Assembly: GCA_028872915.1 (NCBI GenBank)
Contig: JAGWNY010000002.1
Span: 1 to 64,000, forward strand
Direction: 5' to 3'
DNA: 64,000 nt
Source of the DNA: Verrucomicrobiota bacterium
Lineage (GTDB): Bacteria > Verrucomicrobiota > Verrucomicrobiia > Limisphaerales > UBA11358
A program made the translations under genes and the position numbers. Shown here in pieces: positions 1-64,000 of the stretch (positions are counted from its first letter, which is position 1; every line of letters begins with the position of its first letter). The notes below the pieces were generated by a model, which made no database searches, was not told the DNA's origin, and worked only from the letters and a program-made list of their open reading frames with translations.

Positions 1-6
1 ATCAGA

Positions 7-172
7 AATACTGTAGCCATGCGGTTGGGGAGAAGAGAGCAGCGGTTCTTTTGGGTTTTGGCTTCGTTTTCGCCCGGTTACAGGCCGCTTTGGGCATGCT
101 CCCTCGCCCGGCCTCGCCAAAACCCAAAATTCCCCGCTGCCGCACGGCTCCATTATTTCTTCAACCGCTCTA
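7..172. repeat. Dispersed repeat, copy A
   Basis: This segment recurs almost unchanged about 12.7 kb away (12743-12839 joined to 13054-13113). Both copies share a GC-rich block beginning with AATACT and TAGCCATGCGGTTGGG and ending with a TTATTTCTTCAACCGCTC tail. Copy A lacks the roughly 210 bp that separate the two halves in copy B. The plus frame is open (from 19), but the same frame is interrupted differently in the other copy, so I treat it as a non-coding dispersed repeat and not a gene. Copies of such units elsewhere in the genome are expected but cannot be seen here. Confidence 0.7.
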
Positions 173-178
173 AGATGA

Positions 179-325
179 AACAGAAAGCGCATCTGGCTGC
201 ATCAACTCCCGAAAGATTTGCAGCAAATTGTAGCAGAAATTCCCGGCCATCCCGAAGCTGGACCCGCATGTCACCTGGTTTTGAAGAACGCGCGCACGGG
301 CCAGCTCACAGCGTTCCTTGTCTGA
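179..325 (+). pseudogene. Possible 3' remnant of an unidentified gene
   Basis: Frame 2 from 179 to the TGA at 323-325 reads as a plausible protein tail: an amphipathic stretch (LPKDLQQIVAEIPGHPEAG) followed by a beta-like stretch (CHLVLKNARTGQLTAFLV). There is no start codon, because an in-frame stop lies at 176-178. It sits directly after the dispersed repeat and just before the 3' end of the convergent ATPase gene, as expected of debris at an island edge. I do not recognise the family. It may equally be a chance open stretch. Confidence 0.25.
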
Positions 326-331
326 TGTTTA

Positions 332-1654
332 TCATTTGGCAGGCTCCAGAAGCCATTCCCACGCGGGTTTGACGGTCAACCCCGCCGGGGCTTCTTTTTG
401 GCAAATCGAGACATCCGTTGTCGTCAACGTGAGAAGCAGAAACCTGGCTTTGTTCCTCAACGATAGCAGTTCCGAAAACGGCCGAAATTCACGTTGGCGC
501 ACTTCCGCCGTGCTCAGATCCGAACACACTTGGATATACGTTCGCTTTCCCTCGGGTGTCGTGGCCACAAAATCCACCTCATGTCCGGCCTTGGTCCTGA
601 CATACGCCACACGGCAGGATCTGCGCTCAAGTTCGACCATGACCGCCGTCTCCAGCGCGTGACCCGTGTTGGGTTGCCCGCTTCGGTCGAAGGCGGGAAT
701 CAAACCCGAATCAACCGGATAAATTTTTCGCGGGTTCACGTGGCGCTTGCGTTCCGAAGCGGCGTCAATCGGCACCAAATGAATCAGGAAGCTATCCTCC
801 AACCAAGACAACATTTCGTGGAGGGCATTCTTCCCGACGGCCACTCCCTGCGAGCGAAGATCATTGGAAAATTTATGCACGCTGAACGTGCCGGCAGGAG
901 AAGCCAGCAGTTGCCGCACCAGTCGGCGCAATGCCTCGACATTCGTGACGTGATGGCGTTCCACCACATCCCGGAAGATCACGGTGTCCACGTAACTCTG
1001 AAGCAAAGTGAGCCGGTCGCGCGGCTCCAAGCCCTGCGCTTCGGGAAATCCGCCGGCTTCGAGGTAGGCGCCGAAGGCATTCTCGAGTTGGGATCGCTGC
1101 GCTTTGGGGACAAATGCGGGATTTTCCGGCACCTCAAGCCCGTGGCGCCGCAGGTATTCGCCGAAGGCGAAAGGAAAAATAATCGTTTCGGTTGCGCGCC
1201 CGCGCAATGCCGTTGCAATTTCCCGACTCAACATCCGAGCGGAGGAACCACTGACAAATATCTCCATCTTTTCCGAATCCAAAATCCGCCGGATGAAGGC
1301 TTCCCACCCCGGCACATTTTGGATTTCGTCAAAGCAGAAGATGACATCGCGACGGTCCCGGAACCGCGGTCGCGCCAGATAGTATTCCTCCAGCACCCAG
1401 TTCAGGTGTTCGGTTTGCATCCCGGCCAAGCGCTCGTCCTCAAAACTGAAATAAACCAAGGCGTCGCGCGGCACGCCCGCTTCCGCCCGGTCTTTGAGGC
1501 ACTGTTTCAGAAAACAGCTCTTCCCCGCCCGTCGCATCCCGATGACGGCATGTGCCTTGCCGGCAATTGACGGCACCCTCGCGTCACGGCGCGTCAAGCG
1601 TGGCAGCTCCGCAACGAAGCTGTCGGCCAATTTCTGTCGAATCACATTTCTCAT
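332..1654 (-). CDS. AAA-type ATP-binding protein with DUF4143 C-terminal domain
   Basis: 440 aa. The N-terminal P-loop ATPase has a Walker A motif GMRRAGKS near residues 39-46 and a Walker B motif VIFCFDEIQ near residue 105. A 'SGSSARML' sensor-like segment follows, and a DUF4143-type C-terminal half carries 'AGGFPEA' and the conserved 'HALETAVMVEL' and 'VDFVA' blocks near the end. Proteins of this architecture are common, patchily distributed, and usually annotated only as ATPases. Their biological role is not established and they are typical accessory-genome cargo. The ATG at 1654 gives the usual family length. It is divergent from the primase-helicase gene across a gap of about 200 bp. Confidence 0.85.
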   Translation of the reverse strand: MRNVIRQKLADSFVAELPRLTRRDARVPSIAGKAHAVIGMRRAGKSCFLKQCLKDRAEAGVPRDALVYFSFEDERLAGMQTEHLNWVLEEYYLARPRFRDRRDVIFCFDEIQNVPGWEAFIRRILDSEKMEIFVSGSSARMLSREIATALRGRATETIIFPFAFGEYLRRHGLEVPENPAFVPKAQRSQLENAFGAYLEAGGFPEAQGLEPRDRLTLLQSYVDTVIFRDVVERHHVTNVEALRRLVRQLLASPAGTFSVHKFSNDLRSQGVAVGKNALHEMLSWLEDSFLIHLVPIDAASERKRHVNPRKIYPVDSGLIPAFDRSGQPNTGHALETAVMVELERRSCRVAYVRTKAGHEVDFVATTPEGKRTYIQVCSDLSTAEVRQREFRPFSELLSLRNKARFLLLTLTTTDVSICQKEAPAGLTVKPAWEWLLEPAK

Positions 1655-1684
1655 TTGTCTTCAAACCAGAGCCTAATATGCCAC

Positions 1685-1712
1685 AATATGTCTCTGAGAC
1701 AAAGACAATATT
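1685..1712. promoter_or_regulatory. Imperfect inverted repeat in the divergent intergenic region
   Basis: The arms AATATGTCT (1685-1693) and AGACAATATT (1703-1712) are inverted around a CTGAGACAA centre. The site lies 31 nt upstream of the DUF4143 ATPase start in the AT-rich divergent spacer, so it could be an operator. No binding protein can be assigned. Confidence 0.25.
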
Positions 1713-1856
1713 ACAAGGATGTGTGTTTTTTCAAGGACAAAAAGGATCGCGTGTAATCAAAGGACGGAGGGTAAGAGTTTTTGGCTATGCGTTGCATGGT
1801 CCACCCAACCGATTCAAATTTTAGCTCGAAAATCCGCAACCGAGCAATATTGTGAC

Positions 1857-1964
1857 GTGGAACTGACAACTGCTGAACATCAATTGGCCAACGCGCTCGC
1901 CGAATGTGCGCGACTGCGCGCGGAAAACCGCGCGCTTGCGGCAACGGCTGGGACTTCCCAGTGA
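1857..1964 (+). pseudogene. Frameshifted N-terminal segment of the primase-helicase gene
   Basis: From a GTG at 1857 this frame encodes a short leucine/arginine-rich helix (TTAEHQLANALAECARLR, then AENRAL). That resembles the short coiled coil opening TOTE-type primase-helicases. It ends at a TGA at 1962-1964. The natural continuation (RQRLGLPSE) is found one frame over from 1939. Removing one G at about 1938 joins the two frames (CTT then CGG CAA CGG CTG GGA). Either this is a real single-base insertion or a sequencing error. Confidence 0.5.
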
Positions 1965-3258
1965 AAAAACATCAGTTCCGAGCATTGTGCCGACGGTTCA
2001 TATTACCGACTCCCCGATCAATTCCAAATCCAGCCCCGACGAAAAAGTGGGATTGTTCCGCAGCCTGTTTCGCGGGCGTGAGGATGTTTATGCGGTGCGA
2101 TGGGAAGGGCGGAACGGTAAGACTGGCTATTCACCGGCCTATCGAAAAGTTTGGAGCAATCCGTTCCAAAGAAAACCGGATGAACCGAAGGAATACTTTC
2201 CGCTGACGGCTCAGGTCATTCACGACCATCTCACTGGCAGGTTGACGGCCGGTGTTTATCCGTTGTTGACTGACGAAACGTGCTGGTTCCTCGCTGCCGA
2301 TTTCGACAAGGCAACCTGGCAGGACGATGTGCTTGCGTTTCTTCAGACCTGTGCCGATTGGAGAATTCCTGCTGCACTCGAACGTTCGCGTTCAGGGCGC
2401 GGCGGCCACGTCTGGGTTTTCTTTGACGCGCCGCTGCCCGCTAGCCTCGCGGGGAAACTTGGCGCGGCCATTCTCACCCGGACGATGGAGTGCCGGCATC
2501 AGCTCGGCCTCGACTCTTACGACCGTTTGTTTCCGAGCCAGGACACGATGCCAAAGGGTGGTTTTGGCAATCTCATCGCACTGCCGCTGCAACGCCAGGA
2601 CGGACATCATCCGATTATCGTCACGCAGTGCGGCCCGATTCGCTACCGCGTGAACGCGAAAGAGCAAGCGCGGGCGCGACCATTCAAGCACATTGTCTTT
2701 CCACGCCCGACAAATTTTCGATTGCCACCGACGACTGAAAAACCAGAAATGCACGCGCTTTACGCGGCGTTGGCAACGGACAAAAGTCGCAACGATTTGA
2801 TTACAGTTGACCTTGTTCGCGCGGTAAAGGCCGGGCGTTCACCGGTTCTTCTGACTGAACGCACAAGCCACGTGGATGAATTTGCGGTCAGGCTGGCCGG
2901 CTTGGTTAAACATGTCGTGGTGCTGAAAGGCGGCTTGGGCGCGAAGCAACGGCGCACGGTTGCTGATCATTTGGCCGCCATTCCAAATGGCGAAGAACGA
3001 GTGTTATTGGCGACAGGCCGATACATCGGCGAGGGCTTCGACGATGCGCGCTTGGACACGCTGTTTCTTGCCATGCCGATTTCCTGGCGCGGCACGTTGC
3101 AGCAATATGTTGGCCGTCTGCACCGGTCGCATGACAATAAACGCGAAGTCGTCGTTTATGATTATGTGGACGGCACTGTGCTGGTCCTTTCGGCCATGTA
3201 TACGAAGCGGCTGCGCGGCTACGAAGCGGTGGGATACGAAATTTCGGATGGCCTGTGA
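1906..3258 (+). CDS. TOTE-type archaeo-eukaryotic primase fused to a truncated helicase (internally deleted)
   Basis: 450 aa from a GTG at 1906, which is probably not the ancestral start (see 1857). Residues 40-229 look like the archaeo-eukaryotic primase domain of TOTE conflict systems: AADFDK (D132, D134) is the metal-binding DxD, SRSGRGGHVW (H168) is the sxH motif, and KGGFGNLIALPLQ closes the domain. From residue 230 the protein continues as QDGHHPII, which in full-length relatives follows helicase motif III. Then come the second RecA lobe motifs ATGRYIGEGFDD (369-380) and QQYVGRLHR (399-407). Walker A and the DEAD/DEAH box are absent, so the ATP-binding lobe appears to have been removed in frame. 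Primase activity could survive, but helicase activity should not. The family comparison is from memory. Confidence 0.75.
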   Translation: MRDCARKTARLRQRLGLPSEKTSVPSIVPTVHITDSPINSKSSPDEKVGLFRSLFRGREDVYAVRWEGRNGKTGYSPAYRKVWSNPFQRKPDEPKEYFPLTAQVIHDHLTGRLTAGVYPLLTDETCWFLAADFDKATWQDDVLAFLQTCADWRIPAALERSRSGRGGHVWVFFDAPLPASLAGKLGAAILTRTMECRHQLGLDSYDRLFPSQDTMPKGGFGNLIALPLQRQDGHHPIIVTQCGPIRYRVNAKEQARARPFKHIVFPRPTNFRLPPTTEKPEMHALYAALATDKSRNDLITVDLVRAVKAGRSPVLLTERTSHVDEFAVRLAGLVKHVVVLKGGLGAKQRRTVADHLAAIPNGEERVLLATGRYIGEGFDDARLDTLFLAMPISWRGTLQQYVGRLHRSHDNKREVVVYDYVDGTVLVLSAMYTKRLRGYEAVGYEISDGL

Positions 3259-3316
3259 ACAATTGTGAAGAACTGGTCATTGACGAATCACGCGGCATGA
3301 CGATCCTTTCAGCTAC

Positions 3317-6118
3317 ATGCCAAGAAATACGAAGCAACCAGCCAAGCCCAGGCTGCCGTCCGCGCACGACTGGCGCACCACCGACGCTGACGAAATCGCC
3401 CGGCGCCGACAACGCGCCCGCGACGAAGCGTTCGTCATTACGAACACGGCGCCGGCGCATCCCATTTTTTCCAATTTCAAGGTCAATTCCGGCAGCGGAT
3501 TGACTTATTCCGTAGAAGTGCGCGATTTGGCCACGCGCCAGTTCGCCTGCAACTGCGTGGATTTCCGCATCAACGGGCTGGGCGTGTGCAAACACGTCGA
3601 GGCCGTGCTGCTGCAACTTGAGGCGCGCCACAAAAAGCTTTTCAAAGCCGCGCATGCCGCCGGTTCAAATCGCATTGAAGTGATCGTGGACCGCGCGGCG
3701 GACACGCTGCGGGTCTTGAACGGCCCCGGCAAACTGCCGCGCGCTGTCGGCAAGTGGTTCGACGCGAACGACTGTCTGGCAAATGGCTCGCCCGAAGCCG
3801 CTCTGGACGCGCTGCGCCAGTTGCGCGACGCGGATTTTCCGCAAGTCCGGCTCTCGCAGGAAATCACGTCGTGGCTGGAAAACCGCCAACGCGCGGCCGA
3901 GCGCGTTCAACTGCGGCGCGACTACGAACTCAAGGTGCACGGCGGCGAATGGCCCGCGCAGGAAACGACCGTGCCGCTGTTTCCCTACCAACGCGAAGGC
4001 ATGTTGCATCTAGCCTTCACCGAGCGCGCCTTGCTCGCCGACGAAATGGGCCTGGGCAAGACCATCCAGGCTATTGCCGCCTGCGCGCTGTTGCACCGGC
4101 TCGGCCAGGCGCGGCGCGTCCTGGTCGTCACGCCGGCGTCTCTCAAGACCGAGTGGGAGGAGCAAATCCGCAAATTCACCACGCTGGATTACCAGATCAT
4201 TTTCGGCGGGAAAATACGACGGTTGAAAGCATATAATGATTCAGGCTTCCAGTCTGCGCCACGGCCATTCTTCACGATTGTCAACTACGAGCAGATGGTC
4301 GCCGACGCGCTGGACGTCAATGAACGCCTTGCACCCGACATCGTGGTGCTGGACGAAGCCCAGCGCATCAAGAACTGGAACACCAAGACCGCGCAGGCCG
4401 TCAAACGCCTCCGGAGCCGTTACGCCTTTGTGCTCACCGGCACGCCCATCGAAAACCGCATTGACGAAATTCATTCCCTGATGGATTTCCTCAACCCCGC
4501 CGCGCTCGGCCCGCTGTTCCGGTTCAACCGCGATTTCTACGAACTGGACGACCGCGGCCGGCCCATCGGCTGCCGCAATCTCGACCTTTTGCACCAGCGC
4601 ATCAAACCGTTCCTGCTACGCCGTCGCAAGGCCGACGTGGAAACCGAATTGCCCGAACGCACCGACCGCAACCATTTCGTTCCATTGGACGAATTGCAGA
4701 AACAAAACTACTTCGCCCACGAGCAGCAGGTGATGAAACTCGTCAGCGCCGCCCAGCGCCGTCCGCTAACGCAACAGGAGCAGGACAAGCTCCAGCGCGA
4801 ACTGGCGATGATGCGGATGATTTGCGACACCAATTACATCCTCGATCCAGATGACCGCACCTGTCCCAAGCTGGCGGAAATTGAAAAGCTCCTGGACGAA
4901 TGCATTGAGAATGACGCGAAGGTCATCGTCTTTTCCGAATGGGAACGGATGCTCCAACTCGCGCGCGATCTTTGCGACGAGCGCAGCATCGGCTACGCTT
5001 GGCACACCGGGAGCGTGCCCCAACAGCGCCGCCGGGCCGAAATCAACACCTTCAAAGCCGACCCGAAATGCCGCGTGTTCTTCAGCACCGACGCCGGCGC
5101 GACCGGCTTGAATTTGCAGAACGCCAGTGTGGTCATCAATTGCGATTTGCCGTGGAATCCCGCCAAACTCGAACAGCGCATCGCCCGCGCCTGGCGCAAG
5201 CAGCAGACCAAGCCCGTCACCGTCATCAATTTGATTTCCGAGAATACCATTGAGCACCGGATGCTGGAAACGCTCGCAATGAAAACCACTGTGGCCGTCA
5301 GCGTGCTCGACAAGCCCGGTGAAGTGAAGGAAATCAAACTGCGCAGCGGCCGGCAGGCGATGGTGGAACGGTTACAACAACTCGTTACCCGAAAAGTGGA
5401 AAACGGAAAGAGTCAAAGTCTCCTCACGTTGGCTGCTACAAGGCTGCCTGTCGATCCGGCGCTGGCGTTCGCGCAACGGGCCGCCGAACGACTCAACGGC
5501 GCGCTCGTCCGTTGCGAAGAGCGTTACCCGCAATCCGGGTCGCATTCCGTCGTGGTCGTGGTGGTGGACCGCAACGCTAACGATTGGCGCGAGCCGTTGG
5601 AACAATTGCATTCCGACTCGTTTGGCCGCGGCAAAAGCGACCCGTTGGCGCCAGTGCAACTGGAAGTTCTCGACCGCGCCACCGATGAAGCCATGCAGCG
5701 GCTGATCAGCATGGGCCTCATTTGTAAAACGACGCGCGCCGCGCGAGCATTATTTCCGTCGAGCGAAAATCCCGAAGACGCGTCGCTCTCCGCTGAGGAA
5801 ATGGCGAAAGCCAAAGCGCATCGCGACCGCGCTGCGCGCAAGCTCAAGATGGCGCGGGTGCTGGGCGCCGCCGGTTTTGACGACGAAGCGCGCTCGGCCC
5901 TGCTCGACGTCATGCAGGGCCTGGGCACCGCGTTGGCGGTGGAAAGCCGCCTGCCCGAACCGGCGGAGTTGAAGGACGCCCTGCGACCGCCGCTGTCGCA
6001 CGGTTGGAAGGAGGCCCTGCCGCTGGTGCGCGATTTCGTCAATGACCCTGCCTCCGCTTGGGAACCCGCCACCGAGCGCCTGGCCGCTTTGATGGCCGCC
6101 GGAGTCGCCGAACTGTGA
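3317..6118 (+). CDS. SNF2-family helicase with N-terminal SWIM zinc finger
   Basis: 933 aa. A SWIM-type zinc site (CNC at about 78-80, CKH at about 92-94) lies in the N-terminal 130 residues. The SNF2 ATPase follows: DEMGLGKT (about 242-249), VVTPASLKTEW, DEAQ, LTGTPIENR, then the second lobe with VFSEWERML, GATGLNLQ and QRIARAWRKQQ. A long C-terminal extension of about 270 residues has no motif I recognise. The predicted role is ATP-driven DNA translocation or remodelling, with the SWIM finger binding nucleic acid. It starts 58 nt after the damaged primase-helicase on the same strand, so the two probably formed one defence-type operon. This gene shows no damage. Confidence 0.85.
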   Translation: MPRNTKQPAKPRLPSAHDWRTTDADEIARRRQRARDEAFVITNTAPAHPIFSNFKVNSGSGLTYSVEVRDLATRQFACNCVDFRINGLGVCKHVEAVLLQLEARHKKLFKAAHAAGSNRIEVIVDRAADTLRVLNGPGKLPRAVGKWFDANDCLANGSPEAALDALRQLRDADFPQVRLSQEITSWLENRQRAAERVQLRRDYELKVHGGEWPAQETTVPLFPYQREGMLHLAFTERALLADEMGLGKTIQAIAACALLHRLGQARRVLVVTPASLKTEWEEQIRKFTTLDYQIIFGGKIRRLKAYNDSGFQSAPRPFFTIVNYEQMVADALDVNERLAPDIVVLDEAQRIKNWNTKTAQAVKRLRSRYAFVLTGTPIENRIDEIHSLMDFLNPAALGPLFRFNRDFYELDDRGRPIGCRNLDLLHQRIKPFLLRRRKADVETELPERTDRNHFVPLDELQKQNYFAHEQQVMKLVSAAQRRPLTQQEQDKLQRELAMMRMICDTNYILDPDDRTCPKLAEIEKLLDECIENDAKVIVFSEWERMLQLARDLCDERSIGYAWHTGSVPQQRRRAEINTFKADPKCRVFFSTDAGATGLNLQNASVVINCDLPWNPAKLEQRIARAWRKQQTKPVTVINLISENTIEHRMLETLAMKTTVAVSVLDKPGEVKEIKLRSGRQAMVERLQQLVTRKVENGKSQSLLTLAATRLPVDPALAFAQRAAERLNGALVRCEERYPQSGSHSVVVVVVDRNANDWREPLEQLHSDSFGRGKSDPLAPVQLEVLDRATDEAMQRLISMGLICKTTRAARALFPSSENPEDASLSAEEMAKAKAHRDRAARKLKMARVLGAAGFDDEARSALLDVMQGLGTALAVESRLPEPAELKDALRPPLSHGWKEALPLVRDFVNDPASAWEPATERLAALMAAGVAEL

Positions 6119-6202
6119 ATCGAACCGTAAATGACGCCCCGAGCGCAGGGATTGGCGCATGAACCTGGTAACACGCTTTCTGCTGTTCGCGCTCTGCGGA
6201 CA

Positions 6203-6324
6203 AACCTCTGGGAGTGTCAAATGTTGGCGCGACTGGACTTGTAGCAAAAGTGTAGCAAAAAGCGGTGAATCCACGAGTATTCGAGGAAAAACGGCGAAAA
6301 GCGAAGGGATCAGCCTGGAACTGA
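6203..6324 (+). pseudogene. Possible coding remnant beside the tRNA gene
   Basis: One plus frame reads like a basic protein tail (ADKPLGVSNVGATGLVAKV, stop, QKAVNPRVFEEKRRKAKG, ending TGA at 6322-6324). It is interrupted by one in-frame TAG inside a tandem TGTAGCAAAA repeat. It lies just downstream of the tRNA-Gly 3' end, where integrase debris is often found, but I cannot identify the family. The rest of 6119-6408 holds nothing I can support. Confidence 0.2.
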
Positions 6325-6408
6325 AAAACGCGGTAGTAAAAACTCAAATCAAGCAGCGCCCATTATATTTGTATGCAGTTGCTTATGAGATGACACCGTT
6401 CGCGAAAT

Positions 6409-6485
6409 TGGAGCGAGCGAAGGGATTCGAACCCTCGACATTCACCTTGGCAAGGTGACGCTCTACCGGGCTGAGCTACGCTCGC
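6409..6485 (-). tRNA. tRNA-Gly (anticodon GCC), CCA encoded
   Basis: On the minus strand a complete cloverleaf folds. The acceptor GCGAGCG pairs with CGCTCGC, the D-stem is GCTC/GAGC, and the anticodon stem TCACC/GGTGA carries loop TTGCCAA (anticodon GCC). The T-arm is GAGGG-TTCGAAT-CCCTT. The 3' end is followed by discriminator T and a genomically encoded CCA. It is 77 nt including CCA. The 3' end faces the helicase island, a common arrangement for elements integrated at tRNA genes. Confidence 0.95.
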
Positions 6486-6570
6486 GCTCCGACCCACAGG
6501 CTACAAAATCCGGCTTTGGTGGCAAACAAATAATTTTGCCTTCGTTGTTTCCTTTTCGGCGCGCGCCTGC

Positions 6571-6576
6571 TACAAA
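6571..6576 (+). promoter_or_regulatory. Candidate -10 box of proC (leaderless start)
   Basis: TACAAA lies exactly 6 nt upstream of the proC ATG, which would place the +1 on the start codon. The -35 side is weak (TTGTTT at 6545-6550, with a 20 nt spacer). No Shine-Dalgarno sequence is seen. Confidence 0.35.
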
Positions 6577-6582
6577 AATCGT

Positions 6583-7389
6583 ATGGCAGCCAGAATCGGT
6601 TTTATCGGCGGGGGAAAAATGGCCGTGGCGCTGGCCAGGGGATTTGTCCGCGCCAATCTCGTGCTTCCCAGGGAAATGATGGCCGCGGACCCGTCGGAGG
6701 CGGCGCGAAATCAATTCGCCGCCGCGCTGGACGCCAAGGTGACCGGCTCGAACGCGGAAGCGGCCGCGTTCGCCAACATCCTCATACTGGCGACGAAACC
6801 CGACCAGACAACCGCCGCGCTGGCCTCCATCCGCGGGGCGTTTACGGAGGACCATCTCCTCATTTCCATCGCCGCCGGCGTGACCCTGGCGGGATTGGAA
6901 CACGAATTGCCGCCCAAAGCCCGCGTGATTCGCGTGATGCCGAACACCCCGGCGCTCGTGGGCGCCGGGGCGTCGGCGTTTGCCGCCGGAAAACACGCCA
7001 CGGAATCCGATGCCGATCTGGCGCGCAAATTATTGTGCGCGGTTGGGCTGGCCTTGCAGGTGAAGGAAAGCCTGCTTGACGCGGTCACCGGCCTGAGCGG
7101 GAGCGGGCCGGCGTACGTTTATCAATTCATCGAAGCGCTCAGCGACGGCGGCGTGGCGGCGGGCCTGCCGCGGGACATTGCCACCCTGCTGGCCGCCCAG
7201 ACGGTCCTTGGCGGCGCCAAAATGGTTCTTGAAACGGGCCAGCATCCCGGCGCGCTCAAGGATCAAGTGACCAGCCCCGGCGGCACGACCATCGAAGGGC
7301 TGCATCAATTGGAAAAAGGGAGGCTGCGGGCCGTTGTGATGAGCGCCGTTCGCGCCGCCACGGAAAAATCGCGCTCACTCGGCCAATGA
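6583..7389 (+). CDS. proC: Pyrroline-5-carboxylate reductase
   Basis: 268 aa, the normal size for ProC, which makes proline from 1-pyrroline-5-carboxylate using NAD(P)H in the cytoplasm. The N-terminal Rossmann motif is GFIGGGKMA (residues 6-14). VIRVMPNTPALVGAG is the conserved central block. The C-terminal dimerisation domain contains the family signature around LSGSGPAYVYQFIEALSDG, with TSPGGTTIEGLH near the end. It stands alone after the divergent tRNA gene and its start appears leaderless. No unusual residues were noticed. Confidence 0.95.
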   Translation: MAARIGFIGGGKMAVALARGFVRANLVLPREMMAADPSEAARNQFAAALDAKVTGSNAEAAAFANILILATKPDQTTAALASIRGAFTEDHLLISIAAGVTLAGLEHELPPKARVIRVMPNTPALVGAGASAFAAGKHATESDADLARKLLCAVGLALQVKESLLDAVTGLSGSGPAYVYQFIEALSDGGVAAGLPRDIATLLAAQTVLGGAKMVLETGQHPGALKDQVTSPGGTTIEGLHQLEKGRLRAVVMSAVRAATEKSRSLGQ

Positions 7390-7438
7390 TTTTCGCGCTT
7401 TCGATTCGATTTGGCTGCCGGACGTGTTAGTTTGTGGC

Positions 7439-8437
7439 GTGAAATGGTTCCTCACGGCGCTGATTATTTTCCTGGCGGCGGCATCCGCCCCCGCCGGCGC
7501 GAATGCCGCCCCTTCAGCCGGCGCCTCTTCCAATGACAAGAGACAAACGAGTCCGGCAAAAGCCGGAGCATCCAACACCGAACAGGAACTTGACACGATC
7601 ATGGCGGACGACGACGCCGCCATGGACCGGATAGACAAATGGATACGGGACAACAACGGCTTTGCCGCCCACGGCGCGGGTGAACCGTCCGCCGAGCTGA
7701 ACCAGCGCATTCGCACCCAACTGGCCGCCATTCAAAAGGAATACGAGGGTTTTCTTGGCCGGCATCCGAACAGCGCGGACGGGCACCTGGCTTACGGCTC
7801 GTTTCTGGAAAACAGCGGGAACGAATACGCGTCAGGGAAACAATATCAGATCGCGACCCGCCTGGACCCGAAAAATCCCGCGGCCTGGAACGATCTGGGA
7901 AATTTTTGCGGTGAAAACGGCCCGCTCACGAATGCGTTTGCCGACTACGACCGGGCCATCGCGCTCAACCCCACCGAATCCGTCTATTACGAAAACCTCG
8001 CCACCATCGTCTATCTTTTTCGCAAAGACGCGAAGGCGTATTATCACATCACCGAGCAGCAGGACTTCGATAAATCGCTGGCGCTCTATCGCAAAGCGGT
8101 TGAATTGGACCCCACCAACTTCGACCTGGCCACCGATTACGCGGAAACGTATTACGGCATCACGCCGCTTCGCACCAACGACGCGCTCGTTGCGTGGACG
8201 AACGCGCTGCGCAGCGCCGTCAACGATTTCGAGCGTGAAGGGGTTAACATCCATTTGGCGCGCATCAAAATTCTCGCGGGGCGCTTTGCGGAAGCGCGGG
8301 CGGAGATGGATGCCGTGACGAATGCGGCTTACGCCGCGCTGAAACACCGCCTGGAACTCAATCTCGATGAGGGCGAGAAGGCGGTCAACGCCGCGCGAGA
8401 AACGAGCAAGGGGAAGGTTGGCGAGAAAAAACCATGA
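7439..8437 (+). CDS. Secreted tetratricopeptide-repeat protein
   Basis: 332 aa from the GTG at 7439. An alternative GTG lies at 7424, but the later one begins the signal peptide directly (KWFLTALIIFLAAASAPAGA). The mature protein has TPR-like helical repeats (HPNSADGHLAYGSFLENSG, LDPKNPAAWNDLGNF, LNPTESVYYENLA, LDPTNFDLATDYAETYYG). It is predicted to be periplasmic or outer-membrane associated and to act as a protein-protein scaffold. The specific partner is unknown. It ends 5 nt before the convergent PQQ-type gene. Confidence 0.7.
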   Translation: MKWFLTALIIFLAAASAPAGANAAPSAGASSNDKRQTSPAKAGASNTEQELDTIMADDDAAMDRIDKWIRDNNGFAAHGAGEPSAELNQRIRTQLAAIQKEYEGFLGRHPNSADGHLAYGSFLENSGNEYASGKQYQIATRLDPKNPAAWNDLGNFCGENGPLTNAFADYDRAIALNPTESVYYENLATIVYLFRKDAKAYYHITEQQDFDKSLALYRKAVELDPTNFDLATDYAETYYGITPLRTNDALVAWTNALRSAVNDFEREGVNIHLARIKILAGRFAEARAEMDAVTNAAYAALKHRLELNLDEGEKAVNAARETSKGKVGEKKP

Positions 8438-8442
8438 GCGGA

Positions 8443-11340
8443 CTACCATGATTGGCCGATCACCGTGACGCGATCAAACAAAGTGGAATTCAACGCGGCA
8501 TTGTCATGCGCCGTGACGGCCAGTCCCGCGTAAACCGTCTTATCCATTGGCGTGACGGCGCTTCCCACCTGCCGCCACCGCCTGCCGTCGGCGGAAACGT
8601 ATCCGGCGCACGTGTCGCCATTCCGTGTGAGCTTGATCCAATACGGGGCCTTGATCGCTGGGCCTGCCGTTGTTTCCATGGATTGAGCCTGGCCCGGACG
8701 CCACTGAAACACCGAACCGCTACCCGCCGTAATCACCATGTCCGCATGGGTCGCTGCCGGAGAAACGTCCGCCCGCAACATGACGCCTGCCTTTGCCCAC
8801 GGATCGGTGAATTGCATGGAGAGCAGATGCGCCACAATTTCCCCATTGCCTTCAAGCGGCACGAACACAAAATGGAACGCGTCCGCGCTCTCCCAGATGT
8901 CCGCGCCCGAACCGGCGACATAGAATCGTCCATTCAGAAAACTCGCGCGCCCGGGCTGACCGGTCTCGCCGATGTCGGCCTGGGACCAACGCGGCGGCAG
9001 CGATGATGCCACCAACGGCAGCGATTGTATCCATTGGCCAATCACCGCGACGGCCAGCCGGTCAATCACGTTGCGCGCGAGCGGCGGCATTTGACCATGC
9101 CCGGTCATGTTTACCCGCTGATACAACGCCGAATGTCCGAGGTCTTGCGGGGCAACGACTTCTTCTCCATCAATTCCCATTGAATTGGCGACCGGCCCTC
9201 CAATGAGGGCTTGCCGCGCGAGCGGCGTGTCATAGCGCGCGTCGAAAAACGTCTCCACGCCGCCGGGCCGATGACATTGCGCGCAATTCGCGTCCAGATA
9301 GGATCGGACGCGCGCTTCCAGCGGCGCCATGGCGTTGGTTACGGCTGTCAACGCCGGCAACTCCGCGATTCGGCGCTCATCCAGGCGCCGGTCAAACATC
9401 CCAATATGGTTCCATGCGCGCAATTGGTTCCCGGTCACGCCATTGGGATACGTGAAAGGGGCATTCAATTGCCGTGTATTGACTCCCAGCACCCCGCCGG
9501 ATGCCGCCGTATGGCAGGTGAGGCAATCCTGGCGACCCGGATAAAACCATCGCTGAATTTTCAGGCCTTTTGCCGTTCGGATCGCGATGTCCTCGTTTGT
9601 GCCGGTGGTTACGAGGTCCGCGTCGCTGTGATCGGGGCGCCACTTGTAAGTCGCGCCGTAAACGGCGCCGTCGGCATCGCGGACGAGGAGCCGCGTCTCC
9701 AGGCGCCGCAAGACAGCCGGCCGCCGCTCATCCACCGGCATCTGAAACGTCTTCACAAAAACGGTTCCCGCGGGAAACTTCCATGCGCCCTGCGTTGAAA
9801 AATGGATTCTGGAATTGCGCGGCAGGGCGATCCAGCGCTCCTTGACCGCTCCATCGGACCACAGGGGAACGTTCACATTGTAGGGGACCAGCATTGCCGA
9901 GGGGGTCATGGCGCGCATGTCTGTAAAAACCCCCGTCCGCGAAAGCAGTTTTGGCAAAGGATGCCTGGGCGGGGGCGGCCCGCCGCGTCGCAACGTGAAA
10001 ATACGGCCTCCTATGCTGCTCATCTGGCACATGTAGATTTCCCCCCTGGCGTCCGTGCCAAAGGAAGAAAGCCCGCAGTAATCGGTTCCCGAATTTGGTC
10101 CTTTACCCTCGGGCACCACGCACAACAACTCCTTGCGCGGCGGCGTGGCGGCATTATCGAGCGCCCAGATGGTTCGCATGACATTGTCTCCAAAAATATA
10201 TTTGCCGCCCAGGTCCCGCGTGAACTTCCTTCCGCGATAGACGTATCCCCCGATGACGGCCCGCCCGTCGCTGTGGGAATAATCCAGCACCGGCCCGCGG
10301 CTGATGCCGATGTAACGCGCCGGCATCCGACCGAGCGTTCCTTCGCAATAAGGCCATTGAAAATTCAGGCCCTTTTCCCCCGGCTCAATCACGTCAATCT
10401 CTTCGCGCGAGCTCTCTCCCACGTCTCCGATGTAAATGCGTCCGGTGGCCGGGTCGAGCGTCATGCGGTGCGGACTTCTCAATCCCAGGCAAAAAAATTC
10501 CTCGAGCGCGTTTGATTGCCCGACAAAGGGATTGTTATTGGGAATGAAATAACCCCGCGCGCGGCCGTTCAGCGGCTGGCGCGGGATGGGATGGCTGATG
10601 TTTCCCCCCCGGCAATCCACGTCAATCCGAAACACCCCCGAATAGAGGCTCCGGCTGATGGTTTGATCATTCGTGATCACCGAATTGTCGCCATCCGTCC
10701 AGTAAAGAAAGCCGTTTCGCGGATTGAAAAACATTCCCCCGCCGTGATGCCAGATGGTCTGGTCGGTCAAATCCACGAGCACTTTCTCCGAGCCGGCTGC
10801 CGCCTTTCCGTCCGGCCCGATGGTCCACCGCGACAAGCGGTCATGATAGGTATCGGGCCGCACGGGATCGGGCCGGGTGGTTGCGTTGCCGGCCACCGTG
10901 CCCGGCTTGACCCAGGTGTAATAAACAAACAAGTAATGGTTGGTTGCAAAACCGGGATGAAATGCCAATCCCAGCAAGCCCGAATCGTCCCAGCCCTGGC
11001 ATTGATTGTGAATGTCCAGCATGAGGGTCTTCCGGCGCGCGCCGCGCGAATTTTGGAACGTCCACACCCGGCCTTCCCGTTCCCACACGCACAAGTCGTC
11101 CGTTCCGGGAACGGCGGTCAGGCCGAGGGCATTGGTAAAAAGCAAATGGGGAAACGCCACCACCGCCGACCAATTGCCGGATACGGCCGGCGCCCGCAGT
11201 GGCATGGCGCCGTTGAGATAGGGTGCGCCCTGGGGAGGAAAATCCAAGCCGTTGGGCTGCCCTGAAGCGATGAACCACGGCGCACAAAACAACGAGGCCG
11301 CCAGGAATGCCTGACAACGCCGGAAAACCAGACCTTGCAT
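8443..11340 (-). CDS. Secreted PQQ-type sugar dehydrogenase with two haem c sites and a C-terminal LamG/DUF1349-like domain
   Basis: 965 aa from the ATG at 11340. The open frame extends further upstream, but that part overlaps the hisA control region and reads poorly. A signal peptide (FLAASLFCAPWFIASG) opens the protein. Residues ~40-480 form a glucose/sorbosone-dehydrogenase beta-propeller (GWDDSGLLGLAFHPGF, WHHGGGMFFNP, GLRSPHRMTLDPATGRIYIG). The middle part carries two CXXCH haem motifs, CLTCH and CAQCH. The last ~180 residues resemble a carbohydrate-binding concanavalin/DUF1349 fold (WAKAGVMLRADVS). It probably oxidises a sugar in the periplasm and passes electrons to the attached haems. 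Substrate and cofactor are inferred. Confidence 0.8.
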   Translation of the reverse strand: MQGLVFRRCQAFLAASLFCAPWFIASGQPNGLDFPPQGAPYLNGAMPLRAPAVSGNWSAVVAFPHLLFTNALGLTAVPGTDDLCVWEREGRVWTFQNSRGARRKTLMLDIHNQCQGWDDSGLLGLAFHPGFATNHYLFVYYTWVKPGTVAGNATTRPDPVRPDTYHDRLSRWTIGPDGKAAAGSEKVLVDLTDQTIWHHGGGMFFNPRNGFLYWTDGDNSVITNDQTISRSLYSGVFRIDVDCRGGNISHPIPRQPLNGRARGYFIPNNNPFVGQSNALEEFFCLGLRSPHRMTLDPATGRIYIGDVGESSREEIDVIEPGEKGLNFQWPYCEGTLGRMPARYIGISRGPVLDYSHSDGRAVIGGYVYRGRKFTRDLGGKYIFGDNVMRTIWALDNAATPPRKELLCVVPEGKGPNSGTDYCGLSSFGTDARGEIYMCQMSSIGGRIFTLRRGGPPPPRHPLPKLLSRTGVFTDMRAMTPSAMLVPYNVNVPLWSDGAVKERWIALPRNSRIHFSTQGAWKFPAGTVFVKTFQMPVDERRPAVLRRLETRLLVRDADGAVYGATYKWRPDHSDADLVTTGTNEDIAIRTAKGLKIQRWFYPGRQDCLTCHTAASGGVLGVNTRQLNAPFTYPNGVTGNQLRAWNHIGMFDRRLDERRIAELPALTAVTNAMAPLEARVRSYLDANCAQCHRPGGVETFFDARYDTPLARQALIGGPVANSMGIDGEEVVAPQDLGHSALYQRVNMTGHGQMPPLARNVIDRLAVAVIGQWIQSLPLVASSLPPRWSQADIGETGQPGRASFLNGRFYVAGSGADIWESADAFHFVFVPLEGNGEIVAHLLSMQFTDPWAKAGVMLRADVSPAATHADMVITAGSGSVFQWRPGQAQSMETTAGPAIKAPYWIKLTRNGDTCAGYVSADGRRWRQVGSAVTPMDKTVYAGLAVTAHDNAALNSTLFDRVTVIGQSW

Positions 11341-11347
11341 CCGTGTC

Positions 11348-11376
11348 ATTTTAACAGCCCGCCCCGTTTTCCGCAA
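11348..11376 (-). promoter_or_regulatory. Candidate promoter of the PQQ-type gene (leaderless)
   Basis: On the minus strand, TTGCGG (11371-11376), a 17 nt spacer and TAAAAT (11348-11353) end 7 nt before the ATG at 11340. This geometry supports 11340 as the start, not the ATG at 11349, which overlaps the -10 box. Confidence 0.45.
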
Positions 11377-11446
11377 ACGATCCGATCCAATACGGTCATC
11401 TCCCTTATACGGAACCATGCAGTCGGCTTGGACGCGTTTGCTTCTC

Positions 11447-11475
11447 TGGACTCCCGCGTTCCGGCCCCTTACCCT
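11447..11475 (+). promoter_or_regulatory. Candidate promoter of hisA (leaderless)
   Basis: TGGACT (11447-11452), a 17 nt spacer and TACCCT (11470-11475) stand exactly 6 nt before the hisA ATG. No Shine-Dalgarno sequence is visible. It is a weak match to consensus, and the spacing is the main argument. Confidence 0.35.
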
Positions 11476-11481
11476 GCCCCG

Positions 11482-12249
11482 ATGTTTCGTCCCTGCATTG
11501 ATCTCCATGAAGGCAAGGTAAAACAGATCGTTGGCGGTTCCCTGCGCGGCGATTTGGCCGTTGAGACGAATTTTGTTTCCGAAAAACCCGCCTCGTGGTT
11601 TGCGGCGATCTACAAGCGCGACGGCCTGGCCGGCGGCCACGTGATCCAGCTTGGCCCCGGCAACGAAGGGGAGGCTCGCGCCGCCCTGGCAGCCTTTCCC
11701 GGCGGCCTGCAAATTGGCGGGGGCGTTACGCTCAACAATGCCGCCTCCTGGCTCGACGCCGGCGCCTCGCACGTGATCATTACAAGCTGGGTCTTTCACG
11801 AGGGCAGGGTGGATTGGACGCGCTTGCGACAACTAGCCGGCGCGCTGGGCAGGGAAAAACTTGTCCTGGACTTGAGCTGTCGCCGGCGCGGCGACAATTA
11901 TTTCGTGGTCACCGATCGCTGGCAGAAATTCACGGATGTCATGCTGTCGGCCCAAACTTTTGATGAATTTGCGCCGTGGTGCGCCGAATTTCTTGTGCAT
12001 GCGGTGGACGTGGAAGGTCTGTGCCGGGGGATTGATTCCACGTTGGTGGAAAACCTCGGTCTTTGGACCCGGCTGCCGCTGACTTACGCCGGCGGGGCCA
12101 ATTCCATTTCCGACCTCCAAAAAGTCCACGAATTGGGCCGCGGCCGCGTGGACCTGACGATAGGCTCCGCCCTGGACATCTTTGGCGGAAGCGGCGTCAA
12201 ATACAAGGACTGCGTCCGCTTCAATCGCCGTCACCGGCCGAGGAAATAA
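11482..12249 (+). CDS. hisA: Phosphoribosylformimino-AICAR ribotide isomerase, eukaryotic HIS6-like type
   Basis: 255 aa. It catalyses the Amadori isomerisation (ProFAR to PRFAR) of histidine synthesis on a TIM barrel. The sequence follows yeast His6 more closely than ordinary bacterial HisA: CIDLHEGKVKQIVGG, GGHVIQLGPGN, LQIGGGV, LVLDLSCRRRGDNYFV, LVHAVDVEGLCRGID, LTYAGGA and DLTIGSALDIFGG. The catalytic acids are D6 and the Asp of HAVDVEGL. The ATG at 11482 begins the protein directly on the first beta strand. HisG lies elsewhere in the window (38961-39836), so histidine genes are dispersed here. Confidence 0.9.
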   Translation: MFRPCIDLHEGKVKQIVGGSLRGDLAVETNFVSEKPASWFAAIYKRDGLAGGHVIQLGPGNEGEARAALAAFPGGLQIGGGVTLNNAASWLDAGASHVIITSWVFHEGRVDWTRLRQLAGALGREKLVLDLSCRRRGDNYFVVTDRWQKFTDVMLSAQTFDEFAPWCAEFLVHAVDVEGLCRGIDSTLVENLGLWTRLPLTYAGGANSISDLQKVHELGRGRVDLTIGSALDIFGGSGVKYKDCVRFNRRHRPRK

Positions 12250-12336
12250 TATACAGCGCCACCGGCAGGCCGCTGTCCTCACGCGGCGCAAATTATCATG
12301 CTGCCTTGCGCCGTGCGTGAGGCCGCGGTTGCCATC

Positions 12337-12678
12337 TTACTTGACCGGTTCAATCTTCGTGGGCGTGAGAATCTCCTTGCCGCGCTTTTTGGCCACTGTG
12401 CCCGTGACGGTGGTTTGTTCGCCGCTTGTGGTGCAGATTTGCTTGTGAAACGCCTTGCTGACGCCGTTTTGGGCCAGATAGTACTCGTTCGTCGTTCCAT
12501 TCTCCGGAACCAGCAGGACGTTCATGCATTGGCGGGTTTCATGCAGGACGCATTTGCCGCAGACCATCTTGCCGGTGAGCGTCATTTCTTTGCCTGTGTC
12601 TGCAGCCATGAGTTTTGGAACGCTTGCCGCGAGCGCCATCGCCGCAACGGCCACGACAAACGATTTGGTTGATTTCAT
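12337..12678 (-). CDS. Small secreted CxxC protein (DUF6370-like)
   Basis: 113 aa with a clear signal peptide (SFVVAVAAMALAASVPKLMAA). The mature domain of about 85 residues has a CGKC motif, two further cysteines (RQCMN, QICTT) and a beta-rich pattern ending TVTGTVAKKRGKEILT, which resembles a small OB-like or metal-binding fold. I associate it with the DUF6370 group seen in Planctomycetes and Verrucomicrobia, but this is from memory. An AAAAGG Shine-Dalgarno precedes the ATG. It is convergent with hisA. Confidence 0.75.
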   Translation of the reverse strand: MKSTKSFVVAVAAMALAASVPKLMAADTGKEMTLTGKMVCGKCVLHETRQCMNVLLVPENGTTNEYYLAQNGVSKAFHKQICTTSGEQTTVTGTVAKKRGKEILTPTKIEPVK

Positions 12679-12742
12679 AATTTTATCCTTTTGTTTATTT
12701 CTCCTTTATTTTGCTTAACGCCGGCATTAGAGCGGTCTCAGG

Positions 12743-13113
12743 AATACTCTAGCCATGCGGTTGGGAAGAAGGGAGCAGCGGTTCTTTTGGGTTTTGGCTT
12801 CGTTTTCGCCCGGTTACAGGCCGCCTTGGGCATGCTCCCGCGTTCAGCCAGAACCATGCAATTGGCTCGGTCGTGTTTGCTTGATCTTTTTGCGCCCGCC
12901 TTCATTCGCCAAGGCGAATTACGGCGGGGCAGGCAAGGACTTCGTCGTTCGCCGCTTACGGACCCATAAAGGGTATGCTCGCGGCTCACTCCTCGTCCTG
13001 CCCAAAAATCCGCCGCACAATCACTTCCCTCCCAATTGCATAGTCCCGGCACAGCCTCGCCAAACCCCAAAATTCCCCGCTGCCGCACGGCTACATTATT
13101 TCTTCAACCGCTC
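12743..13113. repeat. Dispersed repeat, copy B (split by a nested segment)
   Basis: 12743-12839 matches 7-103 and 13054-13113 matches ~113-172 of copy A with a few substitutions. Between them lie about 214 bp that copy A lacks. Open frames run through both strands, but they depend on the repeat and on biased GC composition, so I call no gene. The whole 12679-13173 interval is otherwise empty apart from the promoter side of the gene at 12678. Confidence 0.65.
12847..13050. mobile_element. MITE-like segment with 19 bp imperfect terminal inverted repeats
   Basis: The left end GCCAGAACCATGCAATTGG (12847-12865) and the right end, read on the other strand, GCCGGGACTATGCAATTGG (13032-13050), match at 16 of 19 positions. 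The ~204 bp between them hold a perfect hairpin TTCGCC-AA-GGCGAA and no plausible gene. It sits exactly where copy A of the dispersed repeat has only a few bases. No clear target-site duplication is seen, so insertion is an inference. Copy A could be a deletion product. Confidence 0.4.
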
Positions 13114-13173
13114 CAGCCGGACATATAGACTATGGGGCCTGGGCGCCGCGGCTGCAAGCCCAATCGTTCCGGC

Positions 13174-13647
13174 TCAGGCCGCGGCGAATAACTCCGAAAC
13201 GACCATCTGAAACTCCGGGAGCAGGCGCTCGGCCAGGACTTCGTTGCCCGCGAGAATTCCCTTCAATTGAAGCCCGAATTCGGTGCTGTGATAGACCTCC
13301 ACGTTGTCATAGCGCGGGTCCACCATCCACAACCGCGGCACCCGGATTTGCTCATAAACGTCCTTTTTCAAAACCGTGTCGGCGTTATGATCGCCGCGGC
13401 TGATGATTTCGACGGCCAGGAACAATTTTTGCGTGGCAGCGGTGATTAGCGCCAGGTCCGGGCACAGGGCGGTGCCCCGCGCGACCTGGATTTTGGTTCG
13501 CGGGGCGAGCAATTGCGTGCTCGACATATTGCCGACGCTGGCGTCCATTGCCGCATGAAGGCGCCCGCAGATCATCTCATGGCGCGGGTCCGGGGCCGAG
13601 CGCGGCAGCGACGCGCCCTCCAGGATTTCTTCATACGGCTTGCTCAT
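13174..13647 (-). CDS. Uma2-family (DUF820) PD-(D/E)XK nuclease-like protein
   Basis: 157 aa from the ATG at 13647 (MSKPYEEILEG). The longer open frame upstream adds residues unlike the family. Uma2 features are visible: the C-P-D-L-A-L-I strand, AVEIISRGDHNADTVLKKDVYEQI with the catalytic-type E and K, and WMVDPRYDNVEVY. The family has a restriction-endonuclease-like fold, is greatly expanded in some phyla, and its natural substrate is unknown. It lies between the repeat region and exbB. Confidence 0.8.
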   Translation of the reverse strand: MSKPYEEILEGASLPRSAPDPRHEMICGRLHAAMDASVGNMSSTQLLAPRTKIQVARGTALCPDLALITAATQKLFLAVEIISRGDHNADTVLKKDVYEQIRVPRLWMVDPRYDNVEVYHSTEFGLQLKGILAGNEVLAERLLPEFQMVVSELFAAA

Positions 13648-13794
13648 CGTAAAAGTCTCCGCGTTTGATCGCGCCCTTTCAAGCCCCAATGCCAGGCGCA
13701 TTGTTCGCGTCCGTTGGCGTTCATTCGGTTTTTCACCGATGCTGATTCCGTTTCCGCGGCGAAATCATCGGCGGTTGAAGATTCACTTTGGGCT

Positions 13795-13822
13795 TTGAAG
13801 TTTCGGCCCAAAAGCCTATAAA
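13795..13822 (+). promoter_or_regulatory. Promoter of exbB-exbD-tonB (leaderless)
   Basis: TTGAAG (13795-13800), a 16 nt spacer and TATAAA (13817-13822) end exactly 6 nt before the exbB ATG. The +1 therefore falls on or next to the start codon. Confidence 0.6.
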
Positions 13823-13828
13823 ACACCC

Positions 13829-14455
13829 ATGCCTGTGCTGCTAGCCAACGGCGGGCCTGTGATCTGGCTCATCCTTTTCGCCGCCGCCGTCGCCATCGCC
13901 ATCTTTATCGAACGGGTTTTGCATTGCCATCGCGCCCAGATCAATTCGATTGAATTTCTTAACGGCGTTCGCAACGTCCTCAAACGAGACAACGTCGTTG
14001 AAGCCATCTCCATTTGTGACGCCACCCCCAGCCCGGTGGCGCGGCTTGTCAAAACGGCGATTCTGAATCGCGATCACGGCCGTGAGCGCGTGCGTGAAGC
14101 GGTGGAGGAAGCCGGCTTGACCGAAGTTCCGGCGTTGGAAGAACGCTTGAACCTGCTGGCCACGATCGGGCAGATCGCTCCGCTGCTGGGCCTGCTGGGC
14201 ACCATCATCGGTTTCATTCGGACATTCACCCGCTTGCAGTCAGATGGCCTGTATGCGCGGGTGACCGGGCCCGGGTCGCTGGCCGGGGGAATCTGGGAGG
14301 CGCTGATTTGCGCGGCGACGGGCATCGCGGTGGCGATAATCGTTCATGCCGGTTACAATTACCTGGTCAATCGAATCAATAAGATCATTCTGGACATGGA
14401 ACGCGCCGCCGGCGAAATCGTCAACATTGTGACGGAAAACGGCGGCGGCAAATGA
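13829..14455 (+). CDS. exbB: MotA/TolQ/ExbB-family proton channel protein
   Basis: 208 aa, an inner-membrane subunit of a proton-driven energiser. Three membrane segments are visible: 8-27 (PVIWLILFAAAVAIAIFIER), ~105-130 with IAPLLGLLGTIIGFIRTF, and ~150-172 with GGIWEALICAATGIAVAIIV. The family's conserved LGLLGT and the membrane Glu (IWEAL) are present. The Pro that normally follows the third helix's AI is replaced. It is the first gene of a tight exbB-exbD-tonB-zinc-ribbon operon that presumably powers TonB-dependent uptake. Confidence 0.88.
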   Translation: MPVLLANGGPVIWLILFAAAVAIAIFIERVLHCHRAQINSIEFLNGVRNVLKRDNVVEAISICDATPSPVARLVKTAILNRDHGRERVREAVEEAGLTEVPALEERLNLLATIGQIAPLLGLLGTIIGFIRTFTRLQSDGLYARVTGPGSLAGGIWEALICAATGIAVAIIVHAGYNYLVNRINKIILDMERAAGEIVNIVTENGGGK

Positions 14456-14482
14456 GCGGCCTTCCTGCACCACGCCGATGCC

Positions 14483-14914
14483 ATGAAATTCCCGCGCAAC
14501 GCAAAAATCCTTGGCAGCCCGTTTGAGATCGCGCCGTTTGCCTCGGTATTTTTCCTGCTTGTTCTCTTCATCATGCTCTTCAACCTGATGCCGACGCCCG
14601 GCCTGCCCGTCCGCCTGGAACCGCCCCGCGCCGCCGACCTGCCTGGGATTGATACCCCTTCCGTGGCCGTTGGCCTGGATTCGAGCGGCAGATTGTTTTA
14701 TCAGGATCAATTGACCAGCCCGCGGGCGTTACGCTCCGCCCTGGCCCAGGCGGCCAGGCAATCCCACGCCCCGATCACGCTCGTCATTCACGCCGATAAA
14801 ACGGTGACCTGCGATGAATTGCTGCAACTGACCCTTCTGGCGCGGGACGCTGGAATCCCAAACGCCCTTCTGGCTACTCTCCCGCGCGATATTGCGCCCA
14901 CGGTCCGGCCATGA
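14483..14914 (+). CDS. exbD: ExbD/TolR-family protein lacking the membrane aspartate
   Basis: 143 aa, with a single N-terminal membrane helix (~17-36) and a periplasmic ExbD domain ending in the conserved ITLVIHADKTVTCDELLQL and AGIP segments. The helix begins with P-F-A-S (18-21), where ExbD/TolR proteins have P-L-V/I-D. The protonatable Asp is therefore Ser21 here, and no other acid lies in the helix. The role with ExbB is clear from context and fold, but proton coupling by the usual Asp is not possible. It is 27 nt after exbB and overlaps tonB by ATGA. Confidence 0.82.
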   Translation: MKFPRNAKILGSPFEIAPFASVFFLLVLFIMLFNLMPTPGLPVRLEPPRAADLPGIDTPSVAVGLDSSGRLFYQDQLTSPRALRSALAQAARQSHAPITLVIHADKTVTCDELLQLTLLARDAGIPNALLATLPRDIAPTVRP

Positions 14915-15708
14915 ATACCGCTGCGCCGGAATCGCCGCCCGCCCCGCTGCCGCAATCCCGGCCCAGAGCGGCTGCTCTTCTGGCATCCGCGGTGGAAAAG
15001 CGATGGCCTCGCTGGCTGTTCCTTGTTCCCGCGGTCTTCCTGGCCCATGTCATCTTGATATTCGTTTTCGGCCAGCGCCATTTTCCGCCGCCGCGTCCGG
15101 TCTCCAAAGTGCCGCAGCTCACCCTCGCCGCACCCGGCCAATGGATCGCCCTTAACGATCCAACCCTTTTTGCGCTTCCCCATGCCTCGGATTTCATCCC
15201 GCTCCAGGCGCCCGCCATGCCTTCGGCATCTTTCCAAAAGATCGGGCAACCGCGCTGGCTGCCGTTGGCCCCGGATACTTTGGGGGCTGCGTTTGACCGT
15301 TTTATGCGCACAAATTTCCCGGCGGCCGCGCCTTTAAACTTCAAACCGCCGCCTGCTTCTTACGCTCCGTCGTTCGCATTTCAAACCGCCTTTCCGGACC
15401 GTTCGACACTCCGGATTCAGGGTGGTCTGGCCCGGCGTCGCCTCCTCAATTCATTGCCATTATCGGTCTGGCCGTGCGATGACGTGCTGGCTCCGACCAA
15501 ACTCCAGGTCCTGGTGGACGCTTCTGGCGATGTCGTCTCCGTTCTCAACGTGCAGTCCAGCGGTCTGCCCGCGGCGGACCGGCACGCCTTGGAACTGGCT
15601 CGCATGGCCCGCTTCTCGCCCGGCTCCCATCCTGCTCTCGGAGTAATGATTTTCAACTGGCTCACTGTGCCGCCACCGGCCACCCATGCCGTGCCCACTT
15701 CCCCATGA
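14911..15708 (+). CDS. tonB: TonB-like energy transducer
   Basis: 265 aa. One membrane anchor (residues ~35-53, FLVPAVFLAHVILIFVFG) is followed by a long proline/alanine-rich linker. The C-terminal ~85 residues match a TonB-type domain (LQVLVDASGDVVSVLNVQSSGLPAADRHALELARMARFSP). It should link the ExbBD motor to outer-membrane transporters across the periplasm. It overlaps the exbD stop by 4 nt, and its own stop overlaps the next ATG. The C-terminal domain is divergent, so the TonB call rests partly on the operon. Confidence 0.72.
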   Translation: MNTAAPESPPAPLPQSRPRAAALLASAVEKRWPRWLFLVPAVFLAHVILIFVFGQRHFPPPRPVSKVPQLTLAAPGQWIALNDPTLFALPHASDFIPLQAPAMPSASFQKIGQPRWLPLAPDTLGAAFDRFMRTNFPAAAPLNFKPPPASYAPSFAFQTAFPDRSTLRIQGGLARRRLLNSLPLSVWPCDDVLAPTKLQVLVDASGDVVSVLNVQSSGLPAADRHALELARMARFSPGSHPALGVMIFNWLTVPPPATHAVPTSP

Positions 15709-15929
15709 GCATTTCGGCGCTTATCGTCGCTTATGTTGCGATTGCCCTTGGGGCCGTGTGCGCCCTTTCCATCCATTCGCACGTGCGCCGGCGGCGATTC
15801 GGCCCTTCCAAAGCGGGGGATCGCATCTTTCGTTGCAAAAATTGCGGCTACGTCTATACCGACGACCCGGACGTTGACCGCTCGCGCTGTTCCCAATGCG
15901 GGCAACTCAACGAACCCATCATCTTCTGA
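15705..15929 (+). CDS. Small membrane-anchored zinc-ribbon protein
   Basis: 74 aa. An N-terminal membrane helix (ISALIVAYVAIALGAVCAL) is followed by a basic stretch and a zinc ribbon formed by CKNCGYVY and CSQCGQ. It overlaps tonB by 4 nt (ATGA) and is thus the last gene of the exbBD-tonB operon. Its function is unknown. Translational coupling suggests a link to the energiser complex or simply a shared transcript. Confidence 0.75.
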   Translation: MSISALIVAYVAIALGAVCALSIHSHVRRRRFGPSKAGDRIFRCKNCGYVYTDDPDVDRSRCSQCGQLNEPIIF

Positions 15930-15939
15930 GCCAAATAAA

Positions 15940-17055
15940 TCAGGCGGGAGATGATTGGTGCGCCGGCGTTGGCTGGTCTCCGCGCTCCGGGTTGGTGGGG
16001 AGGGGTAATTCATGGGAAGATTGGTCCATGAAACCATGCCGGTCCCAGGCGGGGTCCAGGCCCAGGTCGCGAAGCATTTGCAGGTCCTTCTCAACCGGCT
16101 GATTGAGCGTGGTCAAATAGTTACCCACCATCAACGCGCTGGCGCCGGCCATGAAAATCATGCTCTGGGCGTCGCGCAAGTTGACCGTCCTGCCGCCGGC
16201 AATCATGATTTCCTGCCGCGGGAGAATGAATCGGAAGCAGGCAATGGTCTTCAAGATTTCCAGCACCGGCAGCGGCGCATGGCGTTCAAAGGGCGTTCCG
16301 GGAATGGGATTGAGAATATTGATGGGCACCACGTTCGCGCCGATGGCCCGCAGTTCAAACGCCAAATCGCACCGGTCCTGGCGCGTCTCGCCCATGCCAA
16401 TGATGCCGCCCGAACAAATGCTGATGCCGGCTTTTTTCAAGTAGCCGATGGTTTCCAGACGGTCGTCAAACGAGTGTGTGGTGCAGTGCTGTGGAAAAAA
16501 ACGGCGCGAACTTTCGAGATTATGGCCGTAACATTCCAAGCCCGCCTCCTTCAAGCGGTCGGCCACCTTTTGCGATTTGATCATGCCCAGGGAAGCGTCG
16601 GGCCGGGTCTTGCCCGCCGCTTTGATTTCGCGGATACGCTCGCATACTTCATCGAGCATCGGCCCTTCGCCGAGGCCGCGCCACGCCGCCACCAGGCCGA
16701 CCGCCGTCACGCCGTTGCGGCCAGCTTCATCGCCGGCCGCGGCGACCGGTTCAGGGTCCACAAAACCGTATCGGGGCGAACCGGTTTGATAAAAGGAAGA
16801 TTGCGCGCAAAACCGGCAATTTTCAGAACAGGCTCCCGCCTTGGCGTTGACAATCGAGCAAAGGTGAATCTTATTGCCCTTGAACCGTTCCCGAATCCGG
16901 TTTGCGCAGGACAATAAATCGCGGATGTCACCGGAATCTTCGAGATCAAAGAGAAACATGGCTTCATCGCGCGAGACGGCCCCGCCGCCCAGGACGCGAT
17001 TGGCCAAATCCTGGATGCGCGCCTGACCGGTCGCGTCAACCTGTGCTGCTGTCAT
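15940..17055 (-). CDS. bioB: Biotin synthase
   Basis: 371 aa from the ATG at 17055. The longer frame upstream overlaps the promoter. It is a radical-SAM enzyme that inserts sulfur into dethiobiotin. The SAM-cluster motif CSENCRFC gives C76, C80 and C83. Other BioB blocks are IHLCSIVNAKAGAC, GVTAVGLVAAWRG, CYGHNLESSRRFFP, CSGGIIGMGETRQDR, ILNPIPGTPF and the RQEIMIAGGR segment with the auxiliary-cluster Arg. A ~40-residue tail rich in Pro, Ser and His follows the family's usual end. No other biotin gene is adjacent. Confidence 0.95.
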   Translation of the reverse strand: MTAAQVDATGQARIQDLANRVLGGGAVSRDEAMFLFDLEDSGDIRDLLSCANRIRERFKGNKIHLCSIVNAKAGACSENCRFCAQSSFYQTGSPRYGFVDPEPVAAAGDEAGRNGVTAVGLVAAWRGLGEGPMLDEVCERIREIKAAGKTRPDASLGMIKSQKVADRLKEAGLECYGHNLESSRRFFPQHCTTHSFDDRLETIGYLKKAGISICSGGIIGMGETRQDRCDLAFELRAIGANVVPINILNPIPGTPFERHAPLPVLEILKTIACFRFILPRQEIMIAGGRTVNLRDAQSMIFMAGASALMVGNYLTTLNQPVEKDLQMLRDLGLDPAWDRHGFMDQSSHELPLPTNPERGDQPTPAHQSSPA

Positions 17056-17062
17056 GGTTGAC

Positions 17063-17091
17063 AGCGTATGCCCGGCCGCATTTTTGCGCAA
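17063..17091 (-). promoter_or_regulatory. Promoter of bioB (leaderless)
   Basis: On the minus strand, TTGCGC (17086-17091), a 17 nt spacer and TACGCT (17063-17068) end 7 nt before the ATG at 17055. There is no room for a Shine-Dalgarno. Confidence 0.5.
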
Positions 17092-17222
17092 GCCCCGCGG
17101 GGGGCCGCGAGGCTCGACACTCACGCGCCAGGCGAATGAAACATCCATTGTTTGTCAAGCATGCAATCCCTGAAAACTTTGCGTTCCTTGCGCGAGGCCG
17201 CCATTTTTCTGAATGCTGCGAA

Positions 17223-18074
17223 TCAATGCCGCGGAGGAACTTTGGATGGAATGGTTTGGACGAGATACCGCGCCAGGGTGTTGATCTGGAGATCATTGAG
17301 CGGACCGCCATCCGCGCCGGCAAAGGCCGGCATGAGCGTGCCGGGCTTGCCCTGGGAAATCCACATTCTCCAAAAATCAAAATTTGAAGCCACTTTGAGG
17401 TCGTGCAGGCTGGGAACCATTGTGGCCCGGTCCGGGCCTTCATGGCAGATTGCGCAGTCGGCATCGTAAAGCGCCTCGCCGTACTTGCCTTCGCCTCGTT
17501 GGACGTGACACGTTACACAATTGCCTTTGAAAACGGCCTGCCGGTCGGCCTTCGCCATTTGATCGAAACGGGCCCGGTCGGCGGCGTTCATTTTGGGCAG
17601 CGGCGCGGGATTGATGGTGATGCGCATCCACAATACTTTTTGCCCCTTGTCGGTGGAAACGGTCAACGATTTGAAGAGAGTTCCGAATTTCGCGGCGACA
17701 TTGACTGTAACCGGAATTTTTCCAGCGCCGCCGGCGGGAATTGTCCAGGGCAAGGGCGGCAACTGCGCGGTCGTGCAACCGCAGGAGGGCTGGACATCCA
17801 GGATGCTCACGCGGTCGCTGGAGACGTTGGTGAAGGTGAATAGAAAATGGGCGGCGGGAACATTGTCAAAAATGTTGGTGGTTTCCGTGAGCGTATTCCA
17901 GACGAGGGTGTTGCCTTGCATTGGGGCCTTTGCCTGGGACGTGTTGGGCACATAAATGGGGCGGGATCCGACGGGGGCAGCAGCCTGGGCCGAAACAGCC
18001 GTCACAGCCAGCAGACTCGAAAGGAGCCAAGCAACCTGCAAACGATCCAAAAGAAAAAACCGAGCGGATTTCAT
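17223..18074 (-). CDS. Secreted DUF1573 protein fused to a two-haem cytochrome c domain
   Basis: 283 aa. A signal peptide (WLLSSLLAVTAVSAQAAA) precedes a DUF1573 beta-sandwich of ~110 residues with its hallmark cysteines (VQPSCGCTTAQLPP). A linker then leads to a cytochrome-c-like region with two CXXCH motifs, CVTCH and CAICH, and a C-terminal distal-Met-type helix (GTLMPAFAG). It is likely a periplasmic electron carrier or copper/haem-associated protein, since DUF1573 domains often occur with respiratory proteins. The exact role is unknown. It lies alone between leuA and bioB on the same strand. Confidence 0.82.
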   Translation of the reverse strand: MKSARFFLLDRLQVAWLLSSLLAVTAVSAQAAAPVGSRPIYVPNTSQAKAPMQGNTLVWNTLTETTNIFDNVPAAHFLFTFTNVSSDRVSILDVQPSCGCTTAQLPPLPWTIPAGGAGKIPVTVNVAAKFGTLFKSLTVSTDKGQKVLWMRITINPAPLPKMNAADRARFDQMAKADRQAVFKGNCVTCHVQRGEGKYGEALYDADCAICHEGPDRATMVPSLHDLKVASNFDFWRMWISQGKPGTLMPAFAGADGGPLNDLQINTLARYLVQTIPSKVPPRH

Positions 18075-18137
18075 AGCAATGAGCAGGAGATTAAGGCGCC
18101 CGGCAAATTTTAGCCAGCCGAAATGCGGGTTTTTTGA

Positions 18138-19811
18138 TTACAACCGGTTCAAGGCGCTGATCACGGCGCGAACCGAAGCCAGTTCAATATTTGTATCCAC
18201 GGCCGCGCCCCAGCGTTCGTTGCCGCTGGCAGCCTTGATCTTAATGTAGGCAATGGCGGCCGCTTCTTCGCCCGAACCCAGGGCATGTTCACTGTAAGAG
18301 GCGATTTCAAAGCGTGGCGCACCGATCGCGCTGAACCCATGCACGAGCGCGGCGAGCGGGCCGTTGCCCTGGCCAACCAGTTCGACCGGCCGGCCATCGC
18401 GCGACAATCCGGCGCGGCATTTCACAATGCCGTCCTTGCTTTCGGCCTGAAAGCGGAGCAGTTGCCAGGGAGCCGTCCGTTCCACGTATTCACGCCAAAA
18501 CATTGCCTTCAATTCCGCGCCGGTGACCTCGCGGCCCAGCCGATCTACTTCGTCGTTGGCGATGGGGCCGAATTCACGCTGCATGTCCTTGGGCAATTCA
18601 ATGCCAAATTCGCTTTCCAGCAAATAAGCCACGCCACCCTTGCCCGACTGCGAATTGACCCGGATCACCTCGCGATATTCGCGGCCGATGTCGGTGGGAT
18701 CAATGGTGAGGTAAGGCACGTCCCAGAATGCGCCGTTGGATTGCGCGGGAATTTTTTCCTTCCATTCGTTCAATCCCTTGCGGATGGCATCCTGGTGCGA
18801 ACCGCTGAAAGCGGTGAACACCAATTCGCCCGCGTACGGCTGGCGGGGCGGAATCGTCATGCCCGTGCAACGCTCATAAACCTCGATGATGGAATTGAGG
18901 TCCGCGAAATTCAGTCCGGGGTCAATGCCGTGCATGTATAGATTGAGCGCCACGGCGACAATGTCCAGATTGCCGGTGCGTTCGCCATTGCCAAACAACG
19001 TGCCCTCCACGCGGTCGGCCCCGGCCAGCAAGCCCAGTTCCGTCGCCGCCACGCCCGTGCAACGGTCGTTGTGGGTGTGCAGGCTGATGATCACCGAATC
19101 GCGGTTCTTGATGTTCCGGCACATCCATTCGATCTGGTCGGCATAAACGTTCGGCATCGCCACTTCCACCGTGTCGGGGAGATTCAAAATCATCGGGTTC
19201 CGCGGCGTCGGACGCCACACGTCCATGACGGCCTCCGAAATTTCCTTTGCAAATTCCACTTCCGTCGCCGAAAAACTTTCGGGCGAGTACTGGAGCATCA
19301 CCTCGGCGCCCTTGAGCCGGGGCAAACGGTCGCGGATCCATTGCGCGCCATGCACGGCAACCTCAATGATTTCCTTTTTCGATTTCCCAAAAACGACGCG
19401 CCGCTGCGCCGGCGAAGTGGAATTGTAAAGGTGAATGATCACTCTCCTGGCGCCGATGAGCGACTGAAACGTGCGTTCGATCAAATCCTCCCGCGCCTGG
19501 ACGAGCACCTGGAGCCGGACGTCGTCCGGCACGCGCTTTTCCTCGATAAGCCGGCGGTTGAACGTAAATTCCGTATTGGATGCCGAAGGAAAACCCACCT
19601 CGATTTCCTTGAACCCGATTTGCGCCAATGTCTGAAACAACTCCAGTTTTTGGGAGACGTTCATGGGCACCGGAAGCGCCTGGTTGCCGTCACGCAGGTC
19701 CACGCTGCACCAAATCGGCGCGCGGGTGAGAACGCGGCCGGGCCATTGCCGGTCCGGCAGGTGTACGGGTGGAAATGGACGATATTTTTTGGACGGTTCT
19801 TTGAGCGTCAT
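18138..19811 (-). CDS. leuA: 2-isopropylmalate synthase, type 2 (yeast/actinobacterial-like)
   Basis: 557 aa, the first committed enzyme of leucine synthesis (acetyl-CoA plus 2-oxoisovalerate). The long N-terminus with YRPFPPVHLPDRQWP is typical of the type 2 form. The metal/catalytic motif is DLRDGNQAL (38-46), and HTHNDRCTG (near residue 246) supplies metal-binding His. The C-terminal ~130 residues form the leucine-binding regulatory domain (VELVGQGNGPLAALVHG). Expression is predicted to be controlled by the attenuator at 19849-20004. No other leu gene is adjacent. Confidence 0.93.
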   Translation of the reverse strand: MTLKEPSKKYRPFPPVHLPDRQWPGRVLTRAPIWCSVDLRDGNQALPVPMNVSQKLELFQTLAQIGFKEIEVGFPSASNTEFTFNRRLIEEKRVPDDVRLQVLVQAREDLIERTFQSLIGARRVIIHLYNSTSPAQRRVVFGKSKKEIIEVAVHGAQWIRDRLPRLKGAEVMLQYSPESFSATEVEFAKEISEAVMDVWRPTPRNPMILNLPDTVEVAMPNVYADQIEWMCRNIKNRDSVIISLHTHNDRCTGVAATELGLLAGADRVEGTLFGNGERTGNLDIVAVALNLYMHGIDPGLNFADLNSIIEVYERCTGMTIPPRQPYAGELVFTAFSGSHQDAIRKGLNEWKEKIPAQSNGAFWDVPYLTIDPTDIGREYREVIRVNSQSGKGGVAYLLESEFGIELPKDMQREFGPIANDEVDRLGREVTGAELKAMFWREYVERTAPWQLLRFQAESKDGIVKCRAGLSRDGRPVELVGQGNGPLAALVHGFSAIGAPRFEIASYSEHALGSGEEAAAIAYIKIKAASGNERWGAAVDTNIELASVRAVISALNRL

Positions 19812-19848
19812 AGGATTGGTCGCGTTTGGGCTGTATCAATAAACACAA

Positions 19849-19878
19849 AACCCCACCGCCGTTTTTGGCGATGGGGTT
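19849..19878 (-). terminator. Attenuator terminator of the leuA leader
   Basis: On the minus strand, AACCCCATCGCC, a six-base loop AAAAAC and GGCGGTGGGGTT form a 12 bp stem with one wobble-type mismatch. The run TTTTGTGTTT follows directly. It lies between the leader peptide and the leuA ATG, 37 nt upstream of the latter. Its 5' arm can alternatively pair with 19902-19913 (GGCGGTAGGGTT; 11 of 12 positions including one G-U), which would be the antiterminator. Confidence 0.85.
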
Positions 19879-19897
19879 GAAATTGGTTAAAACGCAA

Positions 19898-19969
19898 TCA
19901 GAACCCTACCGCCGCGCGGCACAGCAGCAGCGCTTCCAACAGCAGGGCCGGATTCACATTGCAATTCAC
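19898..19969 (-). CDS. leuL: leuA leader peptide (attenuator)
   Basis: A 23-codon open frame starts with GTG at 19969 (alternative GTG at 19957, 19 codons) and ends TGA at 19898-19900. After Asn-Pro-Ala it encodes Leu-Leu-Leu-Glu-Ala-Leu-Leu-Leu, six Leu codons among eight, then a short tail. The codons before the stop (19902-19913) form the antiterminator arm. A ribosome reaching the stop would cover that arm and allow termination, while one stalled at Leu codons would leave it free. The start coincides with the predicted +1, so the peptide may be translated from a leaderless mRNA. Confidence 0.85.
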   Translation of the reverse strand: MNCNVNPALLLEALLLCRAAVGF

Positions 19970-19975
19970 AGGGGC

Positions 19976-20004
19976 AATCTAGCCGCCGGTCCGGGCCGCG
20001 TCAA
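19976..20004 (-). promoter_or_regulatory. Promoter of the leu leader/leuA transcript
   Basis: On the minus strand, TTGACG (19999-20004), a 17 nt spacer and TAGATT (19976-19981) end 6 nt before the leader GTG at 19969. It is close to the sigma-70 consensus. Confidence 0.75.
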
Positions 20005-20098
20005 ACGATTTTTGCGCGTTTTTCGTCGAGCTGGCGGCTGGCGATGGCTTGTCTTCAGCCCAAGAGCGCCCGGTGGCGTGCCAGGCACTCATTCCTGT

Positions 20099-20127
20099 TT
20101 GCATCTTAAACCAAAATCGCGAATGAT
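20099..20127 (+). promoter_or_regulatory. Candidate promoter of yajQ (leaderless)
   Basis: TTGCAT (20099-20104), a 17 nt spacer and AATGAT (20122-20127) end exactly 6 nt before the GTG at 20134. Confidence 0.45.
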
Positions 20128-20133
20128 GGCCCC

Positions 20134-20619
20134 GTGCCTTCGTTCGACATCGTTTCAAAAGTCAATCCGATGGAAATCGAAAACGCCGTCAATCAGGCCC
20201 GCAAGGAGCTTGCCAGCCGCTTCGATTTCAAGGGCAGCCGCGCCGAAATCGCCTTGGAAAAAAATGAGATCCGGCTCACCGCCGAGGATGCTTTCAAGGT
20301 GCGCACGCTCAATGAAATGGTGATTGGGCGTCTGGCCAAACGCGGCATCAGCCTCAAAAACGTTGAACAATGCGAGCCGGACGTTTCGCCCCTGGGCCAC
20401 GCGCGGCAGCTTCTCAAAATCAAGCAAGGCATTGAAAGCAATGTTGCCAAACAAATTTCCGGTTTCATCCGCGACGGCAAATTCAAGGTCACCGCGCAGA
20501 TTCAGGGGGACGAAGTGCGGGTGAGCGGCAAGAGCCGCGACGAATTGCAAAATGTCATTGCCGCCGTCCGGGCCGCCGAATTTCCCGTGGCAGTGCAATT
20601 CATCAACTTCCGGGACTGA
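20134..20619 (+). CDS. yajQ: YajQ-family nucleotide-binding protein
   Basis: 161 aa, the standard YajQ length, starting GTG (PSFDIVSKV is the family's usual N-terminus). It has two ferredoxin-like domains with the conserved segments ARKELASRFDFKGSRAEI, KNEIRLTAEDAFK, AKQISGFIRDGKFKVTAQIQ and the terminal VQFINFRD. Family members bind cyclic di-GMP or other nucleotides and act as regulators. The target here is unknown. It is convergent with pyrG. A small hairpin (CGGAC-GCAA-GTCCG, 20662-20675) lies between the two stops. Confidence 0.93.
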   Translation: MPSFDIVSKVNPMEIENAVNQARKELASRFDFKGSRAEIALEKNEIRLTAEDAFKVRTLNEMVIGRLAKRGISLKNVEQCEPDVSPLGHARQLLKIKQGIESNVAKQISGFIRDGKFKVTAQIQGDEVRVSGKSRDELQNVIAAVRAAEFPVAVQFINFRD

Positions 20620-20700
20620 CCCGGAGAAATTATCGCCAGCCGGCCGCTTAAAAAGCAGGAACGGACGCAAGTCCGCTCTGACTTTGACGAATTTTCCGGG

Positions 20701-22314
20701 CTAGACCGCCCGCCCATGCGTGTTCTGGTGCGCTGCCGCGATGAAGCCGCGGAACAACGGGTGCGGCTGGTGCGGCTTGCTTAAGAATTCGGGATGAAAC
20801 TGGCTCGCAACGAAGAATGGATGGTCCTTCAGCTCAATGACTTCCACCAGCTTCCCATCGGGCGAGAGGCCGCTGAAAACGAAACCCGCCTTCTCGAACC
20901 GTTCGCGGTAGGCATTGTTAAATTCGTAGCGATGGCGGTGCCGTTCGTTGATGACGAAAGAGCCATACAGTTCGGCGGCCTTGGTCCCCAAGGCCAGTTG
21001 ACAGGATTGGGCGCCCAGCCGCATCGTGCCACCCTTCTTTGTCACGCGCTTTTGTTCGTCCAGCATCGCGATGACCGGATGCGGCGTATTCAGGTCAAAT
21101 TCCGTGGAATGAGCCTTGTTCAGTCTCAACACATTTCGGGCAAATTCAATCGTCGCGATTTGCATGCCCAGGCAGAGTCCGAGATACGGCACCTTGTTTT
21201 CGCGCGCATATTGGGCGGCGAGGATTTTGCCTTCCACGCCGCGCTCGCCAAAACCGCCCGGCACCAGGATGCCGCCAAAGCCGCTTAATTTGGCGGCGGC
21301 GCCGTCCTTCTCAATTTCCTCGGAATCCACGCGCACGATTTCCACCCCGGAATCGTTGGCAATGCCGCCGTGGATGATCGCTTCGTAAACCGACTTGTAG
21401 GCGTCCTGAAGGCCTATGTATTTGCCCACCACCGCCACCCGCACACGGTGTTGCGGCGCGACCAGTTTGCGAAGGATTTCCTGCCAATGCGCCATGTTCG
21501 CCACCGGCGTGTGCAGGCCCAGGAGCCGGCAGACCAGGTCATCCACGCGCTCGCGCTGCAGCATCAGCGGAACTTCGTAAATGGAATGGTCCACGTCCTT
21601 TTCCTCAATCACCGCCTCCACCGGCACATTGCAAAACAGCGAGATTTTCTGCCGTAATTCCTTGTCCAATGGCCGCTCGCAACGGCAAACCAGCACGTGT
21701 GGCGCAATACCGATTTCACGCAATTTGGCAACCGACTGTTGCGTCGGTTTTGTTTTCAATTCGCCCGCCGCCCGAATAAACGGCACATACGTCACGTGCA
21801 GAAAAATCGCGTTTGTGTAACCCACGTCCAACGCAAGCTCGCGAATCGCTTCCAGAAACGGAAGGCCCTCAATGTCCCCGGTCGTTCCTCCAATCTCGGT
21901 GATCACCACGTCCGCCTTGGTCTTTTCGGCCAGCAGGTGGATGCGATTTTTGATTTCATCCGTCACGTGCGGAATCACCTGCACCGTCTTGCCCAGGTAT
22001 TTGCCCTCGCGTTCATTGTTCAGCACCGTCTGATACACCTGGCCGCTCGTGAGGTTGTTCATGCGCGTGAGCTTGACGTTGGTAAACCGCTCGTAATGCC
22101 CCAGGTCAAGGTCGGTTTCCGCCCCGTCGTCCAGCACGTACACTTCGCCATGCTGGTAAGGATTCATCGTGCCCGGATCCACGTTCAGATAAGGATCGAA
22201 TTTTTGCAGCGCCACTTTCAGACCGCGATTCTCAAGCAACGTGCCCAGCGCCGCCGCCGTCAGTCCCTTGCCCAGCGAACTGACCACCCCGCCCGTGACA
22301 AATATGAATTTCAT
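20701..22314 (-). CDS. pyrG: CTP synthase
   Basis: 537 aa, normal length. The N-terminal synthetase domain opens [16 protein letters not shown] with the P-loop-like block, followed by [21 protein letters not shown]. The C-terminal glutaminase has the [10 protein letters not shown] nucleophile Cys and the terminal HPEF. It aminates UTP to CTP. Its ATG overlaps the kdsB stop by 4 nt, so CTP production is coupled to the enzyme that uses CTP to activate Kdo. Confidence 0.97.
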
Positions 22315-23075
22315 TTAAAGGTTTCCTTGACAGCTTGTTCAACAACGGATTCGCCTAAAATCTTTTCCATTTTAGCCGCGTCTTCCGGCGTATCCACGCC
22401 CACGCCGGCATACTCCACCTGAACCACCGCCATCGGGATCCCATTTTCCAGAACCCGCAACTGTTCGAGTTTTTCGGCTTTTTCCAAGGCCGAAACGGGA
22501 CATTGCACCAATCGCAGCAGCGTTTCGCGCCGGTAACCGTAAATCCCGATGTGCTTCAAATAAGGAAACGCCCGCCACGGCTCGCCCTCGCCCCCGTCCC
22601 GCAAGTGCGGAATCGCCAGCCGGGAGAAATAAAGCGCGCGCCCGGCGGCGCTGACAACCACTTTCACCACGTTCGAATTCCTGAGTTCGGCGGTATCCAA
22701 AATCCGGGCCGCCGCCGTCGCCGTTTCGCAGCCGGCCAGTGCCCCTGCAACGGCGTCAATTACCGCCGGCGGTATGGCCGGTTCGTCCCCCTGGATGTTG
22801 ATGATGGCGTCGCACGAAATTTTTGCGGCCACTTCAGCCGCGCGGTCCGTGCCGCTGGCGTGTCTGGCAGAAGTCATTTCCACCCGGCAAAACCGCCGGG
22901 CCGCCTCAACGATCCGTTGATCATCTGTCGCAACGATGACTTCGGAAAGGGATTTGGCGCCCCGGCACTGTTCAATGACCCGCTGGATGAGAGGTTTGCC
23001 GGCGATGAGGGCAAGCGGTTTGCCGGGGAACCGGCTGGAGGCGTAGCGGGCAGGAATGATGCCGATAACTCTCAC
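22311..23075 (-). CDS. kdsB: 3-deoxy-manno-octulosonate cytidylyltransferase (CMP-Kdo synthetase)
   Basis: 254 aa, starting GTG at 23075 with a GGAGG Shine-Dalgarno 3 nt upstream. It transfers CMP from CTP to Kdo for lipopolysaccharide core assembly. The motifs are [36 protein letters not shown] and [12 protein letters not shown]. Its presence indicates a Kdo-type LPS and hence a true outer membrane. It is upstream of and translationally coupled to pyrG. Confidence 0.95.
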
Positions 23076-23173
23076 GAGCCTCCATTAAGCCACAGCCGGA
23101 TGCCCGGCGGCAAGCAATGAACAGCTGGGGATTTGCCCTTCGATCCGCCCAACCCGGACCAACCGCGCAATTC

Positions 23174-23575
23174 TTACCGCTTCGAATATTGAAACCGCTT
23201 CCGCGCTCCCGGCTGGCCGTATTTCTTGCGTTCTTTCATGCGCGGATCGCGGGTCAACAAACCTTCCGCCTTCAATTGCGGTCGCAGGTTGGCATCGAAT
23301 TGAAGCAGGGCGCGCGCAATGCCGTGGCGCATGGCGCCCGCCTGGCCGCTGGGGCCGCCGCCAGCCACGTTCACCCGCACGTCCAGCTTTTCCACGTTGC
23401 CCGTAAGCGTCAACGGCTGCAGCGCCGCCACGCGGTGGTTCTCCGCCGGAAAATAGGTTTCAAATGACCGGCCATTGATGGTGATCTTTCCATTGCCGGC
23501 GGCCAGCCGCACGCGGGCCATGGAGGTTTTGCGCCGGCCGGTTCCAAGAAATTCAATTTTGGTTTGTGCTGCCAT
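23174..23575 (-). CDS. rpsI: 30S ribosomal protein S9
   Basis: 133 aa. The family blocks are present: [14 protein letters not shown] near the start, [19 protein letters not shown] in the middle, and [19 protein letters not shown] with a terminal basic YSKR tail that reaches the ribosomal P-site. It follows rplM by 8 nt, the usual L13-S9 operon. Confidence 0.97.
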
Positions 23576-23583
23576 AAAAATGA

Positions 23584-24018
23584 TCAGGCCGCCGCTTTCA
23601 ACGGTTCAGGCTTTTGTGCCGAATGAGGATGTTTGGGACCTTTGAAGACCTTGAGTTTCGTGAATAGCACCCGCCCAAGTCGGTTTTTGGGAAGCATGCC
23701 TTTGACGGCATGTTCAATCAGCCGTTCCGGACGGCGGGCGCGGATTTGCCTGACGCTGGCGTATTTCTCGCCCCCCTTCCAGCCCGAATACGTCATATAT
23801 TCCTTGGCGATCTCTTTTTTGCCCGTCACGCGCACCTTTTCCGCGTTAATGACGATCACAAAATCGCCGGCATCAAGATGAGGCGTGTAAACCGGCTTGT
23901 CTTTGCCGCGCAAAATATCGGCAATTTGGGCGGCCAGCCGGCCCAGGACGGCGCCATCGGCGTCAATCACATGCCATTTGCGCTGATCCAGATTCACTTT
24001 TGGCAAATAGGTCTTCAT
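23584..24018 (-). CDS. rplM: 50S ribosomal protein L13
   Basis: 144 aa from the ATG at 24018 (MKTYLPK). The open frame upstream runs into the promoter and is not used. Signature segments are [49 protein letters not shown] and [17 protein letters not shown]. It is the first gene of the L13-S9 operon, with its promoter at 24045-24072. Confidence 0.97.
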
Positions 24019-24044
24019 TTCAGTTCCGAACAAAAGGGACGCAG

Positions 24045-24072
24045 ATTGTATCAGGCAAACCACCGGAGTCAA
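24045..24072 (-). promoter_or_regulatory. Promoter of rplM-rpsI
   Basis: On the minus strand, TTGACT (24067-24072), a 16 nt spacer and TACAAT (24045-24050) give a strong sigma-70 match. The predicted +1 near 24038 leaves a short leader of ~20 nt. Confidence 0.75.
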
Positions 24073-24132
24073 CACGCCATTTTACAACAATTTAAAACTG
24101 GCTTGCCGTCCTCAATCCGATAAAACTTTCGC

Positions 24133-25638
24133 ATGAATCTTTTTGCCCGGCGGCGCGTGGCCGATTTGCAGGCGGAGGCTCTCAAGGACCAGCGGCTGAA
24201 GCGCGTGCTTGGACCCTGGAACCTGACGTCTTTGGGGATTGGCGCCATCATTGGCGCCGGTATTTTCGTCTTGACGGGCCAGGCGGCGGCGCAATACGCC
24301 GGACCGGCCATTGTTTTTTCCTTCATCCTTTCGGGGCTGGCGTGCGCCTTCGCCGGGCTGTGTTACGCCGAATTTGCCTCCATGATTCCCGTTTCCGGCT
24401 CGGCCTATACGTATGGCTACGCCACGCTGGGCGAATTTATCGCATGGATCATTGGATGGGACCTCATTCTCGAATATTTGTTTGCCGCTTCCACCGTCGC
24501 GGTGGGCTGGTCGGGCTACGTGGTCTCCTTCTTGAAGGATTTTGGCATTGTCATCCCTCCGGCCTTCACCTCCGCGCCGTATGATCACCAAACGCCGGCC
24601 GGGGCGCATTGGTGGGACTTGTGGCAGCTTTTTGTGACCGGCTGGACGCATACCGGCGCGGTCGTCAACGTGCCGGCGATGGTTGTGGTAGGCGTCGTCA
24701 CCATTTTGCTGGTGATTGGCATCAAGGAGTCCGCGAATTTCAACAACGTGATTGTCGCGCTGAAGCTGGCGGTCATTCTGGCCTTCATCGGATTCGGCGC
24801 CGCCTATATCAACCGCCAGAACTGGCATCCATTTGTGCCGCCGGCCGTTGCCACGCCGTTTGGCTGGCAATTTGGCTGGCATGGCGTTCTGCGTGGCGCA
24901 GGGGTGATATTTTTTGCCTACATTGGGTTTGACGCCGTGTCCACCGCAGCCCAGGAGGCAAAAAATCCGCGGCGCGACATGCCCATCGGCCTTCTGGGGT
25001 CCTTGGGCGTTTGCACGATTTTATACATTGCCGTGTCGCTGGTATTGACGGGGATTATCAACTATACGCGGTTAAACGTTTCGGCGCCAATTGCGCTGGC
25101 GGTCAATTCGCTGGGGCCGTCGCTGGCGTGGCTCGAATTATTCATCAAGATCGGCGCCATTGCGGGACTTTCGTCGGTGATTCTAGTGCTGCTGCTGGGC
25201 CAGCCGAGGATTTTTTATACGATGTCCAAGGACGGACTGCTCCCCCCGGTTTTCAGCGTAGTCCATCCACGGTTTCGAACGCCGTGGATCGCGCAAATCC
25301 TCACCGGCGCGGTGGCGATGGTCATTGCCGGCCTTTTCCCAATCGGGCTGCTGGGCCAGCTCGTGTCAATTGGCACGCTCCTCGCGTTTGCGATTGTATG
25401 CGCGGGAATTTTTGCGCTCCGCTTCACCGACCCGCAAATTCAGCGTCCGTTTCGGGCGCCGCTGTTCTGGCTCACTTCGCCGTTGGGCTTCGCATTTTGC
25501 ATCTTTCTGATGAGCGGCCTGCCGCAGGATACGTGGGCGCGGCTCATCATTTGGATGGCCATTGGCATCGTCATTTATTTTTCGTACAGCTTGCGGCACT
25601 CCCAACTGCGCCGGTCCAGGGGGCCGACGCGGGCGTAA
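24133..25638 (+). CDS. APC-superfamily amino-acid permease (cationic amino-acid transporter type)
   Basis: 501 aa with about 12 hydrophobic segments. The first helix carries the APC signature IGAIIGAGIFVLTG (~36-49). FSFILSGLACAFAGLCYAEFAS and ISTAAQEAKNPRRDMP-like block (STAAQEAKNPRRDMPIG) are typical of CAT/YfnA-like permeases. It probably imports or exchanges amino acids across the inner membrane. The substrate is not predictable. TAAAAC lies 6 nt before the ATG as a possible -10 box. It is divergent from rplM. Confidence 0.88.
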   Translation: MNLFARRRVADLQAEALKDQRLKRVLGPWNLTSLGIGAIIGAGIFVLTGQAAAQYAGPAIVFSFILSGLACAFAGLCYAEFASMIPVSGSAYTYGYATLGEFIAWIIGWDLILEYLFAASTVAVGWSGYVVSFLKDFGIVIPPAFTSAPYDHQTPAGAHWWDLWQLFVTGWTHTGAVVNVPAMVVVGVVTILLVIGIKESANFNNVIVALKLAVILAFIGFGAAYINRQNWHPFVPPAVATPFGWQFGWHGVLRGAGVIFFAYIGFDAVSTAAQEAKNPRRDMPIGLLGSLGVCTILYIAVSLVLTGIINYTRLNVSAPIALAVNSLGPSLAWLELFIKIGAIAGLSSVILVLLLGQPRIFYTMSKDGLLPPVFSVVHPRFRTPWIAQILTGAVAMVIAGLFPIGLLGQLVSIGTLLAFAIVCAGIFALRFTDPQIQRPFRAPLFWLTSPLGFAFCIFLMSGLPQDTWARLIIWMAIGIVIYFSYSLRHSQLRRSRGPTRA

Positions 25639-25681
25639 TGGCCGCGTCTTTCAACGGCCCCGGGGAATCAAAAAATTCCAT

Positions 25682-25710
25682 TTGACATCCATTTCCATTT
25701 TACCTACCGT
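25682..25710 (+). promoter_or_regulatory. Candidate promoter of the TetR/efflux operon
   Basis: A perfect TTGACA (25682-25687) is followed after 17 nt by TACCGT (25705-25710), a weak -10 that lies inside the palindromic operator. This is the geometry expected for autorepression. Confidence 0.5.
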
Positions 25711-25719
25711 TCGGTAGGT
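25702..25719. promoter_or_regulatory. TetR-type operator palindrome
   Basis: ACCTACCG and CGGTAGGT are perfect inverted arms separated by TT. The site ends 2 nt before the regulator's ATG. The sequence closely resembles ACCTACCG-type boxes of AcrR/TetR-family repressors and probably controls this gene and the downstream pumps. Confidence 0.8.
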
Positions 25720-25721
25720 TT

Positions 25722-26357
25722 ATGGATACGGCCCCGCATGGCTCCAAGGCCGCATGGGAAACGCGCGAGCAGATTCTGCGCGCGGCGCTCAAGCATTTTG
25801 CCAATGCCGGCTATGCCGCCACTTCCGTGCAACGGATTGTCGGCGACGCCAGGGTCTCCAAGCCCGCCCTGTATTATCATTTCCGGGACAAGGCCGGATT
25901 GTTCGACGCGCTCGTCAACCAGGCCCATGACGGACGTTTTCAGGTCGTCCGGGAAGCGGCGGCCCGGGGACGCGGGATTCGGGAAAAGCTGGTGGAAATC
26001 CTGACGGCGCTCTTCGGCTACTTTCATCACAACCGCGAGTTGACGCGCATCGCCTTTTCGACGGCCTACGCCGCGCCAGGCGAGGTGCCGCCGGGCCTCT
26101 GCCATTTTGATAAATGCCGGCGCAACATGGAATTTTTCCATTCGCTAATGCAGGACGCGCAGGCGGCCGGCGAATTGGATAATCGTTTCGAAAGCCGCGA
26201 TCTGGCCTACGGCTTTTACGGACTGACGAATTTCTATCTGACGGCCCACCTGCTCATTCCCCATTACCGTCTTGACAGGAAAGCGGCCCGGCGCCTGGCG
26301 GACCTGTTTCTCGCGGGGGCGGCGGCCAAAAAAAGCGTGAAAGGGAGGAAACCGTGA
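25722..26357 (+). CDS. TetR/AcrR-family transcriptional repressor of the efflux operon
   Basis: 211 aa. The N-terminal helix-turn-helix reads ALKHFANAGYAATSVQRIV and ARVSKPALYYHFRDKAGLF (about residues 19-67), the classic TetR DNA-binding domain. The C-terminal ligand domain is helical and divergent. It is the first gene before an RND adaptor 24 nt downstream, with the palindrome on top of its own start. Likely negative autoregulation is relieved by a pump substrate. Confidence 0.9.
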   Translation: MDTAPHGSKAAWETREQILRAALKHFANAGYAATSVQRIVGDARVSKPALYYHFRDKAGLFDALVNQAHDGRFQVVREAAARGRGIREKLVEILTALFGYFHHNRELTRIAFSTAYAAPGEVPPGLCHFDKCRRNMEFFHSLMQDAQAAGELDNRFESRDLAYGFYGLTNFYLTAHLLIPHYRLDRKAARRLADLFLAGAAAKKSVKGRKP

Positions 26358-26381
26358 ACACTCGAATTACGGCGAACTAAA

Positions 26382-27578
26382 ATGAAATTACTTCAAAAAT
26401 TTACAGTTGGAGGCGCGGCAATCGTGCCGGTTTTGCTGGCGTGCTTGCTGGCCGGCTGCGGACGCCATCAGCCGGCCTTCCAAATGCCGCCGCCGCAGGT
26501 CGGCGTTGTCGTGGTCAAGCCGCAAACCGTCACCGTCACCACGGACCTGCCAGGGCGGATTGATCCCGTCCGAATTGCGGAAGTTCGCGCGCGAGTGACA
26601 GGCATTGTTTTGGAACAGCAATTCAAGCAGGGGTCGGAAGTGAAGGCGGGGGAGACACTGTTTCAAATTGACCCCGCCCCCTTCCAGGCGGCGTATGACA
26701 GCGCCAAGGCGGCGGTGGCCAAAGCGCGGGCAAACGCGAAGCAGACGAGTCAACTGGAGCAGCGGTACAAGCCGCTGGTCGCCATCAACGCCGTCAGCAA
26801 ACAAGATTATGACAATGCCGTCTCGGCGGCGGACCAGGCGACGGCCGCTTTGCTGAGCGCCCGGGCGGATTTGGAAACCGCAAAACTTAACCTCGGCTAT
26901 GCGACCGTAACCTCCCCAATTGACGGACGGATTGGCGCCGCGCTGGTCACCGAGGGCGCTCTGGTCAGCCAGACGGCGGCCACGGAAATGGCGGTCGTTC
27001 AGCAATTGAACCCGGTCTATTTCGATTTTACGGAATCGAGCGCCGAATACCTTCATCTCCGGCAGGAAATGAAAAAAGGACAACTGAAAAGCATTGGACC
27101 GGGCGAGGCGAAAGTCACGCTCATGCTGGATGACGGCAGCGCTTACCCACACCCGGGCAAGTTGCTTTTCTCGGACGTTTCAGTGGACCCCAGCAGCGGA
27201 ATGATCCTGCTGCGCGCCGAAGTGCCCAATCCGGACCATTTATTGTTGCCGGGAATGTTTGTCGAAGGCCGGTTCGAGGAGGCGGTCAACCGCCAGGCGC
27301 TCGTTGTGCCGCAGCAGGCGGTCATGTTTGGTCCCAGCGGCATGGCGACCGTCATGTTGGTGAACAAGGAAAACAAGGTCGAGCAACGCGATGTCGAGGC
27401 CAACACCGCCTGGCACAACGATTGGATTATCAGCACGGGACTTGAGGCCGGCGACAGGGTGATTACCGAAGGCCTCCAGAAAGTCCGTCCCGGCATGGCC
27501 GTACAGCCGGTTCCTGCCGGTTCCGGCAATCCACCTCCGCCGCAACGCGGAGGTCCGCCGGCGCCCGGCCAGCGCTAA
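26382..27578 (+). CDS. RND efflux periplasmic adaptor lipoprotein (AcrA/MexA type)
   Basis: 398 aa. The lipobox LLAGC places the lipidated Cys at residue 26. The membrane-fusion-protein layout follows: barrel-sandwich (RVTGIVLEQQFKQGSEVKAGETLFQID), a helical hairpin (~95-165), the second lipoyl half (TSPIDGRIGAALVTEGALVS), and beta-barrel/MP domains ending in a Pro/Gly-rich tail. It bridges the inner-membrane pump encoded next (27600) to the outer-membrane channel at 30764. Confidence 0.93.
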   Translation: MKLLQKFTVGGAAIVPVLLACLLAGCGRHQPAFQMPPPQVGVVVVKPQTVTVTTDLPGRIDPVRIAEVRARVTGIVLEQQFKQGSEVKAGETLFQIDPAPFQAAYDSAKAAVAKARANAKQTSQLEQRYKPLVAINAVSKQDYDNAVSAADQATAALLSARADLETAKLNLGYATVTSPIDGRIGAALVTEGALVSQTAATEMAVVQQLNPVYFDFTESSAEYLHLRQEMKKGQLKSIGPGEAKVTLMLDDGSAYPHPGKLLFSDVSVDPSSGMILLRAEVPNPDHLLLPGMFVEGRFEEAVNRQALVVPQQAVMFGPSGMATVMLVNKENKVEQRDVEANTAWHNDWIISTGLEAGDRVITEGLQKVRPGMAVQPVPAGSGNPPPPQRGGPPAPGQR

Positions 27579-27599
27579 AAAGTTTCCAGGGACAACGTC

Positions 27600-30500
27600 A
27601 TGCCCAAATTTTTCATTGATCGTCCGATTTTCGCCTGGGTGATAGCGCTGCTGATCATGATGGCTGGCGCCATGGCCATCACGCATTTGCCCGTGGAGGA
27701 ATATCCCAGGGTCGCGCCGCCTTCCATAGCGATCAATGCCACTTACGCGGGGGCCTCCGCGGAAACGGTGCAGAACACCGTCACATCCGTGATCGAGCAG
27801 CAGATGAACGGAATTGACAATCTGCTCTACATGTCATCGGGCAGCAGTTCCAGCGGTCAATCCACCGTTACGCTGTATTTCCAGCCGGGAACGAACCCCG
27901 ATATTGCGCAGGTGCAGGTCCAGAACAAGCTGCAACTGGCCATGCCGAGCCTGCCGGCCACCGTGCAGCAGCAGGGGGTTACCGTGGCGAAGTCCACGAG
28001 GAATTTTCTCATGTTTTTCGCCCTCTCGTCCACAAACGCCAACATGGGAGCCGTCAAACTGGGGAACTTTATATCGGCAACCATTCTGGACCCGATCCGG
28101 CGCGTAACCGGAGTGGGCGAGGCGGATCTCTTCGGGACGCAATATGCCATGCGAATCTGGCTCGATCCGTCCAAACTGGAAAGCTACAGCCTGGACGTCA
28201 GCGATGTCATCAGCGCCGTGCAGGCGCAAAACCAGCCGGTGCCAGCCGGCGCATTGGGCGAGGCGCCCGCCGTCAACGGCCAGGAAATTGACATCACCTT
28301 GCAGGGCCAAAGCACGCTGGAAACGGTCAAGCAATTTCAAAACATCCTGTTGCGCGTCAACCCCGATGGATCGCGCGTTTACTTGCGTGACGTGGCGACC
28401 GTGCAATTGGGAGGCGAGACTTATTCATTCCGGGCGCGTGTGAACGGACGTCCGGCGGCGGCGGTCGGCATCCGCCTCTCCCCTTCGGCCAATGCCATCG
28501 CCACGGCCAACGCCGTTTATGCCAAAGTCAAGGAACTGTCACGGTTTTTTCCACCGGGCGTGAGTGTGGATTTTCCCTATGACAGTTCCGAATTTGTGCG
28601 CATTTCGATCCAGGAAGTCGTTACCACCCTGATCGAAGCCATCATTCTGGTGTTCCTGATTATCTTCCTGTTTTTGCAGAATTTCCGCGCCACGATCATT
28701 CCCACGGTTGTCATTCCCGTGGCGTTGTTGGGCACGTTTGCGGTGCTGTACGCGTTGGGATTTTCAATCAACGTGCTGTCGCTCTTTGGCATGGTGCTGG
28801 CGGTCGGGGAATTGGTGGACGACGCCATTGTGGTGGTGGAAAACGTGGAACGGATCATGAGCGAGGAGGGCTTGGCGCCGCGGGAGGCCACCATCAAAGC
28901 GATGCGGCAGATTACTGGCGCGCTCATCGGCATTTCTCTCGTGCTGACGGCTGTGTTTATTCCAATGGCGTTTTTTGGCGGGTCCGTCGGCGCCATATAT
29001 CGCCAATTTTCGGTGACCATGGTTTCCTGCATGTTGTTTTCCATCTTTTTGGCCATGTCGCTGACGCCTGCGTTGTGTGCGTCGTTGCTTACTCCGGTCG
29101 AAAAGGGCCATCATCTGCGAAAAGCCGGATTTTTTGGCTGGTTCAACCGCGGATTCCTCAGCACGCGAAAGAACTATGAAGGCCTGTTGGCCGGAATCCT
29201 CCGTCATGCGCCGCGATACTTGTTCATTTACCTGGCCATCCTGGCGGCGGTGGGCCTGCTTTACGTGCGATTGCCGTCGGCCTTTCTTCCGGACGAAGAC
29301 CAGGGTTATTTCATCACCGGTATTCAATTGCCCGTGGGCGCCACCCAGCAGCGGACCGTTGACGTGCTCAAGCAGGTCGAAAATTTCTATCTCAAACAGT
29401 CGGAGGTTGCCGGAATGGTGGACGTGGCCGGCTTCAGCTTCAACGGGCGCGGCGAGAATTCCGCCCTTGCTTTCGTGCATCTCAAGCCTTGGAGCGAACG
29501 CCACGGAGCGCAACATTCGGTGCAGGCGGTGATTGGACGCGCGTTCGGCGCCTTCAGCGGGATTCGTGGCGCCGTCATCTTTCCGTTCAACCCGCCGCCC
29601 ATCCCGGAGCTGGGCATTTCATCGGGTTTCGACCTGGAGCTGGAAGACCGCGCCGGGCTGGGTCATGCGGCGCTGATGAACGCGCAGGGGGAGTTGATCG
29701 CGATGGCCGCAACGAACGCGAACATCGTTCAGTTGCGAATGCAGGGCCTGGAAGACACCCCGGAGCTTAGAATTGATATTGACAAAACAAAGGCTGAAGC
29801 CCTGGGCGTTTCGCTGGCCGGCTTGAACCAGACGCTGGAGACGTGTTTTGGCTCGTTCTACATCAATAACTTCGTGGACGGCAACCGTGTCCAGCGCGTG
29901 ATTGCCCAGGTGGCTGCCCCATTTCGGATGCAGCCGCAGGACATTGGCCGGGTGTTCGTGCGTAATGAACAGGGCAAGATGGTTTCGCTGGCTGGTTTGG
30001 CGAGCGTCCATTGGATTTACGGGTCGCCGAATTTGCAGGAATACAACGGATTCCCAGCCTTGGAAATGGTCGGGTCCGCGCCGCCGGGCAGGAGCACCGG
30101 GCAGGCCATGAACGAAATGGAGCGCCTTGTCGCAAAATTGCCCGCCGGCTTCGGCTACGAATGGACCGGCCAATCCTATCAGGAACTGCTTTCCGCCAAA
30201 CAAGCGCCCCTGTTGTTTACGTTGTCATTGATTGTGGTTTTCCTCGCGCTGGCCGCCCTCTACGAAAATTGGTCCATTCCCGTGGCCGTGATCCTGATTG
30301 TCCCCCTGGGCATCCTCGGCTCCGTGCTGGGGGCGGGGTTTCGCGGCCTTCCCAACGATGTCTTTTTCAAGGTCGGTCTCCTGACCATCGTCGGTTTGTC
30401 GGCAAAGAACGCCATTCTGATTGTCGAATTTGCCAAGGACGCCCAGGCTGCCGGCAAGGGCGTGATCGAGGCCACGCTCGAGGCGGCCCATCTGCGCTTG

Positions 30501-30767
30501 AGGCCCATCCTGATGACGTCGCTTGCCTTTATTCTTGGCGTTTCCCCGCTGGCATTGGGTTCTGGAGCCGGGTCCGCCAGCCGCCATGACATCGGCACCG
30601 GCGTGGCCGGCGGCATGATTTCGGCAACAATTTTTTCATTGTTGTTTGTCCCCATCTTCTATGTGGTGGTGCGCCGTCTTTTTGGCTTCAAACCCAGCCG
30701 GTCTGTTCCGAAAGGCCCTGCCGGGCAGGAGCCAGGCGGCGGGCAAAATGACAGGGAACATTCATGA
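27600..30767 (+). CDS. RND multidrug efflux pump, HAE1 family (AcrB/MexB type)
   Basis: 1055 aa, the length of AcrB. Twelve membrane helices are expected. The proton-relay residues are intact: D407 and D408 in GELVDDAIVVVENVER, and K936 in GLSAKNAILIVEF. N-terminal FFIDRPIFAWVIAL, the RRVTGVGEADLFG-type block and QGYFITGIQLP are HAE1 signatures. It exports amphiphilic compounds by proton antiport. Its stop overlaps the next gene's ATG by 4 nt. Confidence 0.95.
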   Translation: MPKFFIDRPIFAWVIALLIMMAGAMAITHLPVEEYPRVAPPSIAINATYAGASAETVQNTVTSVIEQQMNGIDNLLYMSSGSSSSGQSTVTLYFQPGTNPDIAQVQVQNKLQLAMPSLPATVQQQGVTVAKSTRNFLMFFALSSTNANMGAVKLGNFISATILDPIRRVTGVGEADLFGTQYAMRIWLDPSKLESYSLDVSDVISAVQAQNQPVPAGALGEAPAVNGQEIDITLQGQSTLETVKQFQNILLRVNPDGSRVYLRDVATVQLGGETYSFRARVNGRPAAAVGIRLSPSANAIATANAVYAKVKELSRFFPPGVSVDFPYDSSEFVRISIQEVVTTLIEAIILVFLIIFLFLQNFRATIIPTVVIPVALLGTFAVLYALGFSINVLSLFGMVLAVGELVDDAIVVVENVERIMSEEGLAPREATIKAMRQITGALIGISLVLTAVFIPMAFFGGSVGAIYRQFSVTMVSCMLFSIFLAMSLTPALCASLLTPVEKGHHLRKAGFFGWFNRGFLSTRKNYEGLLAGILRHAPRYLFIYLAILAAVGLLYVRLPSAFLPDEDQGYFITGIQLPVGATQQRTVDVLKQVENFYLKQSEVAGMVDVAGFSFNGRGENSALAFVHLKPWSERHGAQHSVQAVIGRAFGAFSGIRGAVIFPFNPPPIPELGISSGFDLELEDRAGLGHAALMNAQGELIAMAATNANIVQLRMQGLEDTPELRIDIDKTKAEALGVSLAGLNQTLETCFGSFYINNFVDGNRVQRVIAQVAAPFRMQPQDIGRVFVRNEQGKMVSLAGLASVHWIYGSPNLQEYNGFPALEMVGSAPPGRSTGQAMNEMERLVAKLPAGFGYEWTGQSYQELLSAKQAPLLFTLSLIVVFLALAALYENWSIPVAVILIVPLGILGSVLGAGFRGLPNDVFFKVGLLTIVGLSAKNAILIVEFAKDAQAAGKGVIEATLEAAHLRLRPILMTSLAFILGVSPLALGSGAGSASRHDIGTGVAGGMISATIFSLLFVPIFYVVVRRLFGFKPSRSVPKGPAGQEPGGGQNDREHS

Positions 30768-32194
30768 GAAAGCCTCTTTCCATGTTTGCCGTGATCGCGG
30801 GCCTGGCGCTGGCCGGCTGCACGCTGATACCGAAATATCAGCGTCCGGCGCCCGCCATTGCCCCGGCATGGCCGGCGGAAGCGCGGCAGGCCGCAGGCCC
30901 AACCAACGCCACGATCCGGGCCGCCGACATCGGATGGCGCCAATTTTTCCGCGACGCGCGGCTGCGGCAACTCATCACCCTGGCTTTGAGCAACAATCCG
31001 GATTTACGCGCCGCTACGTTGAACGTGCAGCAAACCCGCGCCTTATACGCCGTTCAAGGCAATGCATTGATTCCCACTGGGAACATCAACGCCAATGCCA
31101 CACGCCAGCGCATCGCGTATGGTTATGCGGGACACGGCAATTCAACCACCTACAGCCAGTACAACGTAAATCTGGGGGTCGCTTCCTATGAATTGGACCT
31201 CTTTGGCCGTGTGCGCAGTTTGAAGAGGCAGGCATTGGAAACATATTTTGCGAGCGAAGAAGCCCGCAAAAGCGCCCAAATCGCCCTCGTTTCACAAGTG
31301 GCAGGCGCGTATCTGATGGAACGGGAAGCCGCGGATCAACTGTCCGTTGCCCGCGAAACATTGGCCGCCGCCAACACGGACTATGAATTAAGCCAGCGCA
31401 GTCACGACGAGGGCGTGCTCTCGGACATTCAGTTGAATGCCGTCCAGGCGCAGATGGACATTGACCGCGTCCTCGTCGCCAATTATCAACAACAGTTTGT
31501 GCAGGCCAGGGACGCGCTGGCGCTTCTGGTGGGCCGGCCTTTGCCTAACGGTCTCACCCCAGCAAAACCCTTCAATCCGAAAATCTGCCTGGCAGACATT
31601 CCGGCGGGCCTGCCTTCGGACCTGTTGGAACGCCGCCCGGACATTCTGGAAGCCGAGCATCAACTCAAGGCCGCCAATGCAAACATCGGCGCCGCCCGCG
31701 CCGCATTTTTCCCCACTGTCACACTCACCGGTTCCGCCGGCACCGCCAGTACCACCCTCGAAAGTCTTTTTGCGCCCGGCTCGGAGACGTGGGCTTTTTC
31801 GCCGCAAATCGTCTGGCCGATCTTTGGCGCGAGAACGGCGTGGGACGAACTCCAGGCCATCAAGGCCCAAAAATTGATTGCCGCCGCTCAATACCAGAAG
31901 GCTGTCCAAACGGCTTTTCGCGAGGTTGCCGACTCCCTCGCGGCGCGGACAAACCTGAAAATCCAGTTGTCGGCCAATGAAGGGCTTGTCGCGGCTGACG
32001 GAAAAAATTATCAGCTTGCCCAGGCGTTATTCAGTCATGGCGTTGACAGCCAGTTGGACGTGCTGGCCGCGCGCGAGGCGCTTGACAGCGTGCGCCAAAG
32101 CCTCATTCAATCCCGGTATTCGCGTTTATTTAACTTGATCAACCTCTACCAGGCTTTGGGCGGCGGCTGGCGTGAGAATTCGCCGGGGAAGTGA
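30764..32194 (+). CDS. Outer-membrane efflux channel lipoprotein (NodT/OprM type)
   Basis: 476 aa. Lipobox LALAGC (Cys19) is followed by the two TolC-like repeats with long helices. Each repeat has family blocks: ALSNNPDLRAATLNVQQTRA, ASYELDLFGRVRSLKRQA, LLERRPDILEAEHQLKAAN and AARAAFFPTVTLTGSAG. It forms the trimeric exit duct. It is the only outer-membrane channel gene in the operon and is therefore probably shared by the RND and EmrAB-type pumps on either side. Confidence 0.93.
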   Translation: MRKPLSMFAVIAGLALAGCTLIPKYQRPAPAIAPAWPAEARQAAGPTNATIRAADIGWRQFFRDARLRQLITLALSNNPDLRAATLNVQQTRALYAVQGNALIPTGNINANATRQRIAYGYAGHGNSTTYSQYNVNLGVASYELDLFGRVRSLKRQALETYFASEEARKSAQIALVSQVAGAYLMEREAADQLSVARETLAAANTDYELSQRSHDEGVLSDIQLNAVQAQMDIDRVLVANYQQQFVQARDALALLVGRPLPNGLTPAKPFNPKICLADIPAGLPSDLLERRPDILEAEHQLKAANANIGAARAAFFPTVTLTGSAGTASTTLESLFAPGSETWAFSPQIVWPIFGARTAWDELQAIKAQKLIAAAQYQKAVQTAFREVADSLAARTNLKIQLSANEGLVAADGKNYQLAQALFSHGVDSQLDVLAAREALDSVRQSLIQSRYSRLFNLINLYQALGGGWRENSPGK

Positions 32195-32202
32195 CGCTTT
32201 TT

Positions 32203-33435
32203 ATGAGTGAGAGCCACCCTGCCGCTCCCGCCGCGCCACCGCAACCGCTCGCCGGAAAACGGCTGGCCGTTATTGCCAGGCCCGTTTTTCTTCTTCCGGC
32301 TGCGGTTATCCTGGCCGTTGTTCTGTTCCTGGGACTGCGATATCTCGTGTTTGCCTTTACCTACGAGTCCACGGATGACGCCTTTATTGCCGGCAACGTC
32401 GTTTCAATCGCTCCGCGCGTGGACGGCCAGGTGGCTGCGGTTTACGTCAACGACAACGAAATGGTCCACTCCAACCAGGCGCTTCTTGAACTGGACCCGT
32501 CCGATTACAAAGTGACGCTGTCACAAAAGCAGACCCTTTTGGAGGCTGGCAAGTCCAATTACAAGGCGGCGGTCGCCGGCTATCAATTGATGAAGGCCAA
32601 GGTTGCGACCGCCAGGGCCGACGTGAAGCGCTCCAAGGCCGACGCCGCCGCAGCCGCCGCCACGGCGAAACAGGCTGCGGCGGATTTTAACCGGGCAAGG
32701 GAGTTGCTCAAGCAGCACACCATTTCGCCGCAGGAATTCGATCAATTCAAGACGGCGGCGGACAAAGCGGCGGCGGATGAGCAGGCGGCGCGCGACAAGG
32801 CGGCATCGGATGCCTCCAAAGTCAATGAGGCGCAGGCGCAACTGGACGTGGCGGCCGCCGAAGCTGGCGCGATGCTCGCCCAGGTCAACCAATCCACCGC
32901 GGCCATGAACGCCGCGCAATTGGATTTGTCCTACACAAAAATTTTTGCCCCCGCCGATGGCCGCGTGACGCGCAAGCAGGTTGAGACCGGCGACTATGTG
33001 GAAACAGGCCAGATTGTGATGTCCATTGTGCCAACAAATGTCTGGGTGATTGCCAATTTCAAGGAGACGCAGTTGAAGAACATGAAACCGGGCCAGGAGG
33101 CCATCGTCTCAATTGACGCGCTCGGCGGACGGACTTTCCGGGCGCATGTGGACAGTATTCAATCGGGCAGCGGCGAAGCGTTCAGCCTGCTGCCGCCGGA
33201 AAATGCCACCGGCAACTACGTGAAAGTCGTCCAGCGGGTGCCCGTGAAAATATTGTTTGACGAACCGTTGCCGGCGGACAGGTCCATGGGACCGGGGCTG
33301 TCGGTCGAGCCGGGCGTGCGCGTTTCGGCACTCCGCGTGCCGGGTTTTGCCGTCGTAATTGCCGTGATTCTTCTGGCCGGCGGCGCGGCGGCGGCGTTTC
33401 GTTTGATTGTCAAACTGCAGGACGCCGGAGGCTAG
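32203..33435 (+). CDS. EmrA/HlyD-family adaptor with an extra C-terminal membrane segment
   Basis: 410 aa from the ATG at 32203. A GTG at 32191 is in frame, but GGGGAAG sits correctly spaced for the ATG. N-terminal membrane helix (~23-45) precedes the EmrA hallmark YESTDDAFIAGNVVSIAPRV, a long Ala/Lys-rich coiled coil, and the second lipoyl half (TKIFAPADGRVTRKQVETGDY). Unusually, the protein ends with a second hydrophobic stretch (GFAVVIAVILLAGGAAAAF), whereas EmrA normally ends in the periplasm. It partners the next gene. Confidence 0.9.
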   Translation: MSESHPAAPAAPPQPLAGKRLAVIARPVFLLPAAVILAVVLFLGLRYLVFAFTYESTDDAFIAGNVVSIAPRVDGQVAAVYVNDNEMVHSNQALLELDPSDYKVTLSQKQTLLEAGKSNYKAAVAGYQLMKAKVATARADVKRSKADAAAAAATAKQAAADFNRARELLKQHTISPQEFDQFKTAADKAAADEQAARDKAASDASKVNEAQAQLDVAAAEAGAMLAQVNQSTAAMNAAQLDLSYTKIFAPADGRVTRKQVETGDYVETGQIVMSIVPTNVWVIANFKETQLKNMKPGQEAIVSIDALGGRTFRAHVDSIQSGSGEAFSLLPPENATGNYVKVVQRVPVKILFDEPLPADRSMGPGLSVEPGVRVSALRVPGFAVVIAVILLAGGAAAAFRLIVKLQDAGG

Positions 33436-33437
33436 GC

Positions 33438-35009
33438 ATGCCCGACGCAGTCCGCCAGGAATGGCATCCGCGCCACAGCCCCTGGTTGGTGGCGGTGGGC
33501 GTCATGCTGGCCACCTTCATGCAGGTGCTCGACACCTCCATCGCCAACATTGCGCTGCCGCACATTGCCGGCAGTCTTTCATCCACGCCGGACCAGGCAA
33601 CCTGGGTGCTGACGAGTTATCTCGTCGCCAACGCCATCATTCTGCCGATGACCGGCTGGCTTTCCAACTACTTCGGGCGGAAGCGCCTGTTGATTTCGTG
33701 CATCGGCATGTTCACCTTCGCCTCGGTGTTGTGTGGAATGTCCCCAAGCCTGCCCATGTTGATTCTGGCGCGCATCGTGCAGGGCGCGGGAGGCGGGGCG
33801 ATGGTGCCAATCGCGCAAGCCGTGATGCTCGAAAGCTTTCCGCCTCACAAACGCGGCATCGCCATGGCCACTTTTGCCCAGGCGGTCGTGGTGGCGCCCA
33901 TCATCGGGCCGACGCTCGGTGGCTGGATAACCGACAATTACTCGTGGCGCTGGATTTTTTACATCAACCTGCCCGTGGGCCTGCTGGCGATCTTTCTGGC
34001 CGAATGGCTCGTCGAAGACCCGCCCTACATCAAACGCAACGTCAAGGCCGCGATTGACGTTTTGGGGTTCGCGCTGCTGGCCGTGTGGCTGGCCACGCTG
34101 CAAATTGTTCTGGACAAGGGGCAGGAAGCGGACTGGCTGGGGGCCGCCTGGGTGCGGTGGTTTCTGGCCGTTTCCGCGGCGGCCATGATCGCCTTCATCA
34201 TCCGTGAATTCAATGTGGAACATCCGCTGGTCAATTTGCGGATTTTCCGGAGCCGAAATTTTGCGGTCGGCGTTGTTTTGATGACAGTGGTCGGCCTCAT
34301 CCTCTATGGCACGACGGCCGAATTGCCCTTGTTCCTGCAAACGCTGATGGGTTATCCGGCCCTGCAAAGCGGTTACGCGCTCAGTCCGCGCGGAGCGGCG
34401 GCATTTGTCACCACGTTTTTTGTCGGGCGGCTGGTGGGGCGCGTTCCCACGCGCTGGATGTTGTTGTTGGGGTTTTCGCTGCTCAGCTTTTCCGCTTTTT
34501 TGCTCGGACGCATCAATTTGCAGGTGAGCTTCGCCAGCATCGTGTTGCCGACGGTTTTGAATGGAGTAGCCATCAGTTTCATTTTTGTGCCGCTGACCAC
34601 CGTGACCATGAGCCAATTGCGGCAGCGGGATATTGGGAGCGGCACCGGCCTCTACAACCTGATGCTCAACCTCGGCGGCAGCGTGGGCATTGCCCTGGTG
34701 ACCACCCTTGTGGCCCGGCGGACGCAAGTGCATCAAGCTCTTCTGGCCGGCCATCTGACGCCGTCCAATCCCCTCTTCACGCGCCGGTTTGGGGCCGCGC
34801 GAACCATGCTCGAGAGGCATGGCGATCCCGTGGCTGCCATTCACCGCGCCTGGGCCATTTTTTACAACGTTCTGAACCGGCAATCCCACTTGTGGGGTTT
34901 CGTGGATACATTTCGTTATTTCGGATTGCTTGTATTGTGCTGTGTGCCGCTGATATTTTTGTTGAAGCCGCCCCCTCACGCCCCCGTCCGAAGGGTGGAT
35001 GTTCATTGA
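33438..35009 (+). CDS. EmrB/QacA-family (DHA2) drug transporter
   Basis: 523 aa with ~14 predicted membrane helices. Motif D1 is LDTSIANIALPHIAGSL, motif A is GWLSNYFGRKRLL, motif C is APIIGPTLGGWI, and the YSWRWIFYINLPVG block is typical of DHA2 pumps. It is a proton-coupled MFS exporter that works with the EmrA-like adaptor 2 nt upstream. It is the last gene of the efflux operon, followed at once by a hairpin. Confidence 0.93.
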   Translation: MPDAVRQEWHPRHSPWLVAVGVMLATFMQVLDTSIANIALPHIAGSLSSTPDQATWVLTSYLVANAIILPMTGWLSNYFGRKRLLISCIGMFTFASVLCGMSPSLPMLILARIVQGAGGGAMVPIAQAVMLESFPPHKRGIAMATFAQAVVVAPIIGPTLGGWITDNYSWRWIFYINLPVGLLAIFLAEWLVEDPPYIKRNVKAAIDVLGFALLAVWLATLQIVLDKGQEADWLGAAWVRWFLAVSAAAMIAFIIREFNVEHPLVNLRIFRSRNFAVGVVLMTVVGLILYGTTAELPLFLQTLMGYPALQSGYALSPRGAAAFVTTFFVGRLVGRVPTRWMLLLGFSLLSFSAFLLGRINLQVSFASIVLPTVLNGVAISFIFVPLTTVTMSQLRQRDIGSGTGLYNLMLNLGGSVGIALVTTLVARRTQVHQALLAGHLTPSNPLFTRRFGAARTMLERHGDPVAAIHRAWAIFYNVLNRQSHLWGFVDTFRYFGLLVLCCVPLIFLLKPPPHAPVRRVDVH

Positions 35010-35011
35010 CG

Positions 35012-35031
35012 GGCTGGCAGCATTGCCAGCC
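35012..35031 (+). terminator. Terminator-like hairpin after the efflux operon
   Basis: GGCTGGCA-GCAT-TGCCAGCC is a perfect 8 bp stem with a tetraloop, starting 2 nt after the emrB-like stop. Only a weak T-rich tail (TCTTGC) follows, so termination may be partial or factor-assisted. Confidence 0.6.
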
Positions 35032-35033
35032 TC

Positions 35034-35061
35034 TTGCAAAAGTGAAAAAATCTTGTAACGT
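35034..35061 (+). promoter_or_regulatory. Candidate promoter of the YXWGXW lipoprotein gene
   Basis: TTGCAA (35034-35039), a 16 nt spacer and TAACGT (35056-35061) stand directly after the efflux terminator and about 34 nt before the ATG at 35095. Confidence 0.4.
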
Positions 35062-35094
35062 GATTCGGAAATTGCCGTCCATACTGGAAACGCT

Positions 35095-35427
35095 ATGAAA
35101 AGAACAACATTCGTAAAGACAATGATTGTGGCAGTCGGCCTGCCGCTTCTGGCCGGATGTGTGACCAGAACGGTTTACCGGCCTGCGCGCGGCCAAACCG
35201 TGGTGGTGACTACTCGCACCGAACCGCCGCCCGCCCGGATTGAAGTCCGGCCGCCATCGCCGGGAATTGAATACGTGTGGATCGCGGGAGCATGGTCATG
35301 GCGCGGTGGAAACTGGGTTTGGGTGCCCGGACGGTGGACTTGGGGAAGACCGGGCGTCCATTGGGTGCCCGGCCACTGGCGGCATCGCCCGGGCGGTTGG
35401 GTTTGGGTCGAAGGCCATTGGAGATGA
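35095..35427 (+). CDS. YXWGXW/WXXGXW-repeat lipoprotein
   Basis: 110 aa. Lipobox LPLLAGC (Cys22) is followed by a short basic and Pro-rich linker. The last ~55 residues contain repeats of the type W-x-x-G-x-W (VWIAGAWSW, VWVPGRWTW, HWVPGHWR, VWVEGHWR). Such repeat lipoproteins are common and poorly understood envelope proteins, and the aromatic repeats may bind polysaccharide or the outer membrane. No partner is indicated by context. Confidence 0.8.
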   Translation: MKRTTFVKTMIVAVGLPLLAGCVTRTVYRPARGQTVVVTTRTEPPPARIEVRPPSPGIEYVWIAGAWSWRGGNWVWVPGRWTWGRPGVHWVPGHWRHRPGGWVWVEGHWR

Positions 35428-35692
35428 AGCCAGTTGCCGCGAAGCGTCGGGAAGCTTGGATGCCGCGATAAGCCGCCAAAACCTCAGTGGTCCTGGACGG
35501 CAGCATGGCATTGGTTTGCCGTGTCCCTTTGGGCGCGGCAATCGCTTTGAGTTGGACCAGCATCGCCCCGTCCAACGGACGGCGCAATGGTGAAGAGATT
35601 TTAGCGAATCGGTGGCCGGGCATTCATCAGGCGGATGGCGCCCGCGGAAAAAAACAGATTTGTCGTTTCAGAGATTGTCGGCCTTAAAAAAT

Positions 35693-35887
35693 ATGCATGC
35701 GGAATCCGCAAGCCGTTCTCGAAAAAGACGGCACAATAACGACGAGGAACGATTTTATCTTTTTCCAGGGCAAGGCGGGGCGTCCCTCCGGCGCCGGCAA
35801 ATGCACATGCTGGCATGGTCGGTGGCAGTGGCCGTCCTGGCTTCGGCCGTCATCGGTGGTGTCATTTATTTGCTCGACAAGCCCTGA
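35693..35887 (+). CDS. Small single-pass membrane protein
   Basis: 64 aa from the ATG at 35693. The Arg/Lys-rich N-terminus is followed by FYLFPGQGGASLRRRQ and a membrane helix (WSVAVAVLASAVIGGVIYLL), ending LDKP. Charge distribution suggests the N-terminus faces the cytoplasm. I recall similar short proteins in related genomes but cannot name a family. 35428-35692 holds no other supportable gene. Confidence 0.5.
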   Translation: MHAESASRSRKRRHNNDEERFYLFPGQGGASLRRRQMHMLAWSVAVAVLASAVIGGVIYLLDKP

Positions 35888-35962
35888 AGCGGTGGACAAG
35901 GCGCATCCGTGGATGCAAATGCTTTGACGGTGGAGGATGTGTTGTTAGACTTCGCGCCGAAG

Positions 35963-36913
35963 ATGAAGTTGTCCCGGTTTGTATTGTTGTTTTTCGTATT
36001 GTCCGCGGCGGCGGCGCGCGCTGAATTGGTGGATGGCATTGTTGCCATCGTCAATACCGCCGTTATCACAAGCTGGCAGGTGCGGAATTTTGCCGCGCCG
36101 GCGGTCAATGCGCTGGGCAGCGAATATCAATCCGATTCCCCGGAATTTCAGCAAAAACTCAACGCCGTGCTCACCAACAGCCTGGAATTGCTCGTGGAAC
36201 GCCAGTTGATCCTGCATTACTTCGACACAGCCGGCTATCAGCTTCCTCCCACCGCGGTGGATGAAATGGTCAATGCGCGCATCCGCTCCGAATACGGCGA
36301 CCGGGTAACATTGATGAAAACCTTGCAAGCCCAGGGCGAGACTCTGGAACAATTCCGCCGCAATGTCCGCGATCAATACATTGAAACCGCATTGCGCCGC
36401 CAAAAAGTTTTGCAACAGATCGTCGTTTCCCCATTCCAAATCGAACAATATTATCAGGCGCATCGGGCCGATTTCCACGCCGGTGACCAGGTCAAATTGC
36501 GCATGATTGTGCTGAACAAGGCTGCGCCCGATGATACGAACGCCCTGGCACGGGCCCAATTCATCCTCGCTAAAATCCGGGCGGGCGCGTCCTTCGCGGC
36601 CATGGCTGCGGAGTATTCCCAAGGTTCGCAAAAGGCGGCGGGCGGCGAATGGGGCTGGGTGGAACGGACGGTGTTGCGGAAGGAATTGGCCCATGCAGCT
36701 TTTGCGCTCAAGGCCGGACAAGTGAGTGATGTCATTGAAACGCCCGACGCCTGTTATATCATGCTTGTGGAAGGCAGGCGCCCGGCGCATGTCCGGCCGT
36801 TGGGTCACGTCCGAAGCGAGATCGAAGCCACCCTGCGTTCACAGGAACAGGCGCGGCTCGAAAAGCAATGGATTGATTCGCTGAAAAGGACCACGTTCGT
36901 CCGCTTCTTTTGA
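35963..36913 (+). CDS. SurA-like periplasmic peptidyl-prolyl isomerase/chaperone
   Basis: 316 aa from the ATG at 35963, which begins a signal peptide (KLSRFVLLFFVLSAAAARA). The longer frame upstream lacks one. The mature start LVDGIVAIVNTAVITSWQV is the SurA N-domain signature. A helical chaperone part follows to ~170. A parvulin domain then extends from ~185 (KLRMIVLNKA, ILAKIRAGASFAAMAAEYSQ, GGEWGWVERTVL, GQVSDVIETPDACYIMLVE). It probably escorts outer-membrane proteins. It is 19 nt upstream of pdxA, the classical surA-pdxA neighbourhood. Confidence 0.88.
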   Translation: MKLSRFVLLFFVLSAAAARAELVDGIVAIVNTAVITSWQVRNFAAPAVNALGSEYQSDSPEFQQKLNAVLTNSLELLVERQLILHYFDTAGYQLPPTAVDEMVNARIRSEYGDRVTLMKTLQAQGETLEQFRRNVRDQYIETALRRQKVLQQIVVSPFQIEQYYQAHRADFHAGDQVKLRMIVLNKAAPDDTNALARAQFILAKIRAGASFAAMAAEYSQGSQKAAGGEWGWVERTVLRKELAHAAFALKAGQVSDVIETPDACYIMLVEGRRPAHVRPLGHVRSEIEATLRSQEQARLEKQWIDSLKRTTFVRFF

Positions 36914-36932
36914 GCATTTTTCCAGGAGGAGC

Positions 36933-37976
36933 ATGGTCAAAGCATTCTCTGCAGGCCGCCATCGGCAATCGGGCGCTCCGCCCTGGCTGGGCATTGCCCT
37001 CGGAGACGTAACGGGTGTCGGGCCGGAGGTGGCGCTTAAAGCCGTTGCCGCCGAGTCAAAAAACAATCGGGCTTGCTATCTATTCATCGGAGACGCCGGC
37101 GCGCTCCAGCGGGCCAATCGGAAGTTTTCCGTCCATCTGCCCCTCAAACCATTTTCCGCATCCTCCGGTTTCGACGCGGGAAGATTTTTTGTCCTCAATC
37201 CGCCGGGCAAACCGTTGCCGTCCGATTTGCCGGCCGGCGCGCCGGCTGCCGCCAATGCCGCCATGGCCGCCCTGCGCGAAGGCGCCGCGCGGTGCTTGCA
37301 AGGCGAACTTGCGGCGCTGGTCACGGCGCCGGTCAACAAGGCCGCCATCATCCGTGCCGGCCATAAAGGTTTTGTCGGACAGACCGAATTCCTATCCAAA
37401 TTGTCAAACGCCCGCCGCACGGCGATGATGCTGCTCGGTCATGACGACAAGGGCCGCTGGCTGCGGGTCGCCTTGGCCACCATTCACATTTCCATCAAAT
37501 CCATCCCTAAAAAGCTGACGATGGAAAAAATCCTGCTGGCGATTGAACTGGCCGGCAAAGCCTGCCACGACCTCGGTTTGCGGCGCGCGCGTCTCGCCGT
37601 CTGCGGACTCAATCCTCATGCCGGCGAAGGCGGGGAGTTTGGCGGCGAGGAAGGCAAAGTGATCGCGCCGGCAATTGCCGCCGCAAAAGCACGCGGGCTG
37701 GACGTGGTCGGGCCTCTCAGTGGCGATACGGTGTTCCATTACGCGTTGCGCGGCGACTTTGACGCCGTCGTAGCCATGTATCACGACCAGGGATTGGCCC
37801 CGCTGAAAGCCGTGGCCTTCGATACCGGCGTCAATTGGACGCTGGGTCTGCCGTTTATTCGCACGTCCCCCGACCATGGCACCGCCTACGACATCGCCGG
37901 CAAAGGAATCGCCAATCCATCCTCCACGATTGCCGCCATTCGCCTGGCCGGACAAGTCGCGGCCAACAAAAAATAG
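36933..37976 (+). CDS. pdxA: 4-hydroxythreonine-4-phosphate dehydrogenase
   Basis: 347 aa, with AGGAGG 5 nt before the ATG. It oxidises 4-phosphohydroxy-L-threonine in the DXP-dependent pyridoxal phosphate pathway. Key blocks are GIALGDVTGVGPEVALK at the start, VTAPVNKAAI, GHKGFVGQTEFL, LNPHAGEGGEFGGEE (metal-binding His) and AMYHDQGLAPLKA near the end. It is downstream of the surA-like gene, as in Proteobacteria, and convergent with trpC. A 10 bp palindrome ACCGGCCGGT lies just after the stop. Confidence 0.95.
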   Translation: MVKAFSAGRHRQSGAPPWLGIALGDVTGVGPEVALKAVAAESKNNRACYLFIGDAGALQRANRKFSVHLPLKPFSASSGFDAGRFFVLNPPGKPLPSDLPAGAPAAANAAMAALREGAARCLQGELAALVTAPVNKAAIIRAGHKGFVGQTEFLSKLSNARRTAMMLLGHDDKGRWLRVALATIHISIKSIPKKLTMEKILLAIELAGKACHDLGLRRARLAVCGLNPHAGEGGEFGGEEGKVIAPAIAAAKARGLDVVGPLSGDTVFHYALRGDFDAVVAMYHDQGLAPLKAVAFDTGVNWTLGLPFIRTSPDHGTAYDIAGKGIANPSSTIAAIRLAGQVAANKK

Positions 37977-37995
37977 AACCGGCCGGTCCCGCTGA

Positions 37996-38793
37996 TTACC
38001 CGATCAATTCGCGAACTTTCGCCTGAATGTTGCCGCCCCGGAGCAGCGACTCTCCCACCAGGATTGCATTGGCGCCGCAGCGCCGGAGACGGTCAACGTC
38101 GGCGCGGGTATGGATTCCACTTTCGGCTACGAGCAGCGGCGCTTTGTTGCCGCGGGAAGGGATTTTTGAGGCCAGCATTTCGGTGGTTGCCAGGTCCACC
38201 GTGAACGTTTTTAAATCGCGGTTGTTGATTCCAATCAAGGTTGCCCCGATCGTCAACGCCCGCTGCAATTCGTTTTCATCATGGACTTCCACGAGCGCCG
38301 CCAGGCCCGCTTCAACGCTCAGCGCATGGAATCGCCGCAACCGGTCGTCGTTCAGGATCGCCACAATCAGCAGGATCGCGTCAGCGCCCCATTCGATGGA
38401 TTCGGCAATCTGCCGCTCGTCAATGATGAAATCTTTGCGCAACAGCGGCAGCCCGGTCTCCTGCCGAACCCGCCGCAGATAATCCAACGAACCTTGGAAA
38501 AATTTTTCATCCGTCAGCACCGAAATGCAACTGGCACCCGCCGTCTCATACTCACGGGCAATGCGCGCCGGATCAAAGTCAGCGCAAATTACTCCCGCGG
38601 ACGGCGACGCCCTTTTGACCTCGGCAATCAGCGCCATCGCTCCCGGACGGGGTTTGCGGAGCGTCGCCAGGAAGTCGCGCCGGTCATCCCGTTCCAGCAG
38701 CAGGTCGCGCAAATCGCCGGCGGCGATGATCCGGGGTGGCAAAGCCGCAATCTCGCGCTCCTTTTGCCGGACAATGGTTTTGAGAACGCTCAC
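37996..38793 (-). CDS. trpC: Indole-3-glycerol phosphate synthase
   Basis: 265 aa TIM barrel, starting GTG. Signatures are MALIAEVKRASPSAG with the catalytic Lys, ISVLTDEKFFQGSLDYL, GLPLLRKDFIIDERQI, ATLIGINNRDLKTF and LVAESGIHTRADV. It closes the indole ring in tryptophan synthesis. No other trp gene is adjacent. It is the last gene of the leftward string that begins with gyrB. Confidence 0.95.
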   Translation of the reverse strand: MSVLKTIVRQKEREIAALPPRIIAAGDLRDLLLERDDRRDFLATLRKPRPGAMALIAEVKRASPSAGVICADFDPARIAREYETAGASCISVLTDEKFFQGSLDYLRRVRQETGLPLLRKDFIIDERQIAESIEWGADAILLIVAILNDDRLRRFHALSVEAGLAALVEVHDENELQRALTIGATLIGINNRDLKTFTVDLATTEMLASKIPSRGNKAPLLVAESGIHTRADVDRLRRCGANAILVGESLLRGGNIQAKVRELIG

Positions 38794-38807
38794 AAACCGC
38801 GCGGCGG

Positions 38808-38909
38808 CTACGCCTGCCAGGTGCGCTTCTTGTGACGATGCATGCGCAGCTTCTTGCGCCGTTTATGTCTGTTGATTTTCGCCTTGCGGCGTTTTTTGAG
38901 TGAACCCAT
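38808..38909 (-). CDS. 33-residue basic protein of the AURKAIP1/COX24 (mS38-like) type
   Basis: 33 aa from the ATG at 38909 to TAG at 38808-38810. It starts MGSLKKRRKAKINRHKRRKK and ends LRMHRHKKRTWQA. The KKRRxKINRHKRRK-type core is what defines the COX24/mS38 family, whose mitochondrial members sit in the small ribosomal subunit. A ribosomal role is inferred. It lies 14 nt before trpC and 51 nt after hisG, and its size makes it easy to miss. Confidence 0.8.
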   Translation of the reverse strand: MGSLKKRRKAKINRHKRRKKLRMHRHKKRTWQA

Positions 38910-38960
38910 ACAGGATTGCCCATCAGTTAGCTGAAAATGCCCCGTTTGCCAACGAAAATT

Positions 38961-39836
38961 TTAATAAACCACCTTGTTCAACGGATATTCGATGATGCCT
39001 TCGGCGCCGGCGGCCTTCAATTGGGGAATCAATTCCCGGACGATATGTTCGTCAATAATCGTTTCCACGGCCACCCATCCTTTCAGGCTTAAGTTGGAGA
39101 TTGTGGGATTGCGCAACGCCGGCAATTCCCGCAACAGCCGGGCAAGATTGTTTTCGGCAATGTTCATCTTGAGGCCCACCTTGGCCTCGGCGTCGAGCGC
39201 GCCTTTGAGCAGCATCGCCAGCGTTTCAATTTTCCCGCGTTTCCACGGCTCTTTCCACGATTCGTGATTGGCAATCAACCGCGGCGTGGACACCAACAAT
39301 TCCTCCACGATGCGCAATTTGTTGGCCCGTAGCGACGAGCCGGTTTCCGTGACCTCCACAATCGCATCCACCAGTTCGTGCGCCTTGACTTCCGTCGCCC
39401 CCCACGAAAATTCCACCTCCGCCTTTACCCCATGCTTGCGCAGGTACTTTTTTGTGAGGTTGACAACTTCCGTGGCAATCCGCTTGCCTTCCAGGTCCTT
39501 CACCGACTTGATCCTGGAATTCTCCGGCACCGCCAGAACCCAGCGCGCGGGCCGCCGCGTCGCTTTGCTGAACAAAAACGCGCCCACTTCGTGGACTCTC
39601 GAGCCGTTTTCGATCACCCAGTCATGGCCGGTGATGCCGCAATCCAAATACCCGTGTTCAACGTAACGGCTGATTTCCTGCGCCCGAATCAGCCGCACCT
39701 CCATTTCATCATCATCAACCGACGGAATATACGAGCGGCTGCTGATGGAAATGTTGAAGCCTGCTTTCGCCATCTTCTCAATGGTGGCGTCCTGCAAACT
39801 GCCCTTGGGCAGGCCAAACTTTAACTTGTTGCTCAT
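38961..39836 (-). CDS. hisG: ATP phosphoribosyltransferase, long form
   Basis: 291 aa from the ATG at 39836 ([14 protein letters not shown]). It catalyses the first step of histidine synthesis (PRPP plus ATP). The motifs include [29 protein letters not shown], and [23 protein letters not shown], the PRPP-binding loop. The ~80-residue C-terminal domain (GLKMNIAEN... [14 protein letters not shown]) is the regulatory domain of the long form, so no HisZ partner is needed. It starts 14 nt after the 45-residue gene. Confidence 0.95.
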
Positions 39837-39850
39837 GGTCCAGTTTCCAC

Positions 39851-39988
39851 TCACGCCGGTTCCCGTCTTTGCAAAGCCTGTTTCGCGCGCCGACGTGAAT
39901 ACACCTTTGCCGATTTTTCCACGCGCGTCGCCGGATGAATCTGCCAGGTTCGCCGCGGAAATGCCATCTTCTTCTTTTTTGATTTCAT
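39851..39988 (-). CDS. 45-residue conserved-looking basic protein
   Basis: 45 aa from the ATG at 39988 to TGA at 39851-39853. It starts with a lysine run ([13 protein letters not shown]), then [20 protein letters not shown] and a basic tail. The middle block W-x-I-x-P-x-T-R-V-x-x-S-x-K-V-Y-x-R looks like a constrained motif, and I believe similar short proteins exist in other bacteria. I cannot name a function. It lies between purN (49 nt) and hisG (14 nt) on the same strand, and its charge suggests nucleic-acid or ribosome binding. Confidence 0.6.
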
Positions 39989-40037
39989 GGCTGTGATCGT
40001 TGGGCGCGGCATCGCCGGCGGACCGGAGTGTTGGCGC

Positions 40038-40712
40038 TTACGTGGAACCTGGAACAGTCGCATTGTGGCCGGTTTTCCACAGTACCCGCCGTCCGGTGAC
40101 CGCAATGTCTGCTCGCGCAATCGCCGCGACGCATTTGGGATACAGATCATGCTCGGCGGCGTGGATGCGCTGATGGAGCCTTTCGGGTGTGTCGTCGTCC
40201 AGCACCGGCACGATTTCCTGGCCGATGATCGGGCCGGCATCCACCCCGGCATCCACAAAATGCACCGTGCAGCCGGTCACCTTCACGCCATGATCCAGGG
40301 CCTGTTTCCACGCTTCCAGCCCTGGAAACGACGGCAGGAGTGAAGGATGAATGTTCACGATCCGTCCCTCGAACGCCCGCAGAAAATCCCCCTTCAACAC
40401 CCGCATGAATCCCGCCAGCACAATCAGGTCCACTTTCGCCTCCTGCAATGCATGCACAAACGCACGTTCGGAGTCCTCGTCCAGTTTTGTGCGGAATTTA
40501 CCCGGCGGAATGAATTGCGCCGGAATGTTCCGGGCACGGGCAAGGGATAAAATCGGGGCGACTTCCACGTCACTCAGCACAATGGCAATTTGCGCCGGAA
40601 TCCGGCCCGCGGCCGCGGCATCGGCGATGGCAATGAAGTTGGAACCTTTGCCCGAACCCAAAACCCCCAGTTTGAATGGATTATTCACCGCATTCCAGTC
40701 ATTGGGCGCCAT
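40038..40712 (-). CDS. purN: Phosphoribosylglycinamide formyltransferase
   Basis: 224 aa. It transfers the formyl group from 10-formyl-THF to GAR in purine synthesis. Family motifs are LGVLGSGKGSNFIAI near the N-terminus, VLAGFMRVL, IVNIHPSLLPSFPG (catalytic Asn and His) and TVHFVDAGVDAGPIIGQ (catalytic Asp). Its start overlaps the end of gyrA by 14 nt, an unusual pairing that implies co-transcription. Confidence 0.95.
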   Translation of the reverse strand: MAPNDWNAVNNPFKLGVLGSGKGSNFIAIADAAAAGRIPAQIAIVLSDVEVAPILSLARARNIPAQFIPPGKFRTKLDEDSERAFVHALQEAKVDLIVLAGFMRVLKGDFLRAFEGRIVNIHPSLLPSFPGLEAWKQALDHGVKVTGCTVHFVDAGVDAGPIIGQEIVPVLDDDTPERLHQRIHAAEHDLYPKCVAAIARADIAVTGRRVLWKTGHNATVPGST

Positions 40713-43326
40713 CCGCGCTCAATGAATCTTCTTTTTCCTCGCCAATCACCGGCGCGATGGCCTGCAACTTGTCGCCTCCATCCAATCCCACCAGTTTTAC
40801 GCCCTGGGTATTGCGACCGGCTTCGCGGATGTCGCTGACGCGCGTGCGCACCATCTGGCCTTTGAAGGTAATGAGCATGATTTCGTCATTGTCCCGCACC
40901 GTCAATGCGCCGACCACCGCGCCGGTCTTTTCGGTGGTTTTCATGGTGATAATCCCCTTGCCACCGCGCGACTGGACGCGGTATTCGTCAAAGCCCGTGC
41001 GTTTGCCGATGCCATGCTCGCCCGCAACAAGAAGTTTGGCATCCGGAACGACAATCGCGAGTGCCACGACTTCATCTCCCTTGGACAAGTGAATGCCCCG
41101 CACGCCGGCCGCCGGGCGGCCCATCGGGCGCGCCTGCTCCTCGTTGAAGCGGATGCTCATGCCGTCGCGCGTGATCAGAACAACCTCGTCGCGTCCCGTT
41201 GTCAATTTAACGTCAATGAGCGTGTCGCCCTGCTCAATGCCAATGGCTATGATGCCGCCCTTGCGGACGTTCGCAAAATCCGTGAGAGCGGTCTTTTTCA
41301 CGGTTCCCTGCCGCGTGCTAAAGAACACAAAACCTTCCTGCGTCCAGGTCAGGTCCTCCTTGTTCGCGTTTGTTTTTGAAACAACGCGAATGAGCGCGGC
41401 GATCGTTTCGCCGGACTTGAGTTCCAGCAAATTCGCAATGCTGCGGCCCTTGGCCGCCCGGCCCATGTCCGGAATTTCGTGGACCCGCTCCACATAAACC
41501 CGGCCGGTGTTGGTGAAAAACATCAAATAATCGTGGGTGCCGGCCGTGAACAGATGTTCAATGAAATCCTTGTCCTCGTCCGTGGCGGTCTCCCGTGTTG
41601 TCATCCCAATGACCCCCTTGCCGCCGCGTCGCTGTGCCCGGTAGCTCGAGATATTGGTGCGCTTGATCAGGCCATTGTGGGTGAGCGTGATGATGACGCC
41701 TTCGTTGGCAATGAGGTCTTCAATCGCAATCTCGCCCTCGTCAGGGACCAGTTCGGTCAGGCGCGGCGTTGCGTATTTTTCGCGGATCGCCTTGAGTTCC
41801 GCCTTGATGATGCCCAGCACCCGCGCTTCGCGCTTCAGGATGTCCATGAGGTCCTCGATGCGCTTGAGCAGTTCCTTGTATTCGCCTTCGACTTTGCCGA
41901 TTTCCAGCGCCGTCAATTGATACAGGCGCAATTCCAGAATCGCGTCCACCTGCCGCTCGGTCAGGCCATAACGGCCCTTCACAATCCGGGATTCATTGCG
42001 AATCACGATACCCCATCGCTCCACCTGCTTTTGCGTCCACTCGAACGCGAGCAATTTCACGCGCGCCTCCTCCCGCGTGCGGCTGCCGCGGATGATCTTG
42101 ATGAACTCATCCAGGTTGGCCAGCGCAATGAGATAGCCTTCCAGCAATTCCGCCCGTTCCTCCGCCTTTTGCAGTTGAAACCGCGTCCGGCGAAGGACCA
42201 CTTCGCGGCGGTGTTCAATGTAACAATTGTTCAGTTCCTTGAGGCCGAGCGTCTTGGGCCTGCCATGGTCAATCGCCAGCATGTTGACGGCAAAACTCGT
42301 TTCCAGCGCCGTCTGCTTGAACAAATTGTTGATGACCACCTTCGCAATCGCCTCCCGCTTCAGCTCCACCACCACGCGCGTGCGGACGTCCGATTCATCC
42401 CGCACCGCGGTGATGTCCGTAAATCCCTGCGTCTTTTCATTGACCAGCGCCGCGATTCGCTCCACCAGCAGGGCGCGGTTGACGCCATACGGAATTTCCG
42501 TAACCACGATTTGTTCCCGCCCGCCCTTGAGCTGCTCCACACCCACCCTCCCGCGAATCTTGATGCTGCCGCGCCCGCTCGTGAAATATTCGCGGATGAC
42601 ATCCAGGCCGCACACCATGCAGCCGGTCGGAAAATCAGGCCCCTTGATGAATTTCATCAGGCCCTTGACCGTGATGTTCGAATCGTCAATTTGCGCGCAA
42701 ATGCCGTCAATGATTTCGCCGAGGTTGTGCGGCGGAATGTTCGTGGCCATGCCCACGGCAATGCCCGTGCCGCCATTGACCAGCAGGTTGGGAAACGCCG
42801 CCGGGAAAACCGTTGGTTCCGTGCGTGTTTCGTCGTAATTGGGGACAAAATCCACCGTGTCCTGGTCCATGTCCTCCATCAGAACGGCGCCAAGATGCGC
42901 AAGCCGCGCCTCGGTATAACGCATGGACGCCGGTGGGTCCCCTTCCACCGAACCGAAATTGCCCTGCCCATCCACCAGCCGCTCGCGCATGGCCCACGGC
43001 TGGGCCATGTGAACGAGCGTCGGGTAAATCGCCTGGTCGCCGTGCGGATGGTAATTGCCCATCGTCTCGCCAACGATCTTGGCGCACTTGAGATGCTTTC
43101 GATTGGGCATCACGCCCAGGTCATTCATCGCAAACAAAATGCGGCGCTGGGACGGTTTCAGCCCGTCCCGCGCATCGGGCAGGGCGCGGGAAATGATGAC
43201 CGACATCGAATAGTCAAGAAACGAATTTTTGATTTCGTCCGCCACGTTGACCTTGGCAATCTTTTCGCCAGCGGCGAACAACGGCGTGTTCGTCGGCGGC
43301 AATTGCTCGGAATTTTTATCTGCCAT
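40699..43326 (-). CDS. gyrA: DNA gyrase subunit A
   Basis: 875 aa from the ATG at 43326, which has GGGGG 7-8 nt upstream. A TTG at 43347 is in frame but overlaps the gyrB stop. The catalytic Tyr is Y137 (SMRYTEARL). The GyrA box is QRRGGKG, which wraps DNA. In the quinolone-determining region HPHGDQAIYP, the positions of E. coli Ser83 and Asp87 are Gln98 and Pro102. A C-terminal pinwheel of repeats ends in an acidic tail. It follows gyrB by 17 nt. Confidence 0.97.
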   Translation of the reverse strand: MADKNSEQLPPTNTPLFAAGEKIAKVNVADEIKNSFLDYSMSVIISRALPDARDGLKPSQRRILFAMNDLGVMPNRKHLKCAKIVGETMGNYHPHGDQAIYPTLVHMAQPWAMRERLVDGQGNFGSVEGDPPASMRYTEARLAHLGAVLMEDMDQDTVDFVPNYDETRTEPTVFPAAFPNLLVNGGTGIAVGMATNIPPHNLGEIIDGICAQIDDSNITVKGLMKFIKGPDFPTGCMVCGLDVIREYFTSGRGSIKIRGRVGVEQLKGGREQIVVTEIPYGVNRALLVERIAALVNEKTQGFTDITAVRDESDVRTRVVVELKREAIAKVVINNLFKQTALETSFAVNMLAIDHGRPKTLGLKELNNCYIEHRREVVLRRTRFQLQKAEERAELLEGYLIALANLDEFIKIIRGSRTREEARVKLLAFEWTQKQVERWGIVIRNESRIVKGRYGLTERQVDAILELRLYQLTALEIGKVEGEYKELLKRIEDLMDILKREARVLGIIKAELKAIREKYATPRLTELVPDEGEIAIEDLIANEGVIITLTHNGLIKRTNISSYRAQRRGGKGVIGMTTRETATDEDKDFIEHLFTAGTHDYLMFFTNTGRVYVERVHEIPDMGRAAKGRSIANLLELKSGETIAALIRVVSKTNANKEDLTWTQEGFVFFSTRQGTVKKTALTDFANVRKGGIIAIGIEQGDTLIDVKLTTGRDEVVLITRDGMSIRFNEEQARPMGRPAAGVRGIHLSKGDEVVALAIVVPDAKLLVAGEHGIGKRTGFDEYRVQSRGGKGIITMKTTEKTGAVVGALTVRDNDEIMLITFKGQMVRTRVSDIREAGRNTQGVKLVGLDGGDKLQAIAPVIGEEKEDSLSADGAQ

Positions 43327-43343
43327 GTTTTTACCCCCTTTTT

Positions 43344-45887
<2,544 letters not shown>

Positions 45888-45924
45888 TTAACTTTAACCG
45901 AAAGGCCGATTTTCAGGTGCAAAA

Positions 45925-45953
45925 ATCGTATCAAAAATGCGATTTAACCACAA
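45925..45953 (-). promoter_or_regulatory. Promoter of gyrB-gyrA
   Basis: On the minus strand, TTGTGG (45948-45953), a 17 nt spacer and TACGAT (45925-45930) predict a +1 near 45918 and a leader of about 55 nt. Confidence 0.55.
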
Positions 45954-46403
45954 CGTTATATTTGCCAAAAATTCACGGTAAACCGCTATTAGTTGTGTGG
46001 AGTATCAAAAGCGGGTTCAATGGATTGTGCTCACTCGTTCTCACGTGAATGCAGGCGCAATTCAAGCCATCCGTCCAATTCTTCCGTGCCGTTCCATCGG
46101 CGTAAATGAAAAGGGAAATGCCAATGTGCGGAAAATGTCGGTAAAAATCATCAGTAAAAAATCCGGATCGCCTGTTTCCTGTTGCAATAATGCTAACAAG
46201 AGGTATAAAGGAACCTATCGGAAGAAAATGCAGAAGTTGACCATTGATTTTTCCAAAATGCCCGCCATTGGCTTTTTCAAACCGATTCGAGCTGGCGTGA
46301 ATTCGCCCCCTCGAACCTCCACCACCTTCAATGCGACGCCCCTCCCGATATTCCATGGCGGCTTCTCCCTCGCTCGGGGCCGAACATGCTCACTGAAAAG
46401 AAT
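45954..46403. other. Gene-free divergent spacer between gyrB and the exopolysaccharide operon
   Basis: I see no supportable gene. The minus-strand open frame 45973-46356 and its plus-strand shadows lack family-like sequence and a credible ribosome-binding site. Composition is more AT-rich than neighbouring genes, consistent with control DNA. Confidence 0.5.
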
Positions 46404-46431
46404 TTGAAATTCAATCTGGGTGATGTATAAT
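46404..46431 (+). promoter_or_regulatory. Strong promoter of the exopolysaccharide operon
   Basis: TTGAAA (46404-46409), a 16 nt spacer and a perfect TATAAT (46426-46431) precede a predicted +1 near 46438 and a ~27 nt leader. Confidence 0.75.
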
Positions 46432-46464
46432 AATTGGACATTTTTTTCGAACGTTTTTCAGGAA

Positions 46465-47016
46465 ATGCATATCGAATCTCCAGCATGGTATTGCGCTCGC
46501 ACCAGGGCGAAGCACGAACACATTGCCGCCGCAGGTCTGCGCAAGCATCTCGGCTTGGATGTTTTTCATCCGCAATTGCGTCTCGAAAGGGCCACACGCC
46601 GGGGCTTGGTGCGCATGGTGGAACCTTTGTTTCCCTGCTATTTGTTTGTCCGATGCGTTTTGGAGGAAAAAATGAGCGGAATTCAACGAACTGGAGGCAT
46701 CAGCGGATTGGTCCGGTTTGGCCAGAAAATTCCAGCGCTGTCGGATTTTGTGGTCGAGGAATTGAAGCGTTGTTTCGAATCCGACGATTCCATGCTGGTG
46801 CAGGACTGCCTTGGCCCGTCGGACGAAGTGTTGATCGTTCAAGGCGCCTTCGCGGGCGTTCCAGCTTTTGTTTTGCGGGTCATGCCAGCCCGCCAGCGCG
46901 TTCAGGTTTTGCTGGACATCCTCGGACGGCCAACGCCGGTTGAAGTGGATAGAACCTCGATTTCCTTGGTTCGAAATTCGTTGGCAGACATGGTGCCGGT
47001 ATTGGCGGCAACATGA
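46465..47016 (+). CDS. NusG/RfaH-like transcription elongation factor
   Basis: 183 aa from the ATG at 46465 (MHIESPAWYCARTRAKHEHI, with TCAGGA upstream). The NGN domain is recognisable: WYCARTRAKHEH, LGLDVFHPQLRLERATRRG, MVEPLFPCYLFVRCVL and ISGLVRFGQKIPALSD. A C-terminal KOW-like segment (DEVLIVQGAFAGVPAFVLRVM... VQVLLDILGRPTPVEVD) follows. Specialised paralogues of this kind lead exopolysaccharide operons and prevent premature termination across them. That role is inferred from its position as first gene of the locus. Confidence 0.88.
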   Translation: MHIESPAWYCARTRAKHEHIAAAGLRKHLGLDVFHPQLRLERATRRGLVRMVEPLFPCYLFVRCVLEEKMSGIQRTGGISGLVRFGQKIPALSDFVVEELKRCFESDDSMLVQDCLGPSDEVLIVQGAFAGVPAFVLRVMPARQRVQVLLDILGRPTPVEVDRTSISLVRNSLADMVPVLAAT

Positions 47017-47344
47017 GAGCGGCTCGTGGCCGGGCAGAATTCCTGCTTCAGCCTTCGATGCGCGCCGGAACAGGCAATCGCAGGTGATGGGCTGGCTCAT
47101 TTTGCTCAAGTTGCGCAAGTTTTACTTGAGAGCCGTCGAATTGTCACAGAAGTGTTGAAGCTTTGGGGCGGTTTTACGGCCTGCCTGCCTTTAGAGGCGG
47201 CGGGAAATAAAGGTGCGGGGGCAATGTGCCCGCCGCGCTTGTTGGTGGACGAAAAAGAACAAACCGGAAAGAGGTTCGTTGTGGTCGGACAAATTTGCCG
47301 GCAACGAACAAGTGCGGAGCTTTGCCTGAATCACATTTTATAGC
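47017..47344. other. 328 nt leader-like spacer with a hairpin
   Basis: No gene is supported. GCGG-GGGCA / TGCCC-G-CCGC at 47215-47236 can form a 9 bp stem with a one-base bulge and an ATG loop, without a T-tract. It lies between the NusG-like gene and the sugar transferase, where an RNA or DNA element used by the antiterminator could sit. No ops/JUMPstart match is seen. Confidence 0.35.
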
Positions 47345-48082
47345 ATGAACGTTTTTCCAGACCTTACGGAAAATCCTGCGTCACTCCAGCATGGTGCGGA
47401 TGGAATCCCGCGCTGGAAGCGGGCCCTTGACGTCACGCTGATCTTGCTGGCCCTGCCATTTTTGCTGCCGTTGGCGGTGTTCATCGGGGTGATCATTCGG
47501 ATTATTTCGCCAGGGCCGATTCTTTTTCGGCAGGAACGAGTCGGGTATTTAAGACGGACGTTCATGTGTTTTAAATTCCGCACCATGTTTCTGGGCGCCG
47601 AAACATCCTCGCATGAAGGCCATCTCGATCATTTAATGAATTCGGACACTCCCATGGTCAAATTGGACGCCCGCGGCGACAAACGCATCATCCCCCTCGG
47701 TTCCCTCCTCCGCGCATCGGGCTTGGACGAACTCCCGCAGCTCATTAACGTCCTGCGCGGCGAGATGAGCATCGTTGGACCACGCCCATGCCTTCATTAT
47801 GAAAGCTCGAAATATCTCCCCTGGCAGCGCGAACGATTCAATACACTTCCGGGCCTGACCGGTTTGTGGCAGGTCCGCGGCAAGAACAAGACGACCTTTA
47901 CCGAAATGATACAATTGGACATTGAATACGCCCGCACCAAGAGCCTCGCCATGGACATTTCCATCTTGTTGAAGACCATTCCGGCCATCGTCACCCAATT
48001 GTTGGAATCACGGAGGCATCCCAAGCCGGATGCCGGTGTCCCCGTCGTCCGCCGGCGAAAATTTTTCGAATTTGGACTATAA
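47345..48082 (+). CDS. Undecaprenyl-phosphate sugar phosphotransferase (bacterial sugar transferase)
   Basis: 245 aa, the catalytic core form without the N-terminal membrane domain of WbaP. One membrane re-entrant helix (RALDVTLILLALPFLLPLAVFIGVIIR written in pieces: DVTLILLALPFLLPLAVFIG) is followed by SPGPILFRQERVGY, FKFRTM, GSLLRASGLDELPQLINVL, GEMSIVGPRP and LPGLTGLWQVRGK. It loads the first sugar-1-phosphate onto the lipid carrier and so begins each polysaccharide repeat unit at the cytoplasmic face. Confidence 0.93.
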   Translation: MNVFPDLTENPASLQHGADGIPRWKRALDVTLILLALPFLLPLAVFIGVIIRIISPGPILFRQERVGYLRRTFMCFKFRTMFLGAETSSHEGHLDHLMNSDTPMVKLDARGDKRIIPLGSLLRASGLDELPQLINVLRGEMSIVGPRPCLHYESSKYLPWQRERFNTLPGLTGLWQVRGKNKTTFTEMIQLDIEYARTKSLAMDISILLKTIPAIVTQLLESRRHPKPDAGVPVVRRRKFFEFGL

Positions 48083-48180
48083 TTGCAGCATTAACGGTCC
48101 GGCACGTGCCGACTGGTCCGGCGTCGGTGGATTAATCAAAGCTCATTTTAAACATCTCAAATACAACAAAAAGGATCGCC

Positions 48181-49356
48181 ATGACAAAACCCCTTAAACT
48201 TGGAGTCGTTGGATGCGGTTACTGGGGGCCAAACCTCGTAAGAAATTTCAGGTCGCTGCCCGATTGCAACCTCAAGATGATCTGCGACCTCAACGAGGCA
48301 AGGCTCAAGCACCTCAAATCCGTTTACCCCGGCGTCCAAGGCGTCACGCAATTCCATCACATGTTGAACGGCGCTGACCTGGATGCGCTCGTAATTGCGA
48401 CAGCCGTGGACACTCACTATCCGCTGGCCAAGGCCAGCCTTCTGGCCGGGCGGCACACCTTCATCGAAAAGCCCATGGCCTCGTCTTCAGCACAATGCCA
48501 GGAGCTCGTGGATGTGGCGCGGGAGCGGGGGCTGGTTCTGATGACCGGCCACACTTTTCTCTATTCGCCGGCCGTCAGAAAAATCAAGGAAATCGTGGAC
48601 CATGGCGATATTGGCGAAATCCGGTACATTTGCGCGCGCCGGCTCAACCTGGGTCTGTACCAAAAAGACATCAATGTCGCGTGGGACCTGGCGCCCCATG
48701 ACATTTCCATCGTCCAATACATCATGGGAGAAGCGCCGCTATCCGTGAATTGTTCCGGCAGCGCGCATGTAACGCCAGGCGTCGAAGACGTCACGATGAT
48801 GTGCCTGACTTTTTCCAAGGAACGTAGCGCCATCATCCACAGCAGTTGGCTCGATCCGCGAAAAGTCCGCGAAATGACAATCGTCGGCAGCAAACGCATG
48901 ATCGTTTATGACGACGTCGCGCCGCTCGAAAAAATCCGGATTTTTGACGCCCGCGTGGAACGTCCGCCCCACTATGACACTTTCGCCGAATTCCAATACG
49001 CCTACCATTACGGCGACGTCTATTCCCCATATATCAAACAGGAAGAGCCGTTAAAAGCCGAATGCCAGCACTTCCTGGATTGCATACGCCGCGGCGGCGC
49101 GCCGCTGACCGATGGCCATCAGGGACTGGAATTGGTGCGGATTTTGGAGGCCTCCTCGGCCTCATTGAATAAAGGCGGCGCACCGGTCGCATTGGGCCTG
49201 CATAAAAACGGCGACCACGGTCGATCGCTGCTTGCGGGTTCCGTCCGGCGGGCGACCGGACCTAAAATACCCGCGGCAAAACTCAACGGACGGAAGCCAT
49301 CCGCGCCCGCCGACCCGCCCAGGACAGCGATCAAAATCCGTGTAACGCAACCCTGA
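48181..49356 (+). CDS. Gfo/Idh/MocA-family sugar-nucleotide dehydrogenase (WlbA-like)
   Basis: 391 aa, with AAGGA before the ATG. The Rossmann motif is GVVGCGYWGPNLVRN. EKPMASS is the EKP motif, and GHTFLYSPAVRKIKEIV and LNLGLYQKDINVAWDLAPHDISI match the UDP-sugar 3-dehydrogenase (WlbA) group. It probably oxidises a UDP-N-acetyl sugar to a 3-keto sugar for a di-amino sugar. After ~residue 340 comes a low-complexity basic/Pro-rich tail not typical of the family. It pairs with the acetyltransferase 53 nt downstream. The upstream gap has a 12 bp palindrome CGGCACGTGCCG (48100-48111). Confidence 0.88.
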   Translation: MTKPLKLGVVGCGYWGPNLVRNFRSLPDCNLKMICDLNEARLKHLKSVYPGVQGVTQFHHMLNGADLDALVIATAVDTHYPLAKASLLAGRHTFIEKPMASSSAQCQELVDVARERGLVLMTGHTFLYSPAVRKIKEIVDHGDIGEIRYICARRLNLGLYQKDINVAWDLAPHDISIVQYIMGEAPLSVNCSGSAHVTPGVEDVTMMCLTFSKERSAIIHSSWLDPRKVREMTIVGSKRMIVYDDVAPLEKIRIFDARVERPPHYDTFAEFQYAYHYGDVYSPYIKQEEPLKAECQHFLDCIRRGGAPLTDGHQGLELVRILEASSASLNKGGAPVALGLHKNGDHGRSLLAGSVRRATGPKIPAAKLNGRKPSAPADPPRTAIKIRVTQP

Positions 49357-49409
49357 TTTGAGGACTGCTTGGGCCTTGGCAAAAACATTCGGCCATTCCT
49401 GGTTCAGCT

Positions 49410-49907
49410 GTGAACCCATCTGACTCCTCAAATCTTCGCATCGCTCCCGACGTGCGCCTGGGCCAAAACGTGCTAATGGCGGCCTTTGTAAACCTGTATG
49501 GCTGCGAAATTGGGGACGACGTGAAAATCGGAACATTCGTGGAAATCCAGAAAAATGCGAAAATCGGCCGCCGCTGCAAAATTTCCAGCCACACCTTCAT
49601 TTGCGAAGGAGTCACGCTCGAAGACGAAGTTTTCGTCGGTCACAATGTCACCTTTACCAACGACCGCTATCCCCGCGCCACAAACGGCGACGGCCAACTG
49701 CAAACCCAGGCCGATTGGCAATGTATTCCCACCCTCGTTAAACGCGGAGCTTCCATAGGTTCAGGCGCAACTCTGCTATGCGGCATTACCGTTGGCAGAA
49801 ACGCCTTGGTTGGCGCCGGCAGCATGGTCACAAAAAACGTTCCGGACCATGCCGTCGTTGCCGGCAATCCCGCCCGGATTGTCAAGTTCCTCAAACCCCA
49901 GCGCTGA
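49410..49907 (+). CDS. Left-handed beta-helix sugar N-acetyltransferase (WlbB/FdtC-like)
   Basis: 165 aa, starting GTG. Hexapeptide repeats run through the protein (IGDDVKIGTFVEIQKNAKIG, IGSGATLLCGITVGRNALVG). HTFICEGVTLEDEVFVGHNV and FTNDRYPRA are the signature of UDP-3-amino-sugar N-acetyltransferases. It acts on the amino sugar made after the preceding dehydrogenase. The aminotransferase needed between the two steps is not in the window. Confidence 0.88.
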   Translation: MNPSDSSNLRIAPDVRLGQNVLMAAFVNLYGCEIGDDVKIGTFVEIQKNAKIGRRCKISSHTFICEGVTLEDEVFVGHNVTFTNDRYPRATNGDGQLQTQADWQCIPTLVKRGASIGSGATLLCGITVGRNALVGAGSMVTKNVPDHAVVAGNPARIVKFLKPQR

Positions 49908-49997
49908 ACCCGAATTGCCGCCCGCCCCGGGGCCTTGCCCCGCAGGATGCCTCATTCTATTGGCACATCACAAATATCTTCAGTTGCGGTTGTTTCC

Positions 49998-51056
49998 ATG
50001 CCGGCGATGGAGGAGTGCGCCGCCAGGTTGCAGCCCGTCAATCCCCTCGACTTCCCCAACTGGGACGCGCTGATCCAGGCGCATCCCGGTTTTTCCATCT
50101 TCCACAGTGCGGCTTGGGCAAAGGTCCTTTCGGCGACCTACGGTTTTGTGCCGGCCTATTTGCTGTCCCGCGGCGGCGGATCGGCCCCCGCGTTGCTGCC
50201 ATTGATGGAAACCCAAAGCTGGTTGCGTGGACTGCGCGGCATTTCCCTCCCTTTCACCGACGATTGCCCTCCATTGTATTCGTCGCCCGCGGCCGGTCGG
50301 GAACTGGTCGAAAACGCCTTCGCCCTGGGTCGCGAGCGGCGTTGGAAATTCGTCGAAATTCGCGGCGGTCACGAACTGATTCCCGGAGCGCCAGCCTCGC
50401 TGTCCTTTTATGGGCATCGAATAAGTTTGGAAGGTGGGGAAGCAAGCCTGTTTGACCGTTTGGACGGTTCCGTGCGCCGCGCCATTCGCAAAGCGGAAAA
50501 AAGCGGGGTGACCGTTTCGGTGTCTGAAGGTTTGGAAGCCGTAAAAACATTCTACCAGCTTCAATGCAAAACCCGCAAAAAACATGGCCTCCCGCCGCAG
50601 CCTTTCCGCTTTTTTAAGAACATTTGGGAACATTTGTTGTCCAACCACATGGGCGTCGTTGTCGTCGCCGGTTTTAATGGCCGCCCTGTCGCGGCATCCG
50701 TTTATTTCAAGGCAGGCCGTCAGTCCGTCTATAAATACGGCGCTTCGGATGAGGCCTTTCAGCATTGGCGCGGCGCCAACCTCGTCATGTGGACGGCCAT
50801 GAAACACTTGGCTGCCGCCGGCGCCACAACGCTCAATCTCGGCAGAACGTCCCTGGCTAACGAAGGATTGAGACGCTTTAAATTGGGATGGGGCGCGCGG
50901 GAATTTGTGATTAATTATATGAAGTATGATTTGAACCGCCGGGCTTTTATCACCGAAACAGACGAAGCCACCGGCTGGCATAACCGCGTCTTCAGGACGC
51001 TGCCCACCGCGGCTTCACGCGCCATTGGCGCCGTCTTATACCGCCACTGGGCCTGA
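49998..51056 (+). CDS. FemAB/BioF2-like GNAT acyl- or aminoacyl-transferase
   Basis: 352 aa from the ATG at 49998. An earlier ATG at 49935 is possible. The tandem GNAT layout is that of FemX/BioF2-like proteins: FHSAAWAKVLSATYGF, LPFTDDCPPL, RRAIRKAEKSGVTV, YQLQCKTRKKHGLPPQP and the second GNAT motif WRGANLVMWTAMKHLAAAGATTLNLGRTS in parts. Relatives attach amino acids or acyl groups and are frequent in exopolysaccharide/exosortase loci. The substrate here is unknown, but a sugar decoration is plausible. Confidence 0.8.
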   Translation: MPAMEECAARLQPVNPLDFPNWDALIQAHPGFSIFHSAAWAKVLSATYGFVPAYLLSRGGGSAPALLPLMETQSWLRGLRGISLPFTDDCPPLYSSPAAGRELVENAFALGRERRWKFVEIRGGHELIPGAPASLSFYGHRISLEGGEASLFDRLDGSVRRAIRKAEKSGVTVSVSEGLEAVKTFYQLQCKTRKKHGLPPQPFRFFKNIWEHLLSNHMGVVVVAGFNGRPVAASVYFKAGRQSVYKYGASDEAFQHWRGANLVMWTAMKHLAAAGATTLNLGRTSLANEGLRRFKLGWGAREFVINYMKYDLNRRAFITETDEATGWHNRVFRTLPTAASRAIGAVLYRHWA

Positions 51057-51087
51057 AAGCGTCTGAATCCAACGAATCAAAACTCGA

Positions 51088-53343
51088 ATGAACTATAACC
51101 CACAACCTCAAGCCCCCGCGGGTTTGGCCATCGGAGACATTTACTACATCTTGTTCCGCCACAAGCGGAAAATTCTCCTCTTTGCCCTCGCTGGCCTCGC
51201 GGCCGCCGCCTGGATCCGTTTCCGCTCCCCGCCACCCTACGAATCCCAGGCCGAGTTGCTCGTCAAATATGTTCCCGTATCCAGCGCATCCGCCATCGGC
51301 AGCGATCAAAGAATGATTGTGCCCGACGCCGAGCATGGCGCCGACGTGATGGACTCGGAGGTGCAGATTCTCACCAGCCTCGACGTTGCCGAAACCGCCG
51401 CCACCAACATTGCGGCGGCCAAACCCGTGTTGTTTTCCATTCTGGCCGGCGGAAAAGGCGGCAATCCTATCCGCGCCGGCCTCGCCATTCGCAACGGCCT
51501 CGCCGCCGCCCCCTCGGCAAAAGGCAGCAGCGTCATTGTCGTCACCTTCCAGCATCGCGATTTTCGAATCGTTCAACCCGTCCTTCAGGAAGTCATTGCC
51601 GATTACATCGAACGCCAGCATGAAATCCACCAGGCAACCGCGCAGATGGACGACCAATTGGCCGCCGAGCGCGATGCTTTGCGCTCCCAGTTGGATGATA
51701 CCGAACGCAGGCTTTCCACCCTCAAGAACAACGCCAACATCCTTTCCCTTGGCGGCTCGGAAACCGCCCTGGCTCAGCAGATTTCAAAAATCCAGGGCGC
51801 CATTCTCGACGCCCAGGCCCAACTGGCCGGCAACGAGGCCGTGTTGCAAAAAGTCGGCCAGATTTCGCCCTCAAAACTTGAGATGACCAATGCTGCCGTC
51901 GTTCCCCCGGAGCAAATGGACCGCTATCTGGCCCTTTGCGCCCAACTCGATACGTTGAGGAAAAAAGACTCCGATTATTTCGCCGGCGGCTATACCTCCA
52001 GCAATCTTTTGGTGGTCGAATTGCAAGGGCAAATCACCCGGTTGCAGCAATCAAAAATATCCATGGAAAAATCCTGGCCGCAATTGGCCGGTCTGGGCGC
52101 TCCTTCCCGCATGCGAGGCCAAACGACGGCCGCCGCCGCCGCCGCAAATCCACAAAGTGAAGTGGCCCAGGTCGTTGCCTTGCGCGCAAAAATCAAGGCT
52201 TGGAACGACCAATTGGCCCAGCTCCAAACCGAGGCTACAAACCTCAACAACCTCGCTCCCATCATCGCCCAGCTGGACCAAACCCGTGGTATATTGACCA
52301 CCAATATCAACACCCTTTCGGCAAGCCTCCAGCAAGCGCAGATCAATGAGGCCCTCGCTACCGGCAGCGCACCGAATATCCGCATCGTCCAAAGCCCTTC
52401 CCCGCCCTTTCGCGATTGGAAGAAGAGCGAAAAAATCATGGCCGCTCTCGCCGTGGCCGGCGCCGCCCTCGGAATCGGTTTGGCCTTCCTCCTCGAACTG
52501 TTCCTCGACCCCACCGTCAAGCGCCCGGTCGAAATCACCTCCAAACTCAAATTGCCACTCTTCCTCTCCATTCCCGACGTTGCCCCCAACGGCGGCTTGC
52601 ATCTTCCCTGGCTGCCTGAACGCCGCCTCTTGCGCCAATCCAACGAAGATAACGCCAACCCGGCCCAATCCACCGGAAAAAATGGTCAAGTCGAGATCCT
52701 CTCCCCGGATAAAAACCCCGCCTTGCAGCCGTTTTATGAAGCCTTGCGCGACCGCCTCGTATTGCATTTTGAAACCAGAAAACTCACCCATAAACCCAAA
52801 CTCGTCGCCGTCACGGGTGCCAGTCGCGGCGCCGGCGCCAGTACCGTCGCCGCCGGCCTCGCTGCCTCCCTCTCCGAGACAGGCGACGGAAACGTTCTCC
52901 TCGTGGATATGAACATCGAACATGGCGCTGCGCGCCAATTTTACAAAGGCCGCGCCGGATGCGCCTTGGACGCCGCACTCGCCATGGAAACCAAGCAGTC
53001 CGCGCTCGTGCAGGAAAATCTCTATGTTGTCACCGGCCAAACCAACTCAAATAGCGAAAAACTTCCGCGCATCCTGCCCCGGCGCTTTGCGGCGCTCGTG
53101 CCCAGGCTCAAGGCCAGCGACTTCGATTACATTATTTTCGATATGCCCCCTGTCAGTCCCACCAGCGTCACCGCCCGCCTCTCCGGTTACATGGACACCG
53201 TCCTGTTGACTGTCGAATCCGAGAAAAGCGCAACCGAGTCCGTCCGCCATGCGGCTTCCGCGCTCGCCGAAGCCGGCGCCACCGTCAGCGTCGTCCTCAA
53301 TAAAACCCGCTGCTACGTTCCCAAACGTTTGGGAACCACCTGA
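51088..53343 (+). CDS. Wzz/BY-kinase-like polysaccharide co-polymerase with an altered P-loop
   Basis: 751 aa. Wzz-type layout: first membrane helix ~30-46 (ILLFALAGLAAAAWI), large periplasmic coiled coil (~150-440), second helix ~455-475 (IMAALAVAGAALGIGLAFLL), then a cytoplasmic BY-kinase/MinD-like domain from ~545. Its P-loop is TGASRGAGAST (576-586), with Ala584 where the Walker lysine should be. Walker A' (VLLVDMN) and B (YIIFDMPP) are present. The C-terminus has one Tyr and no Tyr cluster. It is predicted to control chain length or export, but probably does not phosphorylate like Wzc/CpsD. Confidence 0.88.
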   Translation: MNYNPQPQAPAGLAIGDIYYILFRHKRKILLFALAGLAAAAWIRFRSPPPYESQAELLVKYVPVSSASAIGSDQRMIVPDAEHGADVMDSEVQILTSLDVAETAATNIAAAKPVLFSILAGGKGGNPIRAGLAIRNGLAAAPSAKGSSVIVVTFQHRDFRIVQPVLQEVIADYIERQHEIHQATAQMDDQLAAERDALRSQLDDTERRLSTLKNNANILSLGGSETALAQQISKIQGAILDAQAQLAGNEAVLQKVGQISPSKLEMTNAAVVPPEQMDRYLALCAQLDTLRKKDSDYFAGGYTSSNLLVVELQGQITRLQQSKISMEKSWPQLAGLGAPSRMRGQTTAAAAAANPQSEVAQVVALRAKIKAWNDQLAQLQTEATNLNNLAPIIAQLDQTRGILTTNINTLSASLQQAQINEALATGSAPNIRIVQSPSPPFRDWKKSEKIMAALAVAGAALGIGLAFLLELFLDPTVKRPVEITSKLKLPLFLSIPDVAPNGGLHLPWLPERRLLRQSNEDNANPAQSTGKNGQVEILSPDKNPALQPFYEALRDRLVLHFETRKLTHKPKLVAVTGASRGAGASTVAAGLAASLSETGDGNVLLVDMNIEHGAARQFYKGRAGCALDAALAMETKQSALVQENLYVVTGQTNSNSEKLPRILPRRFAALVPRLKASDFDYIIFDMPPVSPTSVTARLSGYMDTVLLTVESEKSATESVRHAASALAEAGATVSVVLNKTRCYVPKRLGTT

Positions 53344-53434
53344 TCTGATTTAGATTGGGAACCCTTGGACGTGTTTTTGCCGACCGTTTGATCCTCATTC
53401 ACTCCTTGGCCTCGTCCCCGCCTCCACTCCGCCC

Positions 53435-55660
53435 GTGTCCTATCGCCTTTACTACCACCTGAAACCCTACCTGCCGTGGCGCTTGAGGATGGCATTGCGG
53501 CGAATTGTCGCGCGCCGAAAGCGCCAGACGCACAAAGCCGTCTGGCCCATCAATCCCACCGCCGCCCGGCCGCCCGAAAGCTGGCCCGGGTGGCCGGATG
53601 GAAAAAAATTTGCCTTCGTGATTACTCATGACGTCGAAGGGCCGGCCGGCCTTGCGAATTGCCGAAAACTGATGGAGTTGGACAAGCGTCTGGGCTTTCG
53701 CTCTTCCTTCAATTTTACTCCTGAAGGCAACTATGCCGTCTCCAGCGAACTCCGCCGGGAACTCGTCGAAAACGGTTTCGAAGTCGGCATCCACGATCTT
53801 CACCATGACGGCCGTCTTTACAGTTCCCGTGAAAACTTTTCCCGCAATGCCAGGCAGATCAACCACTACCTGAAAAAATGGGGCGCAGTCGGCTTTCGTC
53901 CCGGCTTCATGCTCCGCAATTTGGAGTGGCTGCACGAATTGGACATCCGCTACGACAGCTCAACCTTCGACACCGATCCTTTCGAGCCGCAGCCCGATGG
54001 CGTCGGCGCCATCTTTCCATTCTGGGTCCCGACGGCGTCGGCCCCGAATGGAGAAGGGCAGCGCGGTTACATCGAATTGCCCTACACCCTTCCCCAGGAT
54101 TCCACGTTGTTCCTGCTCTTGCGCGAATCTTCCCCTGAAATCTGGTTCCGCAAGCTCGATTGGATCGCCCAAAACGGCGGTATGGCGTCGCTCAACGTCC
54201 ATCCCGATTATCTCCAATTTTCAAATGATCCGCCGTCCTCGCGCACCTACCCCGCGGACCTTTATATCACTCTCTTGCGCCACGTTCGCGACCGCTTTCA
54301 TGGTCTCTATTGGCAGCCGTTACCCCGCGAAGTGGCGGAATTTGCCGCGCCCTTCCGCCCGCGCCACGACCTTCGCCGGCCCAGGCGTATATGCATGGTC
54401 ACCCACTCCTTCTACGAAAGCGATGGCCGCGTGCTGCGCTATGCCGAAGCCCTCGCCCGTCGTGGCGACGAGGTAGAGGTCTTTGCCCTCCGCCAGTCTC
54501 CGGAATTGCCGAAAACCGCCTTGGTTAATGGTGTCCGCCTCGTTCGCCTCCAGGACCGTTTCGGAAAAAACGAGCGCTCACAGTCTTCGTTTCTCCTGCC
54601 GCTCCTCCGCTTTCTTGTGGTCGCCTCCGCCTGGCTCACCCTCCGCCACGCCCGGCGGCGTTACGATCTGGTGCATGTCCACAATCTGCCCGACTTTCTC
54701 GTCTTCGCCGCTTGGCTTCCCCGGCTGACCGGCTCAAAAATAATCCTGGATATCCATGACATCGTCCCCGAATTATACGCCAGCAAGTTCGGAGGCGATG
54801 CCTCGCCCGCCAGCGTCCGCGCCCTCCAAATCATCGAACGTCTCTCCGCCGCCTTTGCCAGCCATGTCATCATGTCCAATCATCTATGGCTCGAGAAATA
54901 CGCCGCCCGCACCCATTCCGCCCGCAAATGCTCCGTCTTTATCAACAACGTCAATGCCGATGTTTTTTATCCGCGCCCCCGCCGCCGCGCCGATGGCAAA
55001 ACCATCCTCCTGTTCCCCGGCGGACTCCAGTGGCATCAGGGTCTCGACATCGCCATTCGCGCCTTCCCAAAAATTCGGGCCGTGATTCCGAACGCCGAAC
55101 TTAACATCTATGGCGAGGGAAACATGAAGGAAAGCCTGATCGCCCTTGCCGCGGAATTGGGATTGCAGAATTGCGTCCGCTTTTCCCCCCCCATGGGCTT
55201 GCGCGAAATCGCCGCCGTCATGGCCAATGCCGACTTGGGCATCGTCCCCAAGCGCGCCGATTCTTTCGGCAACGAAGCCTACTCCACAAAAATCATGGAA
55301 TTCATGTCCCTCGGCGTCCCCGTCGTCGTTTCCAGCACAAAAATTGACCGCTTTTATTTCAATGACTCCGTTGCCCGCTTTTTTGCGTCTGGAAATTCCG
55401 ATGCCTTTGCCCAGGCCGTCATCGAAGTGCTGGATAACGACAGCCTGCGCCGCGGCATGATCTCCAACGCCCTTGACTACGCCGCCCAAAACAGTTGGAC
55501 CCGCCGCAAAAGTGATTACCTGGATTTGGTGGATTCGCTCATCGAAAATCAGCCTGTTCATTTGGACCGCGGCCAGGCCGGTCCCCCTCCTGCCGAACCC
55601 GCCAGCCTGGAAACGCGAATCGAGCCGGCGCGCCAGACCGCCCCGCTGGCCCTCGAATAA
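53435..55660 (+). CDS. Fusion of a polysaccharide-deacetylase-like domain and a GT4 glycosyltransferase
   Basis: 741 aa, starting GTG. Residues ~55-310 are a NodB/WbmS-like deacetylase domain: FVITHDVEG (H65, D66), FNFTPEGNY, GIHDLHHDG (H120, H123, H124) and GFRPGFMLRN. Residues ~325-700 are a GT-B glycosyltransferase of family 4: MVTHSFYESDGRVLRYAEAL, VHVHNLPDF, LLFPGGLQWHQGLDIAI, LNIYGEGNM and SFGNEAYSTKIMEFMSLGVPVVV in parts. It likely adds and trims a sugar of the exopolysaccharide. A disordered Pro-rich tail ends it. Confidence 0.88.
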   Translation: MSYRLYYHLKPYLPWRLRMALRRIVARRKRQTHKAVWPINPTAARPPESWPGWPDGKKFAFVITHDVEGPAGLANCRKLMELDKRLGFRSSFNFTPEGNYAVSSELRRELVENGFEVGIHDLHHDGRLYSSRENFSRNARQINHYLKKWGAVGFRPGFMLRNLEWLHELDIRYDSSTFDTDPFEPQPDGVGAIFPFWVPTASAPNGEGQRGYIELPYTLPQDSTLFLLLRESSPEIWFRKLDWIAQNGGMASLNVHPDYLQFSNDPPSSRTYPADLYITLLRHVRDRFHGLYWQPLPREVAEFAAPFRPRHDLRRPRRICMVTHSFYESDGRVLRYAEALARRGDEVEVFALRQSPELPKTALVNGVRLVRLQDRFGKNERSQSSFLLPLLRFLVVASAWLTLRHARRRYDLVHVHNLPDFLVFAAWLPRLTGSKIILDIHDIVPELYASKFGGDASPASVRALQIIERLSAAFASHVIMSNHLWLEKYAARTHSARKCSVFINNVNADVFYPRPRRRADGKTILLFPGGLQWHQGLDIAIRAFPKIRAVIPNAELNIYGEGNMKESLIALAAELGLQNCVRFSPPMGLREIAAVMANADLGIVPKRADSFGNEAYSTKIMEFMSLGVPVVVSSTKIDRFYFNDSVARFFASGNSDAFAQAVIEVLDNDSLRRGMISNALDYAAQNSWTRRKSDYLDLVDSLIENQPVHLDRGQAGPPPAEPASLETRIEPARQTAPLALE

Positions 55661-55681
55661 GGCCCCCTCATTTCCCATCTC

Positions 55682-56626
55682 ATGCGCTTTGACAGGCTCA
55701 TTACCTTGAACGTCGTGCGCCCGTTTCTGGCCCCTCCTCCGGCTGCGGCGGGCCGCCCTTGTCTGCCCGTCCTCATGTATCATGGCGTCTCCCATGATGC
55801 CGAACCTGGCGTGCATCCCTATTACCGGCTCCGCACCAGCCCTCCGCGGTTTCGCCAACACCTGCAATGGCTTAAGGAAAACGGTTTCCGTGGCGTCGCC
55901 TTGCGCGAATGCTTCCAAAAACTTTCCCCTCCCGGTCTCAATGTTCCCGGTCGCCCTGTCGCCATCACTTTTGATGATGGTTTCCGCGATTTCCACACAA
56001 ACGCTTTTCCAATTTTGCGCGAATTTGATTTCGCCGCCACCGTCTATTTGCCCACCGCGTTCATTGGCGATTCCCGCCGTTCATTCCGTCCTTCAACCGG
56101 AGCCAACCGCCCGTCTGCGGGCTGCGAATGTCTCACGTGGAACGAGGTCAGGGAATTGTCCGCCGCCGGAATCGAATTTGGTTCGCACACCGTTCATCAC
56201 CCCGAGTTGGTTCATCTCACCTGGGACGAAATCCAATCCGAACTCCAGGATTCCAAACGCGAAATCGAGCAACGCCTCGGAGTTGAAATAAACGCGTTTT
56301 CATTCCCCTACGCCTTTCCCCAGGCGCAACGGCAGTTTGTCCGCCAGTTCAAGGATTTATTGTCCTGGGCCGGTTACAAAACCTGTGTCACCACAAAAAT
56401 CGGACGGGTCTGGCCAGGCGACGATCCCCTCGAAATCCCCCGCCAGCCCGCAAACGACGCCGATGATCCTGCCCTCTTCGCCGCCAAAATCGCCGGCGCT
56501 TACGATTGGCTGGGCCGCCTTCAGTCCCTCAGCAAGACCCTGCGCAAAACCATCCCTCGCCGACGGCCTGGCAACGGCGAATGCGCTGCCCGCCATCGGA
56601 ACCGCCCGATCACCTCCATTTCCTGA
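55682..56626 (+). CDS. Polysaccharide deacetylase (NodB domain)
   Basis: 314 aa, beginning 21 nt after the fusion gene. Carbohydrate esterase 4 motifs are visible: LMYHGVSHD, ITFDDGFRDF (catalytic/metal Asp pair), SHTVHHPEL (metal His pair) and FSFPYAFP. No signal peptide is evident, so it may act on a lipid-linked intermediate in the cytoplasm or through a partner. It overlaps nothing but is followed after 8 nt by a GT2 gene. Confidence 0.9.
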   Translation: MRFDRLITLNVVRPFLAPPPAAAGRPCLPVLMYHGVSHDAEPGVHPYYRLRTSPPRFRQHLQWLKENGFRGVALRECFQKLSPPGLNVPGRPVAITFDDGFRDFHTNAFPILREFDFAATVYLPTAFIGDSRRSFRPSTGANRPSAGCECLTWNEVRELSAAGIEFGSHTVHHPELVHLTWDEIQSELQDSKREIEQRLGVEINAFSFPYAFPQAQRQFVRQFKDLLSWAGYKTCVTTKIGRVWPGDDPLEIPRQPANDADDPALFAAKIAGAYDWLGRLQSLSKTLRKTIPRRRPGNGECAARHRNRPITSIS

Positions 56627-56634
56627 CCGGGAGC

Positions 56635-57507
56635 ATGAACTACGTCGTCATCACACCCGCCCGCAACGAGGAAAACAACCTCGTCCAGACCATCCAATCC
56701 ATGGTCGCACAAACCGTCCCGCCTGCCTTGTGGGTCATTGTCAACGACGGTTCCACCGATCGCACTAAAACCATTGCCGATTCCGCCGCCGCCCAACATT
56801 CATGGATACGGACAGTCCATCGCACGGATCGCGGCTGCCGCAAACCCGGCGGCGGCGTCATCGAAGCCTTTTACGACGGCTACGCCCTCGCCGAATCCGT
56901 TCCCTGGGATTTTTTGGCGAAACTCGACGGTGACCTCGCGTTCGATCCAAATTATTTCCAGGCCTGCTTCGACCGCTTCGAAGCCGATTCAAAGCTGGGC
57001 ATTGGCGGCGGCCGCGTCCATAACAACGTCGCCGGCACGTTCATGGATGATTCCCCCGGCGATCCCTCCTTCCATGTGCGCGGGGCGACCAAAATCTACC
57101 GCCGCCAGGCGTGGCAAGCCATTGGCGGATTGCTGCGCTCGCCCGGCTGGGACACCCTCGATGAAATCAAGGCCAACATGCTCGGTTGGACCAGCTACTC
57201 GTTCAAAGACCTTGCCGTCCGCCAGTTGAAATCCACTGGCTCCGCCGACGGCGCGTGGAAAAACTGGTTCAAAAACGGACGCGCCAACTACATCACCGGC
57301 TACCACCCCCTGTTCATGGCCTCCAAATGCCTCCGCCGCGCTTTCTCCAAGCCCTATGGCATCGGTGCCGCCGGCCTCTTTTGCGGCTTCATCAGCGGCT
57401 ATTGGAATGGCGCCGCCCGCGTTCCCGACCCCGCCCTCATCCGTTTCGTCCGCAAACAGCAATTGGACTGCCTCCTTTTCCGCGCCAGCCTCTGGGCAAG
57501 AAAATGA
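56635..57507 (+). CDS. Family 2 glycosyltransferase
   Basis: 290 aa from the ATG at 56635 (MNYVVITPARNEENNL); the longer upstream frame is shadow. GT-A motifs are VITPARNEENN, VNDGSTDRT and AKLDGDLAFDPNYF, the DxD-like nucleotide-sugar site. The C-terminal part (KTIY-like KIYRRQAWQAIGG, GWDTLDEIKANMLGW) matches GT2 acceptors. It adds one sugar to the growing repeat unit. Its stop overlaps the next ATG by 4 nt. Confidence 0.9.
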   Translation: MNYVVITPARNEENNLVQTIQSMVAQTVPPALWVIVNDGSTDRTKTIADSAAAQHSWIRTVHRTDRGCRKPGGGVIEAFYDGYALAESVPWDFLAKLDGDLAFDPNYFQACFDRFEADSKLGIGGGRVHNNVAGTFMDDSPGDPSFHVRGATKIYRRQAWQAIGGLLRSPGWDTLDEIKANMLGWTSYSFKDLAVRQLKSTGSADGAWKNWFKNGRANYITGYHPLFMASKCLRRAFSKPYGIGAAGLFCGFISGYWNGAARVPDPALIRFVRKQQLDCLLFRASLWARK

Positions 57508-58541
57508 TTGGTTCGCACAATCCCCAGCCACCCCAGGCGGCCGACCCAAACGCCAATCCTCAGTCCGTCGAACTGGCGATTATCATCGTCAATTGGAATT
57601 CCACGGACTACGTCCGCCAATGCCTCCGTTCCATCCAGTCCCGGCCTCCTGCCGCTTCCCATCTCATCATCGTCGTGGACAGCGGCTCCTTCGACGGTTG
57701 CGGTGATATGCTTGCCCGGGAATTCCCCGCCGTAAAATTCGTCCAAAGTCTGTCCAACATCGGTTTTTCCCGCGCCAACAACCTCGGCGCCGGACACGCA
57801 TGCGCCAAAATGCTCCTCTTTTTGAACCCGGACACCGAAGTCCAGCCCGGCGCCCTCGACACCCTGATTGCCGCTCTTGAATCACATCCCGATGCCGGCG
57901 CCGTCGGCGCCCGCCTCATCAATTCGGACGGCTCGCTTCAAACAAGCTGCATCAAGGCTTTCCCCACCATCCTCGGCGAACTGTTGGATGCCGAACCCCT
58001 CCGCCGCCGCTTTCCTAAATGGCGTCTTTGGGGCATGCAGCCGCTCTTCGATCCTGCGGGCGCCCCTGCCGCTGCCGATGTCATTTCAGGCGCCTGTCTC
58101 TTGATCCGCCGCCACGCCTTTCAACAAATCGGCGGCTTTTCCACCGATTATTTCATGTATTCCGAAGATGTCGAACTCTGCTACCATTGCCGCCGCGCCG
58201 GCCTTAAAAACTATTATGTTCCCGGTGCAATCGTCGTCCATCATGGCGGCGGCTCTTCCAAAAAAGCAGCCAGCCGCCGCTCCGTCGTCACCATGCGCCA
58301 ATCCCGCTGGCTCTTTTTTAAGAAGACCAGGGGACTTTCTTACGCGTATTGCTACCGCATCGCCCTGCTGTTCGCCGGCCTTGCAAGGCTTTGCCTTGCA
58401 TTGCCCGCCTTTGCCATGCAAAAAAAGGCCGCCCGCCACGCCGCCGCCAAATGGTTTTACGTCATGGAATGGTGCGTCGGCGCCGGGGTTGACGGCGCGC
58501 AAAATGCGCGATTTCCTGACGCAATAAGGCGCATTGTCTGA
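57504..58541 (+). CDS. Family 2 glycosyltransferase (rhamnosyltransferase-like)
   Basis: 345 aa. Motifs are AIIIVNWNSTDYVRQCL, VVDSGSFDGCGDML, NIGFSRANNLGA, LFLNPDTEVQPGAL (DxD-like), SGACLLIRRHAFQQIGGF and FMYSEDVELCYHCRRAGLK, the set typical of WbbL-like enzymes. A hydrophobic C-terminal segment (~290-310) may tether it to the membrane. It is the last glycosyltransferase before a terminator-like hairpin. Confidence 0.92.
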   Translation: MIGSHNPQPPQAADPNANPQSVELAIIIVNWNSTDYVRQCLRSIQSRPPAASHLIIVVDSGSFDGCGDMLAREFPAVKFVQSLSNIGFSRANNLGAGHACAKMLLFLNPDTEVQPGALDTLIAALESHPDAGAVGARLINSDGSLQTSCIKAFPTILGELLDAEPLRRRFPKWRLWGMQPLFDPAGAPAAADVISGACLLIRRHAFQQIGGFSTDYFMYSEDVELCYHCRRAGLKNYYVPGAIVVHHGGGSSKKAASRRSVVTMRQSRWLFFKKTRGLSYAYCYRIALLFAGLARLCLALPAFAMQKKAARHAAAKWFYVMEWCVGAGVDGAQNARFPDAIRRIV

Positions 58542-58632
58542 AATTCGGGCAGGCACCGGCAGCGGGAGAATTTCAGCAACAGTCGCCGCTGCAACAACAT
58601 GCGACAAACCGTCCGATTGGAACCAAACGTGC

Positions 58633-58654
58633 TGTCAGTCCCCTGACATTTTTT
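58633..58654 (+). terminator. Terminator-like hairpin inside the exopolysaccharide locus
   Basis: TGTCAG-TCCC-CTGACA is followed by TTTTTT. The 6 bp stem is short, but the T-run is complete. It lies 92 nt after the GT2 gene and 18 nt before the beta-helix gene, so it may tune expression of the downstream genes or be the element the NusG-like factor overrides. Confidence 0.55.
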
Positions 58655-58671
58655 GAGGTGTTGGCAGGACT

Positions 58672-60003
58672 ATGAAGGCTTTAAGCGTATTGATGTTTTT
58701 TTTGTTCGGGGAGGTTTGTTTTGGTGGTGTTCATTGCGTTTGGTCGCAAGCAATGGGTAACGGAAACGGCGTGGACTGGGCCAATGCCTATACCAACCTG
58801 CCCTCCAATCTTATGCGGGGGGACACCTATTACATTGCCGGCGGCTGTTACGGTCCACAGCAACTCGATGCACCCAATGATGGCCGGATCATCACTCTCA
58901 TGAGAGCCACTTCCGCCCAGCACGGTCCAACCAACGGCTGGTCCAACAACATGATCACCAATGCCACCCGTTTCGGTTCCGTGGAAATATCCACCGCCAA
59001 CTGGCTTATCAACGGCGCGACCGGCGGCGGTCCGGGTTCATGGGAATCGGGCTTCGGATTTGTCACCACAAACGGCATCGCCACCAATGGTTTCAAAGAC
59101 CTCGTCATCTCCGCACCGGTGACCAACATCACCGTCGAACATTTCGATATGGCCAATGCTGGCCGGTTCACCACAAACAACAATCAGGACTGCATCTACA
59201 CTCTCTCCACCGTGACAAATTTCACCCTCCGTTATTGCTTCCTTCATGACGTGTGCCGTTGCCAGATTCTCACCGCCGGCGATTGCGACAAATGGCTCAT
59301 CGAGTATTGCGATTTTGCCCGCAACGGCCCAGCCGGCGACGGCATTCACAAGGAGGCGTGGAGCGGCCAGGACGAAAATGACGTAACCATACGCTACTGT
59401 CTCTTCAAGGACATTTCCGATACCGCCGTGCTCGCGCTGGTCAATGGGGCCGGGATGGCCGCGAATTGGTCCATTTATGGCAACGTATTTGTGGACACAG
59501 GCTTGCCTGGAGTCCAGGTGTCATACCTTTTGGAGGTCAAATACGCCTCACCGACCTTCATCACCGCCAGCAACTGGCTTTTCTATAACAACGACGTCAT
59601 CAATTACAACGTCGGCAATCCCAACAACAACGTCGGCCTACGGCTGGAAGACGCCACCAATTGTCAGGCCTACGACAACCTGTTTTACAACAATTACGGT
59701 GATGGCGTTGAGTATTACGCAGGTATTGCCCATGATTTCAACTGGTACGACGACAATTTCACCGATCCGGTAGAACCAAACGGGCAGGTGGCAACAACCA
59801 ACCTCTTTGCCAACTGGCAATCCGGCGACTACCGGCTCACCGCCGATACCGCCGACGGCATCAGCCTTCCCTCCCCGTTCAATGTGGACCCCTCGGGCAA
59901 CACCCGCGGCGTGGACGGTTATTGGGATCGCGGCGCTTATCAAGCCACCGGTGCCATCGTCACCATTCAAGGTCCGCCCACCAGTCTGACCGTTGTTCCG
60001 TGA
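58672..60003 (+). CDS. Secreted parallel-beta-helix protein
   Basis: 443 aa. A signal peptide (LSVLMFFLFGEVCFGG) precedes a Thr/Asn-rich mature protein with repeated short turns ending in N or D (ITNATRF, NITVEHFDMANAG, NFTLRYCFLHDV, NVTIRYCLFKDISD-like), typical of right-handed parallel beta-helices of pectate-lyase type. It may cleave, bind or epimerise the secreted polysaccharide. No catalytic residue can be assigned. It is coupled to the next gene, which starts at its stop codon. Confidence 0.75.
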   Translation: MKALSVLMFFLFGEVCFGGVHCVWSQAMGNGNGVDWANAYTNLPSNLMRGDTYYIAGGCYGPQQLDAPNDGRIITLMRATSAQHGPTNGWSNNMITNATRFGSVEISTANWLINGATGGGPGSWESGFGFVTTNGIATNGFKDLVISAPVTNITVEHFDMANAGRFTTNNNQDCIYTLSTVTNFTLRYCFLHDVCRCQILTAGDCDKWLIEYCDFARNGPAGDGIHKEAWSGQDENDVTIRYCLFKDISDTAVLALVNGAGMAANWSIYGNVFVDTGLPGVQVSYLLEVKYASPTFITASNWLFYNNDVINYNVGNPNNNVGLRLEDATNCQAYDNLFYNNYGDGVEYYAGIAHDFNWYDDNFTDPVEPNGQVATTNLFANWQSGDYRLTADTADGISLPSPFNVDPSGNTRGVDGYWDRGAYQATGAIVTIQGPPTSLTVVP

Positions 60004-60014
60004 CTGGGGCTGCC

Positions 60015-61352
60015 GTGCGTTTGGGAAAGGATTTCCTGAAAATTCTGTCAATCGGCTTGGCGTGCCTTGCGACTGTCGCAGCGCGGGGAGCGGACTTTTA
60101 CGTCAGTCCATCCGGTTCCGATTCCGCCCCCGGCAGCCGCCTCGCGCCGTGGCGAACCATTCAAAAAGCTTGGGACACGGCTCTTCCGGGCAGCACCATC
60201 ATCCTGCTGCCGGGCGTCTATACAAATGCGGCAACCACAAGGCGCGATGGAACGTCCTCGGCTTCCATCACCCTCCAGGGTGAACCAGGCGCCGTCGTTG
60301 GCAAAAACCTGACTCTGCAAAACAGCCATCAACGGGTCGCCGGCCTGGCCTTTCAACGCTCAAAACTCATTTTTTTAAGCACAAACGCCAACTGGGACGT
60401 TGTTGAATCCAATGTCTTTTACAATGGCAAGGGCTGCATCGGGCTGAATAATGATCTGCCGCGTCCCTATTCTCCCGTTTTCGGCCCGGCCTATGATGAC
60501 ATCCGCTTCAACGTTTTCAGCAACGCCTACGGTGTTCACGTGGTGCTCAACGGCGGACACCACGACGTGGTCGAGTCCAACCTCTTCACCAGCACCACGG
60601 GCTGGGATGCCATGCGCGTCTGGGGCTTCAATCAGGTCATCCGCGGAAATATTTTCACAAATTTTACCTCCAATTTGACGAACAGCCAGCACACGGACAT
60701 CATCCAAACCTTCGGAAAAAACGGAAACGAGGCATCCAACATTCTTTTCGGGCAAAACTGGGTTCTGAATTGCAAGGGAACACAACTGGGAAATCTGGAG
60801 CAAGACGGCGTTGCAAACATCTGCGATTGGACCTTTCAAAACAACGTCATCGCCAATAGCCACGCCCAGATCAACATTTATATTCCCCGTTGCAACTTCT
60901 ACAACAACACGTTCTGGCGCTGCAACGCCAACCTCATTTTGCAATACAAGTCCAAGCCGTGGAGAAAATCCCCAAAAACCGTCGAAACCGGAACCGGAAA
61001 CGTTTTAAACAATCTGTTCATTGACTGCGGCAACCCTCCCGCCAATCCCAAATACGGCCGCTACAGTGGCGGTCGCAGGATATGGGCGGATTATAACATG
61101 CTGGCAGGGCCTGGCGGCTCCGCAAAAAACATCCATGAATCCCACGGCATCAACGGCGGCAACCCGCGCTTTGTGAATCCGCAGGCCTTGGATTTCCGCC
61201 TCCTGCCCAACAGCCCCGCCCGCGGACGCGGCATCCCCATTCCCGGCGTTACCAACGACATCACGGGGGCAAGCCGATTAGGCGCGCCGTTTGGCATCGG
61301 CGCCTTCAGCTATCGACCGCTTTCCGGTCCAACCTTCAACACAAATCATTGA
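60015..61352 (+). CDS. Secreted parallel-beta-helix protein (DUF1565-like)
   Basis: 445 aa from GTG at 60015, which has GGGG 6 nt upstream and starts a signal peptide (FLKILSIGLACLATVAARGA); a GTG at 60000 also fits. The mature N-terminus DFYVSPSGSDSAPGSRLAPW and RTIQKAWDTALPGSTIILLP is the DUF1565 signature of glycan-active beta-helix proteins. The rest contains the helix coils (VVESNVFYNGKG, VVESNLFTSTTG, VIRGNIFTNFTSN). Together with the preceding gene it forms a tandem secreted pair. Confidence 0.8.
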   Translation: MRLGKDFLKILSIGLACLATVAARGADFYVSPSGSDSAPGSRLAPWRTIQKAWDTALPGSTIILLPGVYTNAATTRRDGTSSASITLQGEPGAVVGKNLTLQNSHQRVAGLAFQRSKLIFLSTNANWDVVESNVFYNGKGCIGLNNDLPRPYSPVFGPAYDDIRFNVFSNAYGVHVVLNGGHHDVVESNLFTSTTGWDAMRVWGFNQVIRGNIFTNFTSNLTNSQHTDIIQTFGKNGNEASNILFGQNWVLNCKGTQLGNLEQDGVANICDWTFQNNVIANSHAQINIYIPRCNFYNNTFWRCNANLILQYKSKPWRKSPKTVETGTGNVLNNLFIDCGNPPANPKYGRYSGGRRIWADYNMLAGPGGSAKNIHESHGINGGNPRFVNPQALDFRLLPNSPARGRGIPIPGVTNDITGASRLGAPFGIGAFSYRPLSGPTFNTNH

Positions 61353-61353
61353 C

Positions 61354-62679
61354 ATGCCCTCCCAGGCATTATTGGCGGCGATAGTCGTGGCGCTTCTGGC
61401 CGTTCCCAGAAAATACGCCCCCGCCGCGTTTTTTGCGGGAATTCTCCTGGTTCCCATGGGCGAGGGAATCAACGTCGGCGTCAATCTTCAACCGCTGAGA
61501 ATCGTCATCATCTTCGGATTGCTTCGCGCTCTGATGAGAGGCGAATTTCCAGCGGCTTTTCCGTTGAAGGCCGACAAACTGATGCTGGGAATGGTGCCCA
61601 TTCTTGTCTTCGCTAGTTTCTTTTACCCCAGCGTCAGCGGTGCCTTGATTTATCGCCTCGGCTCCTCCCTGGACATGATCGGCACCTACTACCTGTTCCG
61701 CTGCTGGTGCTGGACAATCGAGGAATTGGAATTTCTGGCCGCCTCTCTCCTCCTTCTCTTTATACCCATTGCCGTCATGATGACCTTTGAAAGGGCATCG
61801 GGCAGGGATTTCTGGGCGCTTCTGGGTGGAGTTCCGCTTTCTGATGCCGTTCGCCAGGGAAAATTCAGGGCGCGCGGTCCGTTCGCCAATCCCATCACCG
61901 GTGGTACGATCGCCGCGGTTTGCGTGCCATACGCGGTCCTCTTATGGAGGCAAAGGCCCCGTCTGGCAAAATTTGGTCTCTTTGCCATTGCTCTGATCGT
62001 CTTCGACTGCGCCTCCAGCGGCCCCATTCTTACCGTGGCGGCGGGCCTGGGCGCGCTGTACTTCTGGAAATACCGGCGGCATCTGGGCTTGGTGATCAAA
62101 TGCTCCCTCTTGGCCATCGCCGGCCTGGCCTGTATCATGAAAGCGCCGGTCTGGTACCTCTTGGACCGCATTGATATCGTCGGAGGCAGCGACGGCTACC
62201 ACCGCGCCCGGCTCATCAGCGCGGCCGTGGACCATTTCAGTCAATGGTGGCTTGCAGGCACTGATTACACCCGTGATTGGATGCCAACGGGCGTCCGTTG
62301 GAGTCAGGCAAATACCGACATCACCAATCACTACATTCACATGGGCATCACCGGAGGCTTTGCCCTGTTGCTTCTCTTTTTGGCGATCCTCTTCTTCTGC
62401 TATCGGAAAGTCGGCGAAACCATGAAAACCTTTCCTGAAAACGCGCTGGCTATGAGGTTCAAATTCTGGGTGTTGGGTTCGGCGCTTTTCGCGCACATGA
62501 TCTCGATGCTCGGCGTCAGCTACTTCGACCAGGACTTGACCGCGCTTTTGTACAGCTTGATCGCCGCAATCGTCTCCCTCAACTCGGCAGCCGTTTCGGG
62601 ACAACTATTGCCGGCAACCCGGCCCGCCGATTCTTCCGCTCATTTCGGCGGCGCCGAACCCGCAATGGAAAACGCTTGA
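61354..62679 (+). CDS. O-antigen ligase/polymerase-like membrane protein
   Basis: 441 aa with about 10-12 hydrophobic segments and a large periplasmic loop near residues 290-335 (RLISAAVDHFSQWWLAGTDY, ITNHYIHMGITGG), the loop and His pattern typical of Wzy/WaaL (O-antigen ligase) proteins. It probably polymerises or transfers lipid-linked repeat units at the periplasmic face. Sequence similarity in this family is low, so the call rests on topology and position. The ATG lies 1 nt after the preceding stop. Confidence 0.72.
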   Translation: MPSQALLAAIVVALLAVPRKYAPAAFFAGILLVPMGEGINVGVNLQPLRIVIIFGLLRALMRGEFPAAFPLKADKLMLGMVPILVFASFFYPSVSGALIYRLGSSLDMIGTYYLFRCWCWTIEELEFLAASLLLLFIPIAVMMTFERASGRDFWALLGGVPLSDAVRQGKFRARGPFANPITGGTIAAVCVPYAVLLWRQRPRLAKFGLFAIALIVFDCASSGPILTVAAGLGALYFWKYRRHLGLVIKCSLLAIAGLACIMKAPVWYLLDRIDIVGGSDGYHRARLISAAVDHFSQWWLAGTDYTRDWMPTGVRWSQANTDITNHYIHMGITGGFALLLLFLAILFFCYRKVGETMKTFPENALAMRFKFWVLGSALFAHMISMLGVSYFDQDLTALLYSLIAAIVSLNSAAVSGQLLPATRPADSSAHFGGAEPAMENA

Positions 62680-63914
62680 AGAACGTCTCCGACATAGCCG
62701 CCTGGCGTCTCTGCCTCGGTTGTGGCGCCTGCGCCTATATTTGCCCGGAAAAAAAAGTCAATCTGGTTGACTTCATTGAAGAAGGCATCAGGCCCGTTCT
62801 TAAATCCGATCCCTGCGGCTCTTGTTTCGCTTGCCTCGATGTCTGCCCGGGTTACGAAAATGATCATACGGAAATCAATCGGCGTTCCGGCATCATCCCG
62901 GAATTGGCGGCCTCCTGCGGCCCCGTCCTGGAAATCTGGGAAGGACATGCCGCCGACCCCGAAATCCGTTTCCTTGGTTCGTCCGGCGGTGCCATCACCG
63001 CCCTCTCCCTCCATTGCCTGGAAAAGGAAGGCATGTCTGGCGTCCTGCATGTCGGCGGTGATCCAGACCATCCGGTCCGCAACAAAACACAAATGAGCCG
63101 CTCTCGCGCCGATTTGTTGAAAAAAACCGGCTCCCGTTACGCGCCGGCCTCCGCCTGTGACAGGCTGGACTTGATTGAATCCGCTCCCGGCCCTTGCGTC
63201 TTCATCGGCCAGCCAAGCGAAGCCACCGCCCTGGCCAAGGCTCAAAACCTGCGCCCCGCGCTCAAGGAAAAGGTGGGCTTGGTGATTTCCTTCTTTTGCG
63301 CCGGTTCTCCCTCCACAAAAGGAACGCTCGATTTGCTTCAGAAAATGAACATTGCGCCCGCCAGGGTTGGCGAACTGCGCTATCGCGGAAACGGCTGGCC
63401 CGGACATTTTGCGCCCACTCTCGACGGACAATCCCAGCCGGCCTCCCGGATGACATACAAGGAATCGTGGGGTTTCCTCCAGGCGTATCGCCCTTACTCG
63501 ACCCATGTGTGCCCGGACGGAACTGGCGAGGATGCCGACGTTTCCTGCGGAGACCCGTGGCATCGCGAAATTGCCCCCGATGAGCCGGGTCTTTCGATGG
63601 TCGTCGTCAGAACCGAACGCGGCCGCCAAATTGTCCGCCGCGCCGTCGAATCCGGCGCCCTGAAACTTTGGCCCTCCGACTCCGAAAAGTTGCTTGCCTC
63701 CCAGAGAAATCTCATGAACAAGCGGCGGGCCATCTGGGGCCGGCTTCTGGCGTTTCGGCTGATGGGTCTGCCGACGCCGCGGCTCAAGGGATTTTCATTG
63801 TTCCAAGGCTGGCTCAAGCTGTCCTTTAAGGAAAAATTGCGCTCCATTTTCGGCAGTTGGCGCAGAATCATCCAACGGAATTATCGCCGGCCATTGGACC
63901 TGACCTTGAGATGA
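62676..63914 (+). CDS. FrhB-like (coenzyme F420 hydrogenase/dehydrogenase beta subunit family) Fe-S protein
   Basis: 412 aa, starting TTG and overlapping the preceding stop. The N-terminus has two 4Fe-4S motifs: CLGCGACAYICP (C13, C16, C19, C23) and CGSCFACLDVCP (C47, C50, C53, C57). The FrhB-type N and C domains follow (SSGGAITALSLHCLE, RYAPASA, FIGQPSEATAL, ISFFCAGSPSTKGT, CGDPWHREI). In polysaccharide loci such proteins usually accompany pyruvyl-transferases. The redox reaction is unknown. Confidence 0.85.
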   Translation: MKNVSDIAAWRLCLGCGACAYICPEKKVNLVDFIEEGIRPVLKSDPCGSCFACLDVCPGYENDHTEINRRSGIIPELAASCGPVLEIWEGHAADPEIRFLGSSGGAITALSLHCLEKEGMSGVLHVGGDPDHPVRNKTQMSRSRADLLKKTGSRYAPASACDRLDLIESAPGPCVFIGQPSEATALAKAQNLRPALKEKVGLVISFFCAGSPSTKGTLDLLQKMNIAPARVGELRYRGNGWPGHFAPTLDGQSQPASRMTYKESWGFLQAYRPYSTHVCPDGTGEDADVSCGDPWHREIAPDEPGLSMVVVRTERGRQIVRRAVESGALKLWPSDSEKLLASQRNLMNKRRAIWGRLLAFRLMGLPTPRLKGFSLFQGWLKLSFKEKLRSIFGSWRRIIQRNYRRPLDLTLR

Positions 63915-63930
63915 AATCAGTCCCGTTCCC

Positions 63931-64000
63931 ATGTCTCTGACCTCGGCCGCATCGCGCGTCCACGCGGAACAACACGCCCCGCGGGAGAAGCCACTTGCCA
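63931..64000 (+). CDS. 5' end of an unidentified gene, cut by the window
   Basis: An ATG at 63931 opens a frame that runs to the edge (MSLTSAASRVHAEQHAP). An earlier ATG at 63911 in another frame meets a stop at once. The protein is too short to identify. Context suggests another polysaccharide gene. Confidence 0.35.
   Translation, partial: MSLTSAASRVHAEQHAPREKPLA

Follow-up and report, generated by a model that had tools for sequence, protein, structure and literature searches.

The window, that is, the whole stretch of 64,000 nucleotides that was analysed, carries on its minus strand a leuA gene (18138..19811) encoding a 2-isopropylmalate synthase of the yeast-type subfamily TIGR00970 (722.8 bits against a cut-off of 697.4). 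The gene starts at 19811, downstream of an intrinsic terminator with a 12-bp stem (19849..19878, minus strand), which was identified by a terminator scan and by covariation. The arms of this terminator, region 3 (19878-19867) and region 4 (19860-19849), lie in the sequence AACCCCATCGCC-AAAAAC-GGCGGTGGGGTT and are followed by the T-rich tract TTGTGTTTAT. Further upstream, a promoter scan located a -35 element, TTGACG (19999..20004, minus strand), and, after a 17-nt spacer, a -10 element, TAGATT (19976..19981, minus strand), which together agree with the consensus at nine of 12 positions; TTGAC is present in most relatives.

Six nucleotides past the -10 box lies the GTG (19969-19967) of a short open reading frame (19898..19969, minus strand) with 23 codons, six of them for Leu, and with the TGA at 19900-19898 as stop codon. 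Its translation is VNCNVNPALLLEALLLCRAAVGF. The frame contains two in-frame GTG codons, and the start of the conserved frame in relatives favours the first as the putative start of the leader peptide. In the window the presumed regulatory Leu codons fall in the stretch CTG CTG TTG GAA GCG CTG CTG CTG (19922..19945, minus strand), where Leu triplets flank Glu-Ala. The end of the frame contains region 2, the antiterminator arm GGCGGTAGGGTT (19902..19913, minus strand), which is 12 bases long and ends one base short of the leader stop codon. Region 2 repeats the terminator 3' arm GGCGGTGGGGTT with a single base change and can for this reason form 11 of the 12 pairs with the 5' arm that the two share. 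The promoter, the GTG-started leader with six Leu codons, the arm at the leader's end and the 12-bp terminator whose 5' arm pairs with either partner, all of which had been claimed in the initial annotation, were thus recovered.

Taken by itself, the window sequence could be the work of chance, and it is suggestive of an attenuator rather than decisive. Between 14000 and 26000 the promoter scan found six sites where 4.1 were expected, and 18 terminators were found where shuffled sequence led to an expectation of 20.5. With the Leu usage of seven window genes, at least six Leu in 22 codons have a probability of about 0.015, and the 136-nt leader folds into a structure more stable than those of 200 out of 200 shuffles (z -4.7). 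It is conservation among relatives that settles whether the putative attenuator is real.

Conservation of the leader frame and the paired arms

LeuA was searched in 59 genomes, with a match in 58, and a leader profile was run over 120 upstream regions, namely those of 43 yeast-type leuA genes from the searched genomes (window included) and of 77 out of 80 named loci, L064, L066 and L068 being left out for want of upstream sequence. At E below 1e-3, 56 of the 120 regions matched. Among them were all 43 yeast-type leuA upstream regions of the genus and the order, window included, as well as 13 of the 21 named loci from Verrucomicrobia that have a yeast-type leuA; the 56 upstream regions from other phyla gave no leader profile match at this threshold. 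The named relatives with the leader belong to Verrucomicrobia subdivision 3 and Pedosphaera, and the leader segments of L048, L053 and L070 are those found at the loci of G020, G032 and G029, from the window's genus. The eight unmatched Verrucomicrobia loci were L054, L056, L058, L059, L060, L065, L069 and L062 (E 0.0022). Three of these (L056, L059 and L060) carry different short open reading frames with Leu-Arg-Leu near hairpins, and on two spirochaetal contigs (L067 and L071) a Leu-rich short open reading frame and a hairpin with a T tract precede a yeast-type leuA; none of these five matched the leader profile.

An alignment of 48 rows was made from the 56 matches after removal of four identical copies, of L006 and L021 (cut or interrupted by N), and of L034 and L036 (diverged). 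The typical leader peptide is (V/M)NRNLNLLLTNALLTSAAVGF, with a mean of 6.2 Leu per 22.4 codons, and at four alignment positions Leu occupies 42 to 47 of the 48 rows. The start-to-stop length is a multiple of three in every row; the spacer 3' of the leader stop is so in just 12. Pairwise differences at codon positions 1, 2 and 3 were 0.281, 0.275 and 0.341, a weak third-position excess because RNA pairing constrains third positions too. With the excess at third positions weak, the leader frame nevertheless appears to be under selection.

The terminator is paired in 96.9% of cells over the 48 aligned leaders, and its covariation score was 0.157 compared with 0.096 in shuffles, none of 500 shuffles scoring as high. 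The third terminator pair, for example, is C-G in 22 rows and A-U in 21. For the antiterminator 89.1% of cells are paired, and again none of 500 shuffles was as high, in cells paired and in covariation alike; its measure of further pair types was ordinary, with 132 of 500 shuffles as high. When completeness was scored as the best of two registers, out of 11 pairs, all 11 were present in 29 of the 48 leaders, 10 in 15, and nine or fewer in four (five in L038). The leader stop codon lies 13 nt past the start of the antiterminator arm in 48 of 48 rows, and the terminator is the stronger of the two structures in 46 (means of -22.3 and -17.7 kcal/mol). The initial annotation had read the region as a leucine attenuator and had proposed a comparison of leuA upstream regions among relatives. 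That comparison bore the reading out, with the leader frame intact in all 48 aligned relatives and both stems conserved with covariation.

Distribution of the leader and the two LeuA subfamilies

A covariance model, R1, was built from the 48 aligned leaders, all of them from yeast-type loci. At E up to 1e-5, R1 had a match in 166 of 196 genomes drawn from the order, and in 101 of the 111 good ones. In 159 of the 166 the match reached E <=1e-10, stronger than the best recognised cross-hit to ilvB (2.1e-9, G033). Model searches of more than 40 genomes were run with stricter filters, by which weak matches are lost. In a class-wide draw of 286 genomes, R1 had matches in 139 at E up to 0.01, many of the weak ones comprising the terminator only, and in 240 genomes of the phylum, class members included, four matched at E up to 1e-5, namely the window's own genome and three partial matches. 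Reading of four order genomes with LeuA but no R1 match showed a diverged Leu leader and a terminator in G192 and G560, and no leader ahead of leuA in G179 and G578. A search of 286 genomes for the pattern CTTCGACTT before TGA was uninformative, since the pattern is common everywhere.

Class-wide, 68 R1 matches were read among the matches listed (29 fetched by search and 39 hand-picked, mostly full length). A leuA gene lies downstream in 60 of these, of the yeast type in 23 and of the bacterial type in 37; of the latter, again among the matches listed, 20 come from the order and 17 from further families of the class. Of the remaining eight, five lie ahead of ilvB with a valine-rich leader, and one ahead of an ilvB-like frame. 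Outside the order 18 matches were read, of which 17 precede a bacterial-type leuA and one (L198) has no leuA. The same leader is accordingly found ahead of two non-orthologous LeuA subfamilies, TIGR00970 and TIGR00973: the window LeuA scores 185 bits to TIGR00973, far below its TIGR00970 score given above, and the bacterial-type LeuA of L154 reaches 664 bits with TIGR00973 and 139 with TIGR00970. Although built from yeast-type leaders only, R1 matches bacterial-type leaders over the full length of the model, down to E 2.5e-29 (L149), and the leaders are therefore most simply homologous.

Three genomes, G051, G561 and G518 (L238-L243), hold both LeuA types, each gene behind its own leader; in the yeast-type copy of G051 the antiterminator is mostly lost (5 of 11 pairs). 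All three are drafts, with completeness 75, 93 and 89 and contamination 2, 2 and 4, respectively, so that any one of them might be a mixed bin. Most simply, the ancestral leader would have stood with a bacterial-type leuA, a copy of it would have come to precede an acquired yeast-type leuA, and one or the other gene would then have been lost. We lean towards the view that one homologous leaderless attenuator was kept over leucine synthesis while LeuA was swapped for a non-orthologous subfamily, by way of genomes holding both enzymes, each with its own attenuator copy. A tree of 106 leaders (L006, L021, L034, L036, L055 and identical copies being left out) is compatible with one origin; with 64 of 103 inner branches open and 15 label changes by parsimony, it is too weak to count or orient swaps. 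Among 29 loci examined for their upstream neighbours, five of the yeast type had an aspartokinase-like gene upstream, and among the groups listed yeast-type and bacterial-type loci had no neighbour in common. If the exchange of genes is true, a regulatory RNA has outlived the gene it regulates. The cis-acting RNA switch appears older than the gene beneath it, and which of the two is conserved first, regulation or enzyme, becomes a question that can be addressed on existing genomes.

Six of the weak R1 matches, together with one in the window's own genome (G000:C64), proved to be valine-rich leaders with their own terminator. The one in the window's own genome (L128 and L210, G000:C64:12174-12364) has the valine-run leader MLKHSQAPAQWLAFAAGVVVNGDAAGAC and a terminator ahead of ilvB. 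A second model, R2, built from these seven leaders, matched 168 of the 196 order genomes and 106 of the 111 good ones. In all 30 fetched R2 loci ilvB lies downstream, and 27 of the 30 leaders contain a run of at least three Val, which points to a sister attenuator with a valine run ahead of ilvB in the order. As genomes of family f33 matched neither model, a lack of leuA in them was considered and rejected, HMGL-like proteins being present in nine of nine searched; in G192, of this family, a strong LeuA-like protein lies behind the diverged Leu leader.

Probable attenuation and its alternatives

We regard the element in the window as very probably a ribosome-mediated transcription attenuator of leuA, and its anatomy allows transcription start, leader translation, termination and response to leucine to be predicted. 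RNA polymerase would start at, or a few bases from, the leader GTG, and would be followed by a ribosome translating the Leu-rich leader. With ample Leu-tRNA the ribosome would get to the stop codon, 13 nt past the start of region 2, and mask region 2, whereupon region 3 would pair with region 4 and the terminator would halt transcription ahead of leuA. With scarce Leu-tRNA the ribosome would stall at the Leu codons and leave region 2 exposed to pair with region 3, so that no terminator would form and leuA would be transcribed.

The pairing was followed in a folding model in which the transcript was taken prior to synthesis of the terminator 3' arm, with the ribosome as a mask. Over the 48 leaders, mean pairing between region 2 and region 3 was 0.66 in the ribosome-free transcript and 0.87 with the ribosome on the first or the third Leu codon, the value for the third Leu being above the ribosome-free value in just 35 of 48. 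With the ribosome on the last Leu codon the mean was 0.59, under the ribosome-free value, and with the ribosome at the stop codon it was 0, a value built into the mask and hence not independent evidence. Ribosome-free antiterminator pairing was 0.90 in the window and at most 0.06 in 10 of the 48 leaders, and RNAalifold returned a conserved hairpin within the leader in addition to the terminator; together, these results indicate that a fourth segment competes in part of the family, to which the window does not belong. In those 10 leaders the model suggests that upstream leader sequence holds region 2, as in four-segment attenuators. The simple two-state switch proposed in the initial annotation thus fits the window, but not these 10 leaders, where an upstream segment competes. 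In addition, CTNCGACT (Leu-Arg-Leu with CGA) was observed in 24 of 106 leader segments, compared with a mean of 1 in shuffles. Among the Arg codons of seven window genes CGA is rare, and CTNCGACT may sharpen stalling.

The promoter geometry suggests that the leader mRNA is probably leaderless, with the transcript starting at, or a few nucleotides from, the start codon. The leader start codon lies 6-7 nt past the -10 box in 34 of 46 relatives with a scored promoter (two of the 48 rows had too little upstream sequence to be counted), and the distance was 4-10 nt in 45 further loci with a promoter score of at least 8, from both LeuA types and from other families of the class. Ahead of the leader, the best Shine-Dalgarno match did not exceed 4 nt in 46 of the 48 rows, and ahead of leuA it stayed within 4 nt in all 48; as leuA is no better off than the leader, a weak Shine-Dalgarno sequence is a weak argument for leaderlessness. 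The accessible parts of the respective papers describe leaderless leader peptides in Streptomyces (PMC8079986) and a nearly leaderless one in Corynebacterium (PMC11857589), and a title cited in PMC9031893 reports leaderless leader peptides for mycobacterial cysteine attenuators. As the leader seems to lack a 5' UTR, it would give a simple model of leaderless initiation coupled to termination.

The anatomy, the conserved frame, the paired and covarying arms and the conserved place ahead of leuA are direct observations, against which other explanations were weighed. Regional promoter and terminator counts close to the shuffled expectation are what a chance meeting of promoter, open reading frame and hairpin would give, but the leader is kept in 43 of 43 near relatives and the model matches 166 of 196 order genomes; chance origin is refuted by this conservation and was rejected as next to impossible. 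It is also very unlikely that the leader encodes a functional small protein followed by a mere terminator hairpin, with leuA transcribed by read-through or from another promoter. Such a protein would agree with an open reading frame that is conserved right through its last codons and unbroken in all 48 aligned relatives. These last codons, however, form the antiterminator arm, which nearly repeats the terminator 3' arm, and their pairing comes with covariation; moreover, the element stays ahead of leuA in 60 of the 68 matches read (among the matches listed) though upstream neighbours vary, and outside the order the peptide diverges yet remains Leu-rich.

Control could instead lie with an RNA-binding protein or with a riboswitch that senses leucine directly, the Leu-rich open reading frame playing a secondary part. 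This has been proposed for the actinobacterial LEU element; in the accessible text of PMC1262725, actinobacterial leuA leaders with Leu runs did not act as classical attenuators. Here, in contrast, an intrinsic terminator and a mutually exclusive antiterminator are present and no Rfam family matches, which makes control of this kind highly improbable. Over the window, Rfam covariance models gave only a tRNA at gathering thresholds, and none of the six sub-threshold matches around the leader (E 0.29 to 8.2) was to a leader, T-box or riboswitch family. For lack of a family match, a T-box and any other known Rfam element were rejected.

Known systems and other amino-acid genes

Classical leu, ilv and trp attenuators of Proteobacteria combine a short open reading frame rich in the product amino acid with an antiterminator and a terminator that share one arm. 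The leuA element is like them in its Leu-rich short frame, in the arm shared by antiterminator and terminator, and in the biosynthetic gene downstream. Unlike them, it matches no Rfam leader family, probably has no 5' UTR, and belongs to Verrucomicrobiota.

The actinobacterial LEU element and LeuL1 of Streptomyces lividans likewise have a Leu-rich short open reading frame ahead of leuA. In the available portions of the two reports, the LEU element is a pseudoknot with the Leu run paired with the leuA Shine-Dalgarno sequence (PMC1262725), and LeuL1 is transcribed leaderless and without a typical terminator (PMC8079986); the verrucomicrobial leader differs from these descriptions in having an intrinsic terminator and an antiterminator. 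Identity with the LEU element was rejected, since a terminator is present before leuA and the element is defined without one in those portions of PMC1262725 and PMC8079986. The ilvBNC attenuator of Corynebacterium glutamicum, as far as the accessible text of PMC11857589 describes it, has a leader 1 nt from the transcription start, a Val run, and terminator and antiterminator hairpins. In this design it resembles the verrucomicrobial ilvB sister element, and it differs from the leuA element in coming from Actinobacteria and in lying ahead of ilvB rather than leuA. The ilvB-OMG and ilvB (Leptospira) RNA motifs have been proposed as branched-chain uORF attenuators in various phyla; they are described before ilvB, and the leuA element was not found in the available part of that report (PMC10272879).

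According to passages of a 2010 paper (PMC2965389), the leader peptide systems then known, ermC apart, were confined to Proteobacteria and Actinobacteria, with Firmicutes added. The accessible text of PMC4833913 does not mention Verrucomicrobia, and the corresponding parts of PMC11683593 (erm(B) induction) and PMC11611912 (EF-P and a paralogue) have other subjects. The initial annotation was aware of no described case in this lineage, in agreement with the literature searched (mostly by title, and with the 2010 survey of Lopatovskaya and colleagues outside it), which held no report of leader-peptide attenuation of amino-acid genes in Verrucomicrobiota. The mechanism is thus already known in kind, and what would be new is the lineage, the breadth and the gene swap. 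The known range of leader-peptide attenuation would thereby come to include a lineage of Verrucomicrobiota that is large and for the most part uncultured, and the findings suggest that it is the usual design for leuA and ilvB there.

Upstream of trpE and hisG (16 genomes each), no Trp- or His-rich short open reading frame with a terminator was found within 420 nt, a distance that the first gene of an operon may exceed; one scan window each was misplaced at a contig end (L257 and L280), and the fragment L268 was left out of the trpE scan. The same holds for the hisG gene of the window (39270-39824), which has no His-rich short open reading frame with a terminator in the preceding 420 nt. Elsewhere in the window's own genome (L127, G000:C102:569-660), a short open reading frame of no clear amino-acid bias ends just before a strong terminator and the start of another gene.
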